A stretch of 64,000 bases of DNA, from contig NC_009523.1 in the NCBI RefSeq assembly GCF_000016665.1, positions 3,224,001 through 3,288,000 of the forward strand, written 5' to 3'. The translations under genes and the position numbers were made by a program. The first letter of the stretch is position 1; every line of letters begins with the position of its first letter. The notes under the pieces were generated by a model. The model made no database searches. It was not told the origin of the DNA and worked only from the letters and a program-made list of their open reading frames with translations. Source of the stretch: Roseiflexus sp. RS-1. Its GTDB lineage: Bacteria; Chloroflexota; Chloroflexia; Chloroflexales; Roseiflexaceae. This document shows, piece after piece, positions 1-64,000 of the stretch.

Positions 1-201
1 GTCGATAAGGTGCACGACTACGCTGGCGCAGGAATACCCGAATACTGGATTGTCAATCCACTGGACGAGACGATCACCGTTCTGTCGCTTGCTGGCGACG
101 GCTACGAACCTCACGGCATCTTCCGGCGCGGCGATCAGGCGGATTCGGCGCTGCTCGAGGGCTTCAGTGTGAGTGTCGATGCAGTTTTTGATGCATCATA
201 A
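1..201 (+). CDS. Uma2 family PD-(D/E)XK-like protein, C-terminal fragment
   Basis: The reading frame is open from the first base, so the gene begins upstream and only about 66 codons are visible. The sequence KVHDYAGAGIPEYWIVNP is the typical C-terminal half of Uma2 (DUF820) proteins, where the Lys and the IPEYWIVNP strand close the PD-(D/E)XK-like fold. The rest of the active site lies outside the window. Uma2 proteins are abundant in Chloroflexota and Cyanobacteria and their role is unsettled. A second family member sits at 51336-52109. It ends 20 bases before the FGGY kinase. Confidence 0.85.
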   Translation, partial: VDKVHDYAGAGIPEYWIVNPLDETITVLSLAGDGYEPHGIFRRGDQADSALLEGFSVSVDAVFDAS

Positions 202-221
202 ATGGAACACCTCCAGAGTCG

Positions 222-1784
222 ATGAAACCGGACATGCCCATCCTGGCAATTGACCTTGGCACCTCTGGTCCCAAAGTTGCGCTGGTGACGGTTGCGGGCG
301 AGATTCTGGCGTGGGAGTTCGAGCCGGTGCGATTGACGCTGCTTCCGAACGGCGGCGCCGAGCAGCACGCAGAGGAGTGGTGGGAGGCGATCGGGCGGGC
401 TGCGCGCCGTTTGACCGCCGCCACCGGCATCACCCGCGTTGCCGCCGTCAGTGCAACGGCACAGTGGTCGGGAACGGTCGCCGTCGGTGGCGACAATCAA
501 CCACTCGCCAGTGCAATCATCTGGATGGACTCGCGCGGTGCGCCGGATATCCGCACGCTGGTTGCCGGTCGTCCGACGATTGCGGGGTACGGCGCCGCAA
601 AACTGATAACCTGGATACGTCTCACCGGCGGCGCGCCCGGTCTTGCCGGCAAGGACCCGCTGGCGCACATCCTGTACCTGCGCCGCGCCCATCCCGATGT
701 GTACCGCGCAACCAGCGTCTTTCTCGAACCGAAGGATTATATCAACCTGCGCCTGACCGGGGTGCGCGCTGCGTCGTTCGACTCGATCACCCTTCACTGG
801 TTGACCGACAATCGTGCAATTGATCGGGTGGATTATGCACCGCAACTGCTGGCGCTGACCGGCGTCGAACGGGCGAAGTTGCCCGACCTGCGACGCGCGA
901 TCGATATCCTCGGACCGCTGACTGCCGACGCCGCTATGCATCTCGGAATCGAACCGGGCGCGCCGGTCGCGGTTGGCTCATCGGATATTCATTCGGCGGC
1001 GGTGGGCGCTGGCGCAGTGCGCGACTACGATGCCAACCTGTACGTTGGCACCTCATCGTGGCTCGTCTGCCACGTGCCGTTCAAGCGCACCGACCTGATC
1101 CACAATATGGCATCGCTGCCGTCGGCAATTCCGGGAAAATATCTGCTCACCAACGAACAGGAGTGCGCCGGCGCGTGCATCACCTTCCTGCGCGACAATC
1201 TGCTCTTCCCCGATGATGAGTTCACAACGTCGCGTCCTGAGCGCTTTTATGACCTGCTGGATCGAATAGTGGAACGCGAAGCGCCCGGAAGCGGTGGCGT
1301 GATCTTCACCCCCTGGCTCTACGGCGAACGCACGCCGGTCGAAGATCACACGGTGCGCGGCGGGTTCCATAACCTGTCGCTGACAACCACACGCGCCCAA
1401 ATGATGCGCGCCGTGATGGAAGGGGTCGCTTACAATATGCGCTGGCTGCGCGACGCAGTGCAGCGCTGCCTGCGACGTCCGCCTGGCGCGATCATCATCA
1501 CCGGCGGCGGCGCACAGTCAGCCGTGTGGGGGCAGATCTTCGCCGATGTGCTGGGGCGCCCGATCCATCAGGCGTCCCACCCGATCCTGGCGAATGCGCG
1601 TGGAGCGGCGCTGATCGCAGCCGTTGCGATTGGACGACGTTCGTTCAGCGATATTGTCGCGCCGATCGCTGCCGTCCACCGTCCGCACCCTGAGTATACG
1701 CGCATCTACGACGAACTGTTTCGTGCGTTCATTCGGATCTATCGCCAGAATCGGGACATTTACGCCCGACTGAACCGGAGGTGA
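222..1784 (+). CDS. FGGY-family carbohydrate kinase (xylulokinase-like)
   Basis: A 520-residue cytoplasmic sugar kinase that would phosphorylate a pentulose, hexulose or polyol with ATP. The N-terminal [11 protein letters not shown] phosphate-binding motif (about residues 10-20) and the C-terminal [20 protein letters not shown] adenosine motif (about 425-444) define the FGGY fold, and length is normal for the family. DLGTSGPK keeps the ASKHA phosphate-1 pattern. The substrate cannot be read from sequence; XylB-like is the closest description. The ATG at 222 is the first plausible start. The stop is followed one base later by the ATG of the PLP enzyme at 1786, so the two are probably translated from one message. 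Confidence 0.88.
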
Positions 1785-1785
1785 T

Positions 1786-3282
1786 ATGGCCCGTTCCCGC
1801 CTTCGCCAGATCATCAACCCGCTGGGCGCGCGTGCCGCTGCCGCATTTGAGGCGGCGCTGCGGCGCATTCCGGCGGTTCAGCGACGGCTCGAAGCGCAGT
1901 ATGCTGCACTGCTTGCCGATATTGAACCATCGCTCAAACCATACCGCCACGAATTTCCGGCATATACCCGCCTCCCGCCGGTCGGACGCAACCGCGATGA
2001 TATCCTTGCCATGATGCGCCAGCTTGCCGAACGCGAAACACCGCGCTGGCGCGACGGGTATGTGTCGGGCGCGGTGTACCACGGCGATCCCGATCACCTT
2101 GCGTTTCTGAATCAGGCGTATGCGCTCCATTCCGTAAGCAATCCGCTACACGTCGATCTCTGGCCCAGCATTGCGCGATACGAGGCGGAGATTGTTGCAA
2201 TGACGGCGACCATGCTCGGCGGCGGACCGGGCGTGTGCGGCACCGTCACTTCCGGCGGCACCGAGAGCATTCTGCTCGCCATGAAGACCTACCGCGATTG
2301 GGCGCGTGAACGTCTGGGCATTCGCCATCCCGAAGTGGTTGCGCCGGTCACCGCGCACGCAGCGTTCGACAAAGCTGCACACTACTTTGGCATCCGATTG
2401 GTGCGCATCCCGGTTGATGACGGCTTCCGCGCCGACGTTGCCGCCGCGCGCCGCGCTCTGACCCGCAACACGATTGCCCTGGTCGGTTCAGCGCCCTCAT
2501 TCCCGCACGGTGTTATTGACCCGATTGCCGATCTTGCGGCGCTGGCGCATGATCGACGCATTGGCATACACGTCGATGCCTGCCTGGGCGGGTTTGTGCT
2601 CCCCTGGGCGCAGCGTCTCGGCTATCCGGTTCCGCCGTTCGACTTCAACGTCCCCGGAGTAACTTCCATCTCGGTTGATACACACAAATACGGGTATGCG
2701 CCCAAAGGAACCTCTGTCATTCTCTACCGCACCGAAGCATTGCGACGCTTCCAGTACTATGTCGCCGCCGACTGGCCCGGCGGGCTGTACGTTTCACCAA
2801 CGATGGCGGGCAGTCGTCCTGGCGCACTGAGCGCTGCTGCGTGGGCGGCGATGGTCAGCATGGGGGAACAGGGGTATCTGGAAGCAACGCGGCGCATCCT
2901 GGAAACAGCGCATCGGATCCGCACCGGCATCGAGGCGATCCCGGAACTCCGCATTCTCGGCGATCCGCTCTGGGTGATCGCCTTCACAGCGACGCGCCTG
3001 GACATCTACCGCATCCTTGACCGGATGGCGCAACGCGGCTGGAACCTCAACGGACTGCACCATCCTCCAGCAGTCCACATCTGCGTCACCCTGCCACACA
3101 CTGCGCCCGGCGTCGCCGACCGATTCATCGCCGACCTGCGCGACTCGGTCGCTGCCGTTCGCCGTGAACCGCGCGCCAGAGGGGGAATGGCGCCGGTGTA
3201 CGGCATGGCTGCATCACTGCCGTTCCGTGGCGTCATCGGCGACCTGCTGCGGCGCTATCTCGACGTGGTGTACAAACCGTAG
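1786..3282 (+). CDS. PLP-dependent decarboxylase/lyase, sphingosine-1-phosphate lyase-like
   Basis: A 498-residue fold-type I PLP enzyme of the group II decarboxylase family. [13 protein letters not shown] around residues 296-308 carries the Schiff-base lysine (Lys301), and [18 protein letters not shown] (about 157) is the phosphate-binding segment typical of S1P lyases rather than glutamate decarboxylases. Family members cleave phosphorylated sphingoid bases or decarboxylate amino acids. No N-terminal membrane anchor is visible, so this is a soluble form. The start is set by the ATG one base after the FGGY kinase stop. Coupling to a sugar kinase suggests a phosphorylated substrate, which is inference only. 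Confidence 0.85.
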
Positions 3283-3305
3283 ATCCGGCACATCATCGAA
3301 GCAGA

Positions 3306-3347
3306 AACCGCACGAGACGCAGGACATATCCCGCGCCTCGTGCGGTT
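3306..3347. terminator. Hairpin after the S1P-lyase-like gene
   Basis: AACCGCACGAG at 3306-3316 pairs perfectly with CTCGTGCGGTT at 3337-3347, an 11-bp stem with a 20-base loop. There is no T-run on either side, so it is not a textbook intrinsic terminator. It lies between convergent genes and may act as a bidirectional transcript end. Confidence 0.4.
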
Positions 3348-3443
3348 GCGAAAAAGAGAACTCCTGACCCTCGTCCCTACTCGCACGACAGAGCTGCTAC
3401 GGGCAACCGGTTGAACCATCCGTTGGTTCAACCGCCGACAAAC

Positions 3444-3665
3444 TCAGTGCTTCGCTGCCGGCTTCGTTGGCGTGGTATCAATGCCAAGCGCCGAATAGAG
3501 CGGGCACACGCCAAAAACGGCGGTAATCAGCAGAATGACCGCCACCACCGCGGCAAGGATCTGCCAGAAGCCGCTCAGCAGCACAAACGTGGCAACGAGC
3601 AGCACAATACCGGCAATTGCCCGGATGCCACGATCGATAGGACCGACATTTTGATGGAACATCAT
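3444..3665 (-). CDS. DUF2892 (YgaP-like) small membrane protein
   Basis: A 73-residue inner-membrane protein. It begins MMFHQNVGPIDRGIRAIAG, the standard opening of DUF2892 proteins, and has two hydrophobic helices at about 15-30 and 33-52, then GVCPLYSALGI and a short polar tail. In other bacteria this domain occurs alone or fused to rhodanese (YgaP), and the N(V)G-x-x-DR and CP-LY motifs are conserved. The start is fixed by AAAGGAGGG directly upstream of the ATG at 3665; an in-frame extension to 3725 lacks a ribosome-binding site. It appears monocistronic. Confidence 0.85.
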   Translation of the reverse strand: MMFHQNVGPIDRGIRAIAGIVLLVATFVLLSGFWQILAAVVAVILLITAVFGVCPLYSALGIDTTPTKPAAKH

Positions 3666-3949
3666 CGTCCCTCCTTTCAGTTGTGGTTGTACTGTTTCAT
3701 TGTTCCGCCATATTAGACGTAGCATGTGTGAAAAATGTTACATAGTGCAGAGGGACAGAGCAGGGGAAGATCAGACGCAGCATCGCAGCGCCCGGTCCTA
3801 TCAAATCGGCTGTCATCACGGGAGCGAGGGCAGAACGACCGCGTTCTCCGGCAACCGGCGCGGAGGGTTGAACAAACACCGGTGTACCACGCGCATCGTG
3901 TTCCACCAGATTGGATATCAATGCTGCGGCGGTCAGGCGAACGTCGTGC

Positions 3950-5839
3950 TCAGCGCAGCGCGAGGATCGCTGCAAGCGTGATCGCCATCACCAGAATAAT
4001 GGCGTACAGCACGATACGCTCGACATCGTAGAGGGTCATATCGCCTTTGAGGGTGTTATCGAAGCCGATGAACGCCAGCGTGCGCGGTTGATCGCGAAAG
4101 CGATAATCAACCTCGGTCACCGGAACGCCGCGGATGATCAGTTCAGCAGCGATCACGCGGGTATCATCACCGCAACCGCGCTGCGCTTCCTCGATCAATT
4201 CTTTTAGCGGCGCAACCTGATACCAGTGCCCCTCGCGCAGCGACACCGGACCCTCGAAGACCTTCTGCGCTTTCGCCTGGAGCGTCGGCTTATGCAAGCC
4301 GCTGAGGTCGTCCTCATTGAAATAGGCGCGTGCGGAACGTGACCAGGAGAAGACCTTCTCTTCGAGCAGTTGTCCGGTTCCCTCGCAGCGTTCGCACTCC
4401 TCGCGCCCGTACCCGCGGCAGGTCGGACACTCTTCCGAGAGTTGCTCAACGCGCGTCGTGCCATCCGGTTCCTTAACCCTGCGCGTGCGCAGCACTGTCC
4501 CGCTTCCCTCGCACGTTCGACACGGAATCCTGCCCGCACCGCTGCACTCCGGGCAACCAACCACACGCTGCGACCCCGGCAGAGTCATCGTTTCGGCGGC
4601 GTGCGTCTCGAACGGCGGCAGATCGGGAACCGGCGCTTCCCACAGGCTCGCCTCACGCACCGGCGTCAGTGCGCCGCCGCGATGCACACCGAGCCGCACC
4701 TGTGGCGAGGTGCGGGTTTCATACGCCACGCGCAACTCGTAAAAATAGAGGTTGTAACTGACAATCTGCTCTGGCTCGATCAGATGACCGAGTTGCGGTC
4801 GGTGCGTCCAATTCTGGCGACTCCAGCGATCCAGCAGGCGCCGGATGGCATCGACCCGATGCAGCGCATCGGCGCGGGCACGGCTGCGGGCGACGAAATC
4901 GGCATCGATCAGGTTGCCGAGCACTGTTTCGAGCGGGTTTTCGAGCCATTCGGCGATCGGCTCCCAGCGCGACTCCTCCATATCGACCGTCACGGCGTCG
5001 ATCTGTGCCCGCAACGCCTGCCGCAGCGCCGTGATCGCCTGACCAGCGCTACTGTACCGCTGCGACGGATGGTGCGCCATCAGACGCTGGATCACCCGAT
5101 CAACCGCAGTGAGCGCTTCGTCCCGCAGCGCCAGCGACGGCGGCGTACCCGCTGGCGGCGGCGACTCGCCACTGAACATATGGTAAATGACTGCGCCAAG
5201 GCTGTACAGATCGCTGGCTGGCGTCGGCTGCCCGGAGCGCAACGTCTGCTCCGGCGCGGTGTACGGCGTGCGATAGTCGGTATCGTCGATGCTCGACAGA
5301 TCCGGCGTATCCGGTGCCGCCGCCAGGCTCAGATTCGTCAGGTATGCAGTTCCCTGCGGCGTGATCATAATGTTCGCCGGTTGCACATCGCGGTGGACGA
5401 TATTCTGCGCGTGGAGATAATCGAGCACACTGGCGAGTTGCGTGGCGATACGGAGCGCCTGCAACGGTTCGAGCGCCCCACCCGCCAGCACATCCTGCAA
5501 CGAGCGCGTATCCAGGTACGGCGTCACCAGATAGTGCCCGATCCGCTCATCATACCCGGCATCAATCACCGGCAGCAGGTTGGGATGGGTCAAATGCGCG
5601 GCGAGACGACCGGCAAGTTGAAAACGACTCGACGATACCCAGTCGGTGCGATGGAGCACCGAGACCAGCACCGGGCGGTCGAGCGTCAGATGCGTGGCGC
5701 GGTACACGACTGCCAGTTCGTCCTGACCGATCCGCTGATCGAGGCGATAGTTGCGCAGTTCGCGGGCAGCGCCCGACTGCGACGCCGAACCGGTCGTGTC
5801 GCTATTGCCGGAGTGTGACTGTGCCCGTAGTGTCGCCAT
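3950..5839 (-). CDS. Membrane-anchored pseudokinase with four DnaJ-type CxxCxGxG zinc motifs
   Basis: A 629-residue protein. Residues 30-290 have a Ser/Thr kinase fold (HRDVQPANI at 149-157, TAPEQ at 194-198, ASDLYSLGAVIYHMFSG), but catalytic residues are lost: the glycine loop is IGQDELAVVY, the VAIK lysine is Ser60, HRDxK has Gln153, and DFG reads NLS (169-171). Residues about 431-494 hold CPECSGAG, CRTCEGSG, CPTCRGYG and CERCEGTG, the four zinc-binding repeats of DnaJ. The last 20 residues form a membrane helix, so most of the chain should face the cytoplasm. The ATG at 5839 has GAAGG upstream; a longer in-frame extension to 5977 looks non-coding. Likely a scaffold or sensor rather than an enzyme. 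Confidence 0.85.
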   Translation of the reverse strand: MATLRAQSHSGNSDTTGSASQSGAARELRNYRLDQRIGQDELAVVYRATHLTLDRPVLVSVLHRTDWVSSSRFQLAGRLAAHLTHPNLLPVIDAGYDERIGHYLVTPYLDTRSLQDVLAGGALEPLQALRIATQLASVLDYLHAQNIVHRDVQPANIMITPQGTAYLTNLSLAAAPDTPDLSSIDDTDYRTPYTAPEQTLRSGQPTPASDLYSLGAVIYHMFSGESPPPAGTPPSLALRDEALTAVDRVIQRLMAHHPSQRYSSAGQAITALRQALRAQIDAVTVDMEESRWEPIAEWLENPLETVLGNLIDADFVARSRARADALHRVDAIRRLLDRWSRQNWTHRPQLGHLIEPEQIVSYNLYFYELRVAYETRTSPQVRLGVHRGGALTPVREASLWEAPVPDLPPFETHAAETMTLPGSQRVVGCPECSGAGRIPCRTCEGSGTVLRTRRVKEPDGTTRVEQLSEECPTCRGYGREECERCEGTGQLLEEKVFSWSRSARAYFNEDDLSGLHKPTLQAKAQKVFEGPVSLREGHWYQVAPLKELIEEAQRGCGDDTRVIAAELIIRGVPVTEVDYRFRDQPRTLAFIGFDNTLKGDMTLYDVERIVLYAIILVMAITLAAILALR

Positions 5840-5998
5840 CGCCAGCCTTCGACGCAGAACAAAACGCTTCGAGCAATGCCAGCGCGATGAGTATAACGCG
5901 GTGTGCCGCCGAACGCAAACGGACGCAACATTCGGTTGCCGCAAAACGTTATGCTTCTGCGCACTTGCTCCAAACAAAAGGGAACAATCATGCCACTA

Positions 5999-6027
5999 AT
6001 TATAGCACACATGTTCATCTTTGAAAA
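5999..6027 (-). promoter_or_regulatory. Candidate sigma-70 promoter for the pseudokinase gene
   Basis: On the minus strand TTTTCA (6027-6022), a 17-base spacer and a perfect TATAAT (6004-5999) lie about 160 bases before the start codon at 5839. The -10 is strong and the -35 matches four of six consensus positions. Confidence 0.45.
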
Positions 6028-6030
6028 CCA

Positions 6031-6272
6031 CAACGTTCAACACCCAACGCTTACCATCCCAACGTTCCCACCTTCAACCTTCAACCTTCAACGTTCAACA
6101 CCCAACGCTCACCATCCCAACGTTCCCACCTTCAACCTTCAACCTTCAACGTTCAACACCCAACGCTCACCATCCCAACGTTCCCACCTTCAACCTTCAA
6201 CCTTCAACGTTCAACACCCAACGCTCACCACCCCAACGTTCCCACCTTCAACCTTCAACCTTCAACGCCCAA
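6031..6272. repeat. 58-bp tandem repeat array built from degenerate heptamers
   Basis: Four units starting at 6031, 6089, 6147 and 6205, plus a partial fifth at 6263, repeat with an exact 58-base period. Each unit is itself a run of 7-mers of the type CAACCTT, CAACGTT, CAACACC, with two 8-mers. The plus strand is almost free of G. The units differ by only one or two bases, so the expansion is recent. Although open in several frames, the low-complexity translation has no sign of being a protein. It fills most of the 535-base gap between the divergent pseudokinase and RseP genes and stops five bases before the RseP -35 box. Confidence 0.95.
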
Positions 6273-6277
6273 CCCGG

Positions 6278-6306
6278 TTGACAGGCGCTTTCACAATGGG
6301 TACACT
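6278..6306 (+). promoter_or_regulatory. Sigma-70 promoter of the RseP-type protease gene
   Basis: TTGACA (6278-6283), a 17-base spacer and TACACT (6301-6306). The -35 is a perfect consensus and begins within a few bases of the end of the 58-bp repeat array, so array expansion or contraction would change the DNA immediately upstream of this promoter. Confidence 0.7.
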
Positions 6307-6374
6307 ACCCTGTGCGCAACACGCCGATCCAAAGGGGGGCGCGGCGTCTGCCGGTTCATCACAGGAGAGATGCA

Positions 6375-7490
6375 GTGCTGGAAAGTGTACCGAGCGGTCT
6401 GGTGACCATTGCCGCCTTTCTTCTCATGCTGGGACTGCTGGTGCTGGTGCATGAGTTGGGGCATTTTTTGACAGCAGTATGGTTTGGCATCAAGGTCGAA
6501 GAGTTTGGTCTTGGATACCCGCCGCGAGCAATGGTGCTCTTCGAACGGAATGGTGTTAAGTACACCCTCAACTGGTTGCCTATCGGCGGATTTGTGCGCT
6601 TCAGCGGCGAAGGCGATCAGATCTACGGCGTCGGCAGTCTGGCGACTGCGTCACCCTGGAAAAAAATCGTCGTGCTCTTCGCAGGTCCGCTGATGAACCT
6701 GCTGCTGGCATTCGCCATCTTCAGCGCCATTTTCATGGCGCGTGGCATTCCTGCCGCCTTCGACGGCGCGCGGATCGATGTCGTCTATCCGGGAACGCCA
6801 GCCGAACGCGCCGGATTGCGCAGCGGCGACCTGCTCCTCTCACTCGCCGGTCGTCCACTCCGCACCGATCTGAGCGAGATTCGCCAGATCGCGGCAGAGA
6901 ACCGCGGACGCCCGATCGAGGCGGTCGTTGAGCGTGATGGCGCCCGCGTCATTCTCGTCGTTACTCCCGGCAGGTGGGAACGTGATGGCGTTGTGTACGA
7001 AAATGGCTTCGGTTTCGCCTACGCCCCCAACATGCAGATCGTCCCGGCAACCCTGCCCCAGGCTTTGACCACCGGGTTCTCGTACACCTTCGAGATCCTC
7101 GGGCGCTTTATCGGCGGCATCGGGCAGATGCTCGGCAGTCTGCTGGGGCTGACCCAGGCGCCGCCGGGCGGGGTCGCTGGCGTCGTCGGGATTGCGCGTG
7201 GAACCGGCGAGGTTCTCCAGCGCGATGGCTGGATCGGCTTCTGGCAGTGGACGGCGCTCATCAGCCTGAACCTGTTTCTGATCAACCTGCTGCCCATCCC
7301 GGCACTGGACGGCAGTCACATCCTGTTTGCCCTGATCGAGATTGCGCGCGGTGGGAAGAAGATTCCGCCGGAGCGTGAAGCAATGGTGCACGCCATCGGA
7401 TTCATGATGCTCATGGGGTTGATGGTCGTGATTACGGTTTCCGACGTGGCGAACTGGATTGGCGGGAACCCGGTGCTGGGTGGGGGGTGA
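6375..7490 (+). CDS. rseP: Site-2 zinc metalloprotease, RseP/M50B family
   Basis: A 371-residue intramembrane protease. HELGH at residues 26-30 in the first helix supplies two zinc ligands and the catalytic Glu; LDG at about 312-313 near the last helices gives the third ligand. A single PDZ domain (about 105-190, with GTPAERAGLRSGDLLLS) lies between. Homologues cut anti-sigma factors or signal-peptide remnants. I chose GTG at 6375, preceded by AGGAGAG at a 6-7 base spacing; the longer frame from 6312 adds an arginine-rich stretch without a ribosome-binding site. In many bacteria rseP follows dxr or cdsA, but here it stands alone after the repeat array. Confidence 0.93.
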   Translation: MLESVPSGLVTIAAFLLMLGLLVLVHELGHFLTAVWFGIKVEEFGLGYPPRAMVLFERNGVKYTLNWLPIGGFVRFSGEGDQIYGVGSLATASPWKKIVVLFAGPLMNLLLAFAIFSAIFMARGIPAAFDGARIDVVYPGTPAERAGLRSGDLLLSLAGRPLRTDLSEIRQIAAENRGRPIEAVVERDGARVILVVTPGRWERDGVVYENGFGFAYAPNMQIVPATLPQALTTGFSYTFEILGRFIGGIGQMLGSLLGLTQAPPGGVAGVVGIARGTGEVLQRDGWIGFWQWTALISLNLFLINLLPIPALDGSHILFALIEIARGGKKIPPEREAMVHAIGFMMLMGLMVVITVSDVANWIGGNPVLGGG

Positions 7491-7514
7491 GGGTCCGCCT
7501 GTTGCTGATGTGCT

Positions 7515-7763
7515 ATGGCTCACCGACGTTTACCGACGATCCGCGCCAGCGAAGTGGGCGAATATGTGTACTGCGCCCGATCCTGGTGGCTGCGCCGTGT
7601 CGCCGGACTGGAACCAGAGGGGCGTGAACGGCGTGAGCGCGGTACGACTCTGCACCGCCGCCACGCACGCTCGGTGGCGCTGAGTCGTCTGTTGCTGGCT
7701 GTGGCAGTGTTGCTCGGCGTTGCTGCGTTGATTGTGCTGGTCGGCGGCGGATATGCGGGCTGA
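7515..7763 (+). CDS. Cas4-like N-terminal half with membrane anchor
   Basis: An 82-residue protein. IRASEVGEYVYCARSWWLRR followed by GTTLHRRH matches the N-terminal part of Cas4/Dna2-type (DUF83) nucleases, where the single Cys (Cys20) is the first ligand of the iron-sulfur cluster. The chain then runs into one transmembrane helix (about 58-79) and ends, whereas ordinary Cas4 continues into the nuclease core. The rest is encoded by the next gene three bases downstream. It starts 24 bases after rseP, so the three may share a transcript. No CRISPR array is visible in the window. Confidence 0.75.
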   Translation: MAHRRLPTIRASEVGEYVYCARSWWLRRVAGLEPEGRERRERGTTLHRRHARSVALSRLLLAVAVLLGVAALIVLVGGGYAG

Positions 7764-7766
7764 GCC

Positions 7767-8279
7767 ATGGCGATCACCGTCGGATTGGCGTTGATCATGC
7801 TGGCGCTGATCGCTCTGATCGGTGCGCTGCGCCTCCGTGCTGCAACCGGACTTCCGTGGGCGCCGGTGGTCTATCACGATACCGACGCCTGGACGCCGGA
7901 ACGACCACTGGTTGCGCGCCGGATCGGACTGGTCGGCAAGCCCGATTATCTGATCCAGATGCGCGGATGTCTCATACCCGTAGAAGTCAAACCGGGGCGA
8001 AACGCTGCGCATCCGTATGAATCCGATCTGATGCAACTGGCAGCGTACTGCGTACTGATCGAGGAAACGACCGGCGTCGCCCCGCCCTATGGTCTGCTGC
8101 GGTACGCGGAGCGCACCTTCCGTCTCTCGTATACCGCGCGGGTGCGCGAAGAAGTGCTGACACTGCTCGACGAAATGCGCAACGCCCTTGACAACGACTG
8201 TGATCGGAGTCACGATGATCCTGCACGCTGTCGGGGATGCGGCTTCTTATCGCAGTGCGATCAGGCAATCATCGGTTGA
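7767..8279 (+). CDS. Cas4-like PD-(D/E)XK nuclease half with membrane anchor
   Basis: A 170-residue protein. After an N-terminal membrane helix (about 4-22) come the nuclease motifs: GKPDYL (Asp60), PVEVKPG (Glu73 and Lys75) and LMQLAAYCVL (Gln90, Tyr94), in the order and spacing of Cas4/RecB-type nucleases. The C-terminus has CRGCGFLSQC (Cys155, Cys158, Cys164), the last three ligands of the 4Fe-4S cluster. The first ligand is on the preceding ORF, so a complete cluster would need both proteins. A role in DNA repair at the membrane is conceivable; function is unknown. Confidence 0.8.
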   Translation: MAITVGLALIMLALIALIGALRLRAATGLPWAPVVYHDTDAWTPERPLVARRIGLVGKPDYLIQMRGCLIPVEVKPGRNAAHPYESDLMQLAAYCVLIEETTGVAPPYGLLRYAERTFRLSYTARVREEVLTLLDEMRNALDNDCDRSHDDPARCRGCGFLSQCDQAIIG

Positions 8280-8350
8280 CGGTTGCAGGCAGAATATGGG
8301 AACGCGGAACGCCCGAACACTGAAGAGAGCAGATTGCTGCGAACATCTCG

Positions 8351-8605
8351 ATGACCATTATTACGCGCGAAATGCTGGCTGAACAGATCGAAGCTCGATT
8401 GAGCGGCGCTATCACCGACGAAACGCTGGCGGCATGGGCATTCGACCGATTCTACGCCGTCGAACTCGGTCTGGCACAGATCGAAACCGGCGCCGAAGAG
8501 CGTATTGCCGACATACTCGACACCCTGATGTTTGCCGATCACGCCGCGTTTCGCCTGGAAGAAGGAGCATTGCGCAGTCTGGTTGCGCAGTTGAGAACGC
8601 TATGA
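8351..8605 (+). CDS. Small conserved hypothetical protein
   Basis: An 84-residue acidic, mainly helical protein (MTIITREMLAEQIEARLSGA start). I do not recognise a family with confidence. It overlaps the next gene by four bases (ATGA at 8602-8605), so the pair is almost certainly co-translated. The layout of a short helical protein followed by a small zinc-ribbon partner suggests a two-protein complex, but nothing in the sequence gives a function. No clear ribosome-binding site precedes the ATG. Confidence 0.6.
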   Translation: MTIITREMLAEQIEARLSGAITDETLAAWAFDRFYAVELGLAQIETGAEERIADILDTLMFADHAAFRLEEGALRSLVAQLRTL

Positions 8606-8937
8606 AAATTCGGACCCATCCACGAATAGGCGCCATTCGCGTCGGCGATGAGGTATATTCGTACCGCTACCACCTTTTTGCCCGTGTTGAAGCGGTCTTT
8701 CCCGCAGCGGTATGCGTCAAGATTGCCGCGATCGATGGCATGCACCCGCTGGAACTGACCCTCATCCCGCAACTCTGGCGCGCTGACGATATTGAAAATC
8801 TGAGCATCTGTCGGTACTGCGGCGGGCGGGAGAATCTCCTCCTGGAGCGCGAGACCGGCATTCCCTTCCGGGTGTGTGAACGCTGCCGCATCGTCCCGCC
8901 ACAGGAACACAGTTATGTGCAGTGGCGCTGGTGGTAG
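8602..8937 (+). CDS. Small zinc-ribbon hypothetical protein
   Basis: A 111-residue protein starting at the ATG that overlaps the upstream stop. The N-terminal half looks like a small beta-barrel (VGDEVYSYRYHLFARVEAVF). CRYCGG and CERC, about 25 residues apart, form a four-cysteine zinc ribbon near the C-terminus. A longer in-frame extension from 8434 overlaps the preceding gene and is rejected. The function is unknown. It converges with the GerMN gene 34 bases away. Confidence 0.6.
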   Translation: MKIRTHPRIGAIRVGDEVYSYRYHLFARVEAVFPAAVCVKIAAIDGMHPLELTLIPQLWRADDIENLSICRYCGGRENLLLERETGIPFRVCERCRIVPPQEHSYVQWRWW

Positions 8938-8971
8938 GAGCGCCATCCGCAGCGCAGACAGAATACGGGAG

Positions 8972-10603
8972 TCATCCCTCCGGATTGATCAACGGTTTCG
9001 GGAAGACCTTCCCATACGGCTCTCCCCACCACTCCGCCAGTGAGCGCCCCTCGACAAAAATCTGCACCCCGGTGACACCCGGCAGCGTTGTCAGCGACTC
9101 GACCAGCGTGCGCACCGCAGCCGCACGATCCGCCGCCTCGGCGAACTGTGCGCTGAAATCGACGCGCACAACCCCCCGGTTGATCCCAATCGAGCGCAGT
9201 TCAGTCGTCGGCGGGATGGTGCGCTGCACCGCGTACTCATAGATCCCCGGTCCCTCGATCAGGGCGCGGACTGTCCCCTCCGCAACCTGACGCGTCTTCG
9301 GAACCATGCGAATGATGCGAATCGTGTGATACCCATCATTTGCCAGATAGTACGTCGGCAAAAATTCCGTCGCTGCATAATCGACCGGCAGATTGTCCGG
9401 GTTGAGCGGATTGACAACCGGACGGGCGATAGGACCGCTTCCGTTGATGCCGATGTTGGCGCCATTGACCTGGAACTGGACGCGATTGATCGTCTCGAAA
9501 TGGGTCAGCGTCAGCACAATCGAGTGCAACCCGCGCGGATCGCCGTTCAAGTGGGGCGGTCGGTCGAAGTTGACAGTTGCGAGTCCGTTGCTGATCGTGA
9601 TGCCCAACAACCGTGCCTGCGGATCGACCAGCCGTTCCAGACCATTGCGCGGACCTTCAATCAGCGCATTGATAGCGGCAGTCGCCACCTTGCGATCCTC
9701 AACTGGAACGAGCCGTTGAGTCGGAACGAATAGTGTGCCGGTTGCATCCCCGAAGTAGAGCCACAACCGCTCATTGCGCACGGTTGGCGCCGGTGGTCGC
9801 GGCGTTGCAGGAGGCGCCGTCGGCGGTGGCGGCGACGGCGGTGTCGTTGGAACAGCGGTTGGCGGCATGATAGTTGCCGTGGGCGTTGCGGTCGGTTGCG
9901 TCGGTTGAACCGTTGCGGTCACTCCAGGTGTGACCGGCAGCTGCGTCGGTTGAAGGGTCGGCGATGGAACAATCGTCGCACCTCCGGTCGGTTGGGTCGG
10001 CAACGCCGTTGGCACAAGAATGACCGGTTCCGGTGTCGGCGTGGGAGAAGGTTGAGGCGAGGGCGTACTGGTTGGCAGCGGCGTCGGCGTGGGAGGAACT
10101 GCCGTTGCCGTAGCCGACGGTGTTGGCTGCGGCGACGCCCCCTCCGTAGCAGTCGCCGTCTCCAGCGCACCGACCGCACCACCGCTCGTCGGTGATGCCA
10201 CAACGGTTGATGGCATCAGACCGCCGCCGGTGAGCGCCTGCCATCCTGCAACCGCATACACCAGGATAATGATTGCCAGCATCCCCAGCATCAGCGCATA
10301 GATCGCGCGGTCGCGCGGCGACAGCGTCCCCAACCATCCCCGCAGACCGCCGGGAGCGACAGTCGCTGCACCAGCGGGACTGATCGTTGCTGGCGTTGAG
10401 GGGATTGTTAAACCCATGTATAATGGGCATTGAACATGATTGCGAGACAGGCAGAAGGTGCTCTGATCCACCGGTATTTCGACCGGCTCGCCGCCAACAT
10501 AGCAGCGATGCTCCGGCGTTGGCGACGAGAAGCGAATAGCGCGGTTCTGCTTCAGACCGAGATATGGGCAATATCCCTGGCCAGTTGGCGGTGCTTCGCT
10601 CAT
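8972..10603 (-). CDS. Membrane-anchored protein with two GerMN domains
   Basis: A 543-residue protein. The cytoplasmic N-terminus has a four-cysteine motif (CPYLG at 12, HRCY at about 34, FCLS at about 50, CPLY at about 59). A membrane helix follows at about 94-116, then a long Pro/Thr-rich spacer (about 135-285) and two GerMN domains (about 293-400 and 425-530; motifs ALIEGP and GVVRVDFSAQF). GerMN occurs in Firmicute germination proteins but also in many non-sporing envelope proteins such as LpqB, so sporulation is not implied. The spacer would carry the domains away from the membrane. AAGGAG lies upstream of the ATG at 10603. Confidence 0.85.
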   Translation of the reverse strand: MSEAPPTGQGYCPYLGLKQNRAIRFSSPTPEHRCYVGGEPVEIPVDQSTFCLSRNHVQCPLYMGLTIPSTPATISPAGAATVAPGGLRGWLGTLSPRDRAIYALMLGMLAIIILVYAVAGWQALTGGGLMPSTVVASPTSGGAVGALETATATEGASPQPTPSATATAVPPTPTPLPTSTPSPQPSPTPTPEPVILVPTALPTQPTGGATIVPSPTLQPTQLPVTPGVTATVQPTQPTATPTATIMPPTAVPTTPPSPPPPTAPPATPRPPAPTVRNERLWLYFGDATGTLFVPTQRLVPVEDRKVATAAINALIEGPRNGLERLVDPQARLLGITISNGLATVNFDRPPHLNGDPRGLHSIVLTLTHFETINRVQFQVNGANIGINGSGPIARPVVNPLNPDNLPVDYAATEFLPTYYLANDGYHTIRIIRMVPKTRQVAEGTVRALIEGPGIYEYAVQRTIPPTTELRSIGINRGVVRVDFSAQFAEAADRAAAVRTLVESLTTLPGVTGVQIFVEGRSLAEWWGEPYGKVFPKPLINPEG

Positions 10604-10650
10604 GGCGCGCCGGGTCTCCTTGCACGCTGTGTGCTACGACGTTCAGGCGT

Positions 10651-10679
10651 ATTATAGGAGCGGGCAGAAGTTGACGCAA
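10651..10679 (-). promoter_or_regulatory. Sigma-70 promoter of the GerMN gene
   Basis: Minus-strand TTGCGT (10679-10674), a 17-base spacer and a perfect TATAAT (10656-10651), 48 bases before the start codon at 10603. Confidence 0.65.
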
Positions 10680-10749
10680 AGCCCTGGCATTAACGAAACC
10701 TTACAGCCAGGTTGCAGCTTGCTGTAACGCCCCACGAAAGCGCCCGGCG

Positions 10750-10758
10750 TGGTATCAT
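10750..10758 (+). promoter_or_regulatory. Extended -10 promoter of the phosphoesterase operon
   Basis: TGGTATCAT, an extended -10 (TGn-TATnnT), lies 54 bases before the ATG at 10813. No -35 is visible at 17 bases, which is normal for extended -10 promoters. The same TGGTA core recurs ahead of several other genes here. Confidence 0.5.
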
Positions 10759-10812
10759 GTCTGTCATGCCCTGTTGCCTGATACAGAGGGTTACGAGGAT
10801 AGACGTCTCTTT

Positions 10813-11547
10813 ATGCGCATCCTGATACTTTCGGATATTCACTCGAACATCGTGGCGCTCGAAACGGTTTTGTCCGCTGCCCGCTCTTTTGATACCGTCT
10901 GGAACCTTGGCGACACCATCGGGTACGGTCCGCGTCCCAATGAGTGTGTGGCAACGATCCGCACGGTGGCAAGTGTGATGCTTGCAGGGAATCACGACCT
11001 CGCCTGTCTGGGATTGCTGGATCTGAGCGACTTCAACCCGGACGCGCGCGCAGCGAATGTCTGGAACGGTGATCAACTGACGGACGACCACCGGATATTG
11101 CTGGAAGAACTCGAACCCATCCAGCCGATAGATGAGCGGTTCCTGGCGGCGCACGGCAGTCCGCGCGAGCCGATCTGGGAATATTTGCTGACCCGCTACC
11201 AGGCATTCGATAACTTCCGCCGGTTCGATCAGCAGGTCTGCCTGATCGGGCATTCGCACGTGCCGCTGATCTTTCAACTCACGCCTGAAGGTCGCTGCGA
11301 GGGACCGTCTTCCCCCGATAATGGCGCAACCCTGATGCTTAAACCCGGATTCCGGTATATCATTAACCCTGGCAGCGTCGGTCAACCACGTAATCAGGAT
11401 CCACGCGCTGCATTTGCGGTGTTTGACACATCAACCGACACGATCACATTTCACCGTGTTCAGTACGATGTTGGGAGAACCCAGCGCCAGATGCACGAGG
11501 CGCAGTTGCCCGCAGCGTTGATCACACGGCTGGAGTATGGCATCTGA
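10813..11547 (+). CDS. Calcineurin-like metallophosphoesterase
   Basis: A 244-residue cytoplasmic phosphoesterase of the YfcE/MJ0936 type. The metal-binding signature is complete: DIHSN (Asp8, His10), GDTIGYG (Asp at about 35), GNHD (about 60-63), AAHGS and GHSHVP. The product clan hydrolyses phosphodiesters or phosphomonoesters with two metals; the substrate is not predictable. ATG at 10813 opens the conserved MRILILSDIHSN start; an earlier in-frame TTG at 10774 adds nothing conserved. Its TGA overlaps the ATG of the aminotransferase by one base (TGATG), so the two are translationally coupled. Confidence 0.88.
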   Translation: MRILILSDIHSNIVALETVLSAARSFDTVWNLGDTIGYGPRPNECVATIRTVASVMLAGNHDLACLGLLDLSDFNPDARAANVWNGDQLTDDHRILLEELEPIQPIDERFLAAHGSPREPIWEYLLTRYQAFDNFRRFDQQVCLIGHSHVPLIFQLTPEGRCEGPSSPDNGATLMLKPGFRYIINPGSVGQPRNQDPRAAFAVFDTSTDTITFHRVQYDVGRTQRQMHEAQLPAALITRLEYGI

Positions 11548-12914
11548 TGTCGATCATCGAAACGTACATCCAGCGCCATCCCCGATCGCAGGCGCTGTTC
11601 GATCAGGCGCAGACCCTTTTTCCCAGCGGCGTCACCCACGACGGACGCTATGTAACGCCATTCCCCCTCTACGTTGAGCGGTGTGCAGGCGCACGCAAAT
11701 GGGATGTCGATGGCAATGAACTGATCGACTACTGGATGGGGCACGGCGCGCTGTTGCTCGGTCATGGGCATCCAGCGATCGTTGCAGCGGTGCAACGCCA
11801 GATGGAGCGTGGCGTTCATTACGGCGCCGAACACGAACTCAGCCTGCGATGGGCGCACCTGATCAAGCGTCTCTTTACCGGCATCGAACAGGTGCGCTTC
11901 ACCGCGTCCGGCACCGAAGCTACCATGATGGCGCTGCGTCTGGCACGCGCTTACACCGCCAAACCGATTATCATTCGCTTTGCCGGTCATTACCACGGCT
12001 GGCACGACATGCTGGCGCGCGATACGACGGATGACACCCTGCCGGTCGGGTTGCTCGACGGATTGGCCGGGTCGACCATTGTCGTCCCGACCGATCTCAC
12101 GTATGTCGAAGATGTCCTGCGCAAACGCAGCGATGTGGCAGCCGTCATTCTCGAACCGACCGGCGCATCGTATGGCGCCGTTCCGTTGCCCGCCGGATTT
12201 CTGCGCGATCTCCGGCAGTTGACCTGGAAGTATGGCGTGCTGTTGATCTGCGATGAAATCGTCACCGGGTTTCGTGTTGCGCCGGGTGGCGCACAACAGC
12301 GCGAAGGGGTCGTTGCCGACCTGACCACCCTGGCGAAGGTGATGGCAGGCGGGTTGCCGGGCGGCGCTGTTGGCGGGCGCGCCGATATCTTGAAACATCT
12401 GGCGTTTGGCGATGCTGAATGGAACCAGGAACGCAAAATTCGTCACTTTGGCACATTCAACGCAGCGCCGCTCGCGGCTGCCGCCGGGATCGCAATGCTC
12501 GAAATTGTGGCTGATGGCGCGCCCTGTGCATATGCCGCCACGCTGGGTGAGACCCTCGTTGCCAGTATGAATGCCGAAATCCGGAAGCGTCGTCTGGTCG
12601 GATGGGCAGCCTATGGCGACGGATCGATCATCCATGTTGTCGCCGGATGTTCCAACGGTTTCACCGCTGGCGAACTCGACCCGCGCACACCGACCGATGA
12701 ACTGAAACGTGGCGGCGATCCGCGCCTGGTGCACCTGCTACGCCTCGGCATGATCAATCACGGCGTCGATCTCATGCGCGGGCGCAGCGGTTTCCTTTCG
12801 GCAGCGCACACATCCGCCGATGTCGCTGCCACAATCGCAGCATTCGCCGCCACACTCGATGCGATCGGCGAACCCGACGCACAACCGCAACCCGGCGTCA
12901 GCCGACAGAGATGA
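11547..12914 (+). CDS. Class III aminotransferase, glutamate-1-semialdehyde aminomutase-like
   Basis: A 455-residue PLP enzyme. The Schiff-base Lys264 lies in AKVMAGGLPGGAVGG, a HemL-type signature, with SGTEATMMALRLARAY (about 113) and CDEIVTGFR (about 236) for cofactor binding. HemL converts glutamate-1-semialdehyde to 5-aminolevulinate, but the length is somewhat above the usual 430, and the C-terminal tail is proline-rich. It may therefore be an omega-transaminase of the same subfamily rather than the tetrapyrrole enzyme. It is coupled to the phosphoesterase upstream and ends 15 bases before rsmD. Confidence 0.85.
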   Translation: MSIIETYIQRHPRSQALFDQAQTLFPSGVTHDGRYVTPFPLYVERCAGARKWDVDGNELIDYWMGHGALLLGHGHPAIVAAVQRQMERGVHYGAEHELSLRWAHLIKRLFTGIEQVRFTASGTEATMMALRLARAYTAKPIIIRFAGHYHGWHDMLARDTTDDTLPVGLLDGLAGSTIVVPTDLTYVEDVLRKRSDVAAVILEPTGASYGAVPLPAGFLRDLRQLTWKYGVLLICDEIVTGFRVAPGGAQQREGVVADLTTLAKVMAGGLPGGAVGGRADILKHLAFGDAEWNQERKIRHFGTFNAAPLAAAAGIAMLEIVADGAPCAYAATLGETLVASMNAEIRKRRLVGWAAYGDGSIIHVVAGCSNGFTAGELDPRTPTDELKRGGDPRLVHLLRLGMINHGVDLMRGRSGFLSAAHTSADVAATIAAFAATLDAIGEPDAQPQPGVSRQR

Positions 12915-12929
12915 TCGACGGGATAAACC

Positions 12930-13547
12930 ATGCGTGTGATTACCGGTACAGCAAAAGGGCATCGCCTGAAGGCGCCGAAGGGTCTGGGCACCCGCCCCAT
13001 GCTGGATCGGGTGAAGGAAGCGCTCTTTTCCGTTCTTGAAGGGTACGGACCGATTCGTGGGCGGGTGCTCGACCTGTACGCTGGCACCGGAGCACTCGGC
13101 ATCGAATGTCTCTCCCGTGGCGCCTCGTGGGCCGACTTCGTCGAACACAAGGCGCATGTCTGCCAGATCATTCGCGAAAACCTGGAACATACCCGCCTGG
13201 CGGATCGCGCACGCGTCTTTCAGATGCCGGTCGAGCGTTTCCTGCATCGGCAAGGTCCCCATGAGAAATATGATATAATCATTATGGACCCGCCCTATGC
13301 CGATCCTGCAATTGAAGCGACGATTTGCGCCGTGCATGATGCCGACCTTCTGAAAGATACCGGTCTCCTGGTGGTCGGTCACTCGCCGCGTGTTGAACTC
13401 GACGATCGCTACCAGCGTTTCCACCGCCGTAAATTCCGCCGTCTGGGGGATTCGTGCTTCTCAATCTACGACCTGGCGACGGACGACGCTGCCGACCGGT
13501 CTGGTGAGACGCACGATCAGTCTGTTCTGCCATCGACCGACGGTTGA
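12930..13547 (+). CDS. rsmD: 16S rRNA (guanine(966)-N2)-methyltransferase RsmD
   Basis: A 205-residue SAM-dependent methyltransferase that modifies G966 of 16S rRNA in the small subunit. MRVITGTAKGHRLKAPKG is the family N-terminus; LDLYAGTGALGIE (about 48-60) binds SAM; MDPPYADP (about 118) is the catalytic NPPY-type motif. Length is slightly over the usual 185 because of a polar C-terminal tail. It is followed by coaD, the commonest bacterial rsmD neighbour, which supports the assignment. Confidence 0.93.
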   Translation: MRVITGTAKGHRLKAPKGLGTRPMLDRVKEALFSVLEGYGPIRGRVLDLYAGTGALGIECLSRGASWADFVEHKAHVCQIIRENLEHTRLADRARVFQMPVERFLHRQGPHEKYDIIIMDPPYADPAIEATICAVHDADLLKDTGLLVVGHSPRVELDDRYQRFHRRKFRRLGDSCFSIYDLATDDAADRSGETHDQSVLPSTDG

Positions 13548-13612
13548 CCGACGGTTGATCGAACGATGCAGCGTTCTGCGAATCCTTGTTGCATCAGTGA
13601 AGGAGAGAAGGG

Positions 13613-14095
13613 GTGACGATCGCAGTCTATCCAGGAAGCTTCGATCCCGTTACCAATGGTCATCTCGATATTGCTGCGCGTGCGTCGCGCATTTTCGATA
13701 CGGTCATCATGGCCGTCTTTGATCGCCCCAATAAACAGTTGCTCTTCAGCACAGAAGAACGAGTAGCCCTGCTGCGCGAATCGACCCGTCACCTTCCGCG
13801 TGTCAAAGTTGATACCTATTCGACATTGACCGTTGATTATGTGCGCAGCGTCGGCGCGTCGGTCATCGTGCGCGGGATGCGCGCCGTCGGCGACTTTGAG
13901 GCAGAGTTTCAACTGGCGCAGATCAATCAAACGCTGGCGCCCGACATCGATATCGTCCTGTTTATGGCGAGTCATCGCTACACCTTCTTCAGTTCGAGCA
14001 CCGTGCGTGAAATTGCGTCACTTGGCGGTGATGTGTCCTGGCTGGTTCCCGGTCCCGTCGTGGAAGCGCTGAAACGCGCATATGGCAGGAGGTGA
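13613..14095 (+). CDS. coaD: Phosphopantetheine adenylyltransferase
   Basis: A 160-residue enzyme for the fourth step of coenzyme A synthesis, joining ATP and 4'-phosphopantetheine to give dephospho-CoA. The nucleotidyltransferase motif YPGSFDPVTNGHLDI (residues 6-20) and SSSTVREIASLGGDVS (about 128-143) are intact, and length is typical. It starts at GTG 13613 behind AAGGAGAGAAGG. Its 3' end (AGG AGG TGA) doubles as the ribosome-binding site of the next gene. Confidence 0.96.
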   Translation: MTIAVYPGSFDPVTNGHLDIAARASRIFDTVIMAVFDRPNKQLLFSTEERVALLRESTRHLPRVKVDTYSTLTVDYVRSVGASVIVRGMRAVGDFEAEFQLAQINQTLAPDIDIVLFMASHRYTFFSSSTVREIASLGGDVSWLVPGPVVEALKRAYGRR

Positions 14096-14101
14096 TGGGC
14101 C

Positions 14102-14536
14102 ATCGAACTGGATCAGTTGATCGATGAACTGGAAGATGTGATTGCCGAAGGCAAACGGGTGCCGTTTAGCGGTCGGTTGCTGATCGACGAAGATCGCGTG
14201 CTCGACATTATCGACCGGATGCGGGTGGCGATCCCTGAGGAGTTGCGTCAGGCGCGCCGGATCATCAACGAACAGGAGCGCCTGATCCGTGAGGCGCAGG
14301 AACGGGTGCAGCAGGTGCTGCACGAGCAGGGGTTGCTGGAGGCAATCGAAGCTGAACGTGCGCGACTGCTAGAACAGGCGGAGCGCGAGGCGCGCGCCGT
14401 GCGGGCTGGCGCCGATGAGTATGCGCGCCAGGTGCTCGAAGAACTCGAACAGCGCCTGCTGAAAGTCATTACCAGCGTGCAGAACGGTCTCCAGGAACTG
14501 GGAGCAGCGCGTGAGCCGCATTCTTCCGGCAGGTGA
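14102..14536 (+). CDS. Coiled-coil (DivIVA-like) protein of the coaD neighbourhood
   Basis: A 144-residue highly charged protein, mostly one long coiled coil (about 50-140, rich in Glu, Arg, Ala). Similar short coiled-coil proteins follow coaD in Actinobacteria and Chloroflexota, with a conserved GKRVPFSGRLLIDEDRVLD segment; their function is unknown, and some resemble DivIVA or F0 subunit b. The start is odd: a perfect AGGAGG (14087-14092) is followed nine bases later by ATC (14102), in frame with the conserved region. The first standard start, TTG at 14117, is 24 bases from that site. I therefore place the start at the rare AUC, with TTG 14117 as the alternative. Confidence 0.75.
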   Translation: MELDQLIDELEDVIAEGKRVPFSGRLLIDEDRVLDIIDRMRVAIPEELRQARRIINEQERLIREAQERVQQVLHEQGLLEAIEAERARLLEQAEREARAVRAGADEYARQVLEELEQRLLKVITSVQNGLQELGAAREPHSSGR

Positions 14537-14543
14537 TCATCCC

Positions 14544-14572
14544 TTGACAACGCGGCGTCGCTGACCTATAAT
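14544..14572 (+). promoter_or_regulatory. Consensus sigma-70 promoter of the yceD-rpmF unit
   Basis: Perfect TTGACA (14544-14549), 17-base spacer and perfect TATAAT (14567-14572), 31 bases before the yceD start. This is the strongest promoter in the window, in keeping with ribosomal-protein output. Confidence 0.88.
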
Positions 14573-14603
14573 GCAGCCCCTGTGAGCGCAGAAGGCGCTA
14601 TCG

Positions 14604-15152
14604 ATGCACATGTCAAAACCGACCACAGATCTGAAGTTCAACGTCGCTCAACTGCTCCGCGAGTATGTCGGCGGGTCGCGCAGATACGACTTTACCGAGC
14701 CGGTCCTGCGTCTCGACGATGTGCTCGAAATGCGCGACGTCGTCGGCGCGGTGCGATTTACCCGCACCGCCAGTGGTGTCCTGGTCGATGTGCATGCTCG
14801 CGGAACCGTGGTGATGGAGTGCGTCCGCTGCCTCAATCCCGCCGTCCAGCATATTGAGGTGCGCTTCCGGGACGAGTTTCACTCACGGATCGACGTGACG
14901 ACTGGCACGCCGCTGCCGCAACCCGATGAGGAAGACCCGTTCTACCTCGATGAGTTGCATATGGCGGATGTCGGTGAGATGCTGCGCGAGTATGTGCTGC
15001 TCGAACTGCCGATGCAGCCGCTCTGCCGTCCCGACTGTCGCGGTCTCTGCCCGGAGTGTGGTGCAGATTTGAATGTCGAGCAGTGTTCATGCGGCAGCAC
15101 CAGCATTGATGAACGGTTCGCCGCGTTGCGTGCACTGCTGAAGCCAGAGTAG
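14604..15152 (+). CDS. yceD: YceD/DUF177 family protein
   Basis: A 182-residue protein of the DUF177 family. Homologues are linked to 23S rRNA accumulation and are nearly always next to rpmF, as here. Features seen are ECVRCLNP in the middle and the C-terminal zinc-type cluster CRPDCRGLCPECGADLN plus CSCG, followed by DERFAALRALL. ATG at 14604 or the in-frame ATG at 14610 could be the start. The gene begins a new transcription unit at the consensus promoter upstream. Confidence 0.9.
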   Translation: MHMSKPTTDLKFNVAQLLREYVGGSRRYDFTEPVLRLDDVLEMRDVVGAVRFTRTASGVLVDVHARGTVVMECVRCLNPAVQHIEVRFRDEFHSRIDVTTGTPLPQPDEEDPFYLDELHMADVGEMLREYVLLELPMQPLCRPDCRGLCPECGADLNVEQCSCGSTSIDERFAALRALLKPE

Positions 15153-15179
15153 TTGTCTATCGAGAAGGTGAAGTCTATC

Positions 15180-15377
15180 ATGGGCGCCGTACCAAAAACC
15201 AAAGTCTCTCGCCACCGACGCGGCAATCGCCGCCAGCATCAGCGGATCGCCATGCCGACGCTCGTGCCCTGCACGCGCTGTGGCGCGTTAATGCGCGCCC
15301 ATTATGTCTGCAAATCGTGCGGCTACTACCGGGGCCGCCTGGTTATCGAACCAAAGAGCGAAGCCGGGGAGGAATAA
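15180..15377 (+). CDS. rpmF: 50S ribosomal protein L32
   Basis: A 65-residue large-subunit ribosomal protein. The N-terminus GAVPKTKVSRHRRGNRRQHQR is the L32 signature, and the CTRCG and CKSCG pairs form the zinc ribbon of the cysteine-containing (C+) form of L32. ATG at 15180 has GAGAAGGTGAAG upstream. Length is standard. It is co-transcribed with yceD and ends 22 bases before a strong terminator hairpin. Confidence 0.96.
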   Translation: MGAVPKTKVSRHRRGNRRQHQRIAMPTLVPCTRCGALMRAHYVCKSCGYYRGRLVIEPKSEAGEE

Positions 15378-15399
15378 CACATCACGGGCGTGTCGTGAC

Positions 15400-15441
15400 G
15401 GGTTATTGACCTGCCATCCTGGCGCGTCAGTAACCCTTTTT
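15400..15441 (+). terminator. Intrinsic terminator after rpmF
   Basis: GGGTTATTGAC (15400-15410) pairs with GTCAGTAACCC (15426-15436) as an 11-bp stem with one T-G pair, directly followed by TTTTT (15437-15441). It separates rpmF from fabH, genes that are often co-transcribed elsewhere, so fabH probably depends on readthrough or its own promoter. Confidence 0.8.
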
Positions 15442-15458
15442 GTATTATCGAGGCGAGT

Positions 15459-16448
15459 ATGGCGAACTACGCAGCGATGACAGGTTGGGGCATGGCGGTT
15501 CCTGAACGTGTGCTGACGAATGCCGATCTTGAACGAATAGTCGAAACATCCGACGAGTGGATTCAAACCCGCACCGGTATTCGTGAACGCCGGGTTGCAG
15601 GTCCCGGCGAATATACGTCCACGCTGTCAATCGCAGCCGGACGCGCCGCCCTTGAGCGCGCCGGTCTCGACGCCGCTCAGATCGATACGGTCATCCTGGC
15701 AACCTGCACGCCCGACCGGCCATTCCCGGCAACCGCCTGCACCATCCAGGCGGGCATCGGTGCGCGCCGCGCCGCCGCCTTCGATCTCGTAGCAGCGTGC
15801 AGCGGCTTCGTCTATGGCTTGAACGTGGCAACCAGCATGATCCGCAGCGGCGCGGCGCGCAATGTGCTCTTCGTTGCCTGCGATATCTTCACCCACTTCA
15901 TCAACTGGAACGACCGCAATACCTGTGTGCTGTTCGGCGATGGCGCAGGCGCCGTGGTGCTCCAACCCTCCGATGAACCGGCAGGGCTGATTTCGTGCGT
16001 GCTCGGCGCCGATGGCGAACAGGAAGACCTGATGGCGGTCGATGCCGGCGGAACGCGCCTCCCCGCGACACCGGAACTCCTCGAACAGGGACGTCAGTAT
16101 GTCTATATGAACGGGCGCGAGATCTTCAAGCACGCCGTGCGGGAAATGGCAGCCTCCTCCCTGGAAGCGATCCGTGTCGCCGGTCTGTCCCCTGATGATA
16201 TTGCACTGGTTGTCCCGCATCAGGCAAACCTGCGCATCATCGAGGCAACTGCCAGACGCCTCGAAGTGCCGATGGAGCGCGTGTTCGTCAACCTTGACCG
16301 CTACGGCAATACCTCTGCCGCCAGCGTCCCGATTGCACTTGTCGAAGCAGTCGAGCAGCAGCGACTGCGCAAGGGAGACTATGCGCTCCTCACTGCGTTT
16401 GGCGGGGGTCTTACCTGGGCGTCGGCGGTGATCCGCTGGACTGCCTGA
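15459..16448 (+). CDS. fabH: 3-oxoacyl-ACP synthase III
   Basis: A 329-residue condensing enzyme that starts fatty-acid synthesis from acyl-CoA and malonyl-ACP. The catalytic triad is complete: Cys114 in VAACSGFVYG, His254 in VPHQANLRII and Asn284 in RYGNTSAAS. Length and the GWGMAVPERVLTN start are typical. ATG at 15459 follows GAGGCGAGT. The order yceD-rpmF-fabH is the classic arrangement, though plsX is missing. It converges with the amidoligase cluster 30 bases away. Confidence 0.95.
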   Translation: MANYAAMTGWGMAVPERVLTNADLERIVETSDEWIQTRTGIRERRVAGPGEYTSTLSIAAGRAALERAGLDAAQIDTVILATCTPDRPFPATACTIQAGIGARRAAAFDLVAACSGFVYGLNVATSMIRSGAARNVLFVACDIFTHFINWNDRNTCVLFGDGAGAVVLQPSDEPAGLISCVLGADGEQEDLMAVDAGGTRLPATPELLEQGRQYVYMNGREIFKHAVREMAASSLEAIRVAGLSPDDIALVVPHQANLRIIEATARRLEVPMERVFVNLDRYGNTSAASVPIALVEAVEQQRLRKGDYALLTAFGGGLTWASAVIRWTA

Positions 16449-16478
16449 AGATCACGGGCAGTGCAACCTGCAAACCCT

Positions 16479-17618
16479 TCACGCCTGATACGCTGGCACT
16501 CCCTCCAGCGTCTCGACAATCAGGTTATCAACGACTGCGTTCAGGTCGTTGGTTTCGCGGAAGACCGCCAGCTGGCGGTCGGCGCTTGAGCCGCCTTCCG
16601 CAATCTTCAACAGGTATTCGACTTCCTGGCGACTCCCCAGTTCATCGAGCACTTCGTCAACGAAGGCGACCAGTTCGTACATCAGCGCCCTGGCATCCAC
16701 CTCGGCGCGTTTGCCGAAATCGATCAGTTTACCATCCAGACCCCAGCGCTGCGCCCGCCACTTGTTCTCCATAATGACGGCGCGGCGGTAGACGCGAAAG
16801 GTGGTATTCTCAGAAAACATGAGATGCAGTTTGACGGTCAGCGCCTGCATCAGCGCCGCAAGCGCAATGCACTCGTCGACCCGCGTCGCAGCGTCACAAA
16901 CGCGGAATTCGAGCGTACCAAAATAGGGGTGCGGGCGCAGGTCCCAGTAGATTTTCTTCGCGTCGTCGATGCAGTTGGTTCGGATCAGCAGGTTCACATA
17001 GTTGTGAAACTCGGCGGCTGAATGGAAACTGGGCGGAATGCCGGTGCGCGGAAAGTTTGCGAAGAGCGCCGAGCGGTACGACTTGAAGCCGGTATTCCGC
17101 CCCATCCAGAACGGCGATGACGTCGAGAGCGCCAGGATGTGGGGCAGGAAGTAACGCGCGACATTCATCAACTCGATGGCGACCTCATCGTCCGGCATGC
17201 CGACGTGGACGTGCATGCCAAAGATGAGCAACTGCAACGCGAGTTGCTGCATCTCTTCCACCACGCCCTTGTAACGCTCAAATGGGGTGATCTCCTGACT
17301 CATCCAGGATGAGATCGGGTGAGTTCCGGCGGAAATGATCGTCAACCCATGCTGACGGGCAAGACCGGCGATGATGCTGCGCAAGCGCACCACTTCGGCG
17401 CGCGCCTCCTGGATCGTGCGGCATGGATGGGTTCCGACTTCCACCATGCTCTGGTGCAGTTCCGGTTTGATCTGCTCGCGCAGGATCATCTTCCCGCGAT
17501 CAAGGATCTGCGTAATGTACGAGCGCAGTTCACGGGTCTGCGGATCAACGACCTGATACTCTTCCTCAATGCCAAGCGTGAATGGAAAATCGGGCGACGC
17601 GGGATTATACGACGTCAT
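16479..17618 (-). CDS. Carboxylate-amine ligase, GCS2/YbdK family
   Basis: A 379-residue ATP-dependent ligase of the glutamate-cysteine ligase 2 family, which joins a carboxylate to an amine through an acyl phosphate. LGIEEEYQVVDPQTREL (about 15-31) is the family signature, with GMHVHVGMPDDE (about 135) and GTLEFRVCDAATRVDE (about 240) for metal and substrate binding. YbdK shows weak gamma-glutamylcysteine synthetase activity, but the true substrate of most members is unknown. The ATG at 17618 overlaps the stop of the upstream ATP-grasp gene (ATGA) and has GGAGAGGGG before it, so it is co-translated. It is the last gene of a four-gene cluster. Confidence 0.9.
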   Translation of the reverse strand: MTSYNPASPDFPFTLGIEEEYQVVDPQTRELRSYITQILDRGKMILREQIKPELHQSMVEVGTHPCRTIQEARAEVVRLRSIIAGLARQHGLTIISAGTHPISSWMSQEITPFERYKGVVEEMQQLALQLLIFGMHVHVGMPDDEVAIELMNVARYFLPHILALSTSSPFWMGRNTGFKSYRSALFANFPRTGIPPSFHSAAEFHNYVNLLIRTNCIDDAKKIYWDLRPHPYFGTLEFRVCDAATRVDECIALAALMQALTVKLHLMFSENTTFRVYRRAVIMENKWRAQRWGLDGKLIDFGKRAEVDARALMYELVAFVDEVLDELGSRQEVEYLLKIAEGGSSADRQLAVFRETNDLNAVVDNLIVETLEGVPAYQA

Positions 17619-19012
17619 GGTTCTGATCCCCTCTCCACCAGAAAGACCGGCGTCGTCGAACCGCCGCCGGCGGTCACATTCAACAACGTCACCGTCGAAA
17701 GACGACACAAACACCCATGAACCTCGCCGCCAAACACAAATGGGTCGCTGTCCACCAGGCGGCGCCCAATCTGCACGGCGCCATCGACCATTGCCGGATA
17801 CTCTTCATACGCGATGGTGACGCGCTCTTGAACAATAGAAGGCGTGCGCAACGCTTCAGCCAGCGCACGCGCCCATTCGTCGGGCGAGGTTTCCCACCCG
17901 ATCACCACTCCTTTGCCGCCATATTCATCGTTGGGTTTGAGCACCAGACGCTCGCGTTCTGCATGCGCGAAGGTCAGCAGATCAATCGCAGCGCCCTGAT
18001 AGGTTGTCATTCCTGGACGCACCAGGCGCGTCCAGGGAACATGGGCGTGAATCGCAGCCCGTTCGTCGGGCGTGAACAGATCGTGCAACGACTCGTCGGT
18101 CAGCAGGGCAAAAATCGCTTTTTTATGCAGCAGTTTGGCGCGGAACGAATTGACCATGCAGATCGCGCCGTCGGCATACGCGCGCACCAGCGGGTGGTCG
18201 AGCGCGGTTGCGCCGTAGTGCGTGAGCAACTCGCTGGTCAGCACGCGCTTGTAGACCAGATCGATGGGAAACGCTGGCGCTGCGGTCGGTTCGACTGCCT
18301 GGAAACGGGTTGCAATCAGGCGTCCATCACGGTACGCCAGATCGTCGGGGGTGCAGATGACCGCCTCGATGCCGTGATCGTAGAAGTACCTTTGAAACAG
18401 CATAAACTCCGAATGGGTCGGCAACCCGCTCCAGTCGACGATCGCAATGCGTGGCGAGCCGGAACCGCCAGAATGCGCCCAGGCGTCGAGCAGCGTATCA
18501 AGCAAACGCTGGCGTGCTGGCAACGGTGTGACGGCATACGTCCTGGTGAACTGCTGCATTGCCGGCAGGGAGAGGAACAGTTCTGCAAGCACATCTTCGT
18601 AGGCGATTGCCGCCGGACTTTCGCCGTTGTATTCAACAAACCGGAGCGATGCGCCATCAAGAGTGAGAAACGTATCCATGCGCGAATGGGCGCTATGGTA
18701 TGGATACCCCGGATCGCGCACCAGCAGCGCCTCCTCTTGCGGCGTCAGCGCGATACGAGCGCGCAACGCTGGATCCGCCAGCAGGGCGTCGCCGAGACGC
18801 TGCAGGGCGGCAACGACCAGCCCAACGCCGCGTCGGAGCAGATCGTACTGTGGGCGTGTCAGAAACCGCGGACGCATCACCGTGGCAAGCGGACGATCGC
18901 CAAAGAACAGGTTGCACTCACGCTGCCCGACAGTCAACGCCTCCCAGGTCGCCCGCGCAATCGCTTCATCCTGAAGCGCCGCGTGATAATCGGCAATCGC
19001 CGTTTCCAGCAT
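17615..19012 (-). CDS. Circularly permuted ATP-grasp ligase (DUF404/407 type)
   Basis: A 465-residue protein of the circularly permuted ATP-grasp group, related to the C-terminal synthetase domain of glutathionylspermidine synthase. Visible motifs are RFVEYNGESPAAIAYED (about 125-141, substrate and metal side), VNSFRAKLLHKKAIFALLTD (about 287), VLKPNDEYGGKGVVIGW (about 365, nucleotide loop) and PSIVQERV. Members form amide bonds on peptides or polyamines. Its stop overlaps the GCS2 start and it lies 15 bases after the second ATP-grasp gene, so the three ligases form one operon. Confidence 0.85.
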   Translation of the reverse strand: MLETAIADYHAALQDEAIARATWEALTVGQRECNLFFGDRPLATVMRPRFLTRPQYDLLRRGVGLVVAALQRLGDALLADPALRARIALTPQEEALLVRDPGYPYHSAHSRMDTFLTLDGASLRFVEYNGESPAAIAYEDVLAELFLSLPAMQQFTRTYAVTPLPARQRLLDTLLDAWAHSGGSGSPRIAIVDWSGLPTHSEFMLFQRYFYDHGIEAVICTPDDLAYRDGRLIATRFQAVEPTAAPAFPIDLVYKRVLTSELLTHYGATALDHPLVRAYADGAICMVNSFRAKLLHKKAIFALLTDESLHDLFTPDERAAIHAHVPWTRLVRPGMTTYQGAAIDLLTFAHAERERLVLKPNDEYGGKGVVIGWETSPDEWARALAEALRTPSIVQERVTIAYEEYPAMVDGAVQIGRRLVDSDPFVFGGEVHGCLCRLSTVTLLNVTAGGGSTTPVFLVERGSEP

Positions 19013-19027
19013 ACGCGCCCTCCGTTC

Positions 19028-19990
19028 CTACGCCGCTTCATGCCGCGCATCGTGCGGGTTGAGCAGACGACTCCAGTGAATTTCGTCGAGCTTTGCCGGT
19101 CCAGAGAGCGCTTTTGCGATGCACATATCCGCCATTTTTGTCACCGCCCAGCGGAAGAATTTTTCCTTGAGCGACCAGTAATCCATATCCGGCGCCGGAT
19201 TGGTAAAGTCGATTGCATACGGAATGCCATCCTTGATTGCGAACTCGACCGTGTTCATATCGTATCCCAGCGCGCGGCAGAGCGTCAGCGCATCACGCAC
19301 CACCCGCTCGTGCTCTTCGGGCGTCAGATAGTCCGGCTCATCGAAGTAGCGGTGCGGGTATGGCGCGCTCACATCGAATTTCATCACCAGCACGTGTTCG
19401 CGACCGATAACCAGGCAGCGCACATACTTCTCCCAGTGAATGAACTCCTGCATCATCATGCATTCGGTGCCGCTCTCGTTGTACGCCGACCACAACCCCT
19501 GCATGTCGTACACCTTGTAGACCTGCTTGAACCCGCCGCCAGCGTGCGGTTTCAGGATAAGGGGAAAGCCGCCGACATACGCAACGTGATCTTCCCAGGG
19601 AATGCGCGCTTCCAGATTACGCAGCGACTCGACCGGATGGATGGCGGGAATGTACGAATGTGACGGAAGCGCAACCGTGCGCGGATGGGCGATGCCAAGG
19701 CGGGTTGCAATCGTCGCACCGGTGAATTTTTCGTCGGCGCTCCACCAGAACGGGTTATTGACCACGTGCGTTCCGCCAATTGCTGCGGTTTTGAGAAAGG
19801 TGCGGTAGTACGGTATCTCATGCGAAATGCGATCGACAACCACCGCATAGCGCGGCGTTTCCGCCATACGCGTGCCGCTCAGTTTGACAAATTCCGCCGT
19901 GACCCCTGCATTCCGGCGGTTGACCTCTTCGATAAATGCGGGGGGCCAGGTACTCTCCCGTCCAACCAGGATGCCGATCTTCAGTGTCAC
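19028..19990 (-). CDS. RimK/D-Ala-D-Ala-ligase-like ATP-grasp protein
   Basis: A 320-residue ATP-grasp protein in normal domain order: an N-terminal alpha/beta domain (KIGILVGRESTWPPAFIEEVNRR), then PLILKPHAGGGFKQVYKV (about 146-162) for ATP binding, MMQEFIHWEKYVRCLVIG (about 186), and AIDFTNPAPDMDYWS (about 274) supplying metal ligands. These enzymes link an acyl phosphate to an amine, as in RimK or D-Ala-D-Ala ligase. I cannot name the substrate. The gene sits 26 bases after the esterase gene and 15 before the permuted ATP-grasp gene, in the same orientation. Confidence 0.85.
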   Translation of the reverse strand: MTLKIGILVGRESTWPPAFIEEVNRRNAGVTAEFVKLSGTRMAETPRYAVVVDRISHEIPYYRTFLKTAAIGGTHVVNNPFWWSADEKFTGATIATRLGIAHPRTVALPSHSYIPAIHPVESLRNLEARIPWEDHVAYVGGFPLILKPHAGGGFKQVYKVYDMQGLWSAYNESGTECMMMQEFIHWEKYVRCLVIGREHVLVMKFDVSAPYPHRYFDEPDYLTPEEHERVVRDALTLCRALGYDMNTVEFAIKDGIPYAIDFTNPAPDMDYWSLKEKFFRWAVTKMADMCIAKALSGPAKLDEIHWSRLLNPHDARHEAA

Positions 19991-20016
19991 ACGCCGCTCC
20001 TTGAGTATGCACAGGA

Positions 20017-20736
20017 TTAATCCGCGCCGTTAATATAGATCCGGATCATCTGCTGCCAGTAGGGCCAGTCGTGCGCCCAGCCGTCCCACCAGCGCATCGC
20101 GTGCCAGATGCCTTTGTGCCAGAACGCTTCTGAGAGCGCGGCATTGCTGGACGCCAGTTCATCATCGCGCCCGATAGCCATAATAATGTCCAACCGACGA
20201 ATTGCATCGGCGTACTGCCCCGGTTGAAGCCCGCCGATGAACTCCACCGGGTTGTGGAAGTAGACCTCTTGATCATGGTAGCCGTCCATGAACGAACGGA
20301 TATCCATCAAGCCAGAGAATGCCAGAATACGGTTGAAGTGCGTCGGATGCCGCAGACCGAAAAGCATGGCGTGTGTGGCGCCAAACGAACAACCGTGCAC
20401 CATGACGTAGGGATTAGAGTTCTGGCTGCGAATGAACGGCAATACCTCCTGAAGAATGTACTGCTCATACTGATCATGGCGGCGCAGGCGGTCGCGGGGA
20501 TGGATCCATCCGCAGTACCAGCTTTCGGCATCCACGCTATCAACGCAGCACAACTGGATCCATCCCTGCTCGATGTGATGAGCGAGCGTCGCCACCATGC
20601 CACGGTCTTCATACTCAAAAAACCGACCGCGTGACGTCGGAAACACAATCACTGGCGCACCGGCATGACCGAAGACGAGCAACTCCATCGGTCTGCCGAG
20701 CGCCGGGCTTTCCCAGCAATGATAGGCGCGATGCAT
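20017..20736 (-). CDS. Alpha/beta-hydrolase esterase (esterase D/PHB depolymerase-like)
   Basis: A 239-residue putative esterase. The nucleophile elbow GCSFGATHA holds the catalytic serine at about residue 114; PVIVFPTSRGRFFEYED near residues 29-45 and CVDSVDAESW are typical of the family that includes antigen 85-like and esterase D-like enzymes. No signal peptide is seen, so it is cytoplasmic. ATG at 20736 has GGAGTCC upstream; the 15-residue longer form from 20781 lacks this. It is the first gene of the amidoligase cluster and may hydrolyse, release or transfer the product. Confidence 0.85.
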   Translation of the reverse strand: MHRAYHCWESPALGRPMELLVFGHAGAPVIVFPTSRGRFFEYEDRGMVATLAHHIEQGWIQLCCVDSVDAESWYCGWIHPRDRLRRHDQYEQYILQEVLPFIRSQNSNPYVMVHGCSFGATHAMLFGLRHPTHFNRILAFSGLMDIRSFMDGYHDQEVYFHNPVEFIGGLQPGQYADAIRRLDIIMAIGRDDELASSNAALSEAFWHKGIWHAMRWWDGWAHDWPYWQQMIRIYINGAD

Positions 20737-21260
20737 GAGGACTCCATCTCGCAAGGAGGAAACGCATGCCAGCGAACGCAATCACGTTCGTGGATGGCGG
20801 AAGAGACGCGCTTCATCCCCGATATGCGTCGTGTGGTTCGCTATGATACCGCACACGAGCAGTGCCTGTCAACGGACTCGCAATAGTATCGATGGCTTCG
20901 CCGCAACACTGCTGAGACGCTGATCGCACAGAGAACGCCAAAAACAAAACGGGTTCGATGCGCGGCGAAGCATACGCCTGAGCCAGGCAATCATTTTCTC
21001 TGTGAGCGCTGCGCCCCTGCGGTGACATATCCTTTTTGCAGTGGACTCGTCGATAGAAGAATCCGGGCGCACTGGTGTCGTGCGGCAGGCGGAACATTCC
21101 GCGCGCAGATGCGGTGTGTTGCTCACGTACTTTGTGCATGTGTGGTACAATTTTCATGCTGATATGCAGCGCGTTCGCGCGGTGGGCAACGGTGACGACC
21201 GCTGTCGCGCTCATCGACAGGCATTATAGAATCACGTCCATCGTGCAAGGAGGGCGCCGT
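20737..21260. other. 524-base gap between divergent units
   Basis: No convincing gene. The short ORFs on both strands have no ribosome-binding site or recognisable protein sequence, and in particular I found no small peptide gene that could be a substrate for the amidoligase cluster. The only site of note is the plus-strand extended -10 at 21143. Confidence 0.6.
21143..21151 (+). promoter_or_regulatory. Extended -10 candidate upstream of the O-methyltransferase
   Basis: TGGTACAAT, an extended -10 of the recurring TGGTA type, lies 110 bases before the ATG at 21261. The -35 is unclear (TTTGTG at a poor distance). Confidence 0.4.
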
Positions 21261-21914
21261 ATGCGTGACGATATTACCAACATCGCAATCGAAGATTATC
21301 TGGTCGAACTGATGCCGCCGCGACCGCAGGCGCTTGCTGAACTCGAGCGTCAGGCGCGTGAGCATGGATGGCCCCTAGTCGGTCCGGTCGAGGGTCAGTT
21401 CCTCTACATGCTGGCGAAGATGCACGGCGCGCGCGAAGCGCTGGAGATCGGCGTTGCCACCGGTTATGCCGCTATCTGGCTGTTGCGCGCCATCGCCCCG
21501 GTTGGCGGGCATCTGACGGCAATCGAGCGCAACCCGGAGCGGATCGCACTGGCGCGTACGTATGTCGCCCACGCTGGCTATGGTGATCACTTCAATATCA
21601 TCGAAGGGGAATGGTTCAGCTCCCTCGAACAGATGCAAGGACCGTATGACCTTATCTTCCTCGATATTCTTCGTCATCTGAACGATGAGCGCGATTCGCT
21701 GCGCGCACTCGAACTGTGCGTGTCGCGCCTGCGCCCTGGCGGGCTGCTCATTGCCGACAATGTGCTGTGCAGTGCGCTGGTGCTCGAAGACGATGCGGCG
21801 CCGATTGTGCGCGGCATCCAGGAGTTCAACCGCGCCATCATGACCCACCCGCGCCTCGAATCGGTCATCGTGCCGTTGCGCGACGGCGTGGGCATCTGTC
21901 GCAAGCGCGATTGA
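21261..21914 (+). CDS. SAM-dependent O-methyltransferase (catechol-type)
   Basis: A 217-residue class I methyltransferase of the O-methyltransferase family 3 (caffeoyl-CoA/catechol type). ALEIGVATGYAAIWLLRAI (about 59-77) binds SAM; YDLIFLDILRH (about 133) and GGLLIADNVLCSGL-like GLLIADNVLCSALV supply the metal and substrate side, with Asp and Asn in the expected places. A strong AAGGAGGG precedes the ATG at 21261, ruling out the longer frame from 21075. The acceptor is unknown. It converges with the membrane protein gene four bases away. Confidence 0.88.
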   Translation: MRDDITNIAIEDYLVELMPPRPQALAELERQAREHGWPLVGPVEGQFLYMLAKMHGAREALEIGVATGYAAIWLLRAIAPVGGHLTAIERNPERIALARTYVAHAGYGDHFNIIEGEWFSSLEQMQGPYDLIFLDILRHLNDERDSLRALELCVSRLRPGGLLIADNVLCSALVLEDDAAPIVRGIQEFNRAIMTHPRLESVIVPLRDGVGICRKRD

Positions 21915-21918
21915 CGCG

Positions 21919-22641
21919 CTATGCTGGCATCGTTCGACCGGGCGCCGGTCGGCGCCCCAGTTCGCTGGCAATAATGTGCGCGCCCCACAGGACGAGTCCC
22001 AGGGTGCCGATCATGCCAATCGCAGCCGCCCATGATTGGGCGCGAAGCAGCACGACCGTGTAGAGCGGTGCGCCGAGCAAGCCGTGCACAAGTGCGCTCA
22101 TCAGCAGAGGGGTGGGCAGCACAACGGCAAGAAGCATGGGCCAGGCGTAGTGGCGCGTGATCAGCAGCACGGCCAGCCCACCCAGCGAGACCAGTCCATT
22201 CATCAAACCGGCCAGCAGGGTGACGCTGATATTGAACGGCAATGCGCCGTTATCGGCGTATCCCCACCATCCGGCGCGGACGCCGATCGTTTCGATCAAG
22301 ACGTGGTACAGCGTGAAGAGCACGAAGGTCAGTGCGCCGGTGAAGTACCCGGAAAACCACCAGCGGCGCTGGTAGAGGAAAAAAATCGCCAGCGGCGGCA
22401 ACATCAGCGTCCATCCCGCCAGGAAGACCAGCGTGGGCAACGACCGGTCCAGCACGCTGAAGAGCGCACCGAGCGATGGATCGTAGGAGAAGCCGTAGAG
22501 CCGCTGCCAGAGCGGTGAGAGCAGGGTAGCAATCTGCCCTGCCGCCAGCGCAAACAGATAATGCGGTTGATGATCGCGCCAGGCAAGGAAGCCTGCCACA
22601 CCAAACGCCCCAATGGTGAACAATAGAATGCCAGGCTCCAT
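21919..22641 (-). CDS. Polytopic membrane protein of unknown function
   Basis: A 240-residue protein with six or seven hydrophobic helices and almost no large soluble part. The loop WWGYADNGALPFNISVTLLAG in the middle is its most distinctive stretch. I do not recognise a family. Its ATG overlaps the stop of the DUF1444 gene (TGATG), so the two are co-translated and may work together. Confidence 0.7.
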   Translation of the reverse strand: MEPGILLFTIGAFGVAGFLAWRDHQPHYLFALAAGQIATLLSPLWQRLYGFSYDPSLGALFSVLDRSLPTLVFLAGWTLMLPPLAIFFLYQRRWWFSGYFTGALTFVLFTLYHVLIETIGVRAGWWGYADNGALPFNISVTLLAGLMNGLVSLGGLAVLLITRHYAWPMLLAVVLPTPLLMSALVHGLLGAPLYTVVLLRAQSWAAAIGMIGTLGLVLWGAHIIASELGRRPAPGRTMPA

Positions 22642-23459
22642 CAGATCATTTCGTACTCACGCACTTCTCCACCAACCAGGGTGAAGAGGCGATCAGTCAA
22701 CCCATAATCGCGCTGAACGGCATCGATCTGGATCTGCGCCGCCACACTGCGCAGAATGTCGGGGTTGGCGTCACCCAGCGCAATCAGAAAATCGCGGTTG
22801 GGGATGCCGATGACCAGGTGACCGCTCACGTGCTGCGCCCAGGTTGCCAGAATATCGGTCAGCAGCAGGCGTGTCGCATCGTAGCCGTCGTTGCTGTTGA
22901 AAATGAAGAGCCGCTGATCCCCTTCGCCAATCATTGCGTATGGCGCCTGCTCATCGGTGCGTCGCCGCAGATTGCGCAACGCCAGTTCATGAATCTCACG
23001 CTCACCAACACCCCACCGTTCGAGGTGTTGCTCATTGATATAGGCAACACTCCGCGCCTCATCCACCACATAGGTAATCATCAGGTCTGCCAGGAATGGG
23101 CGATAGACCAGCATCGGCAGGTTGCGCTCTCGCACAAACACCAGCAGATTGATGGGCTTGAGCATGGGGAAGATGCGCTCGCGCAGGGATGCGAAATCGC
23201 GCCGATCACGCGCCGGTATGTCGTGTGTTGCAGCGCTGACAATCGTTTGCATGATGGCGTCGAGTTGGTCGGGATTTTTGACATACGCATCATAGAGACG
23301 TCTGAGATTGACGGTAACATCGTTGCCCCGCACCCGCAGGATGAGATCATCACCGCGCCGCTCCCGCACCTCGATCACATCATCGTGCAGACTCAGACGC
23401 CGCACAATATAGGCGGCAAACCGATCGGCATCCATGAGAGGTGTATCACCGTTGCGCAT
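22641..23459 (-). CDS. DUF1444 (YtpQ-like) family protein
   Basis: A 272-residue protein. The central LREIFPMLKPINLLVFVRE-like segment (LRERIFPMLKP), LPMLVYRPFLADLMITYVVDE and YAMIGEGDQRLFIFNSNDGYDATRLLL give the DUF1444 pattern; the Bacillus member is YtpQ, of unknown function. No signal or membrane helix. ATG at 23459 has AGGGGGG upstream. It is coupled to the downstream membrane protein and lies 23 bases after purL. Confidence 0.82.
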   Translation of the reverse strand: MRNGDTPLMDADRFAAYIVRRLSLHDDVIEVRERRGDDLILRVRGNDVTVNLRRLYDAYVKNPDQLDAIMQTIVSAATHDIPARDRRDFASLRERIFPMLKPINLLVFVRERNLPMLVYRPFLADLMITYVVDEARSVAYINEQHLERWGVGEREIHELALRNLRRRTDEQAPYAMIGEGDQRLFIFNSNDGYDATRLLLTDILATWAQHVSGHLVIGIPNRDFLIALGDANPDILRSVAAQIQIDAVQRDYGLTDRLFTLVGGEVREYEMI

Positions 23460-23482
23460 ACCCGCCCCCCTTCCCGGATCGT

Positions 23483-26440
23483 TCAGACGACACGCGTTCC
23501 CTGCCAGGCGTCCCTGACGGCGGACAACGAGAGTTGAGCGAGCGTCTCGCCCATCAAGCCGGTGATCGCCACGTCCGCTTCTGTCACCGTACCCACGCGC
23601 GCACAGGCGTGTCCGGTCATCGCCGCCTCGAATGCTGACGCATCTGCAGGGCGCACCTCGACCAGGAAGCGGGTCGGCGACTCGCTGAACAGCAGCACCA
23701 GGTCATCGGCGGCAGCCGGGTTGTGTGACACGGCGCGCACATCCAGGGTCACCCCAAGATTGCCAGCGAGCGCCATTTCCGCAACCGCAACCCCCAGCCC
23801 CCCCTCGCTCAGATCGTGGCAGGCGCGCACAAGACCGGCGCTTATTGCAGCATGGAGCGCCGCCATCAACTGCGGCGCCTGCGCCAGATCGACCCGCGGC
23901 ATCTGCGTCAGCGCATCGGAGAGCGCAGGGGAGATGCACGACGCTGGCAGCGCATCCAGCAGATGACTGCCACCCAGTTCCGCCCTGGTCAACCCGACCA
24001 GGTACACCGCATTGCCCGGCTCTTTGAAATCCGACGTCACCGCGCGGCGGATGTCGGGAACCAGCGCCAGCGCCGAGATCAGCAGAGTCGGCGGGATCGG
24101 CGTGCGGCGACCTTCGGCATCGCGGTACTCATTGTTGAGCGAGTCCTTGCCGGAAATGAAGGGCGCGCCATACGCCACCGCCGCATCGTAGCAACCAGCG
24201 GCAGCGCGCACCAACCCTGCCATGCGGTCCGGCAGGCGCGGATCGCCCCAGCAGAAATTGTCGAGAATGGCGGCGCGGGTCGGATCGGCGCCCACGGCGA
24301 CCACGTTGCGCAGCGCTTCATCGACGCACGCCAGCGCCATCCAGTATGGGTCGATCAGACCGTAGCGCGGATTGATCCCGCACCCGATTGCAATCCCGCG
24401 CACCGACGACGGCAGCGGTTGAAGCACGGCGGCATCGCCGGGTCCATCGCAGGCAGCGCCGACCAGCGGTTTCACAACCGTTCGTCCGCCAACCTCATGG
24501 TCATAGGTGCGGACAATGGGCGCTTTGGAGGCAATGTTGGGATGCGCCAGCAACGCCAGCAACAGGTGCGCGACGTCCACCCGGTCTTGATCGCCGTTGT
24601 GAACCGTCATCTGCGGTTTGGGGAGTGATCCGCCGTCCCAGCGCGCTTCCAGCACCCGCTGCGGGCGCCCCTCGTGAAGAAATGACATCGCCAGATCGAC
24701 CACCGATGCGCCATTGTAGCGCACAACCAGGCGCCCGGTATCGGTATAACGCCCGATGACCGTCGCCTCGACATCTTCGCTGGCGCAGAGCGCCAGCAGG
24801 CGTTCGAGACACTGCGGCGGCACTGCCAGCACCATCCGTTCCTGCGCCTCCGAAAGCCAGATCTCCCAGGGTTGCAAACCGGCATACTTCAACGGCGCAC
24901 GCGCCAGTTCCACCTCTGCGCCACAATCGGCGCCCATTTCACCCACTGCTGAGGACAACCCCCCGGCGCCGCAGTCGGTAATCGCGCTGTAGAGACCCCG
25001 GTCACGCGCCTGAAGCACCACATCGATCATCTTCTTTTCCGTGATCGGATCGCCGATCTGCACTGCGCTGCCGACTTCCTCAGCCGTGGTATGGGTCAGT
25101 TCCGCCGAAGAAAACGTCGCGCCGTGAATGCCATCGCGACCGGTGCGTCCGCCAATGACCACAATCGCGTCACCCGGACGCACCGCGCGCGGATGCGTAT
25201 CACGCGGCGCAAGACCGACCGTGCCGCAGTAGACGAGCGGATTTGCCACATAGCCCCGGTCATAGAAGACTGCACCATTCACCGTAGGAATACCGAGTTT
25301 ATTGCCATAATCGCGCACGCCGGCGACCACGCCAGCGGCGATCCGTTGCGGATGCAACACACCGGGGCTGAGTTCAGTTGTTGGAAGATCGAGCGGTCCG
25401 AAGCAGAACACATCGGTATTGGCGATCGGTTGGGCAGAAACGCCGAGCACATCGCGCACCACGCCGCCGACGCCGGTATTTGCACCGCCGAACGGCTCAA
25501 GCGCCGAAGGATGGTTATGCGTTTCGACCTTGAACGAGATCTCGTAGTGTTCATCGAACGCCACAATACCGGCGTTATCGACGAATGCCGAGATCACCGC
25601 AAAATCACGATCCCTGCGCTGATCAAGAACGCGCCGGGTCGCAGCCATGAGAAAGGTGCGGATCAGGCTATCGATCTCACAATCGCGCGACAGCAGATGC
25701 AGCGACGGATAATGTTCGGCGGGCAACGCCACATCCTGCGGGTTGAGCGGGACCTGATTCTGGTAGCGAACGCGCCCTTTGAACGTCTTATGACTGCAAT
25801 GCTCACTCCAGGTCTGTGCCAGCGTCTCGAGTTCGCCATCGGTCGGCTCGCGCCCTTCGGCGCGATAGTACGCCTGAATCGCGCGCATCTCCTCCAGATC
25901 GAGCGACAGCACTCCCGCCTGACTGATGCGCATCAACTCCTCGTCAGATGCGGTTGTGATCGGGATATGCGCCACCAACGGCTCATGATCCGCAGGCGGG
26001 CAGATCAGATGCATATACCACGCGCGTCGCTCGGAAGCGCCCGCACCTTCAGGATAGCGTAGCACCGTCTGGATCAGATCGTTATACAGATCGTGTTCAT
26101 CGCCGGGGTGCGCCACCCGATAGCGACGGAGCGTTTTCACCGTGCGCAGACCCATGATGCCAAGACGGGCTGCGCCGCTCCGCACACTCTCCGCTTCGTT
26201 GTCGGTCACACCCGGACGATAGGCAATCTCGACCAGAGTCACTCCGGTTGCGCTGGCGGACGGTTCATCGACCAGATCATCGACCGGCGTCCAGGAAGCC
26301 TGTTGCACCACCGGATCGTAGAGCAGATCGGTCGTCAGGCGGGCAACCGTTGCACCATCAAGATCGCCATCGATCAGAAAGAGATGATCGGGCGCAGTCG
26401 GATCGTGCAACGAACGGACAGTGACAAGATAGGCAGTCAT
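23483..26440 (-). CDS. purL: Phosphoribosylformylglycinamidine synthase, PurS-PurL fusion form
   Basis: A 985-residue enzyme for the fourth step of purine synthesis (FGAR to FGAM). The N-terminal ~150 residues contain PurS-like sequence (VEIAYRPGVTDNEAESVRSG and LRTVKTLRRYRV), and the rest is PurL: TWSEHCSHKTF (about 208), KVETHNHPSALEPFGGANTG (about 305), GRTGRDGIHGA and SGKDSLNN. Stand-alone PurL is about 740 residues and PurS about 80, which accounts for the extra length. No glutaminase (PurQ) domain is present, so that must be encoded elsewhere. It begins six bases after the SDR gene. Confidence 0.92.
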   Translation of the reverse strand: MTAYLVTVRSLHDPTAPDHLFLIDGDLDGATVARLTTDLLYDPVVQQASWTPVDDLVDEPSASATGVTLVEIAYRPGVTDNEAESVRSGAARLGIMGLRTVKTLRRYRVAHPGDEHDLYNDLIQTVLRYPEGAGASERRAWYMHLICPPADHEPLVAHIPITTASDEELMRISQAGVLSLDLEEMRAIQAYYRAEGREPTDGELETLAQTWSEHCSHKTFKGRVRYQNQVPLNPQDVALPAEHYPSLHLLSRDCEIDSLIRTFLMAATRRVLDQRRDRDFAVISAFVDNAGIVAFDEHYEISFKVETHNHPSALEPFGGANTGVGGVVRDVLGVSAQPIANTDVFCFGPLDLPTTELSPGVLHPQRIAAGVVAGVRDYGNKLGIPTVNGAVFYDRGYVANPLVYCGTVGLAPRDTHPRAVRPGDAIVVIGGRTGRDGIHGATFSSAELTHTTAEEVGSAVQIGDPITEKKMIDVVLQARDRGLYSAITDCGAGGLSSAVGEMGADCGAEVELARAPLKYAGLQPWEIWLSEAQERMVLAVPPQCLERLLALCASEDVEATVIGRYTDTGRLVVRYNGASVVDLAMSFLHEGRPQRVLEARWDGGSLPKPQMTVHNGDQDRVDVAHLLLALLAHPNIASKAPIVRTYDHEVGGRTVVKPLVGAACDGPGDAAVLQPLPSSVRGIAIGCGINPRYGLIDPYWMALACVDEALRNVVAVGADPTRAAILDNFCWGDPRLPDRMAGLVRAAAGCYDAAVAYGAPFISGKDSLNNEYRDAEGRRTPIPPTLLISALALVPDIRRAVTSDFKEPGNAVYLVGLTRAELGGSHLLDALPASCISPALSDALTQMPRVDLAQAPQLMAALHAAISAGLVRACHDLSEGGLGVAVAEMALAGNLGVTLDVRAVSHNPAAADDLVLLFSESPTRFLVEVRPADASAFEAAMTGHACARVGTVTEADVAITGLMGETLAQLSLSAVRDAWQGTRVV

Positions 26441-26446
26441 AGCGTC

Positions 26447-27208
26447 CTAATGGAGCACAATAGCTTCACCGGTCGTAGCGGCGCTGTCCGGTCCGGCGAG
26501 GCGCAGCGCTGTGATAGCGACCTCCTCCGGCGACATAGCGCGTTGCTGGCCGCCGCGCGACAGCAGCGCCTCGCGCGCTTCTTCCAGTGTACGCCCGGTC
26601 TTCGCCGCCAGTTCGTTGATCGCGTTCTTCATCATATCGGTCTCGACCCAGGCAGGGCAGATAGCATTTGCGGTGATGTGGTAGCGTTGCAATTCGAGCG
26701 CCAGGGAGCGCGTCAGACCGAGCAGACCGTGCTTTGCAGCGCTATAGGCGGCTGAAAATGGCATGCCGACCAGCGCCGCCATCGAGGCGATATTGATAAT
26801 CCGCCCGCCACCACGCGCAATCATATCGGGAACGATGGCCTTGCAGCAGTAATACGCGCCGTTGAGATTCACCTGAATGATTCGTTCCCAAAGCGCATCG
26901 TCCGTGTCGGTCAGTTTTGCACTGTAGGTAACACCAGCGTTATTAACGAGAATGTCGAAAGGACCCACCGCCGCGCGCGCCTGGCTGACGGCGGCATAGA
27001 CCTGCATCGGGTCGGCGACATCACAGATGACGGCAATGGCGCGACCGCCACGCTGCTCAATCGTCGCACACACCTCATCCAGCGCCTCCCGGTTACGACC
27101 GGCGACCGCCACCGTCGCACCGGCGCCCGAAAAGGTCAGCGCAATCGCCCGACCGATCCCGCGCCCACCGCCTGTAATGAACGCCGTCTTCTCATTCAAC
27201 GTACTCAT
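26447..27208 (-). CDS. Short-chain dehydrogenase/reductase
   Basis: A 253-residue classical SDR. GGGRGIGRAIA (about 14-24) binds NAD(P), NNAGV is at about 88, and the catalytic Ser-Tyr-Lys is in NIASMAALVGMPFSAAYSAAKHG (Tyr at about 154, Lys158). The C-terminal pattern resembles 3-hydroxybutyrate or 3-oxoacyl-ACP reductases, but specificity cannot be told. GAGG precedes the ATG at 27208. It is the promoter-proximal gene of the SDR-purL-DUF1444-membrane-protein run. Confidence 0.88.
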   Translation of the reverse strand: MSTLNEKTAFITGGGRGIGRAIALTFSGAGATVAVAGRNREALDEVCATIEQRGGRAIAVICDVADPMQVYAAVSQARAAVGPFDILVNNAGVTYSAKLTDTDDALWERIIQVNLNGAYYCCKAIVPDMIARGGGRIINIASMAALVGMPFSAAYSAAKHGLLGLTRSLALELQRYHITANAICPAWVETDMMKNAINELAAKTGRTLEEAREALLSRGGQQRAMSPEEVAITALRLAGPDSAATTGEAIVLH

Positions 27209-27307
27209 GCGTGAACCTCACCATCACACATACAGCCACTCTTAACAGTCTGGAGCGCGCTCGCGCGTAGTCTACCGCAGCGTCGCTGTGCGGTCAACTA
27301 TGGCAGT

Positions 27308-27316
27308 ATTGTACCA
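27308..27316 (-). promoter_or_regulatory. Extended -10 upstream of the SDR-purL unit
   Basis: The minus strand reads TGGTACAAT, the recurring extended -10, about 100 bases before the SDR start at 27208. Confidence 0.45.
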
Positions 27317-27372
27317 TTCTCTTGTTCTCCATTTGCACAACAAACTGCATTAAATTGCATCATATTAAGGGC

Positions 27373-27401
27373 TTGTAAAATCGTCCGGTGTGGAGTATAC
27401 T
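27373..27401 (+). promoter_or_regulatory. Sigma-70 promoter of the PqqD-M50-cNMP gene
   Basis: TTGTAA (27373-27378), 17-base spacer and TATACT (27396-27401) in a locally AT-rich stretch. The start codon is 429 bases downstream, giving an unusually long leader. Confidence 0.6.
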
Positions 27402-27829
27402 ATTTCTACCGCCCTGACAGAGTAACTCAGCGAAGGGCCCGTTCTTGAACAACCTGACGTACCCGCACCTGGCAAGCGATAGTACTGAAAAAGGCTGTCG
27501 TAAGCTGAGGGAAACGAGAGATTTTGGATCTGCTCGGGGAGACCAGCAAATACGCGCGGCAGTGAAATACCCGTTGCGCTAGGAGCCAGGTGCGGCGCTC
27601 CGAGATGACTATGGTGGCGCGAAAGTGTACCACGTCATCTCAGAGACCGGTGATGTCGATATGTCCTGAACACAGGCATACGAAGCAACCGGTTGGAGCA
27701 GTCAGGTTCAGGAGAGAACGAAGCGCGCTGAGTGAAAAGCAGGGCGTTCGCTTTTCACAGCGCCTCTACGCCCTTCGTACCACACCCCCTCGCAGAACAT
27801 CATCCACTTCCCTGGAACGCCGTGCTAGA
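27402..27829 (+). promoter_or_regulatory. Long structured 5' leader without a gene
   Basis: The stretch between the promoter and the M50 gene has no supported ORF. It holds two pairings: CCTGAAC (27665-27671) with GTTCAGG (27706-27712), and a strong hairpin GTGAAAAGC (27732-27740) with GCTTTTCAC (27750-27758), extendable by CGCTG/CAGCG around a small bulge. It may fold as a regulatory leader. I do not recognise a known riboswitch. Confidence 0.4.
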
Positions 27830-30800
27830 ATGGATGCGATGGCAACGCTCGACGATGTAATAACTCACGCATCCCAACCAACAGCTGCTGGCGCCCAACC
27901 GCTTCCGGGCGGCATATGGGCTGCGGTGCGGCGGCGCGTTGCCGAACCTCCGGCAACAAACGTCCGGGTCTTCACGATCCTGCGCGAGCGTGGCGTTCAA
28001 CAATCGGAAGAACTACGCTTGTGGACGATCCTGCGCGAACGGACGAATCCGCAACTGTACCGACCACACGCCATTCCCGATGTGGCCGCCGATCCAGTCG
28101 TCGAAGGGGGACAGACGCACTATATTGTACGCACCCCACAGGGCGCCTATCTCCGCCTGACCGAAGCGCAGCATGAGGTCTGGCGGGCAATGGATGGCAC
28201 GCGCACCATTGCCGAACTGGGGCTGGACGCATTTCGCCGGCATAGCCTGATCCTGCCGATCGGTGAACTGGTCGCAACCCTCAAGGCGGAAGGGTTGCTG
28301 CTCGATAAGCCGGTAGGCGTGTACCGTGCAATCAACGAAGCGCTTGCCAGAGGAACAACCCGCACATGGGGACGCCGGATCAGGCGCGTGTTGACAGGCG
28401 CAACGCTCACCCTGCCCGGCATCGATGCGTTCTACAGCGCAATCTATCGCTGGGGCGGCAGATTGCTGTTTACCCGCGTTTTTGCCGTGCTTGCCAGCAT
28501 CGTCGCGCTTGCCGGAATTATCGCCTTCGGACTGGCGATGAGCAGCGGATCCGATACGTATGAGGTCATCAGACTCAACGGCTCGGTGATGCTGGGGCTG
28601 GCAGCACTCTGGGCAGTCACGCTTCTGTCCTTCGTGATCCACGAAAGCGCGCATGCACTGGCGGTCAAACATTTCGGACGTGCGCTGACGCGTGGCGGTG
28701 TGATGCTGTACTACGGCTTGCCTGCCGCCTTTGTGGACACCAGCGACATCTGGCGCTCGCCGCGCTCGGCGCGCATTATCGTTTCGGCAGCCGGTCCTGC
28801 GGCAGATCTGCTGGTCGGCAGCCTGGCAGCCATCACCGCATACCTGTCGCCGGATGCTGCGATTGGGTCGATAGCCTACAAACTGGCATTTACCAGTTTC
28901 GTGTCGAGCGTCTTCAATCTGAATCCACTCCTCGAACTCGATGGCTACTACATTCTTGTCGATCTGCTGCGGATGCCGGATCTGCGCCGTCAGGCGCTGG
29001 CGTATGTGCGTGGTCCGCTGTGGGACAAACTGGGCGCTCACCTGCGGATGCGCTCGACGCGCTGGATACGCCGTGCTTCCAGACATCCGCAGGCGACGAC
29101 GGTCAACCTGGACGAGCGCACACTGCCGTTCAGTCGCCAGGAGCGCGTGTTCGCGCTGTATGGAGCAGCCACGGCGCTTTACACTGCGCTGGCGATCATC
29201 GGCGCCGCCTGGTTCTGGCGTGCGCAGATCCTCGAACCCGCGCTCGAACTGTTGCGGGGAGTCTGGTGGCAACAAGTGATCGGCGCGCTGCTGATCCTGA
29301 TCGTTGTGCTGCCAGCAGTTGCAGCCGTCCTGCTGGCTCTGTGGGAAGCAGGGCAAACCACGGTCGGCTGGCTGGTGCGGCGCGGTTATGGACGGCAACC
29401 CGGCCTTCTTTCAGCTTTCGGCGTCCTGCTGGCGATCAGCGCATCGCTGGCGGTTCTGGCAACCCAGGAGGGTGGGTGGAGATGGGTCGGTCTGGCGCTC
29501 GGACCGGCGCTCTGGATTGTGGCGCTCAACGCGCTGCTGGCTGTCCGCCCGTACTACCGCGGCGCCGCCATCTACCCGGCAATACTGGCGTTGATCGCAA
29601 CGACAGCGCTTGCCGGGCTGGCTGGCATCGCGCGCATGCTCCCCATATCTCCGGGCATCTGGGTGATGCTTGACGGGCTGGCGTTCGTCGGGTTGCTGAT
29701 AGCGGGTTTTACCGCGCTCCTCGATGTGGATCTGCGCGCCGCGCCGCTGCGCGAATTGCTGGGGACCGCCGTCCTGCTCATGGCTGCATTCGCAATTGGC
29801 GGAGCAGCACTCTTCAGCGCCCAGACAGTCTACCCCACGGCGGGGGCGCTCACGCTCCTGATCACGGCAGCGCCAGCATACTTCGGCGCGCTGGCGCTGG
29901 CGCTCCTCCTGCAACACCTGTTCGGTCTGGCAGACTCGCGGATGGTCTGGGCGTGGGCGTTGCTCTGGGCAGGCGCCCTGGTCGAAACGGCCGGCTATAT
30001 TGCCGATCTGCACGGGCGCGGTCTGGCGCTCGATGTGCTGGGATCGGGATTGTGGGCGACAGCGTGGCTGGTGCATCTTGCAACACTCCGCCATCTCACG
30101 CTGAGCGAATTCCGCTGGGAACACATTCCCAATATGAGCGAAAGCGACCGTCTTGCGCGGGCATTTCAATTGACGTACCATGGGTGTTATGCAATGCTAC
30201 ACTCAGTCTACGGTGAGCGCCGCGCGCGTGCGCTCGATGACCGGATGGACATTCTGGCTGCCACGGCGGACTGGGATGTCACCCTGGATCACGAACGCGC
30301 ACGGATTGGCGCACAGGTGCGAACTCTCCCGATTGCGGAGCAGGGTGCGCGGTTTGCTGAAGTGTTACGCTACACCGTCGCCGAGATCGAACAGATTGCC
30401 GGTGTTGCATTCGCGCGACGCTGCATTCAGGCGGCATACGACGCACTGCCCTGGCCCGAACGTGAGACCGCCAGCCGCCTCTGCTTCCCCGACACGCCGT
30501 GGGCGCGTGAATTGTCGAGTTCGTTTGGTGACATACGTGCAGCGCGCCTGCGGTTACTGCGGCAGGTGGATATTTTCCTGAACTGCGACGACGAAGAACT
30601 GGAGGCGCTGGCGTCCAGCGTCGTCGAACAGACCTGCGCTGCGGGCGCGATAGTGCTACGGTCGGGCGCTCCGGTTCCGGGCATCTGGATTATTGAAGCC
30701 GGGGAAATCATCGCCCGACGGGGCGGGCGCATCGTTGCCGAACTGCACCGCGGCGACGTTATCGGCGTCGAAGAAGTGCTGGGCGGTAAACCGTGTCTCC

Positions 30801-31363
30801 ACACCTACCGCGCGACGGTCGCATCGAGCCTGCTCTACCTCCCAGCGGACGAATTTTTCCGCCTGACTGCCGAACGCGCACCGCACGCCGCAGACGGGAT
30901 GGAGTCGGTTGAAGTACTGCGTCTGCTGGAGCGCGTGCCGTTGTTCGCCGACCTGCCGCGCAACACGCTGCGCGGACTGGTCGCCATCGCCGAACAGCGC
31001 ACCTACCCGGCGCGCACAGTGGTTGTGCGCCAGGGGACGCCGAGCGGGACATTCTTCATCATCCGCAAAGGCACAGCGGCAGTCGTCCGCCGCGAGGCGG
31101 CAACCAACGGAGCGCCGGCAACGACCCGACCCATCGCGCGGTTGGGACCGCAGGAATTCTTTGGTGAACTCGAACTGCTGCGCAATGCGCCGCCGGTGGC
31201 AAGCGTCATCGCGCTCACATCGCTCACCGTGCTGGCATTGCCGCATGCCGCCATCCAGGCGCTGGTTCACAGCGATGGCGGCGTGTCGCGGAGGCTGGAA
31301 CGGATCGGCAGCGGGCGGTTGAAGGCGTTAGAGGGAGGAGAAAGGCCTCATGCCGAAGTGTGA
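27830..31363 (+). CDS. Giant PqqD-M50 metalloprotease-cNMP-binding fusion protein
   Basis: A 1177-residue membrane protein. A PqqD-like winged helix (about 95-165; THYIVRTPQGAYLRLTE) precedes an M50 zinc protease with HESAH at 271-275 and LELDGYY (Asp371) as the third ligand. About ten further hydrophobic helices follow to about residue 770, then a soluble region and two cyclic-nucleotide-binding domains (about 907-1010 and 1025-1170; GEIIARRGG, FFGELELL). PqqD-M50 fusions are known near peptide-modification loci; the double cNMP sensor is unusual. The start at 27830 is by the onset of coding character; the ribosome-binding site is weak. The last codons run into a transposase remnant, so the native C-terminus may be altered. 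Confidence 0.82.
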   Translation: MDAMATLDDVITHASQPTAAGAQPLPGGIWAAVRRRVAEPPATNVRVFTILRERGVQQSEELRLWTILRERTNPQLYRPHAIPDVAADPVVEGGQTHYIVRTPQGAYLRLTEAQHEVWRAMDGTRTIAELGLDAFRRHSLILPIGELVATLKAEGLLLDKPVGVYRAINEALARGTTRTWGRRIRRVLTGATLTLPGIDAFYSAIYRWGGRLLFTRVFAVLASIVALAGIIAFGLAMSSGSDTYEVIRLNGSVMLGLAALWAVTLLSFVIHESAHALAVKHFGRALTRGGVMLYYGLPAAFVDTSDIWRSPRSARIIVSAAGPAADLLVGSLAAITAYLSPDAAIGSIAYKLAFTSFVSSVFNLNPLLELDGYYILVDLLRMPDLRRQALAYVRGPLWDKLGAHLRMRSTRWIRRASRHPQATTVNLDERTLPFSRQERVFALYGAATALYTALAIIGAAWFWRAQILEPALELLRGVWWQQVIGALLILIVVLPAVAAVLLALWEAGQTTVGWLVRRGYGRQPGLLSAFGVLLAISASLAVLATQEGGWRWVGLALGPALWIVALNALLAVRPYYRGAAIYPAILALIATTALAGLAGIARMLPISPGIWVMLDGLAFVGLLIAGFTALLDVDLRAAPLRELLGTAVLLMAAFAIGGAALFSAQTVYPTAGALTLLITAAPAYFGALALALLLQHLFGLADSRMVWAWALLWAGALVETAGYIADLHGRGLALDVLGSGLWATAWLVHLATLRHLTLSEFRWEHIPNMSESDRLARAFQLTYHGCYAMLHSVYGERRARALDDRMDILAATADWDVTLDHERARIGAQVRTLPIAEQGARFAEVLRYTVAEIEQIAGVAFARRCIQAAYDALPWPERETASRLCFPDTPWARELSSSFGDIRAARLRLLRQVDIFLNCDDEELEALASSVVEQTCAAGAIVLRSGAPVPGIWIIEAGEIIARRGGRIVAELHRGDVIGVEEVLGGKPCLHTYRATVASSLLYLPADEFFRLTAERAPHAADGMESVEVLRLLERVPLFADLPRNTLRGLVAIAEQRTYPARTVVVRQGTPSGTFFIIRKGTAAVVRREAATNGAPATTRPIARLGPQEFFGELELLRNAPPVASVIALTSLTVLALPHAAIQALVHSDGGVSRRLERIGSGRLKALEGGERPHAEV
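30891..31337 (+). repeat. 447-bp duplicated segment, copy 1 (3' end of the M50-cNMP gene)
   Basis: This stretch encodes the second cNMP-binding domain and recurs at 34600-35046 with about 20 differences. The differences cluster in the first 210 bases, and the final 230 bases look identical. Confidence 0.93.
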
Positions 31364-31489
31364 GCACTGGCGCTACCCGACCAACTATCCGACCGATCTG
31401 ACAGACGACCTATGAACGGCGATTGAGCCCCTGGTCACGCCCCCGCTGTCACGCCGGGGTAGTCGCCTACCGGGAAAGGACCATGCCAC
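31350..31489 (+). pseudogene. IS5-type transposase remnant, N-terminal scrap
   Basis: Translation from ATG 31350 gives MPKCEHWRYPTNYPTDLTDD, then an in-frame TGA where a Trp is expected, then TAIEPLVTPPLSRRG. This is the DUF4096 N-terminus of IS5/IS427-group transposases. Only about 45 codons survive before the response-regulator gene. It resembles the remnant at 35370 and forms the left edge of the accessory island. The ATG lies within the 3' end of the M50 gene. Confidence 0.75.
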
Positions 31490-32185
31490 ATGCGCCTGTT
31501 ATTGATTGAAGATGAGGATGACCTGGCGCACGCACTGGTACGCGGACTCCGCCAACAGGGGTATGCTGTGGATTGGGCAGCTGATGGAGAACAGGGATGT
31601 GAACTTGCAAGCATCAATGAATATGATCTCATCATTCTGGATCTCAACCTACCTGCACTTGACGGACTCGATGTTTGCCGATACCTTCGAGCAAATTATC
31701 CACACCTCTTAATCTTAATATTGACGGCTCGGGATCAACCAGAGGAGCGTGTCATTGGTCTTGATACCGGTGCCGATGACTATCTGATCAAGCCGTTTCA
31801 TTTCGGTGAATTACTGGCGCGTATCCGGGCGCTTCTCCGGCGCGATTTACGAGTTCGCCAACCGCTGCTCCAGTATCGAGATCTGAAACTTGATCCTGCT
31901 ACTCAAACCGTCTGGCTCAACAACCAACGCTTGAATCTTACCCGCAAGGAGTTTGCGATCCTCTCCTATCTTATGCGTCATCAGGGCGAGGTTATCACCC
32001 AAGAAATGCTGTTAGAACATGTATGGGACGGAACTGTAAATCCCTTCACCAACACCGTGAGGGTTCATATTAATGCCCTCAGGCGCAAGTTGAGGGACAC
32101 TATAGCGCCGTACCGCTATATAGAGACTGTGGTTGGCGTGGGGTATCGGCTTGGGAACGCAGGTGAATCGGAGCAAGAAGTATGA
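31490..32185 (+). CDS. OmpR/PhoB-family response regulator
   Basis: A 231-residue DNA-binding response regulator. The receiver domain (1-120) has the acidic pocket IEDEDD, phosphoacceptor Asp51 in LIILDLNLP, and LIKPF. The winged-helix domain (about 130-225) shows LTRKEFAILSYLMRHQGEV and a TVRVHINALRRKL recognition helix. GAAAGGA precedes the ATG. The codon choice (TTA, ATA, AAT) is visibly less GC-rich than the surrounding genes, pointing to horizontal origin. It overlaps the kinase gene by four bases. Confidence 0.93.
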   Translation: MRLLLIEDEDDLAHALVRGLRQQGYAVDWAADGEQGCELASINEYDLIILDLNLPALDGLDVCRYLRANYPHLLILILTARDQPEERVIGLDTGADDYLIKPFHFGELLARIRALLRRDLRVRQPLLQYRDLKLDPATQTVWLNNQRLNLTRKEFAILSYLMRHQGEVITQEMLLEHVWDGTVNPFTNTVRVHINALRRKLRDTIAPYRYIETVVGVGYRLGNAGESEQEV

Positions 32186-33402
32186 TGCATATGAAACAGG
32201 GTCGGCACTGGTGGCAACAACGGTTGACATTGCAGTTGCGCCTCGCCATATGGACGGGTGGACTCATCGTTATTTGCAGTCTGAGCTTAGTACTGTTTAT
32301 CAATGTGATAGCCTCCATCGTTATCTCGAATCGGGCGCCTGGTAATCTGCCGTCAATAGATCCAGCAGCCACAGACATGGCCCCACTTACTGCCATACCG
32401 TCATCACCCGCTCCCATGCCCAAGGCATCTTTGTCACCGCCTCCGCACGCAACTCCTGCCGCTACTCGACCAGCAGATACGACTCCGCAAGCCTTGTTGC
32501 GTGATGTACGCATTATTTCGCTTGTCGGGTTAATATTCATCGCTTGTTTGGGTAGTGCGAGTGCCTACCTATTGGCTGGTATGGCGCTCCGTCCACTGCA
32601 TCAGATCAATCAGACAGTCAAGCAGATCAGTGCTGGAACATTGGACCGACGGCTTAGACTCGATGGTCCGCATGATGAGCTGTATGAGCTTGCAGGGGCT
32701 TTCAATGCTATGCTTGACCGCCTAAAACAGGGATTTGAGCAGCAGGGTCGCTTTATCGCTGATGCAGCCCACGAATTGCGAACGCCGCTCGCCGCCTTAC
32801 GCACCTCGGTTGAGGTGGTACAGTCCAATTCACAGGCCACAGTGGATGAGTATCGCGCAATGACGGCTACTTTAGAGCGGGCGCTCATACGGCTTGAGCG
32901 ATTAGTCGGTAACCTCCTTATACTCGCATCCAGTGACGAACGCATCACGGGTGATACTGTTGAACTTGGGCCCCTCGTGGAAGAGGTGCTGTTTGATCTA
33001 CAGCCGCTTGCGGATGCACAAGACGTGACAGTGCGGCTACTGGGTGAAGCGGAAACCACGGCGCAGGGCGATGCTACGTTGTTGTCGCACGTCTTCAGAA
33101 ACTTGATCGAAAACGCGATCCACTACAACCGTCCTGGTGGTGAGGTCATAGTCACGCTGCAGCAGGACGAAGGTTGGGCAGTTGTGGAGGTTGCGGATAC
33201 TGGGATCGGCATTGCGACAGAGGAGCAAACCCACCTGTTTGAACGATTTTACCGCGTGGATCGTTCACGATCTCGGCATTTGGGTGGTGCTGGCTTGGGA
33301 CTGTCGATAGTTGCGCACCTTGTCGAGAAGCATGGCGGGCACATTCAGGTCAGTAGTACGCTTGGGGTCGGCAGCCGATTCACTGTCCGATTACCACGGT
33401 AG
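32182..33402 (+). CDS. Sensor histidine kinase with HAMP domain
   Basis: A 406-residue membrane kinase. Two transmembrane helices (about 15-45 and 113-137) enclose a short Pro/Ala-rich extracytoplasmic loop of about 70 residues, followed by HAMP (about 138-190), a dimerisation domain with the phosphorylated His197 in FIADAAHELRTPL, and an ATPase domain with NLIENAIHYN, DTGIGIA and GGAGLGLSIV. The small sensor loop lacks a known ligand-binding fold, so sensing may occur in the membrane. Start ATGATG overlaps the response-regulator stop. Base composition is lower in GC, as for its partner. Confidence 0.93.
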   Translation: MMHMKQGRHWWQQRLTLQLRLAIWTGGLIVICSLSLVLFINVIASIVISNRAPGNLPSIDPAATDMAPLTAIPSSPAPMPKASLSPPPHATPAATRPADTTPQALLRDVRIISLVGLIFIACLGSASAYLLAGMALRPLHQINQTVKQISAGTLDRRLRLDGPHDELYELAGAFNAMLDRLKQGFEQQGRFIADAAHELRTPLAALRTSVEVVQSNSQATVDEYRAMTATLERALIRLERLVGNLLILASSDERITGDTVELGPLVEEVLFDLQPLADAQDVTVRLLGEAETTAQGDATLLSHVFRNLIENAIHYNRPGGEVIVTLQQDEGWAVVEVADTGIGIATEEQTHLFERFYRVDRSRSRHLGGAGLGLSIVAHLVEKHGGHIQVSSTLGVGSRFTVRLPR

Positions 33403-33504
33403 TTCTGTACGATCCACTGTGCTCGCTACACACCTCCCCACCCCGAGAACGACTTCCCAGCAAAACTTAACAGAAACCTTAGGCCGTTCTTGCTATGCTT
33501 GTCT

Positions 33505-33524
33505 CATCCACGATTGGGTGGATG
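33505..33524 (+). promoter_or_regulatory. Hairpin in the leader of the exported-protein gene
   Basis: CATCCAC (33505-33511), loop GATTGG, GTGGATG (33518-33524): a perfect 7-bp stem just before the AAGGAGG at 33537. Upstream, CTTA repeats at 33466 and 33478 in CTTAACAGAAACCTTA are 12 bases apart and could be sites for the adjacent OmpR-type regulator, which is inference. Confidence 0.4.
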
Positions 33525-33549
33525 TAGCCCATAGAGAAGGAGGTCAGTA

Positions 33550-33951
33550 ATGGCTGGGCGACAATGGTTCACGAAGCTTCTCGCTATCGTACTGTTGTTC
33601 GTGCTGAGTGTTCCAGTTAGTCACGCTGCACCAGTGTTGACATCAGTGGACCCACAGCCACTGGCGACGTATTCCATTAGTGGAACGTTGGATACAAATT
33701 GGATGCACCAGTACGGTCAGTATTATGAGACCAGGGGGTCGAAAATGACCATCCGAATTACCTGGAATCCCAGTACGTCCAGTGTCCGATTTGGTCTCTG
33801 TACATCACTGTCGAGCTGTTCGTGGACCGGTACATATACAGGGGGGGTGGGGAGTCATACTTTTACTGTTCCCAGCTCAGGGAACTACTCTTTGGCGATT
33901 TGGAATACAGGGCCGGAAGCTATCTCATATAGTGGTTCGATTGACGTATAA
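33550..33951 (+). CDS. Small exported beta-sandwich-like protein
   Basis: A 133-residue secreted protein with a clear Sec signal peptide (basic MAGRQWFTK, hydrophobic LLAIVLLFVLSVPV, cleavage near SHAA at about 25-27). The mature part is rich in Ser, Thr, Gly and aromatic residues, with alternating beta pattern and two cysteines (GLCTSLSSCSW) that could form a disulfide. It resembles bacterial pre-peptidase or lectin-like beta-sandwiches, without a firm family match. Ribosome-binding site AAGGAGGTCAGTA is strong. It follows the two-component system by 147 bases and is a likely target of it. Confidence 0.75.
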   Translation: MAGRQWFTKLLAIVLLFVLSVPVSHAAPVLTSVDPQPLATYSISGTLDTNWMHQYGQYYETRGSKMTIRITWNPSTSSVRFGLCTSLSSCSWTGTYTGGVGSHTFTVPSSGNYSLAIWNTGPEAISYSGSIDV

Positions 33952-33955
33952 ATAC

Positions 33956-34028
33956 CCTTGAGGGCGGTGGGCATTGGACGCATGGTGCTGATACTCCTCC
34001 AATGTCCACTCCCCTACCCTACTCAAGG
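33956..34028 (+). promoter_or_regulatory. Intercistronic hairpin covering a ribosome-binding site
   Basis: CCTTGAG (33956-33962) pairs with CTCAAGG (34022-34028), and GTGGGCATTGGA pairs with TCCAATGTCCAC inside it. The outer 3' arm overlaps the start of the AAGGAGG ribosome-binding site of the next gene, so folding would hide it. Confidence 0.5.
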
Positions 34029-34037
34029 AGGTGTACT

Positions 34038-34415
34038 ATGCATATGGTGCAATGGAAGCAATGGACATTCCTGCTCGGCGTAGTTTTATTTATTGGTATC
34101 GTGGGCGGCGTCCTCTTGATGGCAGTTCCAGTGGGCGCATGGGGATTTCCTGAGGCAAAAGAGCCAGGTTCACTGCAGGCACTGCCAACACCAGACGTGC
34201 CGGAATTGGGATATTGCGAGATAGTGGATGCCGAAGAATGGGTCAGTGCTACACAGACACGTCCGGTCCGGCTTCAACGGTGTGTCATACCCGATGATGA
34301 ATGGATCCGCGCAAATCCGGGCAAGCGCGTGAGCCCGGCAGATGTTGTCCCTGTAGATACTCCTCCAGTTGCCCTGCCTGCTATAAGCGTGGAAGCACCA
34401 AATCCAACACAGTGA
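34038..34415 (+). CDS. Small membrane-anchored exported protein
   Basis: A 125-residue protein. An N-terminal hydrophobic segment (about 9-33; FLLGVVLFIGIVGGVLLMA) acts as a signal anchor or signal peptide, and the remainder is a Pro-rich extracytoplasmic domain with two cysteines. No family is recognised. AAGGAGGTG lies seven bases before the ATG at 34038, partly hidden in the upstream hairpin. A second in-frame ATG two codons later is possible. It pairs with the exported gene at 33550 as the downstream part of the island's signalling locus. Confidence 0.65.
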   Translation: MHMVQWKQWTFLLGVVLFIGIVGGVLLMAVPVGAWGFPEAKEPGSLQALPTPDVPELGYCEIVDAEEWVSATQTRPVRLQRCVIPDDEWIRANPGKRVSPADVVPVDTPPVALPAISVEAPNPTQ

Positions 34416-34556
34416 TGATGGTGTAATCATACTTTGGATGGCACCGGCGTCAATGCAATAAACCCTTAGGAACAACAGCACCGGTGCTGTCCAATTCCAC
34501 ATAATTTGCAGTCCTGTTACTCCTTCCAGGATTGAGACAATACAGGGCAGGACGAA

Positions 34557-35063
34557 ATGATAACTGGACTTTTGCAGATTTTGGCGGATCGCTACGCTGC
34601 AGGCGGGATGGAGTCGGTTGAAGTGTTGCGTCTGCTGGAGCGTGTGCCGCTGTTTGCCGACCTGCCGCGCAACACGCTGCGCGGACTGGTCGCCATCGCC
34701 GAACAGCGCACCTACCCGGCGCGCACAGTGGTTGTGCGCCAGAGGACGCTGAGCGGGATATTCTTCATCATTCGTAAGGGAACGGCGGCAGTCGTTTGCC
34801 GCGAGGCAGCAACCAACGGAGCGCCGGCAACGACCCGACCCATCGCGCGGTTGGGACCGCAGGAATTCTTTGGTGAACTCGAACTGCTGCGCAATGCGCC
34901 GCCGGTGGCAAGCGTCATCGCGCTCACATCGCTCACCGTGCTGGCATTGCCGCATGCCGCCATCCAGGCGCTGGTTCACAGCGATGGCGGCGTGTCGCGG
35001 AGGCTGGAACGGATCGGCAGCGGGCGGTTGAAGGCGTTAGAGGGAGCGGAGCGCAGCGTGTAA
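34557..35063 (+). pseudogene. Duplicated orphan cNMP-binding domain
   Basis: A 168-codon ORF whose residues 17-163 duplicate the second cNMP-binding domain of the M50 fusion protein at 27830-31363. Visible amino-acid changes are few (QGTPSGT to QRTLSGI, VRRE to VCRE). The first 15 residues (MITGLLQILADRYAA) are unrelated and there is no good ribosome-binding site. It is most simply a fragment copied during insertion of the island. It could still be expressed as a free-standing sensor domain. Confidence 0.7.
34600..35046 (+). repeat. 447-bp duplicated segment, copy 2
   Basis: Direct repeat of 30891-31337, offset 3709 bases. Junctions fall at GCAGRCGGGATGG on the left and TTAGAGGGAG on the right. 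Recombination between the copies would delete the two-component system and both exported proteins. Confidence 0.93.
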
Positions 35064-35067
35064 CAAG

Positions 35068-35301
35068 CTACACCGCCAAATCGAACGGCAGATCGCTGAT
35101 GTCGCGCAGTCGTTTGCCATCGATCAGAGTGCGGAGCATCTCGCGCTGGTCTTGATTGTTCTCAACTGCAATCTCCAGTTCGTGCAGCGCCATGTGGTAC
35201 ACACAGTCCAGATCGCCAGTTCCAAGCGCCAGAGATGCAATGCGTGTCGGCAGCGGCTCCGCAGTAACCGCGACAATATGCGGGGTATGGCCCTTAGAGG
35301 G
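35068..35301 (-). pseudogene. Truncated gene fragment, family unknown
   Basis: The minus strand has an open frame of about 78 codons with good coding character ending at TAG 35068: HTPHIVAVTAEPLPTRIASL near its start, and HELEIAVENNQDQREML and LIDGKRLRDISDLPF near its end. There is no start codon with a ribosome-binding site and the frame runs into the IS region, so it looks like the C-terminal stub of a gene cut by the insertion. I cannot assign a family. Confidence 0.5.
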
Positions 35302-35321
35302 CGATCAGAAACCCGGATTTG

Positions 35322-35330
35322 TGGTATCAT
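35322..35330 (+). promoter_or_regulatory. Extended -10 upstream of the IS transposase remnant
   Basis: TGGTATCAT, same pattern as the other extended -10 sites, 40 bases before the transposase ATG at 35370. Confidence 0.4.
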
Positions 35331-35369
35331 AACAGTGAACATGGCTTTCTGATGGGGAGCAATCTGTCA

Positions 35370-36191
35370 TGCCGAAACGTGAGCGTCGATGCTCTCCAAC
35401 GAAGGATGCGACCGATCTGACCGATGCGCAATGGGACGTCATCGCGCCGCTCGTCACCGTTACGTCACCGAAGGGCGGGCACCCGACCGACATCGATTTC
35501 CGTGCGGTCGTCAACGCACTGTGCTCCAAACAGCACACCGGCTGCCAGTGGCGACGGCTTCCATCTGATGCTCCGCCGATGAGCGCGGTTCGCTCCTCTT
35601 TCGACCCATGGATATCGTGATGGAACACGCATCAAAATACATTGATACGCTGCATCAACCGGCGCGAAAAGCGCTAGAGCACGACCCGGCACCATCCATC
35701 AACGTCCTGGACTCCAATCAACCAAAACGACCGAAGCAGGCGGCGAGCGCGGCTACGACGGGGGAAAAAAGGTCAACGGGCGCAAACGGCAATTCTGGGT
35801 TGATACAAATGGTTTCTTATTACGAGTGTTCGTACATCTTGCCGACATTTCGGATACGGAAGGCGCAGAATGGCTTTTGGCGGCGCATCATCAATCGTTT
35901 CCTCGGATGCAGGAGATTCAGGTGGACGAGGGGTAGAAACAAGGGTGAGATGAATGTATGCAACAGAACACGGCGATACGCCCGAATATTATTGAAAAAC
36001 CGCCTGGACAAAAGAGATGTTCCGTCATTCCGAAACGATGGGTGGTGGAACGCTCGATTGCGTGGGCGGGACGCAATCGGTTGGAGCGGCGAATAATTAT
36101 TCGCCGCAACCGCAATCCAGAGTCAAGCGAAGCCTTTCTTTATCCAGGTTCTATCGTAATGCTCCTGAGTCGGCTCTATCCGAGGTGTTAG
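35370..36191 (+). pseudogene. IS5-family transposase, frameshifted and internally deleted
   Basis: Three blocks in different frames rebuild an IS5/IS427-type transposase: MPKRERRCSPTKDATDLTDAQWDVIAPLV (from 35370, DUF4096 with TGCQWR), a middle block with GGKKVNGRKRQFWVD, LLRVFVHLADISDTEGAEWLL and FPRMQEIQVDEG ending in TAG at about 35937, and a C-terminal block with PKRWVVERSIAWAGRNR and SSEAFLYPGSIVMLLSRL (about 36030-36191). The DDE core between blocks is damaged, so it is inactive. It marks the right edge of the island. Inverted repeats could not be placed with confidence. Confidence 0.85.
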
Positions 36192-36258
36192 TTTTTGATC
36201 ACGCTCTGAGAAATGCTGTAATTCTTGAAACTCATTAGCCGCCCCAAACCACCCACCC

Positions 36259-38664
36259 TCACCGCCGCCCCGTCGTTTCACGTCCCAGCAATCCGAGCAG
36301 CACCACATACGGCGTGCCCCGATTTTCGGGGTGATACTCGAAGCGCGCGCGCTCGAAGTGCTGCGTCAGGTATGTTTTGCCGTCGGTCGGGTTGACTTCC
36401 ATGAGCGGCGGGGTGAGCGGCAGACCGAAGAGTGCCAGGCTTTCCTCGAATGTGTACCCTGGACGACCATCCAGGTTCAGGCCATGTGACGACCAGTACT
36501 GACGGAATTCGGGCGCAATCGCCTGTCCGGTCTGCGCAAAGTACATCGGTGCGCGCGGGTCGGCTTTCGGAAAATCGGACCAGTTGCGCCCGCTGGCTTC
36601 CAACCGTTCGGCGCCCAAACGTCCAAGCAGCACGTCGTAGGGCGGCGCATTCTGCGGGTGCAGTTCGAGGCGGTTGCGCTCGAACCATTGCGCCCGTACC
36701 GTTCGCCCTTCGATCACCATATCTTCTTCAGGACCGATGGGGAACCCGAATACCGGCAAGCCGCCGTTCCGCTCCCAGTATTCGAGCAGACGACCACATA
36801 CCGTAAAGCCGGTCTCAGGAAACTGCCGGCACGGTCCAATTGAGGGTTGCGGCGCAGGCGCAGGTGGCGGCGTCGGCTGCGGGGCTGGCGCAGCAACCGC
36901 GCGATGGGTCACGAAGATCGGCGATGGACCGAGGTTCAACCCGTATGCGCCATTGACCGCTTCGATCTGCGATGCCCCGCCCCAGCGATCAACGATTGTC
37001 CCCACCGGCGCCGCAGTTGGCAGGTTGACGAATGCGCCACCCGGCGACCAGAGCACATCGATTGTATCGCCGCCGCGCGCGAAGCGCACGCCATACGCCT
37101 CAGGACCGCTGAGCACCGTCAGATCGTCGAGCCAGATCGATCCGGCGCCACTGCCGGCATCCGGTTCATCATCGAGCACAATTGCAACCAGCGTCGCCGG
37201 AAAGTCCAGGCGCAGATTGCCGCTGCCGCTGATCCGATTGTACGACTCGACCGGAGCATTGATCGGCGTGGCGAGGAATGACCAACCGGGAGCGCCAACG
37301 AACCCCAGGCGGAACTGGAGTGTTTCACCGCCAGCATCGCGCAACCAGACCTTCAGCGCGTGGCCGCTGCCGTCGCCGTAGACCCAGACCCCGATCTGTC
37401 CCGGCGCACCGGGGATTGTGATGGCAGGACGCGGCGTGAAGACGACAAAATCATTGCCGCCGCCGGGGAAATTGTAATCGAGGCGTCCGGCAGTATTACC
37501 ACTCAAGCGTTGCGAACCATCGGCGGAGAATGAGCCGTTTGGCTGATCGCCGCGCCGCCATGTGCCGAAACGCTCGAAATCGAAAACTACCTGGCGCGCT
37601 CCCAAGTCGATCATTCCAGCGGGCGTCGCGCCGCTGAGCTGGCGATTCAGCGTGCGGAACGCCGCCAGCGATGGCTTGGGCTGACTCAGATCGGCAGGAC
37701 CGCCAGCTGAGCGCAGCAAACCGTACAGGTTACGCGGCTCGGTATCTTTCAGCGTGTACCAGATGACCTTCTCCACACCCGCCGCGCGCAGCAGTGCAGC
37801 CGCGCGCACAAGAAAGTTCGCCTGCGTCTCTTCATCAACACCGCGCGGATCGCGATCGGCAGGACCGGTCGACCATCCAAACTCGGTTGCCCAGATCGGT
37901 TTGCGCCCCAGACTCTCCACCAGTGTTTTTACCGCACTGACATCACCCGTGCCGATCTGACCGTTCTCCGGGCTGAACGGATCAACATACGGGTGCAGCG
38001 CCAGAATATCGAACGAACCCCAGGCGCCCTGCTCAGCGATGGCGCGGATGAAGCCGATGTTGGTCGGAACGATGCCCGCACTCAAAACGACAGCGTTCGG
38101 ATCTGCTGCTTTGATTGCAGGGTAAGCGGCGCGCAGCAAGGCGGCATAGGCGGCAGGATCCGGTTGTGGTTGCCAGTAGCGCACATTCTCCGGCTCATTC
38201 CACACCTGCCAGAAGCGCACCCGGTCGCGGTAGCGCGTCACAACTGCCGAAGCGAAGCGCGCAAACGCGGCGGGATCAGGGGCATAGTAGGAAGGACGAC
38301 GGGCCACATCCCCGCCGAACGGCGTGGCCCATGCCGGCGCCGTGTTGAGCACGCCGATGATGTTGACGCCACTGCCCGCCAGGCGCGAAAGAGCGCGGTC
38401 GTAGATCGCCCAATCGAAGCGCCCCGGCTCCGGTTCGAGCCAGTACCAGTGGAAATCCTCGCGCACCCAACCGGCTGATGTTCCGGCGACCAGATCGACC
38501 GGCGCATCGAAACCGGCCTGAACCGGGTAGCGCGACGCAAGGTGGGTATTCACGCCGAAATCGGATTGTCCAGGGGCGGACTGCTGCGCCAATGCCGGCG
38601 CTGGCATCGACCAGGCAGCCAGCGTGACGACGATCAGAACGCGGGAAAGCAATCGAAACAGCAT
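36259..38664 (-). CDS. Secreted glycoside hydrolase (clan GH-A, GH39-like) with C-terminal repeats
   Basis: An 801-residue exported enzyme. A signal peptide (VLIVVTLAAWSMPAPALAQ) leads into a TIM barrel (about 35-400). WNEPE places the acid/base at Glu157, and WATEFGWS the nucleophile at Glu261, the arrangement of clan GH-A retaining enzymes. A beta-sandwich (about 420-570) follows. The C-terminus has two copies of a Chloroflexota-type repeat (ETGFTVCGRLLEYWERNGG and FRQYWSSHGLNLDG, each ending in LLGRLG or LLGLLG), probably for wall binding. GGAGGAG precedes the ATG at 38664. The substrate is unknown, probably a polysaccharide. Confidence 0.85.
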   Translation of the reverse strand: MLFRLLSRVLIVVTLAAWSMPAPALAQQSAPGQSDFGVNTHLASRYPVQAGFDAPVDLVAGTSAGWVREDFHWYWLEPEPGRFDWAIYDRALSRLAGSGVNIIGVLNTAPAWATPFGGDVARRPSYYAPDPAAFARFASAVVTRYRDRVRFWQVWNEPENVRYWQPQPDPAAYAALLRAAYPAIKAADPNAVVLSAGIVPTNIGFIRAIAEQGAWGSFDILALHPYVDPFSPENGQIGTGDVSAVKTLVESLGRKPIWATEFGWSTGPADRDPRGVDEETQANFLVRAAALLRAAGVEKVIWYTLKDTEPRNLYGLLRSAGGPADLSQPKPSLAAFRTLNRQLSGATPAGMIDLGARQVVFDFERFGTWRRGDQPNGSFSADGSQRLSGNTAGRLDYNFPGGGNDFVVFTPRPAITIPGAPGQIGVWVYGDGSGHALKVWLRDAGGETLQFRLGFVGAPGWSFLATPINAPVESYNRISGSGNLRLDFPATLVAIVLDDEPDAGSGAGSIWLDDLTVLSGPEAYGVRFARGGDTIDVLWSPGGAFVNLPTAAPVGTIVDRWGGASQIEAVNGAYGLNLGPSPIFVTHRAVAAPAPQPTPPPAPAPQPSIGPCRQFPETGFTVCGRLLEYWERNGGLPVFGFPIGPEEDMVIEGRTVRAQWFERNRLELHPQNAPPYDVLLGRLGAERLEASGRNWSDFPKADPRAPMYFAQTGQAIAPEFRQYWSSHGLNLDGRPGYTFEESLALFGLPLTPPLMEVNPTDGKTYLTQHFERARFEYHPENRGTPYVVLLGLLGRETTGRR

Positions 38665-38740
38665 AGACTCCTCCTGCCATCTGCGACTCTTTCGACGCAG
38701 CGCACAGAGGAGTTTAGCAGCAGTTCGGGCATCATGCAAT

Positions 38741-39008
38741 CGGTGCAACGATGACAGATTGATCGCAATAGTGAGTCTTTTGCAACAAGGTTCTTTCAAC
38801 GCAGCGGCGCAGTAGATACAGCAAGCAAGGGAAGGAAACCTCTGCATGCTTTGCGTCTCGGCGGTGCAACACTGCGGTGCAACGATGACAGATTGATCGC
38901 AATAGTGAGTCTTTTGCAACAAGGTTCTTTCAACGCAGCGGCGCAGTGGACACAGCAAGCAATGGAAGGAAACCTCTGCGTGCTTTGCGTCTCGGCGGTG
39001 CACTTTTG
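38741..39008. repeat. Two tandem copies of a 134-bp non-coding repeat
   Basis: Unit 1 starts at 38741 and unit 2 at 38875; they differ at only a few bases. Read on the minus strand they give KVHRRDAKHAEVSFHCLL-like and SLAC-type strings, a familiar false-protein signature of dispersed intergenic repeats in Chloroflexota and Cyanobacteria. They fill most of the 361-base gap between the glycoside hydrolase start and the PASTA kinase stop. Confidence 0.9.
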
Positions 39009-39025
39009 CGATGAGGTTATTGTGG

Positions 39026-40807
39026 TTACGGTGCGCGCACACCCAGAGTCACCGGAGAACCCCGATCAACCAGGTCTCCGCCGCGCGGTATTGAACTGAC
39101 GACAACTCCAGGCGCATACCGGTCGCACAGGTCGCCGAGTTTATCGCATCCCTGATAATCGGAGTACGACCAGGTCAGACCGGCGGCGGAAATCCGACGG
39201 ATTGCCTCTTCTTCCGGCAAGCCGGTGACATCCGGCATCCGCACTTTATCGCCCAGGCTGACGAAGATGGTCACCGTGTCGCCACGGCGCAACGGCGTAC
39301 CGGCAACCGGCTCGGTGCGAAAGACGAAACCCGCGCTGAGGCGATCCGGCGCACTGACAACCTGCACCTGAAAACCGAGACTGCGTAGTTGAAACTCGGC
39401 ATCGACGCCGCGCATAGTAACAACCTGGGGCAAGGGAATCTGTTCTGGTCCGGTACTGACCACATAGGTTACGACCGTCGAAACGGTCACAAGCGTAGTT
39501 GGCGGCGGAAACTGGTCGAACACCAGTCCTGCCGAAACGACATCGGATGCGCGCGGCAATTCGGCATACGGCAGCAGATTCGCCCCTTCGATGGTCGCAA
39601 TCGCAGCGCGCTCGTCGAGACCGATGACATTCGGCACTGCAACCATCTCCGGCGCGGGGGTCACTTCCGGCGTCGCAGTCGGTTCGGGAAGCGTTATTGG
39701 CGGCGGACGGGTTCCGCTGCCGGGATTGAACAGATTATCGAACGTACCGGTGGCAGCCAGATAGACCACGCCGAGCACGATACCGATAAACATCATGCCG
39801 AGCAGAAAGACGCCGAGATCGCGTCCCCCGCTTGCTGGCGGCGCCTGGGTGATCACCGGTGAACGCGGCGGCGGCAACGGCGCAATCCGTCCGCCGCTAT
39901 TTCCTGTCGGAGCAGCCGAAACAGGACCGGGTACGGCGCGTGGGAGACCCTGACGGGGCGCAACCGGGCGCACGATGGTCGCCTCCTGGCTCACTGCGCG
40001 GTATGCGTGCAGCATCTGCGCGAATTCGCGCGCCGACGCCGGGCGTTCGTCAGGATTCTTGCTGAGCGCAGTCAGCACCAGTGTTTCGAGATGCGGCGGG
40101 ATCTGAGGATTGAACATGCGCGGCGGCGGCGGATCGACGCTGACATGCTGCATGGCGACTGCAACCGCATTCTCGCCCATAAACGGCAGGCGACCGGTCA
40201 ACATCTCATACAGCGTCACCCCAAGCGCATAGATGTCGGATCGCGGCGTGGCTGCAAACCCGCGCGCCTGTTCCGGCGAAAGGTAATCCGCCGTCCCAAA
40301 CGTCATACCGGTTTCGGTCAGCGCCGTCGAAAGCGAACTTTTGGCAATACCAAAGTCGGTGATCTTCACCTCGCCAGAAGGACTGACCAGAATGTTCTGC
40401 GGCTTGACATCCCGATGCACCATGCCCAGGCGATGGGCGGCTTCCAATCCCCCGGCGACATCTTCAGCAATTGCGACCGCCTGATCGACCGGTAACGGAC
40501 CGTTGCGCAGGATCAGACTCTTCAGATCGCTGCCTTCGACATACTCCATCACGATATAGTGCGTATCGCCGTCCTGCCCGACATCGTACACATTAACGAT
40601 GCATGGATGGCGCAGACCGGCCGCCGCCTGCGCTTCGTGGTGAAAACGCTGGAGGAAGCTGACATCAGCGGCATAATGCTCGTGCAGCACCTTGATAGCA
40701 ACCCGCCGGTTAAGGCGCAGATCACGACCGCGATAGACGCGCGCCATGCCGCCTTCGCCAATCTTTTGCTCAAGTTCGTAGCGATTGTTCAGAATTTTCT
40801 TCTGCAT
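39026..40807 (-). CDS. PASTA-domain Ser/Thr protein kinase (PknB/Stk family)
   Basis: A 593-residue membrane kinase. The kinase domain (about 9-270) is complete: GEGGMARVY, VAIKVL (Lys39), HRDVKPQN (131-138), DFG (151-153). A Pro-rich linker leads to a transmembrane helix (331-353) and three extracytoplasmic PASTA domains (about 385-450, 453-517, 518-593), which bind muropeptides or lipid II in homologues. It thus links wall state to cytoplasmic phosphorylation. The start ATG at 40807 lies eight bases after the YprB-like gene, implying one operon. In contrast to the pseudokinase at 3950, all catalytic residues are present. Confidence 0.94.
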   Translation of the reverse strand: MQKKILNNRYELEQKIGEGGMARVYRGRDLRLNRRVAIKVLHEHYAADVSFLQRFHHEAQAAAGLRHPCIVNVYDVGQDGDTHYIVMEYVEGSDLKSLILRNGPLPVDQAVAIAEDVAGGLEAAHRLGMVHRDVKPQNILVSPSGEVKITDFGIAKSSLSTALTETGMTFGTADYLSPEQARGFAATPRSDIYALGVTLYEMLTGRLPFMGENAVAVAMQHVSVDPPPPRMFNPQIPPHLETLVLTALSKNPDERPASAREFAQMLHAYRAVSQEATIVRPVAPRQGLPRAVPGPVSAAPTGNSGGRIAPLPPPRSPVITQAPPASGGRDLGVFLLGMMFIGIVLGVVYLAATGTFDNLFNPGSGTRPPPITLPEPTATPEVTPAPEMVAVPNVIGLDERAAIATIEGANLLPYAELPRASDVVSAGLVFDQFPPPTTLVTVSTVVTYVVSTGPEQIPLPQVVTMRGVDAEFQLRSLGFQVQVVSAPDRLSAGFVFRTEPVAGTPLRRGDTVTIFVSLGDKVRMPDVTGLPEEEAIRRISAAGLTWSYSDYQGCDKLGDLCDRYAPGVVVSSIPRGGDLVDRGSPVTLGVRAP

Positions 40808-40814
40808 AGAAGCA

Positions 40815-41321
40815 TCAGGCGTATATGTGGCGCACAGCCAGGCATAGGTCGCCTGGTGGGACAAGACCAAGACGTTCTTCCAGGATTGCCAGATTGATCA
40901 CATCTTCACGGTTGTAGTCGAGCAACGTGCGCAGCGCCCGATAATCGCCGCGCTTCTCGTAGCGATCCCACAGGTACAGCGCATCGCGTCCGTTCATCCC
41001 CTGTGTTGTACGTTGGATGCCCAGACGTTCCTCGACAGCCTTGAGACCGCCGCGCAGGCCACGTCGCCGACAGACATACATGAGATCGCAATGCCCGAAG
41101 TCACGTCGGAGATCGACAAGGAGGCGCCTGCGAATGACCGGCAGATCGAACCCGGAACCGTTGAATGTCACGAGTGTTTCCACACCCTGGAGCACATCGT
41201 ACAACGTCGTATCACGCACTCCGCCGCCGACTAACTGAATAGCGCCGCACTCTGGACGGTAGATGCCGATCACGCTGATCGCGCCCTCAAAAGTTGTTTC
41301 GATGTCGAGATAGGCGCGCAC
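40815..41321 (-). CDS. YprB-type ribonuclease H-like 3'-5' exonuclease
   Basis: A 168-residue DEDD nuclease. AYLDIETTFEG (first acidic pair), VTFNGSGFDLPVI (third acid) and LLDYNREDVINLAIL (last acid) form the active site of the YprB/RNase H-like 3'-5' exonuclease family. I chose GTG at 41321, which has AGAAGGAAG upstream and opens the conserved strand; a 23-residue longer form from 41390 adds only basic sequence. Function is probably RNA or DNA trimming. It is the first gene of a two-gene unit with the PASTA kinase. Confidence 0.82.
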   Translation of the reverse strand: MRAYLDIETTFEGAISVIGIYRPECGAIQLVGGGVRDTTLYDVLQGVETLVTFNGSGFDLPVIRRRLLVDLRRDFGHCDLMYVCRRRGLRGGLKAVEERLGIQRTTQGMNGRDALYLWDRYEKRGDYRALRTLLDYNREDVINLAILEERLGLVPPGDLCLAVRHIYA

Positions 41322-41497
41322 GCGCTTCTTCCTTCTCTGGAGGTTACACGATGTGACGCACCGGCGGCTCAGTGCGTTGCTGTGCTCCACCGCCAGCGCT
41401 GGATCATCTCGTATTCAGGAAAACGGTAAAACTCCGTCTGCACCTGGCAGCAGCGTCATTATAGCACGCGCCGCAGCGCCAGAAGAACGCCGATGCG

Positions 41498-41506
41498 TGG
41501 TATAAT
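41498..41506 (+). promoter_or_regulatory. Extended -10 promoter of the nucleoside hydrolase gene
   Basis: TGGTATAAT, a perfect extended -10, lies 36 bases before the ATG at 41543. No good -35 is seen. Confidence 0.65.
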
Positions 41507-41542
41507 GACGCTTCCAGACACGCACGAACGAAAGATGATTGT

Positions 41543-42559
41543 ATGACCACGCGCGTCATTCTCGACACCGATCCTGGCATCGATGACTCTCTGGCGATTC
41601 TACTCGCAGCCGCCTCCCCCGAAGTCGAACTTGCGGGCGTCACCGTTACCAGCGGCAACTGTCCGATGGCTGATGGCGTGCGCAATGCGCGTAACGTACT
41701 GGCGCTCGCCGGTCGCCCCGATATTCCGGTGTGCGGCGGGGTTGCGTTGCCGTTGATCCGCCCGCTCTACACTGCACCTGAGACCCACGGCGAAACCGGT
41801 ATCGGTTTCGCCCATCCCCCTGAGTCAACCGCACCGGTCAGCACGGAACATGGCGTCGATCTGATCATCCGCGAAATCCTGGAGCATCCCGGCGAGGTCA
41901 CGCTGGTCGCCGTCGCACCACTGACAAATGTCGCAATTGCGCTGCGCAAAGAGCCGCGGATTATCAATGCGGTGCGCCAGGTCATTATCATGGGTGGTGC
42001 GTTGCGCACCGACGGCAACACTACCTCGCTGGCGGAGTTCAACTTTTATGTCGATCCGCACGCAGCGCATATCGTTCTCGAAAGCGGCATGCCGATCACA
42101 CTCCTGCCCTGGGACATTACCAAAGATATTATTCTGACTCAGGCAGATGTTGATCGGTTGCTCCGCACGCCGTCGCCGGTCACGCAATTCATTGCCGACG
42201 CCACGCGGTTCTACATCGAATTCCATCTGGCGGCATTCGGATACGCGGGGTGCTCGATCAACGATCCGGCGGCGCTGGCGCTGGCGTTTATGCCAGACCT
42301 GGCGCGCACCGAGCCGATGCATGTGGCGGTTGAGTATACCAGTGAACTTACCGCAGGGAAGAGTGTCATCAGTTATATTGGTCCGGCGACGCGCGAACCG
42401 GATGCGCACGATCTGACCGGGTACGACACTGCCGCCTGGCCCCCGCACTGGCGGCGCGCGTTCCGTCCGGCGCCAAATGTGCGCACAGTGGTCGAATTCG
42501 ATACCCAACGTTTCATTGCGCTGTTTGTCGAACGCATGGAGCGACTGGCGCGTCGGTAA
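41543..42559 (+). CDS. Inosine-uridine preferring nucleoside hydrolase
   Basis: A 338-residue enzyme that splits ribonucleosides into ribose and base for salvage. LDTDPGIDDSLAI (residues 7-19) is the IUNH calcium-binding signature, with VTVTSGN (about 34) and EFNFYVDPHAAHIV (about 168), where the usual Glu after DP is His. The length is near typical (310-340). Monocistronic start with its own promoter, followed 28 bases later by a large membrane protein. Confidence 0.93.
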   Translation: MTTRVILDTDPGIDDSLAILLAAASPEVELAGVTVTSGNCPMADGVRNARNVLALAGRPDIPVCGGVALPLIRPLYTAPETHGETGIGFAHPPESTAPVSTEHGVDLIIREILEHPGEVTLVAVAPLTNVAIALRKEPRIINAVRQVIIMGGALRTDGNTTSLAEFNFYVDPHAAHIVLESGMPITLLPWDITKDIILTQADVDRLLRTPSPVTQFIADATRFYIEFHLAAFGYAGCSINDPAALALAFMPDLARTEPMHVAVEYTSELTAGKSVISYIGPATREPDAHDLTGYDTAAWPPHWRRAFRPAPNVRTVVEFDTQRFIALFVERMERLARR

Positions 42560-42587
42560 GCCTTCCGAATCAGCAGCGGGACGGTTG

Positions 42588-45377
42588 ATGAGCACTGCCC
42601 GACTGGTGCACGCCCTGGGTCCTCCGCTGGCATATCTCGTGCTGGCGGTCGTTTTCACCTGGCCGCTGTCCGCCCATCTGACGACGGCGACTGGCAGTGG
42701 ACTCGATCCATTATTGCAAACATGGGTGCTTGCCTGGGATGCGCACGCGCTGATCACCGACCCACGCACCGTCTGGCACGCGCCGATCTTCTTCCCCTAC
42801 CCTGAGACACTGGCATACAGCGATCATCATCTCCTGCTGGCGATGATGACGCTGCCGTTGATCATCACAGGCGGTCCTGTGCTGGCGTACAATCTCCTGG
42901 TGCTGACCAGTTACGCCCTCACGGGGTGGGCCGTCTATCTGCTGGCACGCGACATGCTGGCGCGCACGGACGATATGCGGATGCGTATCGTCGGCGCTTT
43001 TGCTGCGGGTGCGCTGTTTGCGTTTGGCACGTATCGGATAACGCATGTTGTTCATCTGCAACTGCTGCAAACCGCCTGGCTGCCGCTGGCGCTGCTGTTT
43101 CTGCGGCGGTTGTTGTGCGACTCCGAAACGGGGAACAGGCGCTGGCGCAACGCAGCGCTGTTTGGACTGTTTGCGGGTATTCAGTGCGCAACCGCGCTCT
43201 ATTACGCATATTTTGCGGCGCTGGCGCTTGGGTTATCCATCACAGTCCGGCTGCGGGACGTGCTGAACTATCAGCGCCAACACGACTTCTGGCAACGGAT
43301 TGGCGGACTGGCGTTGGGTGGTGCGCTTGCCGTGCTCATTGCTGCGCCGGTGACACTGCCCTACATCCGTGTGTATGAGTATCTGGGGGTTGTTCGCTCG
43401 CTACGCGAACTCGATAACTGGTCAGCGCCACTCCAGGCGTACCTGGCAGTCGTACCGACAAACTGGCTGTATGGGGGGCGAGGCGCCTGGTTTGCCGCCA
43501 GTGGCGGTGAGTTTGCCCTGTTTCCCGGCTTTGTAACTGCCGTGCTTGCCATTGCGAGCCTGGCGCTGGCGGTCTGGAAGCGGGGTGGCAGCGGGAAGGA
43601 AGCGGACCGTGATCTGATTGGTGCGTCGGATGTCATCTTCCTGGCGTTGCTGGCTTCCTGCGCATGGGTGTTATCTCTCGGCGTCGGCATCCGCCTGGAG
43701 CGCGGCGGTGAGATGTTGCCGATACCGATGCCATATGCGACGCTCTACGAGCGCATCCCCGGTTTTGGCGCACTGCGGGTTCCGGCGCGCTGGGCAATGT
43801 TGACCCACCTGGCACTGGCGTTGCTTGCCAGCTTCACGCTGGTTCACATCGGGCAATGGCTCCGCTCAATGGTCAACCATCGTCTGGCATTGATCATTCC
43901 GGCAGTGATCGGAACGGTCGCACTTGTTGAGCATGCCTCCTTCCCGCTGCCACTGGCAACCATTCCCATACCAAAGCCGGTGTATGCCTGGCTCGGAGCG
44001 CAGCACGATATGCGCGCTCTGCTGGAGTTGCCGGTCGGTCCCATCCCGCGTGGCGCAGAACTGGAACGCATCACCGTGCGTCAGTTTCACCAGATACGCC
44101 ACTGGAAACCACTCGTTGCCGGGTATAGCGGCATCATTCCGTTTGGCACAACCGACCTGCTGCGGCGCGTACAACGCCTGCCCGACGACGAGACGCTGCG
44201 CTACCTGGCACTGATCGGCGTCGATACGCTGGTGATCCATCGCGACGAGTACGATCCCGAAACACTGGCGCGTCTTCTGGCATGGGCAGACGCCACACCA
44301 CTGCTGAAGCGTCGCGCTGAAGTCGGTAACGCGCTGGTCTATGCCATCGATCCACAGGCTGATCTGCCATCACCCGTGATGAGCGGAGCATCAATCTTTG
44401 TATCGTCGGACGAACGGACGCCGGGAGTGCTGGCGCTGGGTCTGATCCGACGCTGGGAAGCGGAAGGCGCCCGCCTGTACGGTTTTGAACGGACACGCTA
44501 CTACCCCGCGCTGCATATCCCGCAACCCGGACAGGTTTTCGACTACGGGTTGCTGGCTGCCGATGAAGACCCACTGATCTACGGCTTCGATACCGAAGGG
44601 GTGCGCTGGCGCTCGAACGGTCTGGCGCTGTACGCCCGCGATCCACGGCTCCGCACGGCTATCGACCTGGCGCAACCGGTTGCGGGACAGTTTCATCCGG
44701 TGTATCCTGCTGCATTGACCGTGACCGTCGAAACAGACCGGATACGCATCCATGATAAAGTATTCCCGTTGCATACGTCGCTGACCGCAGCCGTTATTGA
44801 ACTTGACATCGCCAGCCTGGTGACGCAAACGCTGATGATCGACGACAAAGCATACACTGTCCCACCCGGCGCTGTGACGGTTGCCGCTCCGGTTCCGATC
44901 AACCAGGAGACGGCGATCATCGGTCAGACGGATCGTCTCAGCATCCAGCGGTTGCGGGTGCTGTCAGCCCCGCGCGCGCCCGCGCCGCCGCCGGAAGGAT
45001 CGCTGGCGATCACCGCCAACTGTCGTTTTGACGGCACGCGATTGCTGGTCACTGCACGCATCGGCGGCGCGGGCGCGCTGGTGTTGGATGTGCGCGGCGC
45101 ATCCGCCCGCGACGATAAGCCCATCCATCTGCTTGGAGGCATACCGCCAGCGGTCACGTCCGGCAACGGCGAGATTACGTTCAGTGTGGACCTGCTTGAC
45201 CCGACAGAACCGTGGTTGACCCACCGTGGGAAAGCGGAGGACGGACGCTACATCGTGTACCTGAAATCCGCCGGGCGCTCCCGCGCTCCTGTTGCGCCGA
45301 TTGCAACATTCTCCATACGCAACGGCGTGATCAGCGATGCGCAACCGGCGCCCCTTCCGTTACGCGCCTTACGCTAA
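42588..45377 (+). CDS. Large polytopic membrane protein, glycosyltransferase (YfhO/GT-C)-like
   Basis: A 929-residue protein. The first ~470 residues hold about ten transmembrane helices with the early luminal motif LDPLLQTWVLAWDAHAL and an acidic pair, a layout found in GT-C type lipid-linked sugar transferases. The second half is a soluble, extracytoplasmic beta-rich region ending at about 929. The family is only partly clear; Chloroflexota carry many such proteins. The start at 42588 is the first ATG before the hydrophobic N-terminus. The STAS protein follows 14 bases later. Confidence 0.7.
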   Translation: MSTARLVHALGPPLAYLVLAVVFTWPLSAHLTTATGSGLDPLLQTWVLAWDAHALITDPRTVWHAPIFFPYPETLAYSDHHLLLAMMTLPLIITGGPVLAYNLLVLTSYALTGWAVYLLARDMLARTDDMRMRIVGAFAAGALFAFGTYRITHVVHLQLLQTAWLPLALLFLRRLLCDSETGNRRWRNAALFGLFAGIQCATALYYAYFAALALGLSITVRLRDVLNYQRQHDFWQRIGGLALGGALAVLIAAPVTLPYIRVYEYLGVVRSLRELDNWSAPLQAYLAVVPTNWLYGGRGAWFAASGGEFALFPGFVTAVLAIASLALAVWKRGGSGKEADRDLIGASDVIFLALLASCAWVLSLGVGIRLERGGEMLPIPMPYATLYERIPGFGALRVPARWAMLTHLALALLASFTLVHIGQWLRSMVNHRLALIIPAVIGTVALVEHASFPLPLATIPIPKPVYAWLGAQHDMRALLELPVGPIPRGAELERITVRQFHQIRHWKPLVAGYSGIIPFGTTDLLRRVQRLPDDETLRYLALIGVDTLVIHRDEYDPETLARLLAWADATPLLKRRAEVGNALVYAIDPQADLPSPVMSGASIFVSSDERTPGVLALGLIRRWEAEGARLYGFERTRYYPALHIPQPGQVFDYGLLAADEDPLIYGFDTEGVRWRSNGLALYARDPRLRTAIDLAQPVAGQFHPVYPAALTVTVETDRIRIHDKVFPLHTSLTAAVIELDIASLVTQTLMIDDKAYTVPPGAVTVAAPVPINQETAIIGQTDRLSIQRLRVLSAPRAPAPPPEGSLAITANCRFDGTRLLVTARIGGAGALVLDVRGASARDDKPIHLLGGIPPAVTSGNGEITFSVDLLDPTEPWLTHRGKAEDGRYIVYLKSAGRSRAPVAPIATFSIRNGVISDAQPAPLPLRALR

Positions 45378-45391
45378 GAAAGTGAACATGT

Positions 45392-46459
45392 ATGCTGAGC
45401 ACACACGACAAGATGCAGACCGGAACCCCCGATGCAGCCGGACTTCTGCGCCAATGGCAGACCCGTATGCTCGACGGTCTGCTGATCGTGCTGATCGTCG
45501 TCGGTCTGCTGGCGATCATCGGTGGCGGTTGGTCGGATTATATGGCACGCGGGGCAGAAGCGATACCCCTGATTGTCGCCTATACGACTGCATATGCGAT
45601 TGTCCTGGTTATCGCCCTGGTAAAACGACTCGGCTTCACAGTACGGGCGATTGCGCTGCTCGGACTTGTCATGGCGATGAGCGCCCTCATCCTCGCCAGT
45701 GATGGTTTGTTGGGGAGCGGACGGATCGCCTGGATGGGGAGCGTTGTTCTGGCAGTGGCACTGTTTGGAGTACGCGGCGGTATCGTCGCACTGGCAATGT
45801 CACTGGCGGGCTTCAGTATTGTCGGGTGGTTCTACGTCGGGGGAACGCTGAACGCTGCTCCGGCGCAAATAGCCGTATTGAACACATCGCCGTCCTGGAT
45901 TGGAGCGGTTACAGTCTACGTATGTATGACCTGTCTTGCGGCAGTTCCTTTTATGTATCTTCTGAATCGTCTCAGCACACTGGCGAGCAGCGCGACCGCC
46001 GATGCCGCGCGAGCGGAGGCGAATGCGCGACTCGCGGAGGAACGCGCCGCCGAACTGGAGCGTCAGACGGTACGTCTTCAGGAAACCGAACACATGCTGC
46101 GCACCCTGATTACCACCCTGGAGACGCCGACCGTCCCGCTTGCCAGCGGCGTCCTGCTGGCGCCAATTGTCGGACAGCTGGATAGCCGGCGCGCCGAGGC
46201 GCTCGTGCATCGTCTGCTCACCGTCGCCAGCGCCGAGCGCGCCCGCCTGATGGTTATCGACATCGCAGGCGTGCCCGCATTCGACACCCAGGTCGCGCAG
46301 AGTCTGCTTCGCGCTGCTCAGGCGCTCGAACTGATCGGTTGCCATGTGGCGCTGACCGGCATTTCTCCCACAACGGCGCAGACGATGACGACGCTTGGGA
46401 TACGGATGGACAACATTACAATTGCGCGCTCGCCGCAGGATATTCTGGCGCAGCGATAG
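45392..46459 (+). CDS. Membrane STAS-domain regulatory protein
   Basis: A 355-residue protein. Several N-terminal transmembrane helices (about 28-200) lead into a coiled coil (about 205-240) and a C-terminal STAS domain (about 250-350; VPLASGVLLAPIVGQLDSRRAE and VIDIAGVPAFDTQVAQSLLRAAQ). The last third is RsbR/RsbS-like, where a Ser or Thr in DIAGVP(x)xDT would be phosphorylated; here FDT is kept. It probably joins a partner-switching (stressosome-like) network. A clear paralogue lies at 58971-60002, broken by a stop codon. Confidence 0.85.
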   Translation: MLSTHDKMQTGTPDAAGLLRQWQTRMLDGLLIVLIVVGLLAIIGGGWSDYMARGAEAIPLIVAYTTAYAIVLVIALVKRLGFTVRAIALLGLVMAMSALILASDGLLGSGRIAWMGSVVLAVALFGVRGGIVALAMSLAGFSIVGWFYVGGTLNAAPAQIAVLNTSPSWIGAVTVYVCMTCLAAVPFMYLLNRLSTLASSATADAARAEANARLAEERAAELERQTVRLQETEHMLRTLITTLETPTVPLASGVLLAPIVGQLDSRRAEALVHRLLTVASAERARLMVIDIAGVPAFDTQVAQSLLRAAQALELIGCHVALTGISPTTAQTMTTLGIRMDNITIARSPQDILAQR

Positions 46460-46491
46460 AACATAACACAACAGAACATTCGACCACCCTA

Positions 46492-46500
46492 TGGTACACT
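46492..46500 (+). promoter_or_regulatory. Extended -10 candidate of the enoyl reductase gene
   Basis: TGGTACACT, 39 bases before the ATG at 46540. One base weaker than the other sites of this type. Confidence 0.4.
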
Positions 46501-46539
46501 AGTGTCGCTTGCACGCCAGCATTTCAGGAGAAGACAGCC

Positions 46540-47520
46540 ATGCGCGCCGTTCGTTTCGCTTCCTTTGGCGAACCCGCCGATGTTCTGACTGTTGAAAACA
46601 TCCCTGCGCCGCAGCCCGGTCCGGGGCAGGTATTGGTACGGGTGCAGGTGCGCCCGATCAACCCCTCCGATCTGTTCGTTATTCGCGGATTGTACGGTGC
46701 GTTGCCGCGATTGCCCGCAGTTCCCGGCTTTGAAGGCGCCGGCGTCATTGTTGGTGTGGGCGAAGGAGTGACCGACCGCACCATCGGGCAACTGGTCATC
46801 CCTATGGGCGCCTCTGGTCTGTGGCAGGAGTATGTCGTCGTCCCGGCAGCCAGGGCGATCCCGGTTCCTGAGCCGATCGGCGACCGTCAGGCGGCGACGG
46901 CGTTCGTCAACCCGGCGACCGCCTGGCTGATGTTGACTGAGACGTTGCGCGTCGAACCCGGCGAATGGGTGTTGCAGAACGCTGCCAGTTCCGTGGTTGG
47001 GCGGCATGTTATCCAGTTGGGACAACGCCTCAACTTCCGCACGATCAATGTTGTGCGGCGACGCGAGGTCATCGACGAGTTGCGCGCCATGGGAGCGGAC
47101 GAAGTCATCTGTGAGCAGGATGAGAATGTTGTAGCGCGGGTGCATGCGCTGACAGGCGGGAAAGGGGTGCGCTACGCGCTCGACTCGGTTGGCGGCGCAA
47201 GCGGGGCGCGCCTGGCGGCGTCACTCGGTGCAGGCGGCACAATGCTGGTTTATGGCGCAATTGCAGGCGAATCGCTGACGATCCATCCGGGCATGCTCCT
47301 CTTCCGCAGCGCCACCATCCGCGGATGGTGGCTCACGCACTGGTTCCAGAGCGCAACACCGTCGCAGGTGCAGAGTCTCTTCGATACCCTGTTTCGACTG
47401 ATCGGCGACGGGACGCTCAGCACCCCGATCGTGGCGGAGTACGACCTTGCCGACGTGCGGGAAGCGGTACGTGAAGCCGAGCGCAAGACCCGCCCCGGCA
47501 AGGTGTTGCTGGTGGGATGA
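46540..47520 (+). CDS. Quinone/2-enoyl-thioester reductase (MDR superfamily)
   Basis: A 326-residue NAD(P)H-dependent reductase. RAVRFASFGEPADVLTVENIPAP is the family opening, with VPGFEGAGVIVGVGEGV (about 66) and a Rossmann motif NAASSVVGRHVIQLGQ (about 147-162). Zinc ligands of true alcohol dehydrogenases are absent, so it belongs with the MECR/ETR or quinone oxidoreductase branch. It may reduce trans-2-enoyl thioesters in fatty-acid metabolism. CAGGAGAAG precedes the ATG at 46540; the upstream in-frame part from 46339 lies in the STAS gene. Confidence 0.88.
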   Translation: MRAVRFASFGEPADVLTVENIPAPQPGPGQVLVRVQVRPINPSDLFVIRGLYGALPRLPAVPGFEGAGVIVGVGEGVTDRTIGQLVIPMGASGLWQEYVVVPAARAIPVPEPIGDRQAATAFVNPATAWLMLTETLRVEPGEWVLQNAASSVVGRHVIQLGQRLNFRTINVVRRREVIDELRAMGADEVICEQDENVVARVHALTGGKGVRYALDSVGGASGARLAASLGAGGTMLVYGAIAGESLTIHPGMLLFRSATIRGWWLTHWFQSATPSQVQSLFDTLFRLIGDGTLSTPIVAEYDLADVREAVREAERKTRPGKVLLVG

Positions 47521-47574
47521 TCGAATATGCGGCGTTTCACCAACGCCGTGCATACACCGACGATCATTTGAACG

Positions 47575-47634
47575 TATAATACCAGGGACAACCTCGCACT
47601 GATGCGAAGAAGGGATGCGGGCGCCGCGTCCCTT
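47575..47634 (+). promoter_or_regulatory. -10 element and leader hairpin before the GT4 gene
   Basis: TATAAT at 47575-47580 with a poor -35. A hairpin AAGGGA-T-GCGG, loop GCG, CCGC-G-TCCCTT spans 47610-47634. There is no T-run, so it is more likely a leader structure than a terminator of the upstream gene. Confidence 0.35.
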
Positions 47635-47705
47635 CCTTATGTCACATTCGATGACCATACGCACAATCAATCGTCCTGCAGGGCAACCTTTTCTGGAGAA
47701 ATTTC

Positions 47706-48971
47706 ATGCGCATCGCAATGTTGAGCGTTCATAGCAGCCCCCTCGCGCGTCTCGGCGGCAAAGAGGCGGGCGGCATGAACGTCTATGTCCGCGAATTGAG
47801 CCGCGAGTTCGGACGTCGCGGCATAGCCGTCGATATATTCACCCGCGCCCAGGCGCACGACGCACCGACGGTCGTTCAGATCGATCGGGGCGTGCGCCTG
47901 ATCCATGTGCGCGCCGGTCCACCGGCGCCCTGCGATAAAAACCGCCTGCTGGACTATCTGCCGGAGTTCATCGGGCGGGTGCGCTGCTTCGCCGACGGTG
48001 AAGACCTGCACTACGACGTCATTCACAGCCACTACTGGGTTTCTGGCGAGGCGGCGCTGGCGCTGCGCCGTAGTTGGGGTGCGCCGGTCGTTCATATGTT
48101 CCATACGCTCGGCGCGATGAAAAATCTGGTGGCGCGCGGCGACCAGGAGCGTGAAACCCGCGAGCGGGTCGCGGTTGAGGAGCGTATCCTGCGCGAAGCC
48201 GACGCGATTGTGGCAGCCACTCCGCTCGACCGGGCGCAGATGGTCTGGCACTACGCCGCCGATGTGGGCAGGATTCGTGTTGTTCCAGCAGGGGTTGATC
48301 TGCGCCGCTTTCAGCCGCGCGATGCAGCAATGGCGCGCACAATGCTCGATCTCCCGCCAGCGCCGCACCGCATCATCCTGCTGGTGGCGCGTATTGAGCC
48401 GCTCAAAGGCATCGATGCGCTGATCGAAGCCAGCGCCCTGCTGGTGCAGCGCCACCCTGAGTGGCGCGACACGCTGACGGCATTGATCGTCGGTGGGGGC
48501 AGCGAGGAGGAACGGGCGCACTGGAACGCCGAGCAGCGGCGCCTGGACGCCATCCGGCAGCGGCTTGGGATCGCCAATGTTGTGCGATTCGCCGGCGCGC
48601 AGCCGCAGGAACGCCTGCCGCTCTACTACGCGGCTGCCGATGTCGTTACCATGCCGTCTCATTACGAGTCATTCGGGATGGCGGCGCTCGAAGCGCTGGC
48701 ATGCGGCAAGCCGGTGATAGCAACGAGTGCAGGCGGTCCGGCGTTTATCGTCGAAGATGGCGTCAGCGGTCTGCTGACCCCGCCTTCCGACCCGCCGACC
48801 CTCGCGCGACACCTTGAGCGCCTGCTGCTGAATGACGACGAGCGCGCAACGATGGGCGCTGCGGCACGGGAACGGGCGCTGCGGTTCGGTTGGGAGCATA
48901 TTGCGTGTGACATTCTCGGCATCTACCGCGACCTGTTGCAGCAGCGCGACCGTCAGGCGCGGGCAGGGTAG
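47706..48971 (+). CDS. GT4 glycosyltransferase, MshA/sucrose-phosphate-synthase-like
   Basis: A 421-residue retaining glycosyltransferase with GT-B fold. LGGKEAGGMNVYVRELSREF (about 17-36) is the acceptor-side signature of the MshA/SPS group; the C-terminal half has VARIEPLKGIDALIEA (about 227) and the EX7E donor motif in YESFGMAALEALACGKPVI (about 321-339). Likely donors are UDP-GlcNAc or UDP-glucose. MshA makes mycothiol, which Chloroflexota are not known to produce, so sucrose, glycolipid or other product is possible. GGAGAAA lies before the ATG. Confidence 0.88.
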   Translation: MRIAMLSVHSSPLARLGGKEAGGMNVYVRELSREFGRRGIAVDIFTRAQAHDAPTVVQIDRGVRLIHVRAGPPAPCDKNRLLDYLPEFIGRVRCFADGEDLHYDVIHSHYWVSGEAALALRRSWGAPVVHMFHTLGAMKNLVARGDQERETRERVAVEERILREADAIVAATPLDRAQMVWHYAADVGRIRVVPAGVDLRRFQPRDAAMARTMLDLPPAPHRIILLVARIEPLKGIDALIEASALLVQRHPEWRDTLTALIVGGGSEEERAHWNAEQRRLDAIRQRLGIANVVRFAGAQPQERLPLYYAAADVVTMPSHYESFGMAALEALACGKPVIATSAGGPAFIVEDGVSGLLTPPSDPPTLARHLERLLLNDDERATMGAAARERALRFGWEHIACDILGIYRDLLQQRDRQARAG

Positions 48972-48987
48972 CGTATCTTTCAAGCCA

Positions 48988-50325
48988 GTGCAACCGGTTC
49001 GTCTCCAACCACGTCATCGCCGCCGACGGCGGCATCATGCGCGGCGCGTCACGCCGCCGATACTGCGCGTCGTGCTGATCATAGCCGGCGCGCTGCTGGT
49101 GACGCTTGCGACCTGTAGCGCGCCGCTTCTGCCGCTCAGACTCCGGCAGGCGTCTGAAGCGGCGCCAACGCCGCTCCCGGCTGCGGCGATCGTCTCTGAT
49201 CCAAGGATGGTTGCCACGAAAGCGCCGCAGCCGTCGCCGACTCCGCTGCCGTCAGCAATACCCATTGCCACACCAATTCCTACGCCAACGTTGATGCCGG
49301 GTTCTGCGCCTGGCGCACCACCGCTCGATCCGCTTGGGCGTGAGATCGATGCGTACCTGACCGGACTCACCGCCAGCGGGCAGTTTCAGGGGGCGGTGCT
49401 TGTCGCGCAGGACGGGAAGGTGGTGATTGCGCGCGGCTATGGCAATGCCGATGAGAACGTTCCGAACACCGTGTACACGCGCTTCCGCCTGGCGTCGATC
49501 ACCAAACAGTTTACTGCCGCTGCAATTCTGGCGTTGCAGCAGGATGGCAAACTGACTGTGGATGATGCAATCTGCGTCTACCTGGACAATTGCCCCGATG
49601 CCTGGAAACCGCTGACGATCCGTCACCTGCTGACCCATACGTCCGGTCTGGTCGATTACACCGATTTTGCCAGTTTCGAGCCGACCGAGATGCACCCGGC
49701 GACGCCGCAGGAACTGGTTAAGCGGTTTCGCACCTTTCCGCTCGCCTTTGCGCCCGGAACGCTCTACGATTACTGCAACTCGAACTATGTGCTGCTGGGA
49801 CTGATCATTGAGCGCGCGTCGGGCATGGCGTATGCCGATTACCTGCACCAGCGCTTCTTCCTGCCGCTTGGCATGACTGCCACCGGTTACGATACCAGTC
49901 GGGGCGCGATTGCTGACGGCGCGCAGGGATACGTCGTTCCAGGCAGGAAATCCGGCTTCCTCGACGCCTCAACGCTCTACGCAGCCGGAGGGCTGTACTC
50001 GACGGTTGGCGACCTTTTCCGCTGGGATCAGGCGCTCTACACGAATGAGGCGCTTGCGCGCGATCAACTGGATCAGATGTTTACCCCGGCACTGCGCGAT
50101 TATGGGTTCGGCTGGAAGATCGAAGTGATCAATGGACGCCGACGAATCAGCCACCCCGGTAATATGACCGGCGTCGCAACGTTCTTTGCCCGCTACCCCG
50201 ACGACCGCGCGACGATTATTGTGCTGGCGAACATGGAGTACGCCAACGTCGAAGGGATCGCCAACTCTATCGCATCGCGCATGTTCCCGCCGCCGCCAAC
50301 ACCTTCTCCAACCCGAACGCGATGA
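48988..50325 (+). CDS. Beta-lactamase-fold serine hydrolase lipoprotein
   Basis: A class C/penicillin-binding-like esterase of about 445 residues. A basic N-terminus and hydrophobic segment ending in LATC suggest a lipoprotein, then a Pro/Thr-rich linker, then the catalytic domain: SITK (Ser170, Lys173), YCN (about 260) and HPG (about 388) as the three active-site motifs. It could be a D,D-peptidase-like enzyme or esterase; clinical resistance is not implied. The start is uncertain; GTG at 48988 keeps a typical signal peptide. It converges with rluA-like gene four bases away. Confidence 0.82.
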   Translation: MQPVRLQPRHRRRRRHHARRVTPPILRVVLIIAGALLVTLATCSAPLLPLRLRQASEAAPTPLPAAAIVSDPRMVATKAPQPSPTPLPSAIPIATPIPTPTLMPGSAPGAPPLDPLGREIDAYLTGLTASGQFQGAVLVAQDGKVVIARGYGNADENVPNTVYTRFRLASITKQFTAAAILALQQDGKLTVDDAICVYLDNCPDAWKPLTIRHLLTHTSGLVDYTDFASFEPTEMHPATPQELVKRFRTFPLAFAPGTLYDYCNSNYVLLGLIIERASGMAYADYLHQRFFLPLGMTATGYDTSRGAIADGAQGYVVPGRKSGFLDASTLYAAGGLYSTVGDLFRWDQALYTNEALARDQLDQMFTPALRDYGFGWKIEVINGRRRISHPGNMTGVATFFARYPDDRATIIVLANMEYANVEGIANSIASRMFPPPPTPSPTRTR

Positions 50326-50328
50326 TAG

Positions 50329-51228
50329 TCACTGCGCCCATTCCGGCGCTGGCGCCACAATGACCAGCGGTGCGCCGCTCTGCGGATGTGGCAATTCCAG
50401 GCGTTCGGCGTGCAGGTGGTGGTGGAACGCCGGGGTGCCGCGCCAGATGGACAGACCGCCATATTTGCTGTCGCCGATAAGCGGATGACCCAGGAAGGCA
50501 AGGTGCAACCGGATCTGGTGTGTACGCCCGGTGAGGGGCCAGGCGCGTACCAGCGCGGCATCGTCCAACCGTCGAACAACACGAAAGCGTGTGCGCATCG
50601 ATTTAACCGTTCCGCCCTGCGGGAGCGTGCGCCCGATCGCTTCGGGCGGGAACACCCGGAACATGCCGCCACGCCCCCGTCCATGCCCGGTTTCAATCTC
50701 GATCTCATCGAAAGAAGGCAAACCGGCGCAGATCGCCAGGTATGTCTTGTGCGCCGCTCCATCCCGAAACACGCGTTGCAGCGCCGCATTGACATCGGGC
50801 GTTTTCGAGATCAACAGGACTCCGGAGGTGTCCCGATCCAGGCGGTGCGCCAGGTGCAGCGGCGGTGCAGTGCCATTGCGCAGCGCAAGGAATCGCGCCA
50901 GTGCTGCGCGCAGATGCCCCTCCGCATCCCAGGGCGTCGCCTCAACGTAGGTGTCTATCGGTTTGTTGAGCGCAATCAGGTCGTCGTCTTCGTACAGGAT
51001 CATCTCCGGGGTCACGACCGGTTCGCGGTAGATCCCATCAGGGGGGCGCTGAACCACAATGGTTGCGTCCGCAGGCAGACGCATGCCCGGATCGCGCACA
51101 CGCACGCCATCGACCCACACGCCGCCGCGCGCGATCAGCCACAAGGCTTCCGTTGCGTCGCCGAGTGCAGCCGTGAGTGCATCGCACAGCAATGCGCCGG
51201 GAGAGGTTGTCGGTATCGTTAACGGCAT
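50329..51228 (-). CDS. RluA-family pseudouridine synthase
   Basis: A 299-residue RNA pseudouridine synthase. HLAHRLDRDTSGVLLISKT (about 123-141) contains the catalytic Asp; KTYLAI and GRTHQIRLHLAFLGHPLIGDSKYG (about 241-264) are further RluA motifs. The N-terminal S4-like region (about 15-60; ARGGVWVDGVRV) is present. The target RNA site is not predictable. ATG at 51228 is the first start after the divergent promoter region shared with the Uma2 gene. Confidence 0.92.
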   Translation of the reverse strand: MPLTIPTTSPGALLCDALTAALGDATEALWLIARGGVWVDGVRVRDPGMRLPADATIVVQRPPDGIYREPVVTPEMILYEDDDLIALNKPIDTYVEATPWDAEGHLRAALARFLALRNGTAPPLHLAHRLDRDTSGVLLISKTPDVNAALQRVFRDGAAHKTYLAICAGLPSFDEIEIETGHGRGRGGMFRVFPPEAIGRTLPQGGTVKSMRTRFRVVRRLDDAALVRAWPLTGRTHQIRLHLAFLGHPLIGDSKYGGLSIWRGTPAFHHHLHAERLELPHPQSGAPLVIVAPAPEWAQ

Positions 51229-51275
51229 GGCTCAGAACCGAATCCAGACGAACATATTCTACTGCTTTCCCGACC

Positions 51276-51304
51276 TTGCCGTTTTGACACATGTGTCCTA
51301 TAAT
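51276..51304 (+). promoter_or_regulatory. Sigma-70 promoter with a palindromic operator inside the spacer
   Basis: TTGCCG (51276-51281), 17-base spacer, TATAAT (51299-51304). The spacer contains a perfect 12-base palindrome, GACACATGTGTC (51286-51297). A dimeric repressor bound here would block RNA polymerase directly. It drives the Uma2 gene 32 bases downstream. Confidence 0.6.
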
Positions 51305-51335
51305 GACCATGTTGCCTGCACCCGGAGCGTATGCC

Positions 51336-52109
51336 ATGACGACTGTAACCGAAACGCCGACGACCGATCGCTTCCCCTACGGCTGGCGCTATGTCGAGCG
51401 CGTCGCGCCCGATGGCACGGTGACGTTCGAACAGATCCCCCTGACGCTGGAAGATGTCGCACATCCCCAGGAGGGCGACCAGGTGACCCACAGCGACCTG
51501 CATCAGCGCATCTGCGCGTATCTGTACAATGTCCTGCGCGGCGTGCTCGCCAGCATCCCCGGCGCCGTCGTGCTGCACGATGTGCGCATCGCCTGGGACG
51601 TTCCCGACCTGAAGGCGCACGGTCCCGACCTGGCGGTGATCTTCGGCGTGCGGGAATCCAAAAACTGGAGCACCTTCGATGTCGCTGTCGAGGGGGTACG
51701 TCCCACGCTGATTATCGAAGTCACTTCCCCCGAAACGCGCGCCATCGACCTGATGGTCAAACTCGACGAGTATGACCTTGCCGGGGTTGAGTTCTACGTG
51801 ATTGTGGACGTGGTACAGCGGCGCGGGCAGGTCGCGCCGCGTCTGCTCGGCTACCGGCGGACGCCGACCGTCTACGGCGTGCTGTCGCCCGACGCGCAGG
51901 GGCGGTTGTGGATCGAGCCGCTCCAGATCTGGCTCGGTGTACAGGAACAGGCGGTGATGTGCTACGACGCTTCCGGCAAACCAATCGGCGATTACCCTGA
52001 CCTTCGGGCCGCGCTCAACGCCGAAACCGCAGCACGCATCGCAGCCGAACAACGTATTGCTGCGCTCGAAGCCGAACTCCGCCGCTTGCGCGGCGAAGAG
52101 CGCGCCTGA
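51336..52109 (+). CDS. Uma2 family PD-(D/E)XK-like protein with C-terminal coiled coil
   Basis: A 257-residue Uma2 (DUF820) protein. GPDLAVIFG (Asp), TLIIEVTSPET (Glu) and LMVKLDEYDLAGVEFYVIVD (Lys then the terminal strands) form a nuclease-like site. Beyond residue 215 a short coiled coil (ETAARIAAEQRIAALEAELRRLRG) extends the domain, common in the larger members. Biological role is uncertain. ATG at 51336 starts just after the promoter. Confidence 0.85.
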   Translation: MTTVTETPTTDRFPYGWRYVERVAPDGTVTFEQIPLTLEDVAHPQEGDQVTHSDLHQRICAYLYNVLRGVLASIPGAVVLHDVRIAWDVPDLKAHGPDLAVIFGVRESKNWSTFDVAVEGVRPTLIIEVTSPETRAIDLMVKLDEYDLAGVEFYVIVDVVQRRGQVAPRLLGYRRTPTVYGVLSPDAQGRLWIEPLQIWLGVQEQAVMCYDASGKPIGDYPDLRAALNAETAARIAAEQRIAALEAELRRLRGEERA

Positions 52110-52123
52110 TACCCCGTTTCCTG

Positions 52124-52132
52124 TGGTACAAT
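52124..52132 (+). promoter_or_regulatory. Extended -10 directly before the lytic transglycosylase
   Basis: TGGTACAAT ends seven bases before the ATG at 52139. Initiation at normal distance would start on or next to the A of ATG, giving a leaderless message. GGAG at 52133-52136 is only two bases from ATG, too close to serve as a Shine-Dalgarno site. Confidence 0.5.
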
Positions 52133-52138
52133 GGAGCC

Positions 52139-54640
52139 ATGCGTTGTCTTTGGAGCGTGCTGGTGATCGCACTGTCGCTTATCGCCTGTACGCCGGAAAC
52201 TGCAACAAACGTTCCGTCTCCTTCCCTGATCGAAGCGGTAACGCCGGTTGGAACTCAAGGTACGCCGGAAACCGAAACAAACGTTCCGTCTCCTCCCGAT
52301 GCCTCCCTGTCCACTTCGCTGCAGTCGCGTCCCGACATGGCATCGCCGGAGGCGCCGGGAACACCGCAACCTGATTCGCCACCCGCTCTCCCCGGAGGTT
52401 CGTCTTCCTCTGTCGCCTCGCCCGATGAGCTGCTTGCGCGTGGGCTGGAGCGACGCGAAGCCGGCGACTACGATGCGGCTGCTGAGGCGTTCTTTGCAGC
52501 TGCCAATGCCGCGCGGGGAACGCCGACGGGACGTGCCGCGCGCTTCTACCTGGCAGAAAGTTTTGCCCTCCGCGAACGCTGGACATCGGCTGTCGAAGCG
52601 CTGAATGCGTTTGTTGCCGACGGAATCCAGGACGATCTGACAGCACGGGCATGGTTCTGGATTGCGCGCGGGCATGAAGAAGCCGGTTCGCACGCTGCGG
52701 CAATCGCGGCGTATGAGCAGTTCCGCTCCTTCGCCACACCTGCTGAGACATATGCTCGCCTGCGACAGGCCGCTCAGGAACGCGCCGTTGGTCGCCTCGA
52801 CGCCGCTGCCGCGAACTATGAGGCGGTTGCGCGCAGCGATCTTGCGCGCAGTCAGCGCGCTGCGGCATATGAGGCGGCAATTCAGGTACGCCGTGACCTG
52901 AGACAGATCGATGGTGCGTTGCAGCTGGCAAACGAACTGCTAACGCTGGCGGAGCAACCGGCATACCGCGCCCGCCTGCTGATCGAACTCGCCGATCTGC
53001 CGCGCAGCCAGGGAGACCTGGCGACAGCGCGATCCTGGCTGTTCGAGGGTCTCACACGCGCGCCGGGGTTGCCGGTGTCCCTGGCGATGGTGGATCGGCT
53101 CCGCACTGATCCTGAGATTGCCATCCCGCCTGATCTGGCAGCCCGCGTCTACGAGGCGCATAGCCGCTGGTCTGACGCAGTTGCTGCGCTCGATGCCGCA
53201 CTCGCCACGGCGGACGACTCACAGCGCGCCGATCTGCTCCGACGACGGGCCCTGGCGCTGCGTGGTCTGGGAGATTTTCCCGCAGCACTGACAGGGTTTG
53301 ATGCCGCAATTGCTGCAGCTGGCGAAAGCGACGCTGGCATTCAGGCGCGCCTCGACCGGATTCAGACGGTCGGGCAGAGTGGCGCCACCGAAGCGGCAAT
53401 TCAGGGGTACCGTGATTTTGCCGCGACATTCCCCAATGATTCCCGCGCTCCAGAGGCGTTGCGTCGCGCTGCGGCGTTGCTCGACCGACTCGGTGATGGA
53501 GAAGCGGCGGCGCAGCAGCGTATCGACCTGGGTCGGCGGTATCCGTCTCTGCCGCTGGCACAGGAAGCCTGGTTTGCGGGCGGGCTGCATCTGTTCGTGT
53601 CTGGTCAGGCGGTGCAGGCGCGCCAGGTGTGGGACGAACTGGCTGCCGCCGCCACAGGCGCAGCGGCGCTGCGAGCGCGGTACTGGGCAGGGCGTGCAGC
53701 GCTTGCCGCGGGCAACGGGGAAGAAGGGCGCGCATTGCTGGATCAGGTAATTGCGTCTGCACCCGATTCCTACTTCGCTGCACGCGCCCGCGTATTGCTC
53801 AATCGTCGGGAAACGGGCGCGATTGCGCCTGATGACCCGATGAGTGCGGATGACTGGCGTTCCATCGAGGAGTGGCTTGCCACATGGGCTGGCGAACCGC
53901 CGCCCGACACAACCAATCCGGCTGATGACCCCACAATCCGGCGCGCGCGCGAACTCGACGCGCTTCGTCTGCGCGTCGAGGCGATGGCGGAATGGTCGGC
54001 GGCGCTGGCAATACGCAATGACAACCCATATGCGCTCTACCTGCTGGCGCGCTATGCGCATGAGCAGGGCGCTGCCAGCGTTACACTGCGCGCTGCCAAC
54101 CGCCTCATCCGTCTGTCTCCTGGCGGCGCAGCGTCAGACGCACCGCTTGCGCTGCGGCGCATCCTCTATCCGGTTCCATTCACAGCGACGGTGCTGACAC
54201 GATCACGAGAGTTTGGCGTCGATCCCGCTCTCATGTATGCGTTGTTGCGTCAGGAGAGCGCCTTCGACCCGGCGGCGACCTCATGGGCGGGAGCGCGCGG
54301 TCTGGCGCAGGTGATGCCTGCAACCGGTCAGGGTATCGCCCAGGCGCTTGGAGTAACTGGATTCCGCGAAACAGATCTCTATCGCCCTGATCTGAGCATT
54401 CGTTTTGGCGCGTTCTATCTCAGTCGCCAGATGACAGCGATGAATGGAAGTATCGAGGGAGCGCTTGCCGCGTACAATGGCGGACCCGGCAACGCGCGAC
54501 GCTGGTCGGGCGGCGCGCCGATCACCGATCCCGATCTGTTCGCCGAGCGGATCGACTTCGAGGAGACGAGAAATTATGTCAAGTCGGTAATCGCCCAGTA
54601 CGATGTTTACCGGCGTCTGTACCGCTGGGACGGGGAATGA
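52139..54640 (+). CDS. Soluble lytic murein transglycosylase (SLT) lipoprotein
   Basis: An 833-residue envelope enzyme. The N-terminus (MRCLWSVLVIALSLIAC) is a lipoprotein signal with Cys17. A low-complexity linker holds two copies of a TNVPSP motif. Residues about 95-660 form TPR-like helical repeats. The SLT domain lies at about 680-815, with catalytic Glu706 in RQESAFDP, then GLAQVMPATG and AAYNGGPGNA. It cleaves peptidoglycan glycan strands to 1,6-anhydro products during wall turnover. It is divergently set against the DUF507 gene only at its 3' end (convergent, same base). Confidence 0.92.
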   Translation: MRCLWSVLVIALSLIACTPETATNVPSPSLIEAVTPVGTQGTPETETNVPSPPDASLSTSLQSRPDMASPEAPGTPQPDSPPALPGGSSSSVASPDELLARGLERREAGDYDAAAEAFFAAANAARGTPTGRAARFYLAESFALRERWTSAVEALNAFVADGIQDDLTARAWFWIARGHEEAGSHAAAIAAYEQFRSFATPAETYARLRQAAQERAVGRLDAAAANYEAVARSDLARSQRAAAYEAAIQVRRDLRQIDGALQLANELLTLAEQPAYRARLLIELADLPRSQGDLATARSWLFEGLTRAPGLPVSLAMVDRLRTDPEIAIPPDLAARVYEAHSRWSDAVAALDAALATADDSQRADLLRRRALALRGLGDFPAALTGFDAAIAAAGESDAGIQARLDRIQTVGQSGATEAAIQGYRDFAATFPNDSRAPEALRRAAALLDRLGDGEAAAQQRIDLGRRYPSLPLAQEAWFAGGLHLFVSGQAVQARQVWDELAAAATGAAALRARYWAGRAALAAGNGEEGRALLDQVIASAPDSYFAARARVLLNRRETGAIAPDDPMSADDWRSIEEWLATWAGEPPPDTTNPADDPTIRRARELDALRLRVEAMAEWSAALAIRNDNPYALYLLARYAHEQGAASVTLRAANRLIRLSPGGAASDAPLALRRILYPVPFTATVLTRSREFGVDPALMYALLRQESAFDPAATSWAGARGLAQVMPATGQGIAQALGVTGFRETDLYRPDLSIRFGAFYLSRQMTAMNGSIEGALAAYNGGPGNARRWSGGAPITDPDLFAERIDFEETRNYVKSVIAQYDVYRRLYRWDGE

Positions 54641-54922
54641 TTACAACACCAGTTTGCGTTCGCGCACCAGGCGCTGTTTGGTCTTCTTGAACAGTTCGTC
54701 GTAACTCAGACGACCCATCGTAATCTCGTATTTGTGCGCCTGGAGCATCTTATGGATCTCGGCGTCGAGGCGTTCTTCGACCAGCAGTTCATCGGTGATG
54801 ATCTGCTCCACTGCCAAGCGCAACTGGCTGTCGTCACCTCGGAACATCACGCCGTCCACCTCTGCCAGATAGTCAACAAGCGACGCCGACAACTGTTCGA
54901 TTTTCGCAGGCGAAAGTTTCAT
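54641..54922 (-). CDS. DUF507 family protein
   Basis: A 93-residue cytoplasmic helical protein beginning MKLSPAKIEQLSASLVDYLAE, with EQIITDELLVEERLDAEIHKML, the DUF507 signature, and full family length. Function unknown. GGAGGAGTT precedes the ATG. It follows the lycopene cyclase by 15 bases and is probably co-transcribed. Confidence 0.88.
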   Translation of the reverse strand: MKLSPAKIEQLSASLVDYLAEVDGVMFRGDDSQLRLAVEQIITDELLVEERLDAEIHKMLQAHKYEITMGRLSYDELFKKTKQRLVRERKLVL

Positions 54923-54937
54923 CTGAACTCCTCCGCT

Positions 54938-56179
54938 TCAAGCCTGACCAAGTGCCGCACGGCGCAGCAGCGCATGTTCTGCGCCCGCAGCCGCCATCAG
55001 GGTTCGGCGCACATTTCCGGGCGCGCGGATGAACAGACGCAGCATCGTGCGCGCTAACTCGACAGTGCTCAACGTGTCCGATAGATACCCCATCCATTCG
55101 TGACGCGGCAGACTGAAAAAAAGAGCGAAAAATTCCTGGATTGTTGCGCTGTCGCAGCGCATCAGGCTCGCCAGCCCGAACAGGTACAACTGCCTGCGAC
55201 GCAGGCGCGCCGGTGACCAGAGCGCCCGCCATCCGGCACGGGCAGCGCTGCGCGGGGTAGCGTCCGCTGCGCCTAATGCGCGAGCAATCGCCTGCGCAAC
55301 CTCAGGGGCACGGCGCAGCGCCTTGCCGACCATATACCCCGACGGGGGATGCACCATACTCGCTGCACCGCCAAACCCGATCATCGGCTGATCGAGGTAC
55401 GGTAACGGATTATTCATCGGGAACAGACACCGCTCGATATGCACAACCTGCTGCACCGTCACACCTCTGGCGGTCAACCGGCGCTGCAACCGTTGTTCGA
55501 GCGTGGTGAGCGGTAAGCCGGGCACATGCGCCAGCGACGTTTCCTCAACAAAAAATTGTCCGTCCCCCAGATCCATGGCGTACAAAAAGGTTGGCGGCTC
55601 ACGCCGTTCCTCAGCGGTCAGATGATCAGCGCGGTAGTCCATCAGCACCATTCGATTCGGCTGAATCGGCGGGGCGGAGAAGACACCGACGATGCCATAC
55701 GCCGCCTGACGCGCCACGTGCGATGTTGCAGGGCGACGCAGCAGCGCCGGTGAATGACCGCTGGCATCCACCACCAACCGTGCCGCAACAACACGCCCAT
55801 CACGCGTGGTCACCAGGGAATGCGTCGCCTGATGCTCGACGCGCGCCGCAATCCCGGCAGACCACGTGACACCGTGGCGCTCGCATTGGTCGAGGAGGTA
55901 CTGCTGCAAGCGCGGGTTGTCGAACAACCCATACGCACGATCAAGGGCAATGGTGCGCTCGCCGACGCACACCACAACATCCGACCAGCGATGCCCCAGC
56001 GTGTCGCGCAATTCCGGCGTCGGCAATTCATCGAGCCACACGCCGTAGGTATTCTGCCATGGTTTCGTCGGCGGCGCCGCCGCAAGCCCCGCCACGCGCA
56101 GTCCTGTGGCGCTGAGCGCAGCAGCGATTGCCATGCCGGTCGGACCGGCGCCGACGACGAGAACATCATGCATAGTCAT
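54938..56179 (-). CDS. crtL: Lycopene beta/gamma-cyclase, CrtL type
   Basis: A 413-residue FAD/NAD(P)H-dependent flavoprotein that closes end rings on lycopene, giving monocyclic (gamma-carotene) or dicyclic carotenoids. VLVVGAGPTGMAIAAAL (about 7-23) binds FAD, VDASGHSPALL (about 137) and FVEETSLAHVPGLPL (about 208) are cyclase motifs, and GFGGAASMVHPPSGYMVGKAL (about 273-293) is the signature of CrtL-type cyclases. This is the clearest link to a phototrophic lifestyle in the window. ATG at 56179 (or 56173) follows the M29 stop immediately. Confidence 0.92.
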   Translation of the reverse strand: MTMHDVLVVGAGPTGMAIAAALSATGLRVAGLAAAPPTKPWQNTYGVWLDELPTPELRDTLGHRWSDVVVCVGERTIALDRAYGLFDNPRLQQYLLDQCERHGVTWSAGIAARVEHQATHSLVTTRDGRVVAARLVVDASGHSPALLRRPATSHVARQAAYGIVGVFSAPPIQPNRMVLMDYRADHLTAEERREPPTFLYAMDLGDGQFFVEETSLAHVPGLPLTTLEQRLQRRLTARGVTVQQVVHIERCLFPMNNPLPYLDQPMIGFGGAASMVHPPSGYMVGKALRRAPEVAQAIARALGAADATPRSAARAGWRALWSPARLRRRQLYLFGLASLMRCDSATIQEFFALFFSLPRHEWMGYLSDTLSTVELARTMLRLFIRAPGNVRRTLMAAAGAEHALLRRAALGQA

Positions 56180-56181
56180 GC

Positions 56182-57282
56182 TCAAATCAAAAACTTCCCA
56201 TCTTTGTAGATCAGGCGTCCATCGGCATACGCCTCCCCCTGGCGCATATCGCAGATCATGTCCCAGTGAAGCGCCGATACGTTCTGTGACCCGGTTTCCG
56301 GGTACCCTGCACCGAGCGCAAGGTGGACTGTGCCGCCGATCTTTTCATCGAACAGAATATTCCGGCTAAAGCGGGTAATATCATAATTCGTGCCAAAAGC
56401 CACTTCGCCCAGTCGCCGCGCTCCCTCATCCATGTTCAATAGCGAGTGCAACAGATCCTCGCCCTTCGCCGCAGTCGCCTTGACGACCCTGCCGTTCTCA
56501 AACCACAGACGAATGTCTTCAACCTCGCGCCCGGCATAGATAGCCGGGAAACTGTAGCGAATATACCCCTGGGTCGCGGTTTCATCGCAACTGGAGAAGA
56601 CCTCGCCATCGGGAAAGTTACGATCGCCCGCGCAATTGATCCAGGTGCGCCCGGCAACGCGATAGGTCAGGTCGGTATCGGGCGCAACAAGGCGGATAAC
56701 ACTGCACTCGTTGAGCAGATCGGCAATCCGCTGCTGCTCAGCGGCTGTTTTGCGCCATTCGGCAACCGGGTCATCGTAGTGCAGTTTGCAGGCGCGGTAG
56801 ACAAAATCCTCAAAATCGCTCAGCGACATATCGGCATCCTGCGCTGCCGCATTGGTTGGAAACAACGTCACGCACCAGTTGAGCGTCCCTTCAGCAGAAC
56901 GTTGCATGGTACGCTTCTGGATGTCACTCAATGCCTGACGACGCAGCGCGATTTTGTTCGGATCGATCCCGGAAAGTGCACGGGTGTTATCGCTCGCCAT
57001 GATTCGGATGGTTGCATTGATCTCTTCAATCTCCTGCCGCATGAGGGGCGAAACGAACCGGATCTGCGCTTCGGAGCCGTATCGGAAGAGCAATTCTTCC
57101 GTTTCTTCGAGAGTCAATGCCAGATAGGGATGGGCGCCAGCGAGCAGGGCTTCTCTGTACAATGCGCGCACCAGCGGTGCGGCAGCTGGCGGCGCAATAA
57201 TGCGAAACAGGTCGCCCGGCTTGATCGCCAGCGAGTAGTGCACCAGCACCTGAGCCATCTTTTCGACACGCGGATCAGCCAT
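56182..57282 (-). CDS. M29 family aminopeptidase (thermophilic aminopeptidase T-like)
   Basis: A 366-residue leucyl-type aminopeptidase of family M29. RVEKMAQVLVHYSLAIKPGD opens the family; DTDLTYRVAGRTWINCAGDRNFPDGEVF (about 203-230) and NYDITRFSRNILFDEKIGGTVHLALGAGYPETG (about 303-335) hold the conserved Glu, His and Asp metal ligands, with HWDMICDM near the end. It removes N-terminal residues from peptides in the cytoplasm. It overlaps the YvcK gene by eight bases, so the pair is coupled. Confidence 0.92.
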   Translation of the reverse strand: MADPRVEKMAQVLVHYSLAIKPGDLFRIIAPPAAAPLVRALYREALLAGAHPYLALTLEETEELLFRYGSEAQIRFVSPLMRQEIEEINATIRIMASDNTRALSGIDPNKIALRRQALSDIQKRTMQRSAEGTLNWCVTLFPTNAAAQDADMSLSDFEDFVYRACKLHYDDPVAEWRKTAAEQQRIADLLNECSVIRLVAPDTDLTYRVAGRTWINCAGDRNFPDGEVFSSCDETATQGYIRYSFPAIYAGREVEDIRLWFENGRVVKATAAKGEDLLHSLLNMDEGARRLGEVAFGTNYDITRFSRNILFDEKIGGTVHLALGAGYPETGSQNVSALHWDMICDMRQGEAYADGRLIYKDGKFLI

Positions 57283-58300
57283 TGGTTTTGCCTTTCATCA
57301 TGACAACCTCGTGGAGCGCCACACCCAGCGCACCGGTATCGTAGCGAATGGTATCCTGCTTGTTCCACAACGCACGTCGTGGTTCGACATAGCCGGTCAA
57401 TTCCCGCACCAGCGGCATCACCCCCAATGCGCGAACGGCGGCGATTTCATCTTCATCGGGGCGCAGCAGATGAAGCCCTTCCTCCTCATACGGACGAAGC
57501 GCATCCGCATCCGGGTTGCTGCGGTTGATCAGCGCCACATCGAGCACACCCGGACCCAGCGTTGTGACGATCCGCTGCACATGGTCAATACAGCGGTAGC
57601 CATCGGTCTGCCCCGGCTGCGTCGTCGAATTGCAGACATACGCCACCGTCCCGCGACAATGCGCCAGCGCTTCCACCACACCGCCAAACTGCAAACAGGC
57701 AAGCACCGACGTCCATAAACTGCCGGGTCCGATCACCACCAGATCGGCGGAGCGGATCGCATCGAGCGCCGGGGGATAGGCATTCGCCGGTTCGTGCAGG
57801 AACAGGCGGGCAAGCGGAGATTTACCCGGCGCGCGCACCTCGAACTCCCCTGTCACGTATGTGCCATCGATCAGTTCGGCGCACAACGTGGTGTTGGCGA
57901 CACTGACCGGCAGCACATGCACCGACGCCCCTGCCAGACGCGCGGTATGCTCAACGGCTACGGCAAAGTCGCCGGTGACACGGGTCAGCGCAGCGATCAG
58001 CAGATTGCCGAACGCCATTCCTGCGAGCGCAGGAACACCGGCGCCATCGAAGCGGTGGTTCAGCGTCTCCGCCATGACCTGATCGCTGGCGAACGCTGCG
58101 ATCGTCGCGCGCAGATCGCCGGGAGCGGGCATTGCGCCGATCTGTCGCGCCAGCCCGGTGGAACGACCGGTATCGGTCACGGCGATGATCGCCGTGCGCG
58201 ATGCAGCGAACGGCGCAACTGCACGTAATACGTGGGTTGCGCCGCCGCCGCCGCCAATTGCAACGACATCAATTTTTATGTCAAATGAACAGGGATCCAT
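57275..58300 (-). CDS. YvcK/CofD-family protein, UDP-sugar-binding regulator
   Basis: A 341-residue cytoplasmic protein. VVAIGGGGGATHVLRAV (about 12-28), APGDLRATIAAF and GPGSLWTSVLACLQFGGV (about 193-210) with ALINRSNPDAD match YvcK (gluconeogenesis factor) proteins, which bind UDP-GlcNAc and support wall synthesis. The CofD relative (2-phospho-L-lactate transferase) is the alternative, but coenzyme F420 genes are not seen. It is the shorter of two family members here. Confidence 0.87.
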   Translation of the reverse strand: MDPCSFDIKIDVVAIGGGGGATHVLRAVAPFAASRTAIIAVTDTGRSTGLARQIGAMPAPGDLRATIAAFASDQVMAETLNHRFDGAGVPALAGMAFGNLLIAALTRVTGDFAVAVEHTARLAGASVHVLPVSVANTTLCAELIDGTYVTGEFEVRAPGKSPLARLFLHEPANAYPPALDAIRSADLVVIGPGSLWTSVLACLQFGGVVEALAHCRGTVAYVCNSTTQPGQTDGYRCIDHVQRIVTTLGPGVLDVALINRSNPDADALRPYEEEGLHLLRPDEDEIAAVRALGVMPLVRELTGYVEPRRALWNKQDTIRYDTGALGVALHEVVMMKGKTNG

Positions 58301-58354
58301 GCTGGATCGTGCGGCAAACGCTGTTTACGGCGAGATAACAGGCACGCACGGGGC

Positions 58355-58383
58355 ATTATACAGAACAGGTGTGGCAGGTGCAA
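58355..58383 (-). promoter_or_regulatory. Sigma-70 promoter of the YvcK-M29-crtL-DUF507 unit
   Basis: Minus-strand TTGCAC (58383-58378), 17-base spacer and TATAAT (58360-58355), 55 bases before the YvcK start. Confidence 0.65.
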
Positions 58384-58439
58384 ATCAAGAGCGTGGCTTT
58401 GATCGTGTGCTGATATTTTTAACCCGGTATGCGCCTCTT

Positions 58440-58970
58440 GCCGTTGGGCTGAATGAATAGCCGATAAGCGATAGCTGATAGCCGAGAGGAGCGCTGGACG
58501 TCGGGCTCATGGAGATTGAATCCGCTATACCGTGCGAGCCGTGGGGCTGATGGCGATTGAGAATTTATTCCGCTATCCCGCGCTAGCCGTGGGGCTGAAG
58601 CCCTCGGCTAGCCAAGGCGAAGCCCGCCTGCGCGGGCTGTAGCGGATTATTTACTCAAAGACCATAAGCCCTCGGCTATGGAATGCAAAGCCCGCCTGCG
58701 CGGGCTGGAGCGGATTATTTCTGCGAAGACCATCAGCCCCTGGCTATCCAGGGCAAAGCCCGCCTGCGCGGAACGCGAACTCCAACGGTGACCCTCTCGA
58801 CCATTGGCTATCGGTTATCGGCTATCGGCTCTGTGGGGCAAAGCCCGCCTGCGCGGAACGCGAACTCCAACAGTGACCCTATTGGCTATCGGCTATCGGT
58901 TATCGGCTCTCGCCTATCGGCTATTGCCTATCGCCTATCGCCTATCGGCAGCGGCGAGTCAAAAAACACG
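58440..58970. repeat. Repeat-rich intergenic block
   Basis: No gene. The core AAGCCCGCCTGCGCGG occurs four times (58620, 58688, 58756, 58841); the first two continue to a perfect GCCCGC-CTGC-GCGGGC hairpin, flanked by CCCTCGGCTA and AGCGGATTATTT. Two of the copies share GAACGCGAACTCCAAC. Heptamer runs of CGGCTAT type lie at 58803-58832 and 58882-58948. Confidence 0.9.
58882..58948. repeat. Degenerate heptanucleotide array (CGGCTAT type)
   Basis: About nine consecutive 7-mers, such as CGGCTAT, CGGTTAT, CGGCTCT and CGCCTAT. A shorter run of the same type is at 58803-58832. Confidence 0.85.
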
Positions 58971-60002
58971 CTAACGGTTGACAGTACGCATGGTCATCAC
59001 CTGAATCGCTTCCTGCGGGTTGCGCATGGTCTGCATCTCTTCCAGGCGCATCCCCAGGTTGCTCAACGTCATCGCCGTTTCTGAAGAGATCCCTGTCAGC
59101 GCGACACGGCTGCCGAGCAAACGGATGGATTGCGCCGTGCGGATCAGCAACTGCGCCACCTGTGTATCGACCAGCGGCACGCCGGCAATGTCGATAATCA
59201 CTGCACGTGCACGCTGCGCATAGACGGCGTCCAGGAGCCGCTGCGTCAACTGCCCGGCGCGTCGACTATCCAGGTGACCGACGATCGGCGCCAGCAGCAC
59301 CCCCTCGGCGATGGCGATTACCGGCGTTTCAAGCACGCTCACCAGATCGAGCAGGCGTTGCTGTTCAGCATACTGTTGCGCAATAGTGGATTGTGCTTCC
59401 TCGGCGCGTTGCCGCGCGTCTTCGGCTTCCGCCGCGCGTTTATCGGCGAGCGCTACGGCTGCATCGGAGATGGTGAGCAACCGGTCGCTCAGGAGCCAGA
59501 TGATCACCAGCAGGGTGACAAATCCAATGCCGCTGACGAGCGGCAGCGCGTCGCCGATGATAACCTGCTCCACCTCGACCGACGGCGCAAACCAGGCAAG
59601 CCCTGCACCAGCGACAATGCCGCTGACCAGCGTCAATAGAATGGAGAGGCGATGTCGTCCAAGAGTGACCAACACAATCGGGACGGTGAGGAACGGAAGC
59701 GCCACAAATGTCTGCTCCGGGATCAGAAACACGCTTAGAGTAAGTCCTACCATCATCCCGACAGTGATCGGGATGATAGCCTGCTACAGCACCCGGCGTT
59801 TCAGCAGGGCCAGCGTGGCCAGACTTCCGGCGAGTCCTAATACCACCACGCCAGCATAGGATGCAAGACCGACAACATTTCCCGTTATGATCATCAGGAT
59901 GGCGATCAACAGCAGAGCGGCGCACGAACTCGCCACAATTGTGAGTGCGATGAGACGGATCAGTTGTCGTCGTGCGTTCGCAACGAACTCCAGACCGGTT
60001 TC
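58971..60002 (-). pseudogene. Membrane STAS protein split by an in-frame amber codon
   Basis: A paralogue of the STAS protein at 45392-46459. The frame from ATG 60002 (METGLEFVANARRQLIR, with AAGGAAAATAAGG upstream) runs 72 codons with two membrane helices, hits TAG at 59786-59784, and continues in the same frame (QAIIPITVGMMVGLTLSVF) through further helices, a coiled coil and an intact STAS domain (VIDIAGVPLVDTQVAQLLI) to 58971. No other lesion is seen. A restart at 59756 could give a 261-residue truncated form. The cause could be a real nonsense mutation, a sequence error, or readthrough. Confidence 0.8.
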
Positions 60003-60040
60003 CATCCTTATTTTCCTTTCTGTACATGCTCCAGGCATAC

Positions 60041-60046
60041 TATAAT
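60041..60046 (+). promoter_or_regulatory. -10 candidate upstream of the terpene synthase
   Basis: TATAAT on the plus strand in CATACTATAATCG; the -35 (TTCTGT) is poor. The gene starts 154 bases further on. Confidence 0.35.
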
Positions 60047-60200
60047 CGCAGGAGATCGGCGCTCTGCCGTTCAACATCGTCTCGAAACGGTAGCAGTTCT
60101 GCAATGATCGAAATCTTACCTGATCGATGTCGTAGAAGCATCTCGCAGCAGGCGCACGTCACACCACCCGCGACAGCGCCGTGAAAGGAAACATCGCCAT

Positions 60201-61172
60201 ATGACAATCGAGTCGTGGTACTGGCGGGCTGTCGAGTCGATAGACTACCCATTTCCGCAGCGGATACATCCTGATGCTGACTGGTTAGAACAAGAAATCA
60301 TTGAGTGGTGCTGTGCTCACCGTCTTATTCAGAGTCAGGAGCAAATCAAACACATCCGTGACGCACTCCTGGCAGAGTTCGTTTCACGCGCAAATGCAGA
60401 CTTAAGTCGTCCCATGCTTCGTCTGATCGGGTTATGGACTGTCTGGTTTTTCTTTCTGGATGACCTGACCGATACAGTTCCCTCGGTTGACGCACTGGCG
60501 GATTTCCATCTGCGCATCCTTTCGGCGACAGCTGAAGATACCACATACGGACAGGTGCATCCGCTCATTTCTGCAGTTGCGGATCTTTGGGCTGAACTCA
60601 GGCGATACGCAGGACTCGTCACACAGGTTCGTTTTCAACGCGCGCTCGTTCAAACACTGGAAGCGCATCTGTGGGAGGTATCCACTCGAGTTGATCGCGT
60701 CTATCCGGATAGTGCAACATATGCCGACATGCGCCTCTGGTCTGGCGCGTTTTTTCCAATGATTGCGCTGATAGATATGGCGCGGGACTTTGTTCTGCCT
60801 TCTTATCTTTTCGAGCATGCCCTGATGCGAGAATTGTTAGATGCAGCTGCTCGAACTGTGCTGTGGTACAACGATCTCTGGTCATACCCGAAAGAGCAAA
60901 GCGCAAATGCCTTAGCTCATAATATTGTCCACATTCTCATCCAGGAGCAGCGCCTTTCTCTCTATGAAGCACTGGATCGGGTCATTACTCAACACAACTG
61001 GTCGCTTCGACGGTTTCTGGAACTCAAACAACGGATACAGGGCTTTAGTGGCGAAAACGCTCAAACAACAATTTTTTTAGAAAACGTCGCAGCATGGTTG
61101 CGCGCCACGCAAGACTGGTCGCATCGCACGAACCGTTATAGATCACAGATGGTCAGGGCAATCCATACCTGA
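60201..61172 (+). CDS. Class I terpene synthase
   Basis: A 323-residue all-helical terpene cyclase of bacterial type. FLDDLTD places the DDxxD metal motif at 87-91, and NDLWSYPKE is a complete NSE motif (Asn224, Ser228, Glu232). An effector-type Arg178 lies upstream and a terminal RY pair at about 317. This order is diagnostic of cyclases that ionise a prenyl diphosphate (C10, C15 or C20) with magnesium. The product cannot be read. AAAGGAA precedes the ATG by 12-13 bases. It is monocistronic, with no prenyl synthase or P450 beside it, and its base composition is less GC-rich than its neighbours, hinting at transfer. Confidence 0.88.
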   Translation: MTIESWYWRAVESIDYPFPQRIHPDADWLEQEIIEWCCAHRLIQSQEQIKHIRDALLAEFVSRANADLSRPMLRLIGLWTVWFFFLDDLTDTVPSVDALADFHLRILSATAEDTTYGQVHPLISAVADLWAELRRYAGLVTQVRFQRALVQTLEAHLWEVSTRVDRVYPDSATYADMRLWSGAFFPMIALIDMARDFVLPSYLFEHALMRELLDAAARTVLWYNDLWSYPKEQSANALAHNIVHILIQEQRLSLYEALDRVITQHNWSLRRFLELKQRIQGFSGENAQTTIFLENVAAWLRATQDWSHRTNRYRSQMVRAIHT

Positions 61173-61252
61173 AATCGATTCCCGGTTCACCGTTCTTACG
61201 CCCGCAAACCGGACAGGCGCACGACCTGCGTTGCCATGATGCCCGGTTCTCG

Positions 61253-61295
61253 GTTCTCAGTTCCCGGTTCCCGGTTCCTGGTTCTTGGTTCTCAC
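61253..61295. repeat. Degenerate heptanucleotide array (CGGTTCT/CGGTTCC type)
   Basis: Seven 7-mers such as CGGTTCT, CAGTTCC, CGGTTCC and TGGTTCT, lying just past the stop codon of the GlmU-like gene. Confidence 0.85.
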
Positions 61296-62665
61296 CCCCC
61301 CGACGCTTCGACCAGGTCGAAGGCGCGCACCGCTTCCGCCTCCGCTCGCCGCAGCGCTGCTTCATCGCGTCCGCCGCCGTCGTCCAACCCGGCGCGGTCG
61401 CCGCGCGTCATGGCAAACACAGCGCGGAGCACTTCTTCCTGCTCAGCGCTCATGCTTACCTTGCGACGCGCCATAACTTTGCGCGCCACGTCGATCATCG
61501 ACTGGATGCGGTACTCGCGGAACACCTCACCGCCCCAGGTGAAGGGGGGAATGGTCTTGGGCGCAAAGTGAACCCCAAAAATGTTCGAACCGGTGCCGAT
61601 GACGGCGCCACCGTTCAGGTGGACCCCGATCCCCAGTTTGACGTGATCGGCGAGGAAACACCCCAGTTTCAGGATGCCGCTGTCGATCTGACCAAACCCC
61701 TCGATCACCATGCGAATTGTGCCGTAGGTGTTCTTCAGATCGCTGTTGGTGGTCATGGCGCCGATGTTGACCCACTCACCAAGGTACGAATGCCCGAGAA
61801 AGCCGTCGTGGTGCTTGTTGCTGTACCCCTGAACGATGCTCGCCTCAACCTCGCCGCCGATACGGCAGACAGGTCCGATGCTTGTTTCGCCGCGTATGCG
61901 CGCACTGGCGATCAGGGAGCCAGGACCGATCCAGGCCGGTCCCTGGATGAACGAAAACGGTTCAATCCGTGCAGCATCGATCACGATTGGACCATCGCGC
62001 GCATCGAGCGCCAGCGGCGGTTCCAGGCGCGCATCGCGGTGGATGAAGACGTGCGCCGGGTTGCTGACGACAATCGATGGATGGGCAGGCGGTTGGTCAG
62101 CCGCGCAGATCCAGCCGTCCTGCCTGACGACGAGCGGCACATCACGCACGATCTGTTCGCCGTTCAGCGCGATCAGGTCCCAGGGGAAGGTGAGCAGGCG
62201 TGTCTCGATCTCGACGAGACGCCCGATACGACGCAGTTCCGCCAGCGCCGCCGCGCCGCGCTGCTCAAGAAGGTAGGGGAGCACTGCACTTGCCATCCAC
62301 GGCGTCAGACGCGCACCCAACAGAACCGGTCCGCCGAGGAGAGCATGTCCCGCGTCGGTCAGGTACACCGTTCCTACCGGTTCATCAAGTAGATCGAAGA
62401 TCCATCCCGCATCGAGCGCACGCGCATTCACAAAGGTGAGCGGTGTACTCCGACTGAGCAGCGTGAGGGGCCAGCGCCCGACGCCATATGCCCGCGCCAG
62501 GTGAGAACGGCAGATGACCGCTGGCGTCATGCCCGTCAGCGTGCGCACCCGCTCGCGCAGAGTAAAGATGCCGCAGCGCAGATCGCAAACAGGTCGTGTA
62601 TGCGTCAATGGCAGAAAGGTGCGGCATCCTTCGTCTTCGAAGAAAACAATCGGTTCATCAGTCAT
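61292..62665 (-). CDS. GlmU-like putative sugar nucleotidyltransferase/acyltransferase
   Basis: A 457-residue protein of the alternative GlmU-family type found in Bacteroidetes and Chloroflexota. The N-terminal half (FEDEGCRTFLPLTHTRPVCDLRCG, about 9-32) is a diverged nucleotidyltransferase-like domain without the GxGTRM loop. The C-terminal half (about 235-400) is a left-handed beta-helix with NIGAMTTNSDLKNTYGTI and LGIGVHLNGGAVIGTGSN. It may make or modify UDP-GlcNAc-type precursors. ATG at 62665 begins the conserved MTDEPIVFFED. It lies 23 bases after the second YvcK gene. Confidence 0.83.
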   Translation of the reverse strand: MTDEPIVFFEDEGCRTFLPLTHTRPVCDLRCGIFTLRERVRTLTGMTPAVICRSHLARAYGVGRWPLTLLSRSTPLTFVNARALDAGWIFDLLDEPVGTVYLTDAGHALLGGPVLLGARLTPWMASAVLPYLLEQRGAAALAELRRIGRLVEIETRLLTFPWDLIALNGEQIVRDVPLVVRQDGWICAADQPPAHPSIVVSNPAHVFIHRDARLEPPLALDARDGPIVIDAARIEPFSFIQGPAWIGPGSLIASARIRGETSIGPVCRIGGEVEASIVQGYSNKHHDGFLGHSYLGEWVNIGAMTTNSDLKNTYGTIRMVIEGFGQIDSGILKLGCFLADHVKLGIGVHLNGGAVIGTGSNIFGVHFAPKTIPPFTWGGEVFREYRIQSMIDVARKVMARRKVSMSAEQEEVLRAVFAMTRGDRAGLDDGGGRDEAALRRAEAEAVRAFDLVEASGG

Positions 62666-62688
62666 AGCAGACCTGGCATAGATAGGGG

Positions 62689-63906
62689 TTACTGCCGCTT
62701 CCACACTTCCATAATCGCGGTCGCCAGTTTTTCAGGATCATGACGCAACACGCGTACCGTGCGCCCCTCGCCGGGATGATCGAGCGACGCCGTCAACTGG
62801 ACCACCGCAGTCGCAAGATCGGCTTCGATAACTTTTGCGCCCTCGATGAGAATATCCCGCGTGGTCAGCCGGTCGGTCGTGCTGACTGCGGTTTCTTCGT
62901 ATTCCTCGGGTGTGAGAAAGACCGGCATCTGCCCGGCGGCTGCGTAAATCCGGCGTACTTCTGCATCGATACGCGGTGCATTGACCAGGACATAATCGGG
63001 AGTGAAGCCGCCGAAGCGCACGATCTGGCGCACATGATCACCAACACTGTAGCCGGTGGTCATGCCAGGTTCGGTCATCAGACTGCATATGTAGATTTTG
63101 CACGCCTTACTGCGACGGATGGCGTCGCGCAGGTCGGGAATGAGCAGGTTGGGCAGGATGCTTTCATACAGACTGCCGGGACCGAACACAATGACATCGG
63201 CGGAGGCGATCGCATCAAGCGCAACCTGGGTGACCTGCAACGGCGTGGTGACGGGTCCGTGTTCGTCGCCGATGTAGATATTGACGACATGACGCTGCGC
63301 CAGGCGTTCATCGTGGGCGATATTGTGCTTGATATTGAAGCGTTGACCATCGTCGAGCTCGACGAACACCTCATGCGGTTCAAGCGTCGGCACCACAAAG
63401 ACCACATTTTCGAAGTTGAACAGACTGGACGCGCGGTAGTAGTACTCGACCGGATCCTGAACCGGCGTGATACAGGTCAACAACTGAGCCATTCGACCGA
63501 GACTGGCAGTGATCAACAACCCTGCGCCGCCGGAAATGACCGTCATCCGCGGATGCATCTGATCGCGCTGATAGGCGAGCACGACTTCGCCGCTCGTGTC
63601 GCGGGCATCGAGTGAGATAACTGCGACGCCGCTGAGTTGCCAGATGCCGACAGCGAGCACGATCAGCCCCAACGCCGCGAATACCAGCCCGCGCGCCCAT
63701 AAGGGCAGAAATTGCAGCGTGATGAACGAGAACATCGGCGGCAACGTCGCCGTGCGGTAGATGAAGATGAAGAAATATGCCACACCGAGTGACAGCAGGA
63801 CAATGCCCACAAATGTCAACGCCAGCGGACGGAGCAATCGACGCAACGAACTCAGACGCTGCACAACAGGTTGCATGGTGATGGCGTTCTCCTGTTCCTG
63901 TATCAC
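62689..63906 (-). CDS. Membrane-anchored YvcK/CofD-family protein
   Basis: A 405-residue protein. Two N-terminal transmembrane helices (about 24-50 and 65-92) precede a YvcK domain (about 118-390) with MTVISGGAGLLITASL, FGPGSLYESILPNLL (about 234) and VLVNAPRIDAEV. Ordinary YvcK lacks membrane helices. The gene starts with GTG at 63906, overlapping the upstream stop (GTGA), so it is coupled to the preceding gene; ATG 63876 is an alternative. With the GlmU-like gene after it, it suggests UDP-GlcNAc-linked wall control at the membrane. Confidence 0.87.
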   Translation of the reverse strand: MIQEQENAITMQPVVQRLSSLRRLLRPLALTFVGIVLLSLGVAYFFIFIYRTATLPPMFSFITLQFLPLWARGLVFAALGLIVLAVGIWQLSGVAVISLDARDTSGEVVLAYQRDQMHPRMTVISGGAGLLITASLGRMAQLLTCITPVQDPVEYYYRASSLFNFENVVFVVPTLEPHEVFVELDDGQRFNIKHNIAHDERLAQRHVVNIYIGDEHGPVTTPLQVTQVALDAIASADVIVFGPGSLYESILPNLLIPDLRDAIRRSKACKIYICSLMTEPGMTTGYSVGDHVRQIVRFGGFTPDYVLVNAPRIDAEVRRIYAAAGQMPVFLTPEEYEETAVSTTDRLTTRDILIEGAKVIEADLATAVVQLTASLDHPGEGRTVRVLRHDPEKLATAIMEVWKRQ

Positions 63907-64000
63907 GCCCCCTGCGGTTGACGCAACTTTTCACGCATTACACACAGTTTCACACCACGACGCGCTACCAGTTCGACGAGCATGAGCGCCGCCAGCGGTG
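63903..64000 (-). CDS. C-terminal fragment of an unidentified gene
   Basis: The frame is open from the window edge and ends at TGA 63905-63903. It encodes about 32 residues, PLAALMLVELVARRGVKLC and then MREKLRQPQGA. Coding character is good and the stop overlaps the YvcK start. The string resembles the C-terminal helix of phosphohexomutases, weakly, so a sugar-phosphate mutase is only a guess. Confidence 0.5.
   Translation of the reverse strand, partial: PLAALMLVELVARRGVKLCVMREKLRQPQGA

Follow-up and report, generated by a model that had tools for sequence, protein, structure and literature searches.

Two adjacent open reading frames in the genome of Roseiflexus sp. RS-1 divide between them the motifs of a Cas4-like nuclease, which raises the question of whether they are fragments of one broken gene, unrelated neighbors, or separate subunits of a single enzyme. 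Cas4-type nucleases are described as single soluble chains, and the natural split in the pair runs through the active site as well as the iron-sulfur (Fe-S) site. The initial annotation of the DNA read the pair as a Cas4-like nuclease divided between two membrane-anchored proteins. This reading is supported by our analysis: two conserved and co-inherited membrane proteins jointly hold every Cas4 motif, including a histidine, His47, that the annotation had overlooked.

Gene layout and Cas4 motifs

The window, which is the whole 64,000-nucleotide stretch of DNA that was analyzed, belongs to a Chloroflexota genome of 5.80 Mb in one contig. ORF1 (positions 7515..7763 of the window, plus strand) encodes 82 amino acids, comprising an N-terminal piece of a Cas4-like nuclease followed by a C-terminal membrane helix (tail-anchored, N-in). 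ORF2 (7767..8279, plus strand) encodes 170 amino acids, with an N-terminal membrane helix (N-out, C-in) and the remainder of the nuclease. The junction of the two genes is TGA-GCC-ATG, and both are in the same frame.

The sequence GEYVYC of ORF1 ends in Cys20 (codon 7572..7574, plus strand), the N-terminal Cys ligand of the Cas4 Fe-S site, and His47 (codon 7653..7655, plus strand) belongs to RecB motif I (G-x3-H), where it is a metal ligand. When solved Cas4 proteins are aligned to a profile of the joined sequences, their N-terminal Cys falls on Cys20 and their motif-I His on His47. ORF2 carries GKPD60Y and E73-V-K75, which are RecB motifs II and III (7944..7991, plus strand), Q90-LAA-Y94, which is the QhXXY motif (8034..8048, plus strand), and Cys155-x2-Cys158-x5-Cys164 (8229..8258, plus strand), which provides the C-terminal trio of cluster ligands. 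The catalytic metal site is therefore divided as well as the Fe-S site, since Cys20 and His47 are on ORF1 and the remaining ligands are on ORF2. Only S12, C20, G43, and H47 are invariant among 34 ORF1 homologues, and Cys20 is retained in the plasmid copies as well. In 43 ORF2 homologues, G57, C155, C158, and C164 are invariant, whereas Q90 and Y94 are nearly so, as are D60, E73, and K75, each at 90% or more.

Single Cas4 profiles are tiled end to end by the two chains. In NCBIfam TIGR00372 (cas4, 180 positions), ORF1 covers positions 2-45 (6e-5) and ORF2 positions 62-178 (2.8e-17), and in the PADLOC Cas4 profile PDLC01447 (161 positions) the coverage is 5-46 and 49-159, respectively. Scored apart, the chains reach 22.9 bits (ORF1) and 63.1 bits (ORF2), so neither alone is named Cas4 under the TIGR00372 rule, which has an equivalog cut-off of 65 bits. 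The PADLOC profiles matched are mainly those of Cas4 and the DruK nuclease, and the PADLOC search of the pair gave no defense-system assignment. ORF2 matches the Pfam families Cas_Cas4 (E 2.8e-8) and PDDEXK_1 (7.8e-8) far above chance. The Pfam scores of ORF1 alone are weak (0.004), which leaves room for the view that ORF1 is a separate small membrane protein with an incidental likeness to the Cas4 N-terminus and that ORF2 acts alone. We regard this as highly improbable: the Cys and His missing from ORF2 are exactly among the invariant residues of ORF1, several Cas4 profiles match ORF1 at their N-terminus, and the two genes are inherited together even where they are unlinked.

The pair has the features by which a Cas4-like RecB-type nuclease is recognized (pfam01930/pfam12705), namely the motif-I His, the Asp, Glu-x-Lys, QhXXY, and, in the read-through model, a Cas4 fold. 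The arrangement of one N-terminal and three C-terminal Cys (C-x2-C-x5-C) is also fulfilled, though across two chains. A single polypeptide, which is usual in Cas4-like nucleases but not strictly defining, is not what the two ORFs provide. Annotated "Dna2/Cas4 domain" proteins of about 165 amino acids may be half enzymes that are inactive when expressed alone.

Membrane helices and topology

The coordinates, membrane helices, and motifs described for the two ORFs in the initial annotation, with Cys20 in EYVYC on ORF1 and the Asp, Glu-x-Lys, and Gln-Tyr motifs and three Cys on ORF2, were all borne out. Helix 1 comprises residues 59-77 of ORF1 (7689..7745, plus strand), with a mean Kyte-Doolittle hydropathy of 3.08 and a charge bias indicating N-in orientation; its hydropathy exceeds 1.6 in all 63 ORF1 homologues measured. 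Helix 2 comprises residues 3-21 of ORF2 (7773..7829, plus strand), with a mean hydropathy of 2.77. The positive charge of ORF1 lies ahead of its C-terminal helix, behind which there are only about 2.6 residues. ORF2 has about 2.3 residues ahead of its N-terminal helix and its positive charge behind it, and the charge is higher behind the helix than ahead of it in 67 of 69 ORF2 homologues. The charge bias, together with the positive-inside rule, places both soluble parts in the cytoplasm. Judged by their sequences, the two helices look as if a membrane hairpin had been inserted into Cas4 and cut at its outer turn.

The ORF1 proteins of a Ktedonobacteria-like group (L063-L067, L075, L076) are longer, with 125-138 amino acids, and carry an insert that separates the membrane helix from the Cys region. 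The name of the group is an inferred label.

Conservation of the split in Chloroflexota

The same split, for which the initial annotation had suggested looking in other genomes, is present across the phylum. The survey included 400 Chloroflexota genomes that were 80% complete or better and left out the Ktedonobacteria-like group, in which ORF1 has diverged. The detection cut-offs (E < 1e-15 for ORF1 and E < 1e-29 for ORF2) were chosen after the lists had been seen. ORF1 was detected in 95 and ORF2 in 96 of the 400 genomes, and 94 of the 97 genomes with either part have both. The two genes are adjacent in 75 of these 94 genomes, separated by 0.7-1.4 kb in eight, and unlinked in 11, where they are on separate contigs or 0.18, 0.89, or 2.8 Mb apart on one contig. 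All three relative frames (0, 1, and 2) occur among the 72 loci in which ORF1 is next to ORF2 or close to it, and many of the junctions are overlaps of four nucleotides (ATGA) or one nucleotide (TGATG, TAATG). The dN/dS ratios within Roseiflexaceae are 0.12-0.29 for ORF1 and 0.08-0.13 for ORF2; the values are rough because dS is near saturation, and with that reservation they suggest that both ORFs are under purifying selection.

Two observations had been named in advance that would refute the division, one continuous reading frame and homologues without ORF1, and neither objection holds. In none of about 159 loci are the two domains joined in one ORF. ORF2 alone was scored in only two genomes, one of which (G068) has a diverged ORF1 upstream, whereas in the other (G239) ORF2 itself is damaged and its Cys pattern lost. 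The one genome with ORF1 alone (G112) is represented by an assembly that is 82% complete.

ORF1 and ORF2 of the window have a common frame and only a TGA and one codon between them, as would be expected if they were fragments of a single Cas4 gene resulting from a sequencing error, a young frameshift, or decay. This explanation can for practical purposes be discarded. The identical split is present phylum-wide in many independent assemblies and in all three relative frames, unlinked copies exist, each ORF has a separate membrane helix, and selection appears to maintain both. Sequencing error, frameshift, and read-through were rejected on the grounds of the unlinked and out-of-frame pairs.

Structure model of the joined chains

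The structure was predicted by AlphaFold2 from 68 sequences, with the TGA read as Trp, which gave one artificial chain of 254 residues as a stand-in for the complex. The model has a pLDDT of 95.2 and a pTM of 0.90; few rows of the alignment cover the membrane part. Its helices include residues 37-77, in which the motif-I helix is continuous with membrane helix 1, and residues 83-111. Residues 3-253 superimpose on the Cas4 domain of 7mi4 with a Z score of 19.0 and an rmsd of 2.6 over 177 aligned residues, and the Z scores relative to the type I-C Cas4 (8d3l) and SSO0001 are 18.3 and 13.8, respectively. Foldseek was also used for structure comparison of the model. Because the model was built on one artificial chain, the joining of the chains was imposed.

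The confident in silico folding of the read-through product and the in-frame TGA-GCC-ATG of Roseiflexus could be taken to mean that programmed read-through or frameshifting yields a single fused protein. This is very hard to reconcile with the occurrence of frames 0, +1, and +2, the variation of the stop between relatives, and the 11 genomes in which the genes are on different contigs or 0.18-2.8 Mb apart, and we consider such a product most unlikely.

Proposed enzyme

It is likely that ORF1 and ORF2 are obligate subunits of a membrane-tethered Cas4-like (RecB-type PD-(D/E)XK) DNA nuclease, the cluster and metal site of which are completed between the chains. The N-terminal helix region, and with it the motif-I His and the first Cys of the cluster, would come from ORF1 and lead directly into membrane helix 1. 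ORF2 would start outside, pass through membrane helix 2, and continue as the cytoplasmic beta core with the Asp, Glu-x-Lys, Gln/Tyr, and the last three Cys. The two helices may pair like a hairpin and so place the nuclease at the inner face of the membrane, and only the meeting of the chains would complete the catalytic metal site and the presumed Fe-S site with its four Cys. The enzyme may trim or cut single-stranded DNA ends near the membrane, in repair or recombination or on incoming DNA, although this inference is weaker.

The gene structure, conservation, co-inheritance, tiling of Cas4 profiles, charge bias, and confident model are observations, whereas the physical complex, the Fe-S cluster, metal binding, and nuclease activity are inferred, with no experiment and no Cys-Cys distances to draw upon. 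A cluster formed between two chains, as put forward in the initial annotation, is backed by sequence, conservation, and the model, and in the absence of chemistry remains an inference.

The stable split, kept phylum-wide even when the genes are unlinked, would offer a clean test of whether the iron staple is there for assembly, for switching, or for catalysis. Tethering of the enzyme suggests membrane-sited DNA work that is undescribed in Chloroflexota. It is a speculative and on balance improbable extension that the pair represents an ancient Fe-S nuclease family, spread over at least three phyla and plasmids, with its cluster and catalytic site between two membrane proteins, in which DNA cutting is switched on by assembly at the membrane, perhaps depending on redox or membrane state.

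Comparison with known Cas4-type nucleases

Cas4 (pfam01930, COG1468; 8d3l, 7mi4) resembles the pair in its fold over the whole length (Z 18-19), in motifs I, II, and III and QhXXY, and in the order and spacing of the four Cys. However, Cas4 of 8d3l and 7mi4 is one soluble chain bound to Cas1-Cas2, whereas the pair consists of two membrane chains with no cas genes among the examined neighbors. The cluster of SSO0001 (4ic1) is held by Cys32/188/191/197, and its metal ligands include His62, Asp99, and Glu113 (PMC4176176); these residues correspond to those divided over ORF1 and ORF2. The C-terminal Cys spacing of the pair equals that of Cys188/191/197 of SSO0001 and of Cys200/203/209 of Pcal_0546 (4r5q), in which His94 is the proposed equivalent of the motif-I ligand (PMC4176176). 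Unlike the pair, SSO0001 and Pcal_0546 are single soluble chains. The H80A mutant of SSO1391 is inactive, and two soluble Cas4 proteins need their Cys residues for the cluster but can cut without them (PMC4176176). The cluster may therefore have a role in assembly and not in catalysis.

The iron-staple nucleases AddB, AdnA, Dna2, and EXO5 likewise have a RecB-type domain flanked by one Cys on its N-terminal and three on its C-terminal side, and they match the model in fold (Z 9-14), but they are one chain each, helicase-fused or soluble. ACE1 of the Cas4 family (9iac, 9iab; Z 11-12) shares with the pair a Cas4-like fold untied to Cas1-Cas2, but it is a single chain and, according to the title of the structure, Argonaute-associated. 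A survey of Cas4 proteins (Hudaiberdiev 2017, PMC5704561) described a monophyletic solo-Cas4 group in many Chloroflexi, which may be the ORF2 of the pair. All Cas4 members were said there to have four Cys, and neither a split nor membrane helices were reported. Our literature search, the scope of which excluded subscription papers and preprints, found no paper that describes a Cas4 in split or membrane-bound form.

Some ORF2 proteins deviate in their motifs. The ORF2 of locus L074, which is in genome G068, keeps the three Cys and has lost the Asp and Glu-x-Lys, and those of L068, L072, and L073 keep the three Cys and have lost the Tyr of QhXXY. Because of these changes, not all members need cut DNA. 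It is possible that the four are pseudo-enzymes with a binding or structural role, and their motifs hint that the cluster fold may be retained for some other reason.

Gene neighborhood and relation to CRISPR

The gene order around the window pair is (pyrH-frr-uppS-cdsA-)rseP-ORF1-ORF2-two small ORFs. The rseP-type metalloprotease gene (TIGR00054; 6312-7490), immediately before ORF1, is present in 37 of 80 loci. In the Anaerolineae-type order, a translin-like gene is followed by ORF1, sometimes a YkuD or HEAT gene, ORF2, nadK, and recN. The counts over the 80 loci are 13 for the translin-like gene, 13 for nadK, 12 for recN, five for DUF3467, and three for ssb, all of them, like the rseP count, lower bounds because of the greedy gene caller. 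No shared partner gene was found around the unlinked ORF1 or ORF2.

The claim that no cas genes are nearby holds for the examined neighbors, which were only part of the ORFs of the window. Adjacency to cas1/cas2 or a CRISPR array, as in a CRISPR-associated Cas4, is not fulfilled, as the neighbors are rseP and small ORFs. The host genome also encodes a one-chain Cas4, about 0.9 Mb from the pair and next to a cas1-like ORF and a repeat array (both labeled from sequence only), indicating that the split pair is not the CRISPR Cas4. The pair does meet the definition of solo-Cas4, a gene of the Cas4 family outside CRISPR loci, and in this it is like the solo-Cas4 nucleases of PMC5704561.

The translin-like gene abuts ORF1 upstream in L172, L156, L161, L169, and other Anaerolineae-type loci, some of which have ssb and DUF3467 before it. 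Bacterial translin homologues have, to our knowledge, been little studied. The two small ORFs downstream of ORF2 in the window (8351-8605 and 8602-8937, plus strand) encode 84 and about 111 amino acids and overlap by four nucleotides, and the second contains zinc-ribbon-like CRYC...CERC pairs. A Pfam search with the window copies of these two ORFs gave no match. They recur behind ORF2 in Chloroflexales, in 15 and 18 of the 80 loci, respectively.

Distribution, plasmid copies, and phylogeny

A scan with the ORF2 pattern, using one genome per species, returned 80 loci, nearly all titled Chloroflexota. The exceptions are two titled just "bacterium" and one Gracilibacteria bin, which may be a case of mis-binning. 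Outside Chloroflexota, three plasmids of B. subtilis (Bacillota) carry the pair, with an ORF1 of 81 and an ORF2 of 162 amino acids closely behind a YoaA/DinG-family helicase, and make it available in a genetically tractable species. A Paludisphaera plasmid (Planctomycetota) has an ORF1/ORF2 pair with a four-nucleotide overlap. The conjugative plasmid of the planctomycete Singulisphaera has a pair near mobF, the ORF1 of which was assigned by position and size only. A set of 11 ORF2 sequences drawn from the three phyla shows no change at Asp60, Glu73, Lys75, Gln90, or any of the three Cys, and Cys20 and His47 are equally constant in the ORF1 set.

A tree built from the nuclease core places the split forms away from one-chain Cas4 proteins belonging to the same phylum (one change, support 84/78). 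They cluster by genome family, with the plasmid copies nested inside. The tree rests on few columns and has long branches, and the support is modest. The topology would fit one old fission followed by mostly vertical descent. No fused ancestral form, with one chain containing a membrane hairpin, turned up in the approximately 159 loci or the examined plasmid matches; other phyla were not broadly covered.

On the B. subtilis plasmid NZ_OX419581.1 (L198/L199, 11957-17585), the split Cas4 pair is accompanied by the YoaA/DinG-family helicase, a 77-residue ORF, Hfq, an SNase-type thermonuclease, and a DnaG-like primase. The cluster looks like a DNA-processing or transfer module.

Possible cellular roles

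Two roles can be considered for the enzyme. The first, the processing of DNA ends at the membrane in chromosomal repair or recombination, is a reasonable candidate, although short of probable. It is favored by the Anaerolineae-type neighbors, with nadK-recN downstream, the translin-like gene upstream, and sometimes ssb, by the helicase right upstream of the pair on the B. subtilis plasmid, and by the near-constant, mostly vertical presence of the pair in Chloroflexales. However, the Chloroflexales neighbors rseP, cdsA, uppS, and frr include no repair gene, and the adjacency of nadK and recN is widespread in bacteria, which weakens its value as evidence.

The second role, that of a barrier or processing step acting on DNA that crosses the membrane in transformation, conjugation, or phage infection, is possible but somewhat doubtful. 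The tethering of the nuclease to the cytoplasmic face of the membrane, the copy near mobF on the conjugative planctomycete plasmid, and the copy on a B. subtilis plasmid with transfer genes agree with it, and a cyanobacterial Cas4-like nuclease lowers the transfer or maintenance of plasmid RSF1010 (PMC10653904). Against it, no relative was found in the phage records and viral contigs that were searched, and the steady vertical inheritance is unlike that of most defense genes. ComEC is present in 347 of the 400 Chloroflexota genomes, and its co-occurrence with the pair is uninformative about a role in DNA uptake because it is near-universal in the phylum.

Repeats were also noted in the window. 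A 58-bp tandem array (6031-6267; 4.1 copies, 98% match) lies between a kinase-like gene and rseP, and further repeats are located at 38741-39002 (134 bp, two copies) and 58598-58949.
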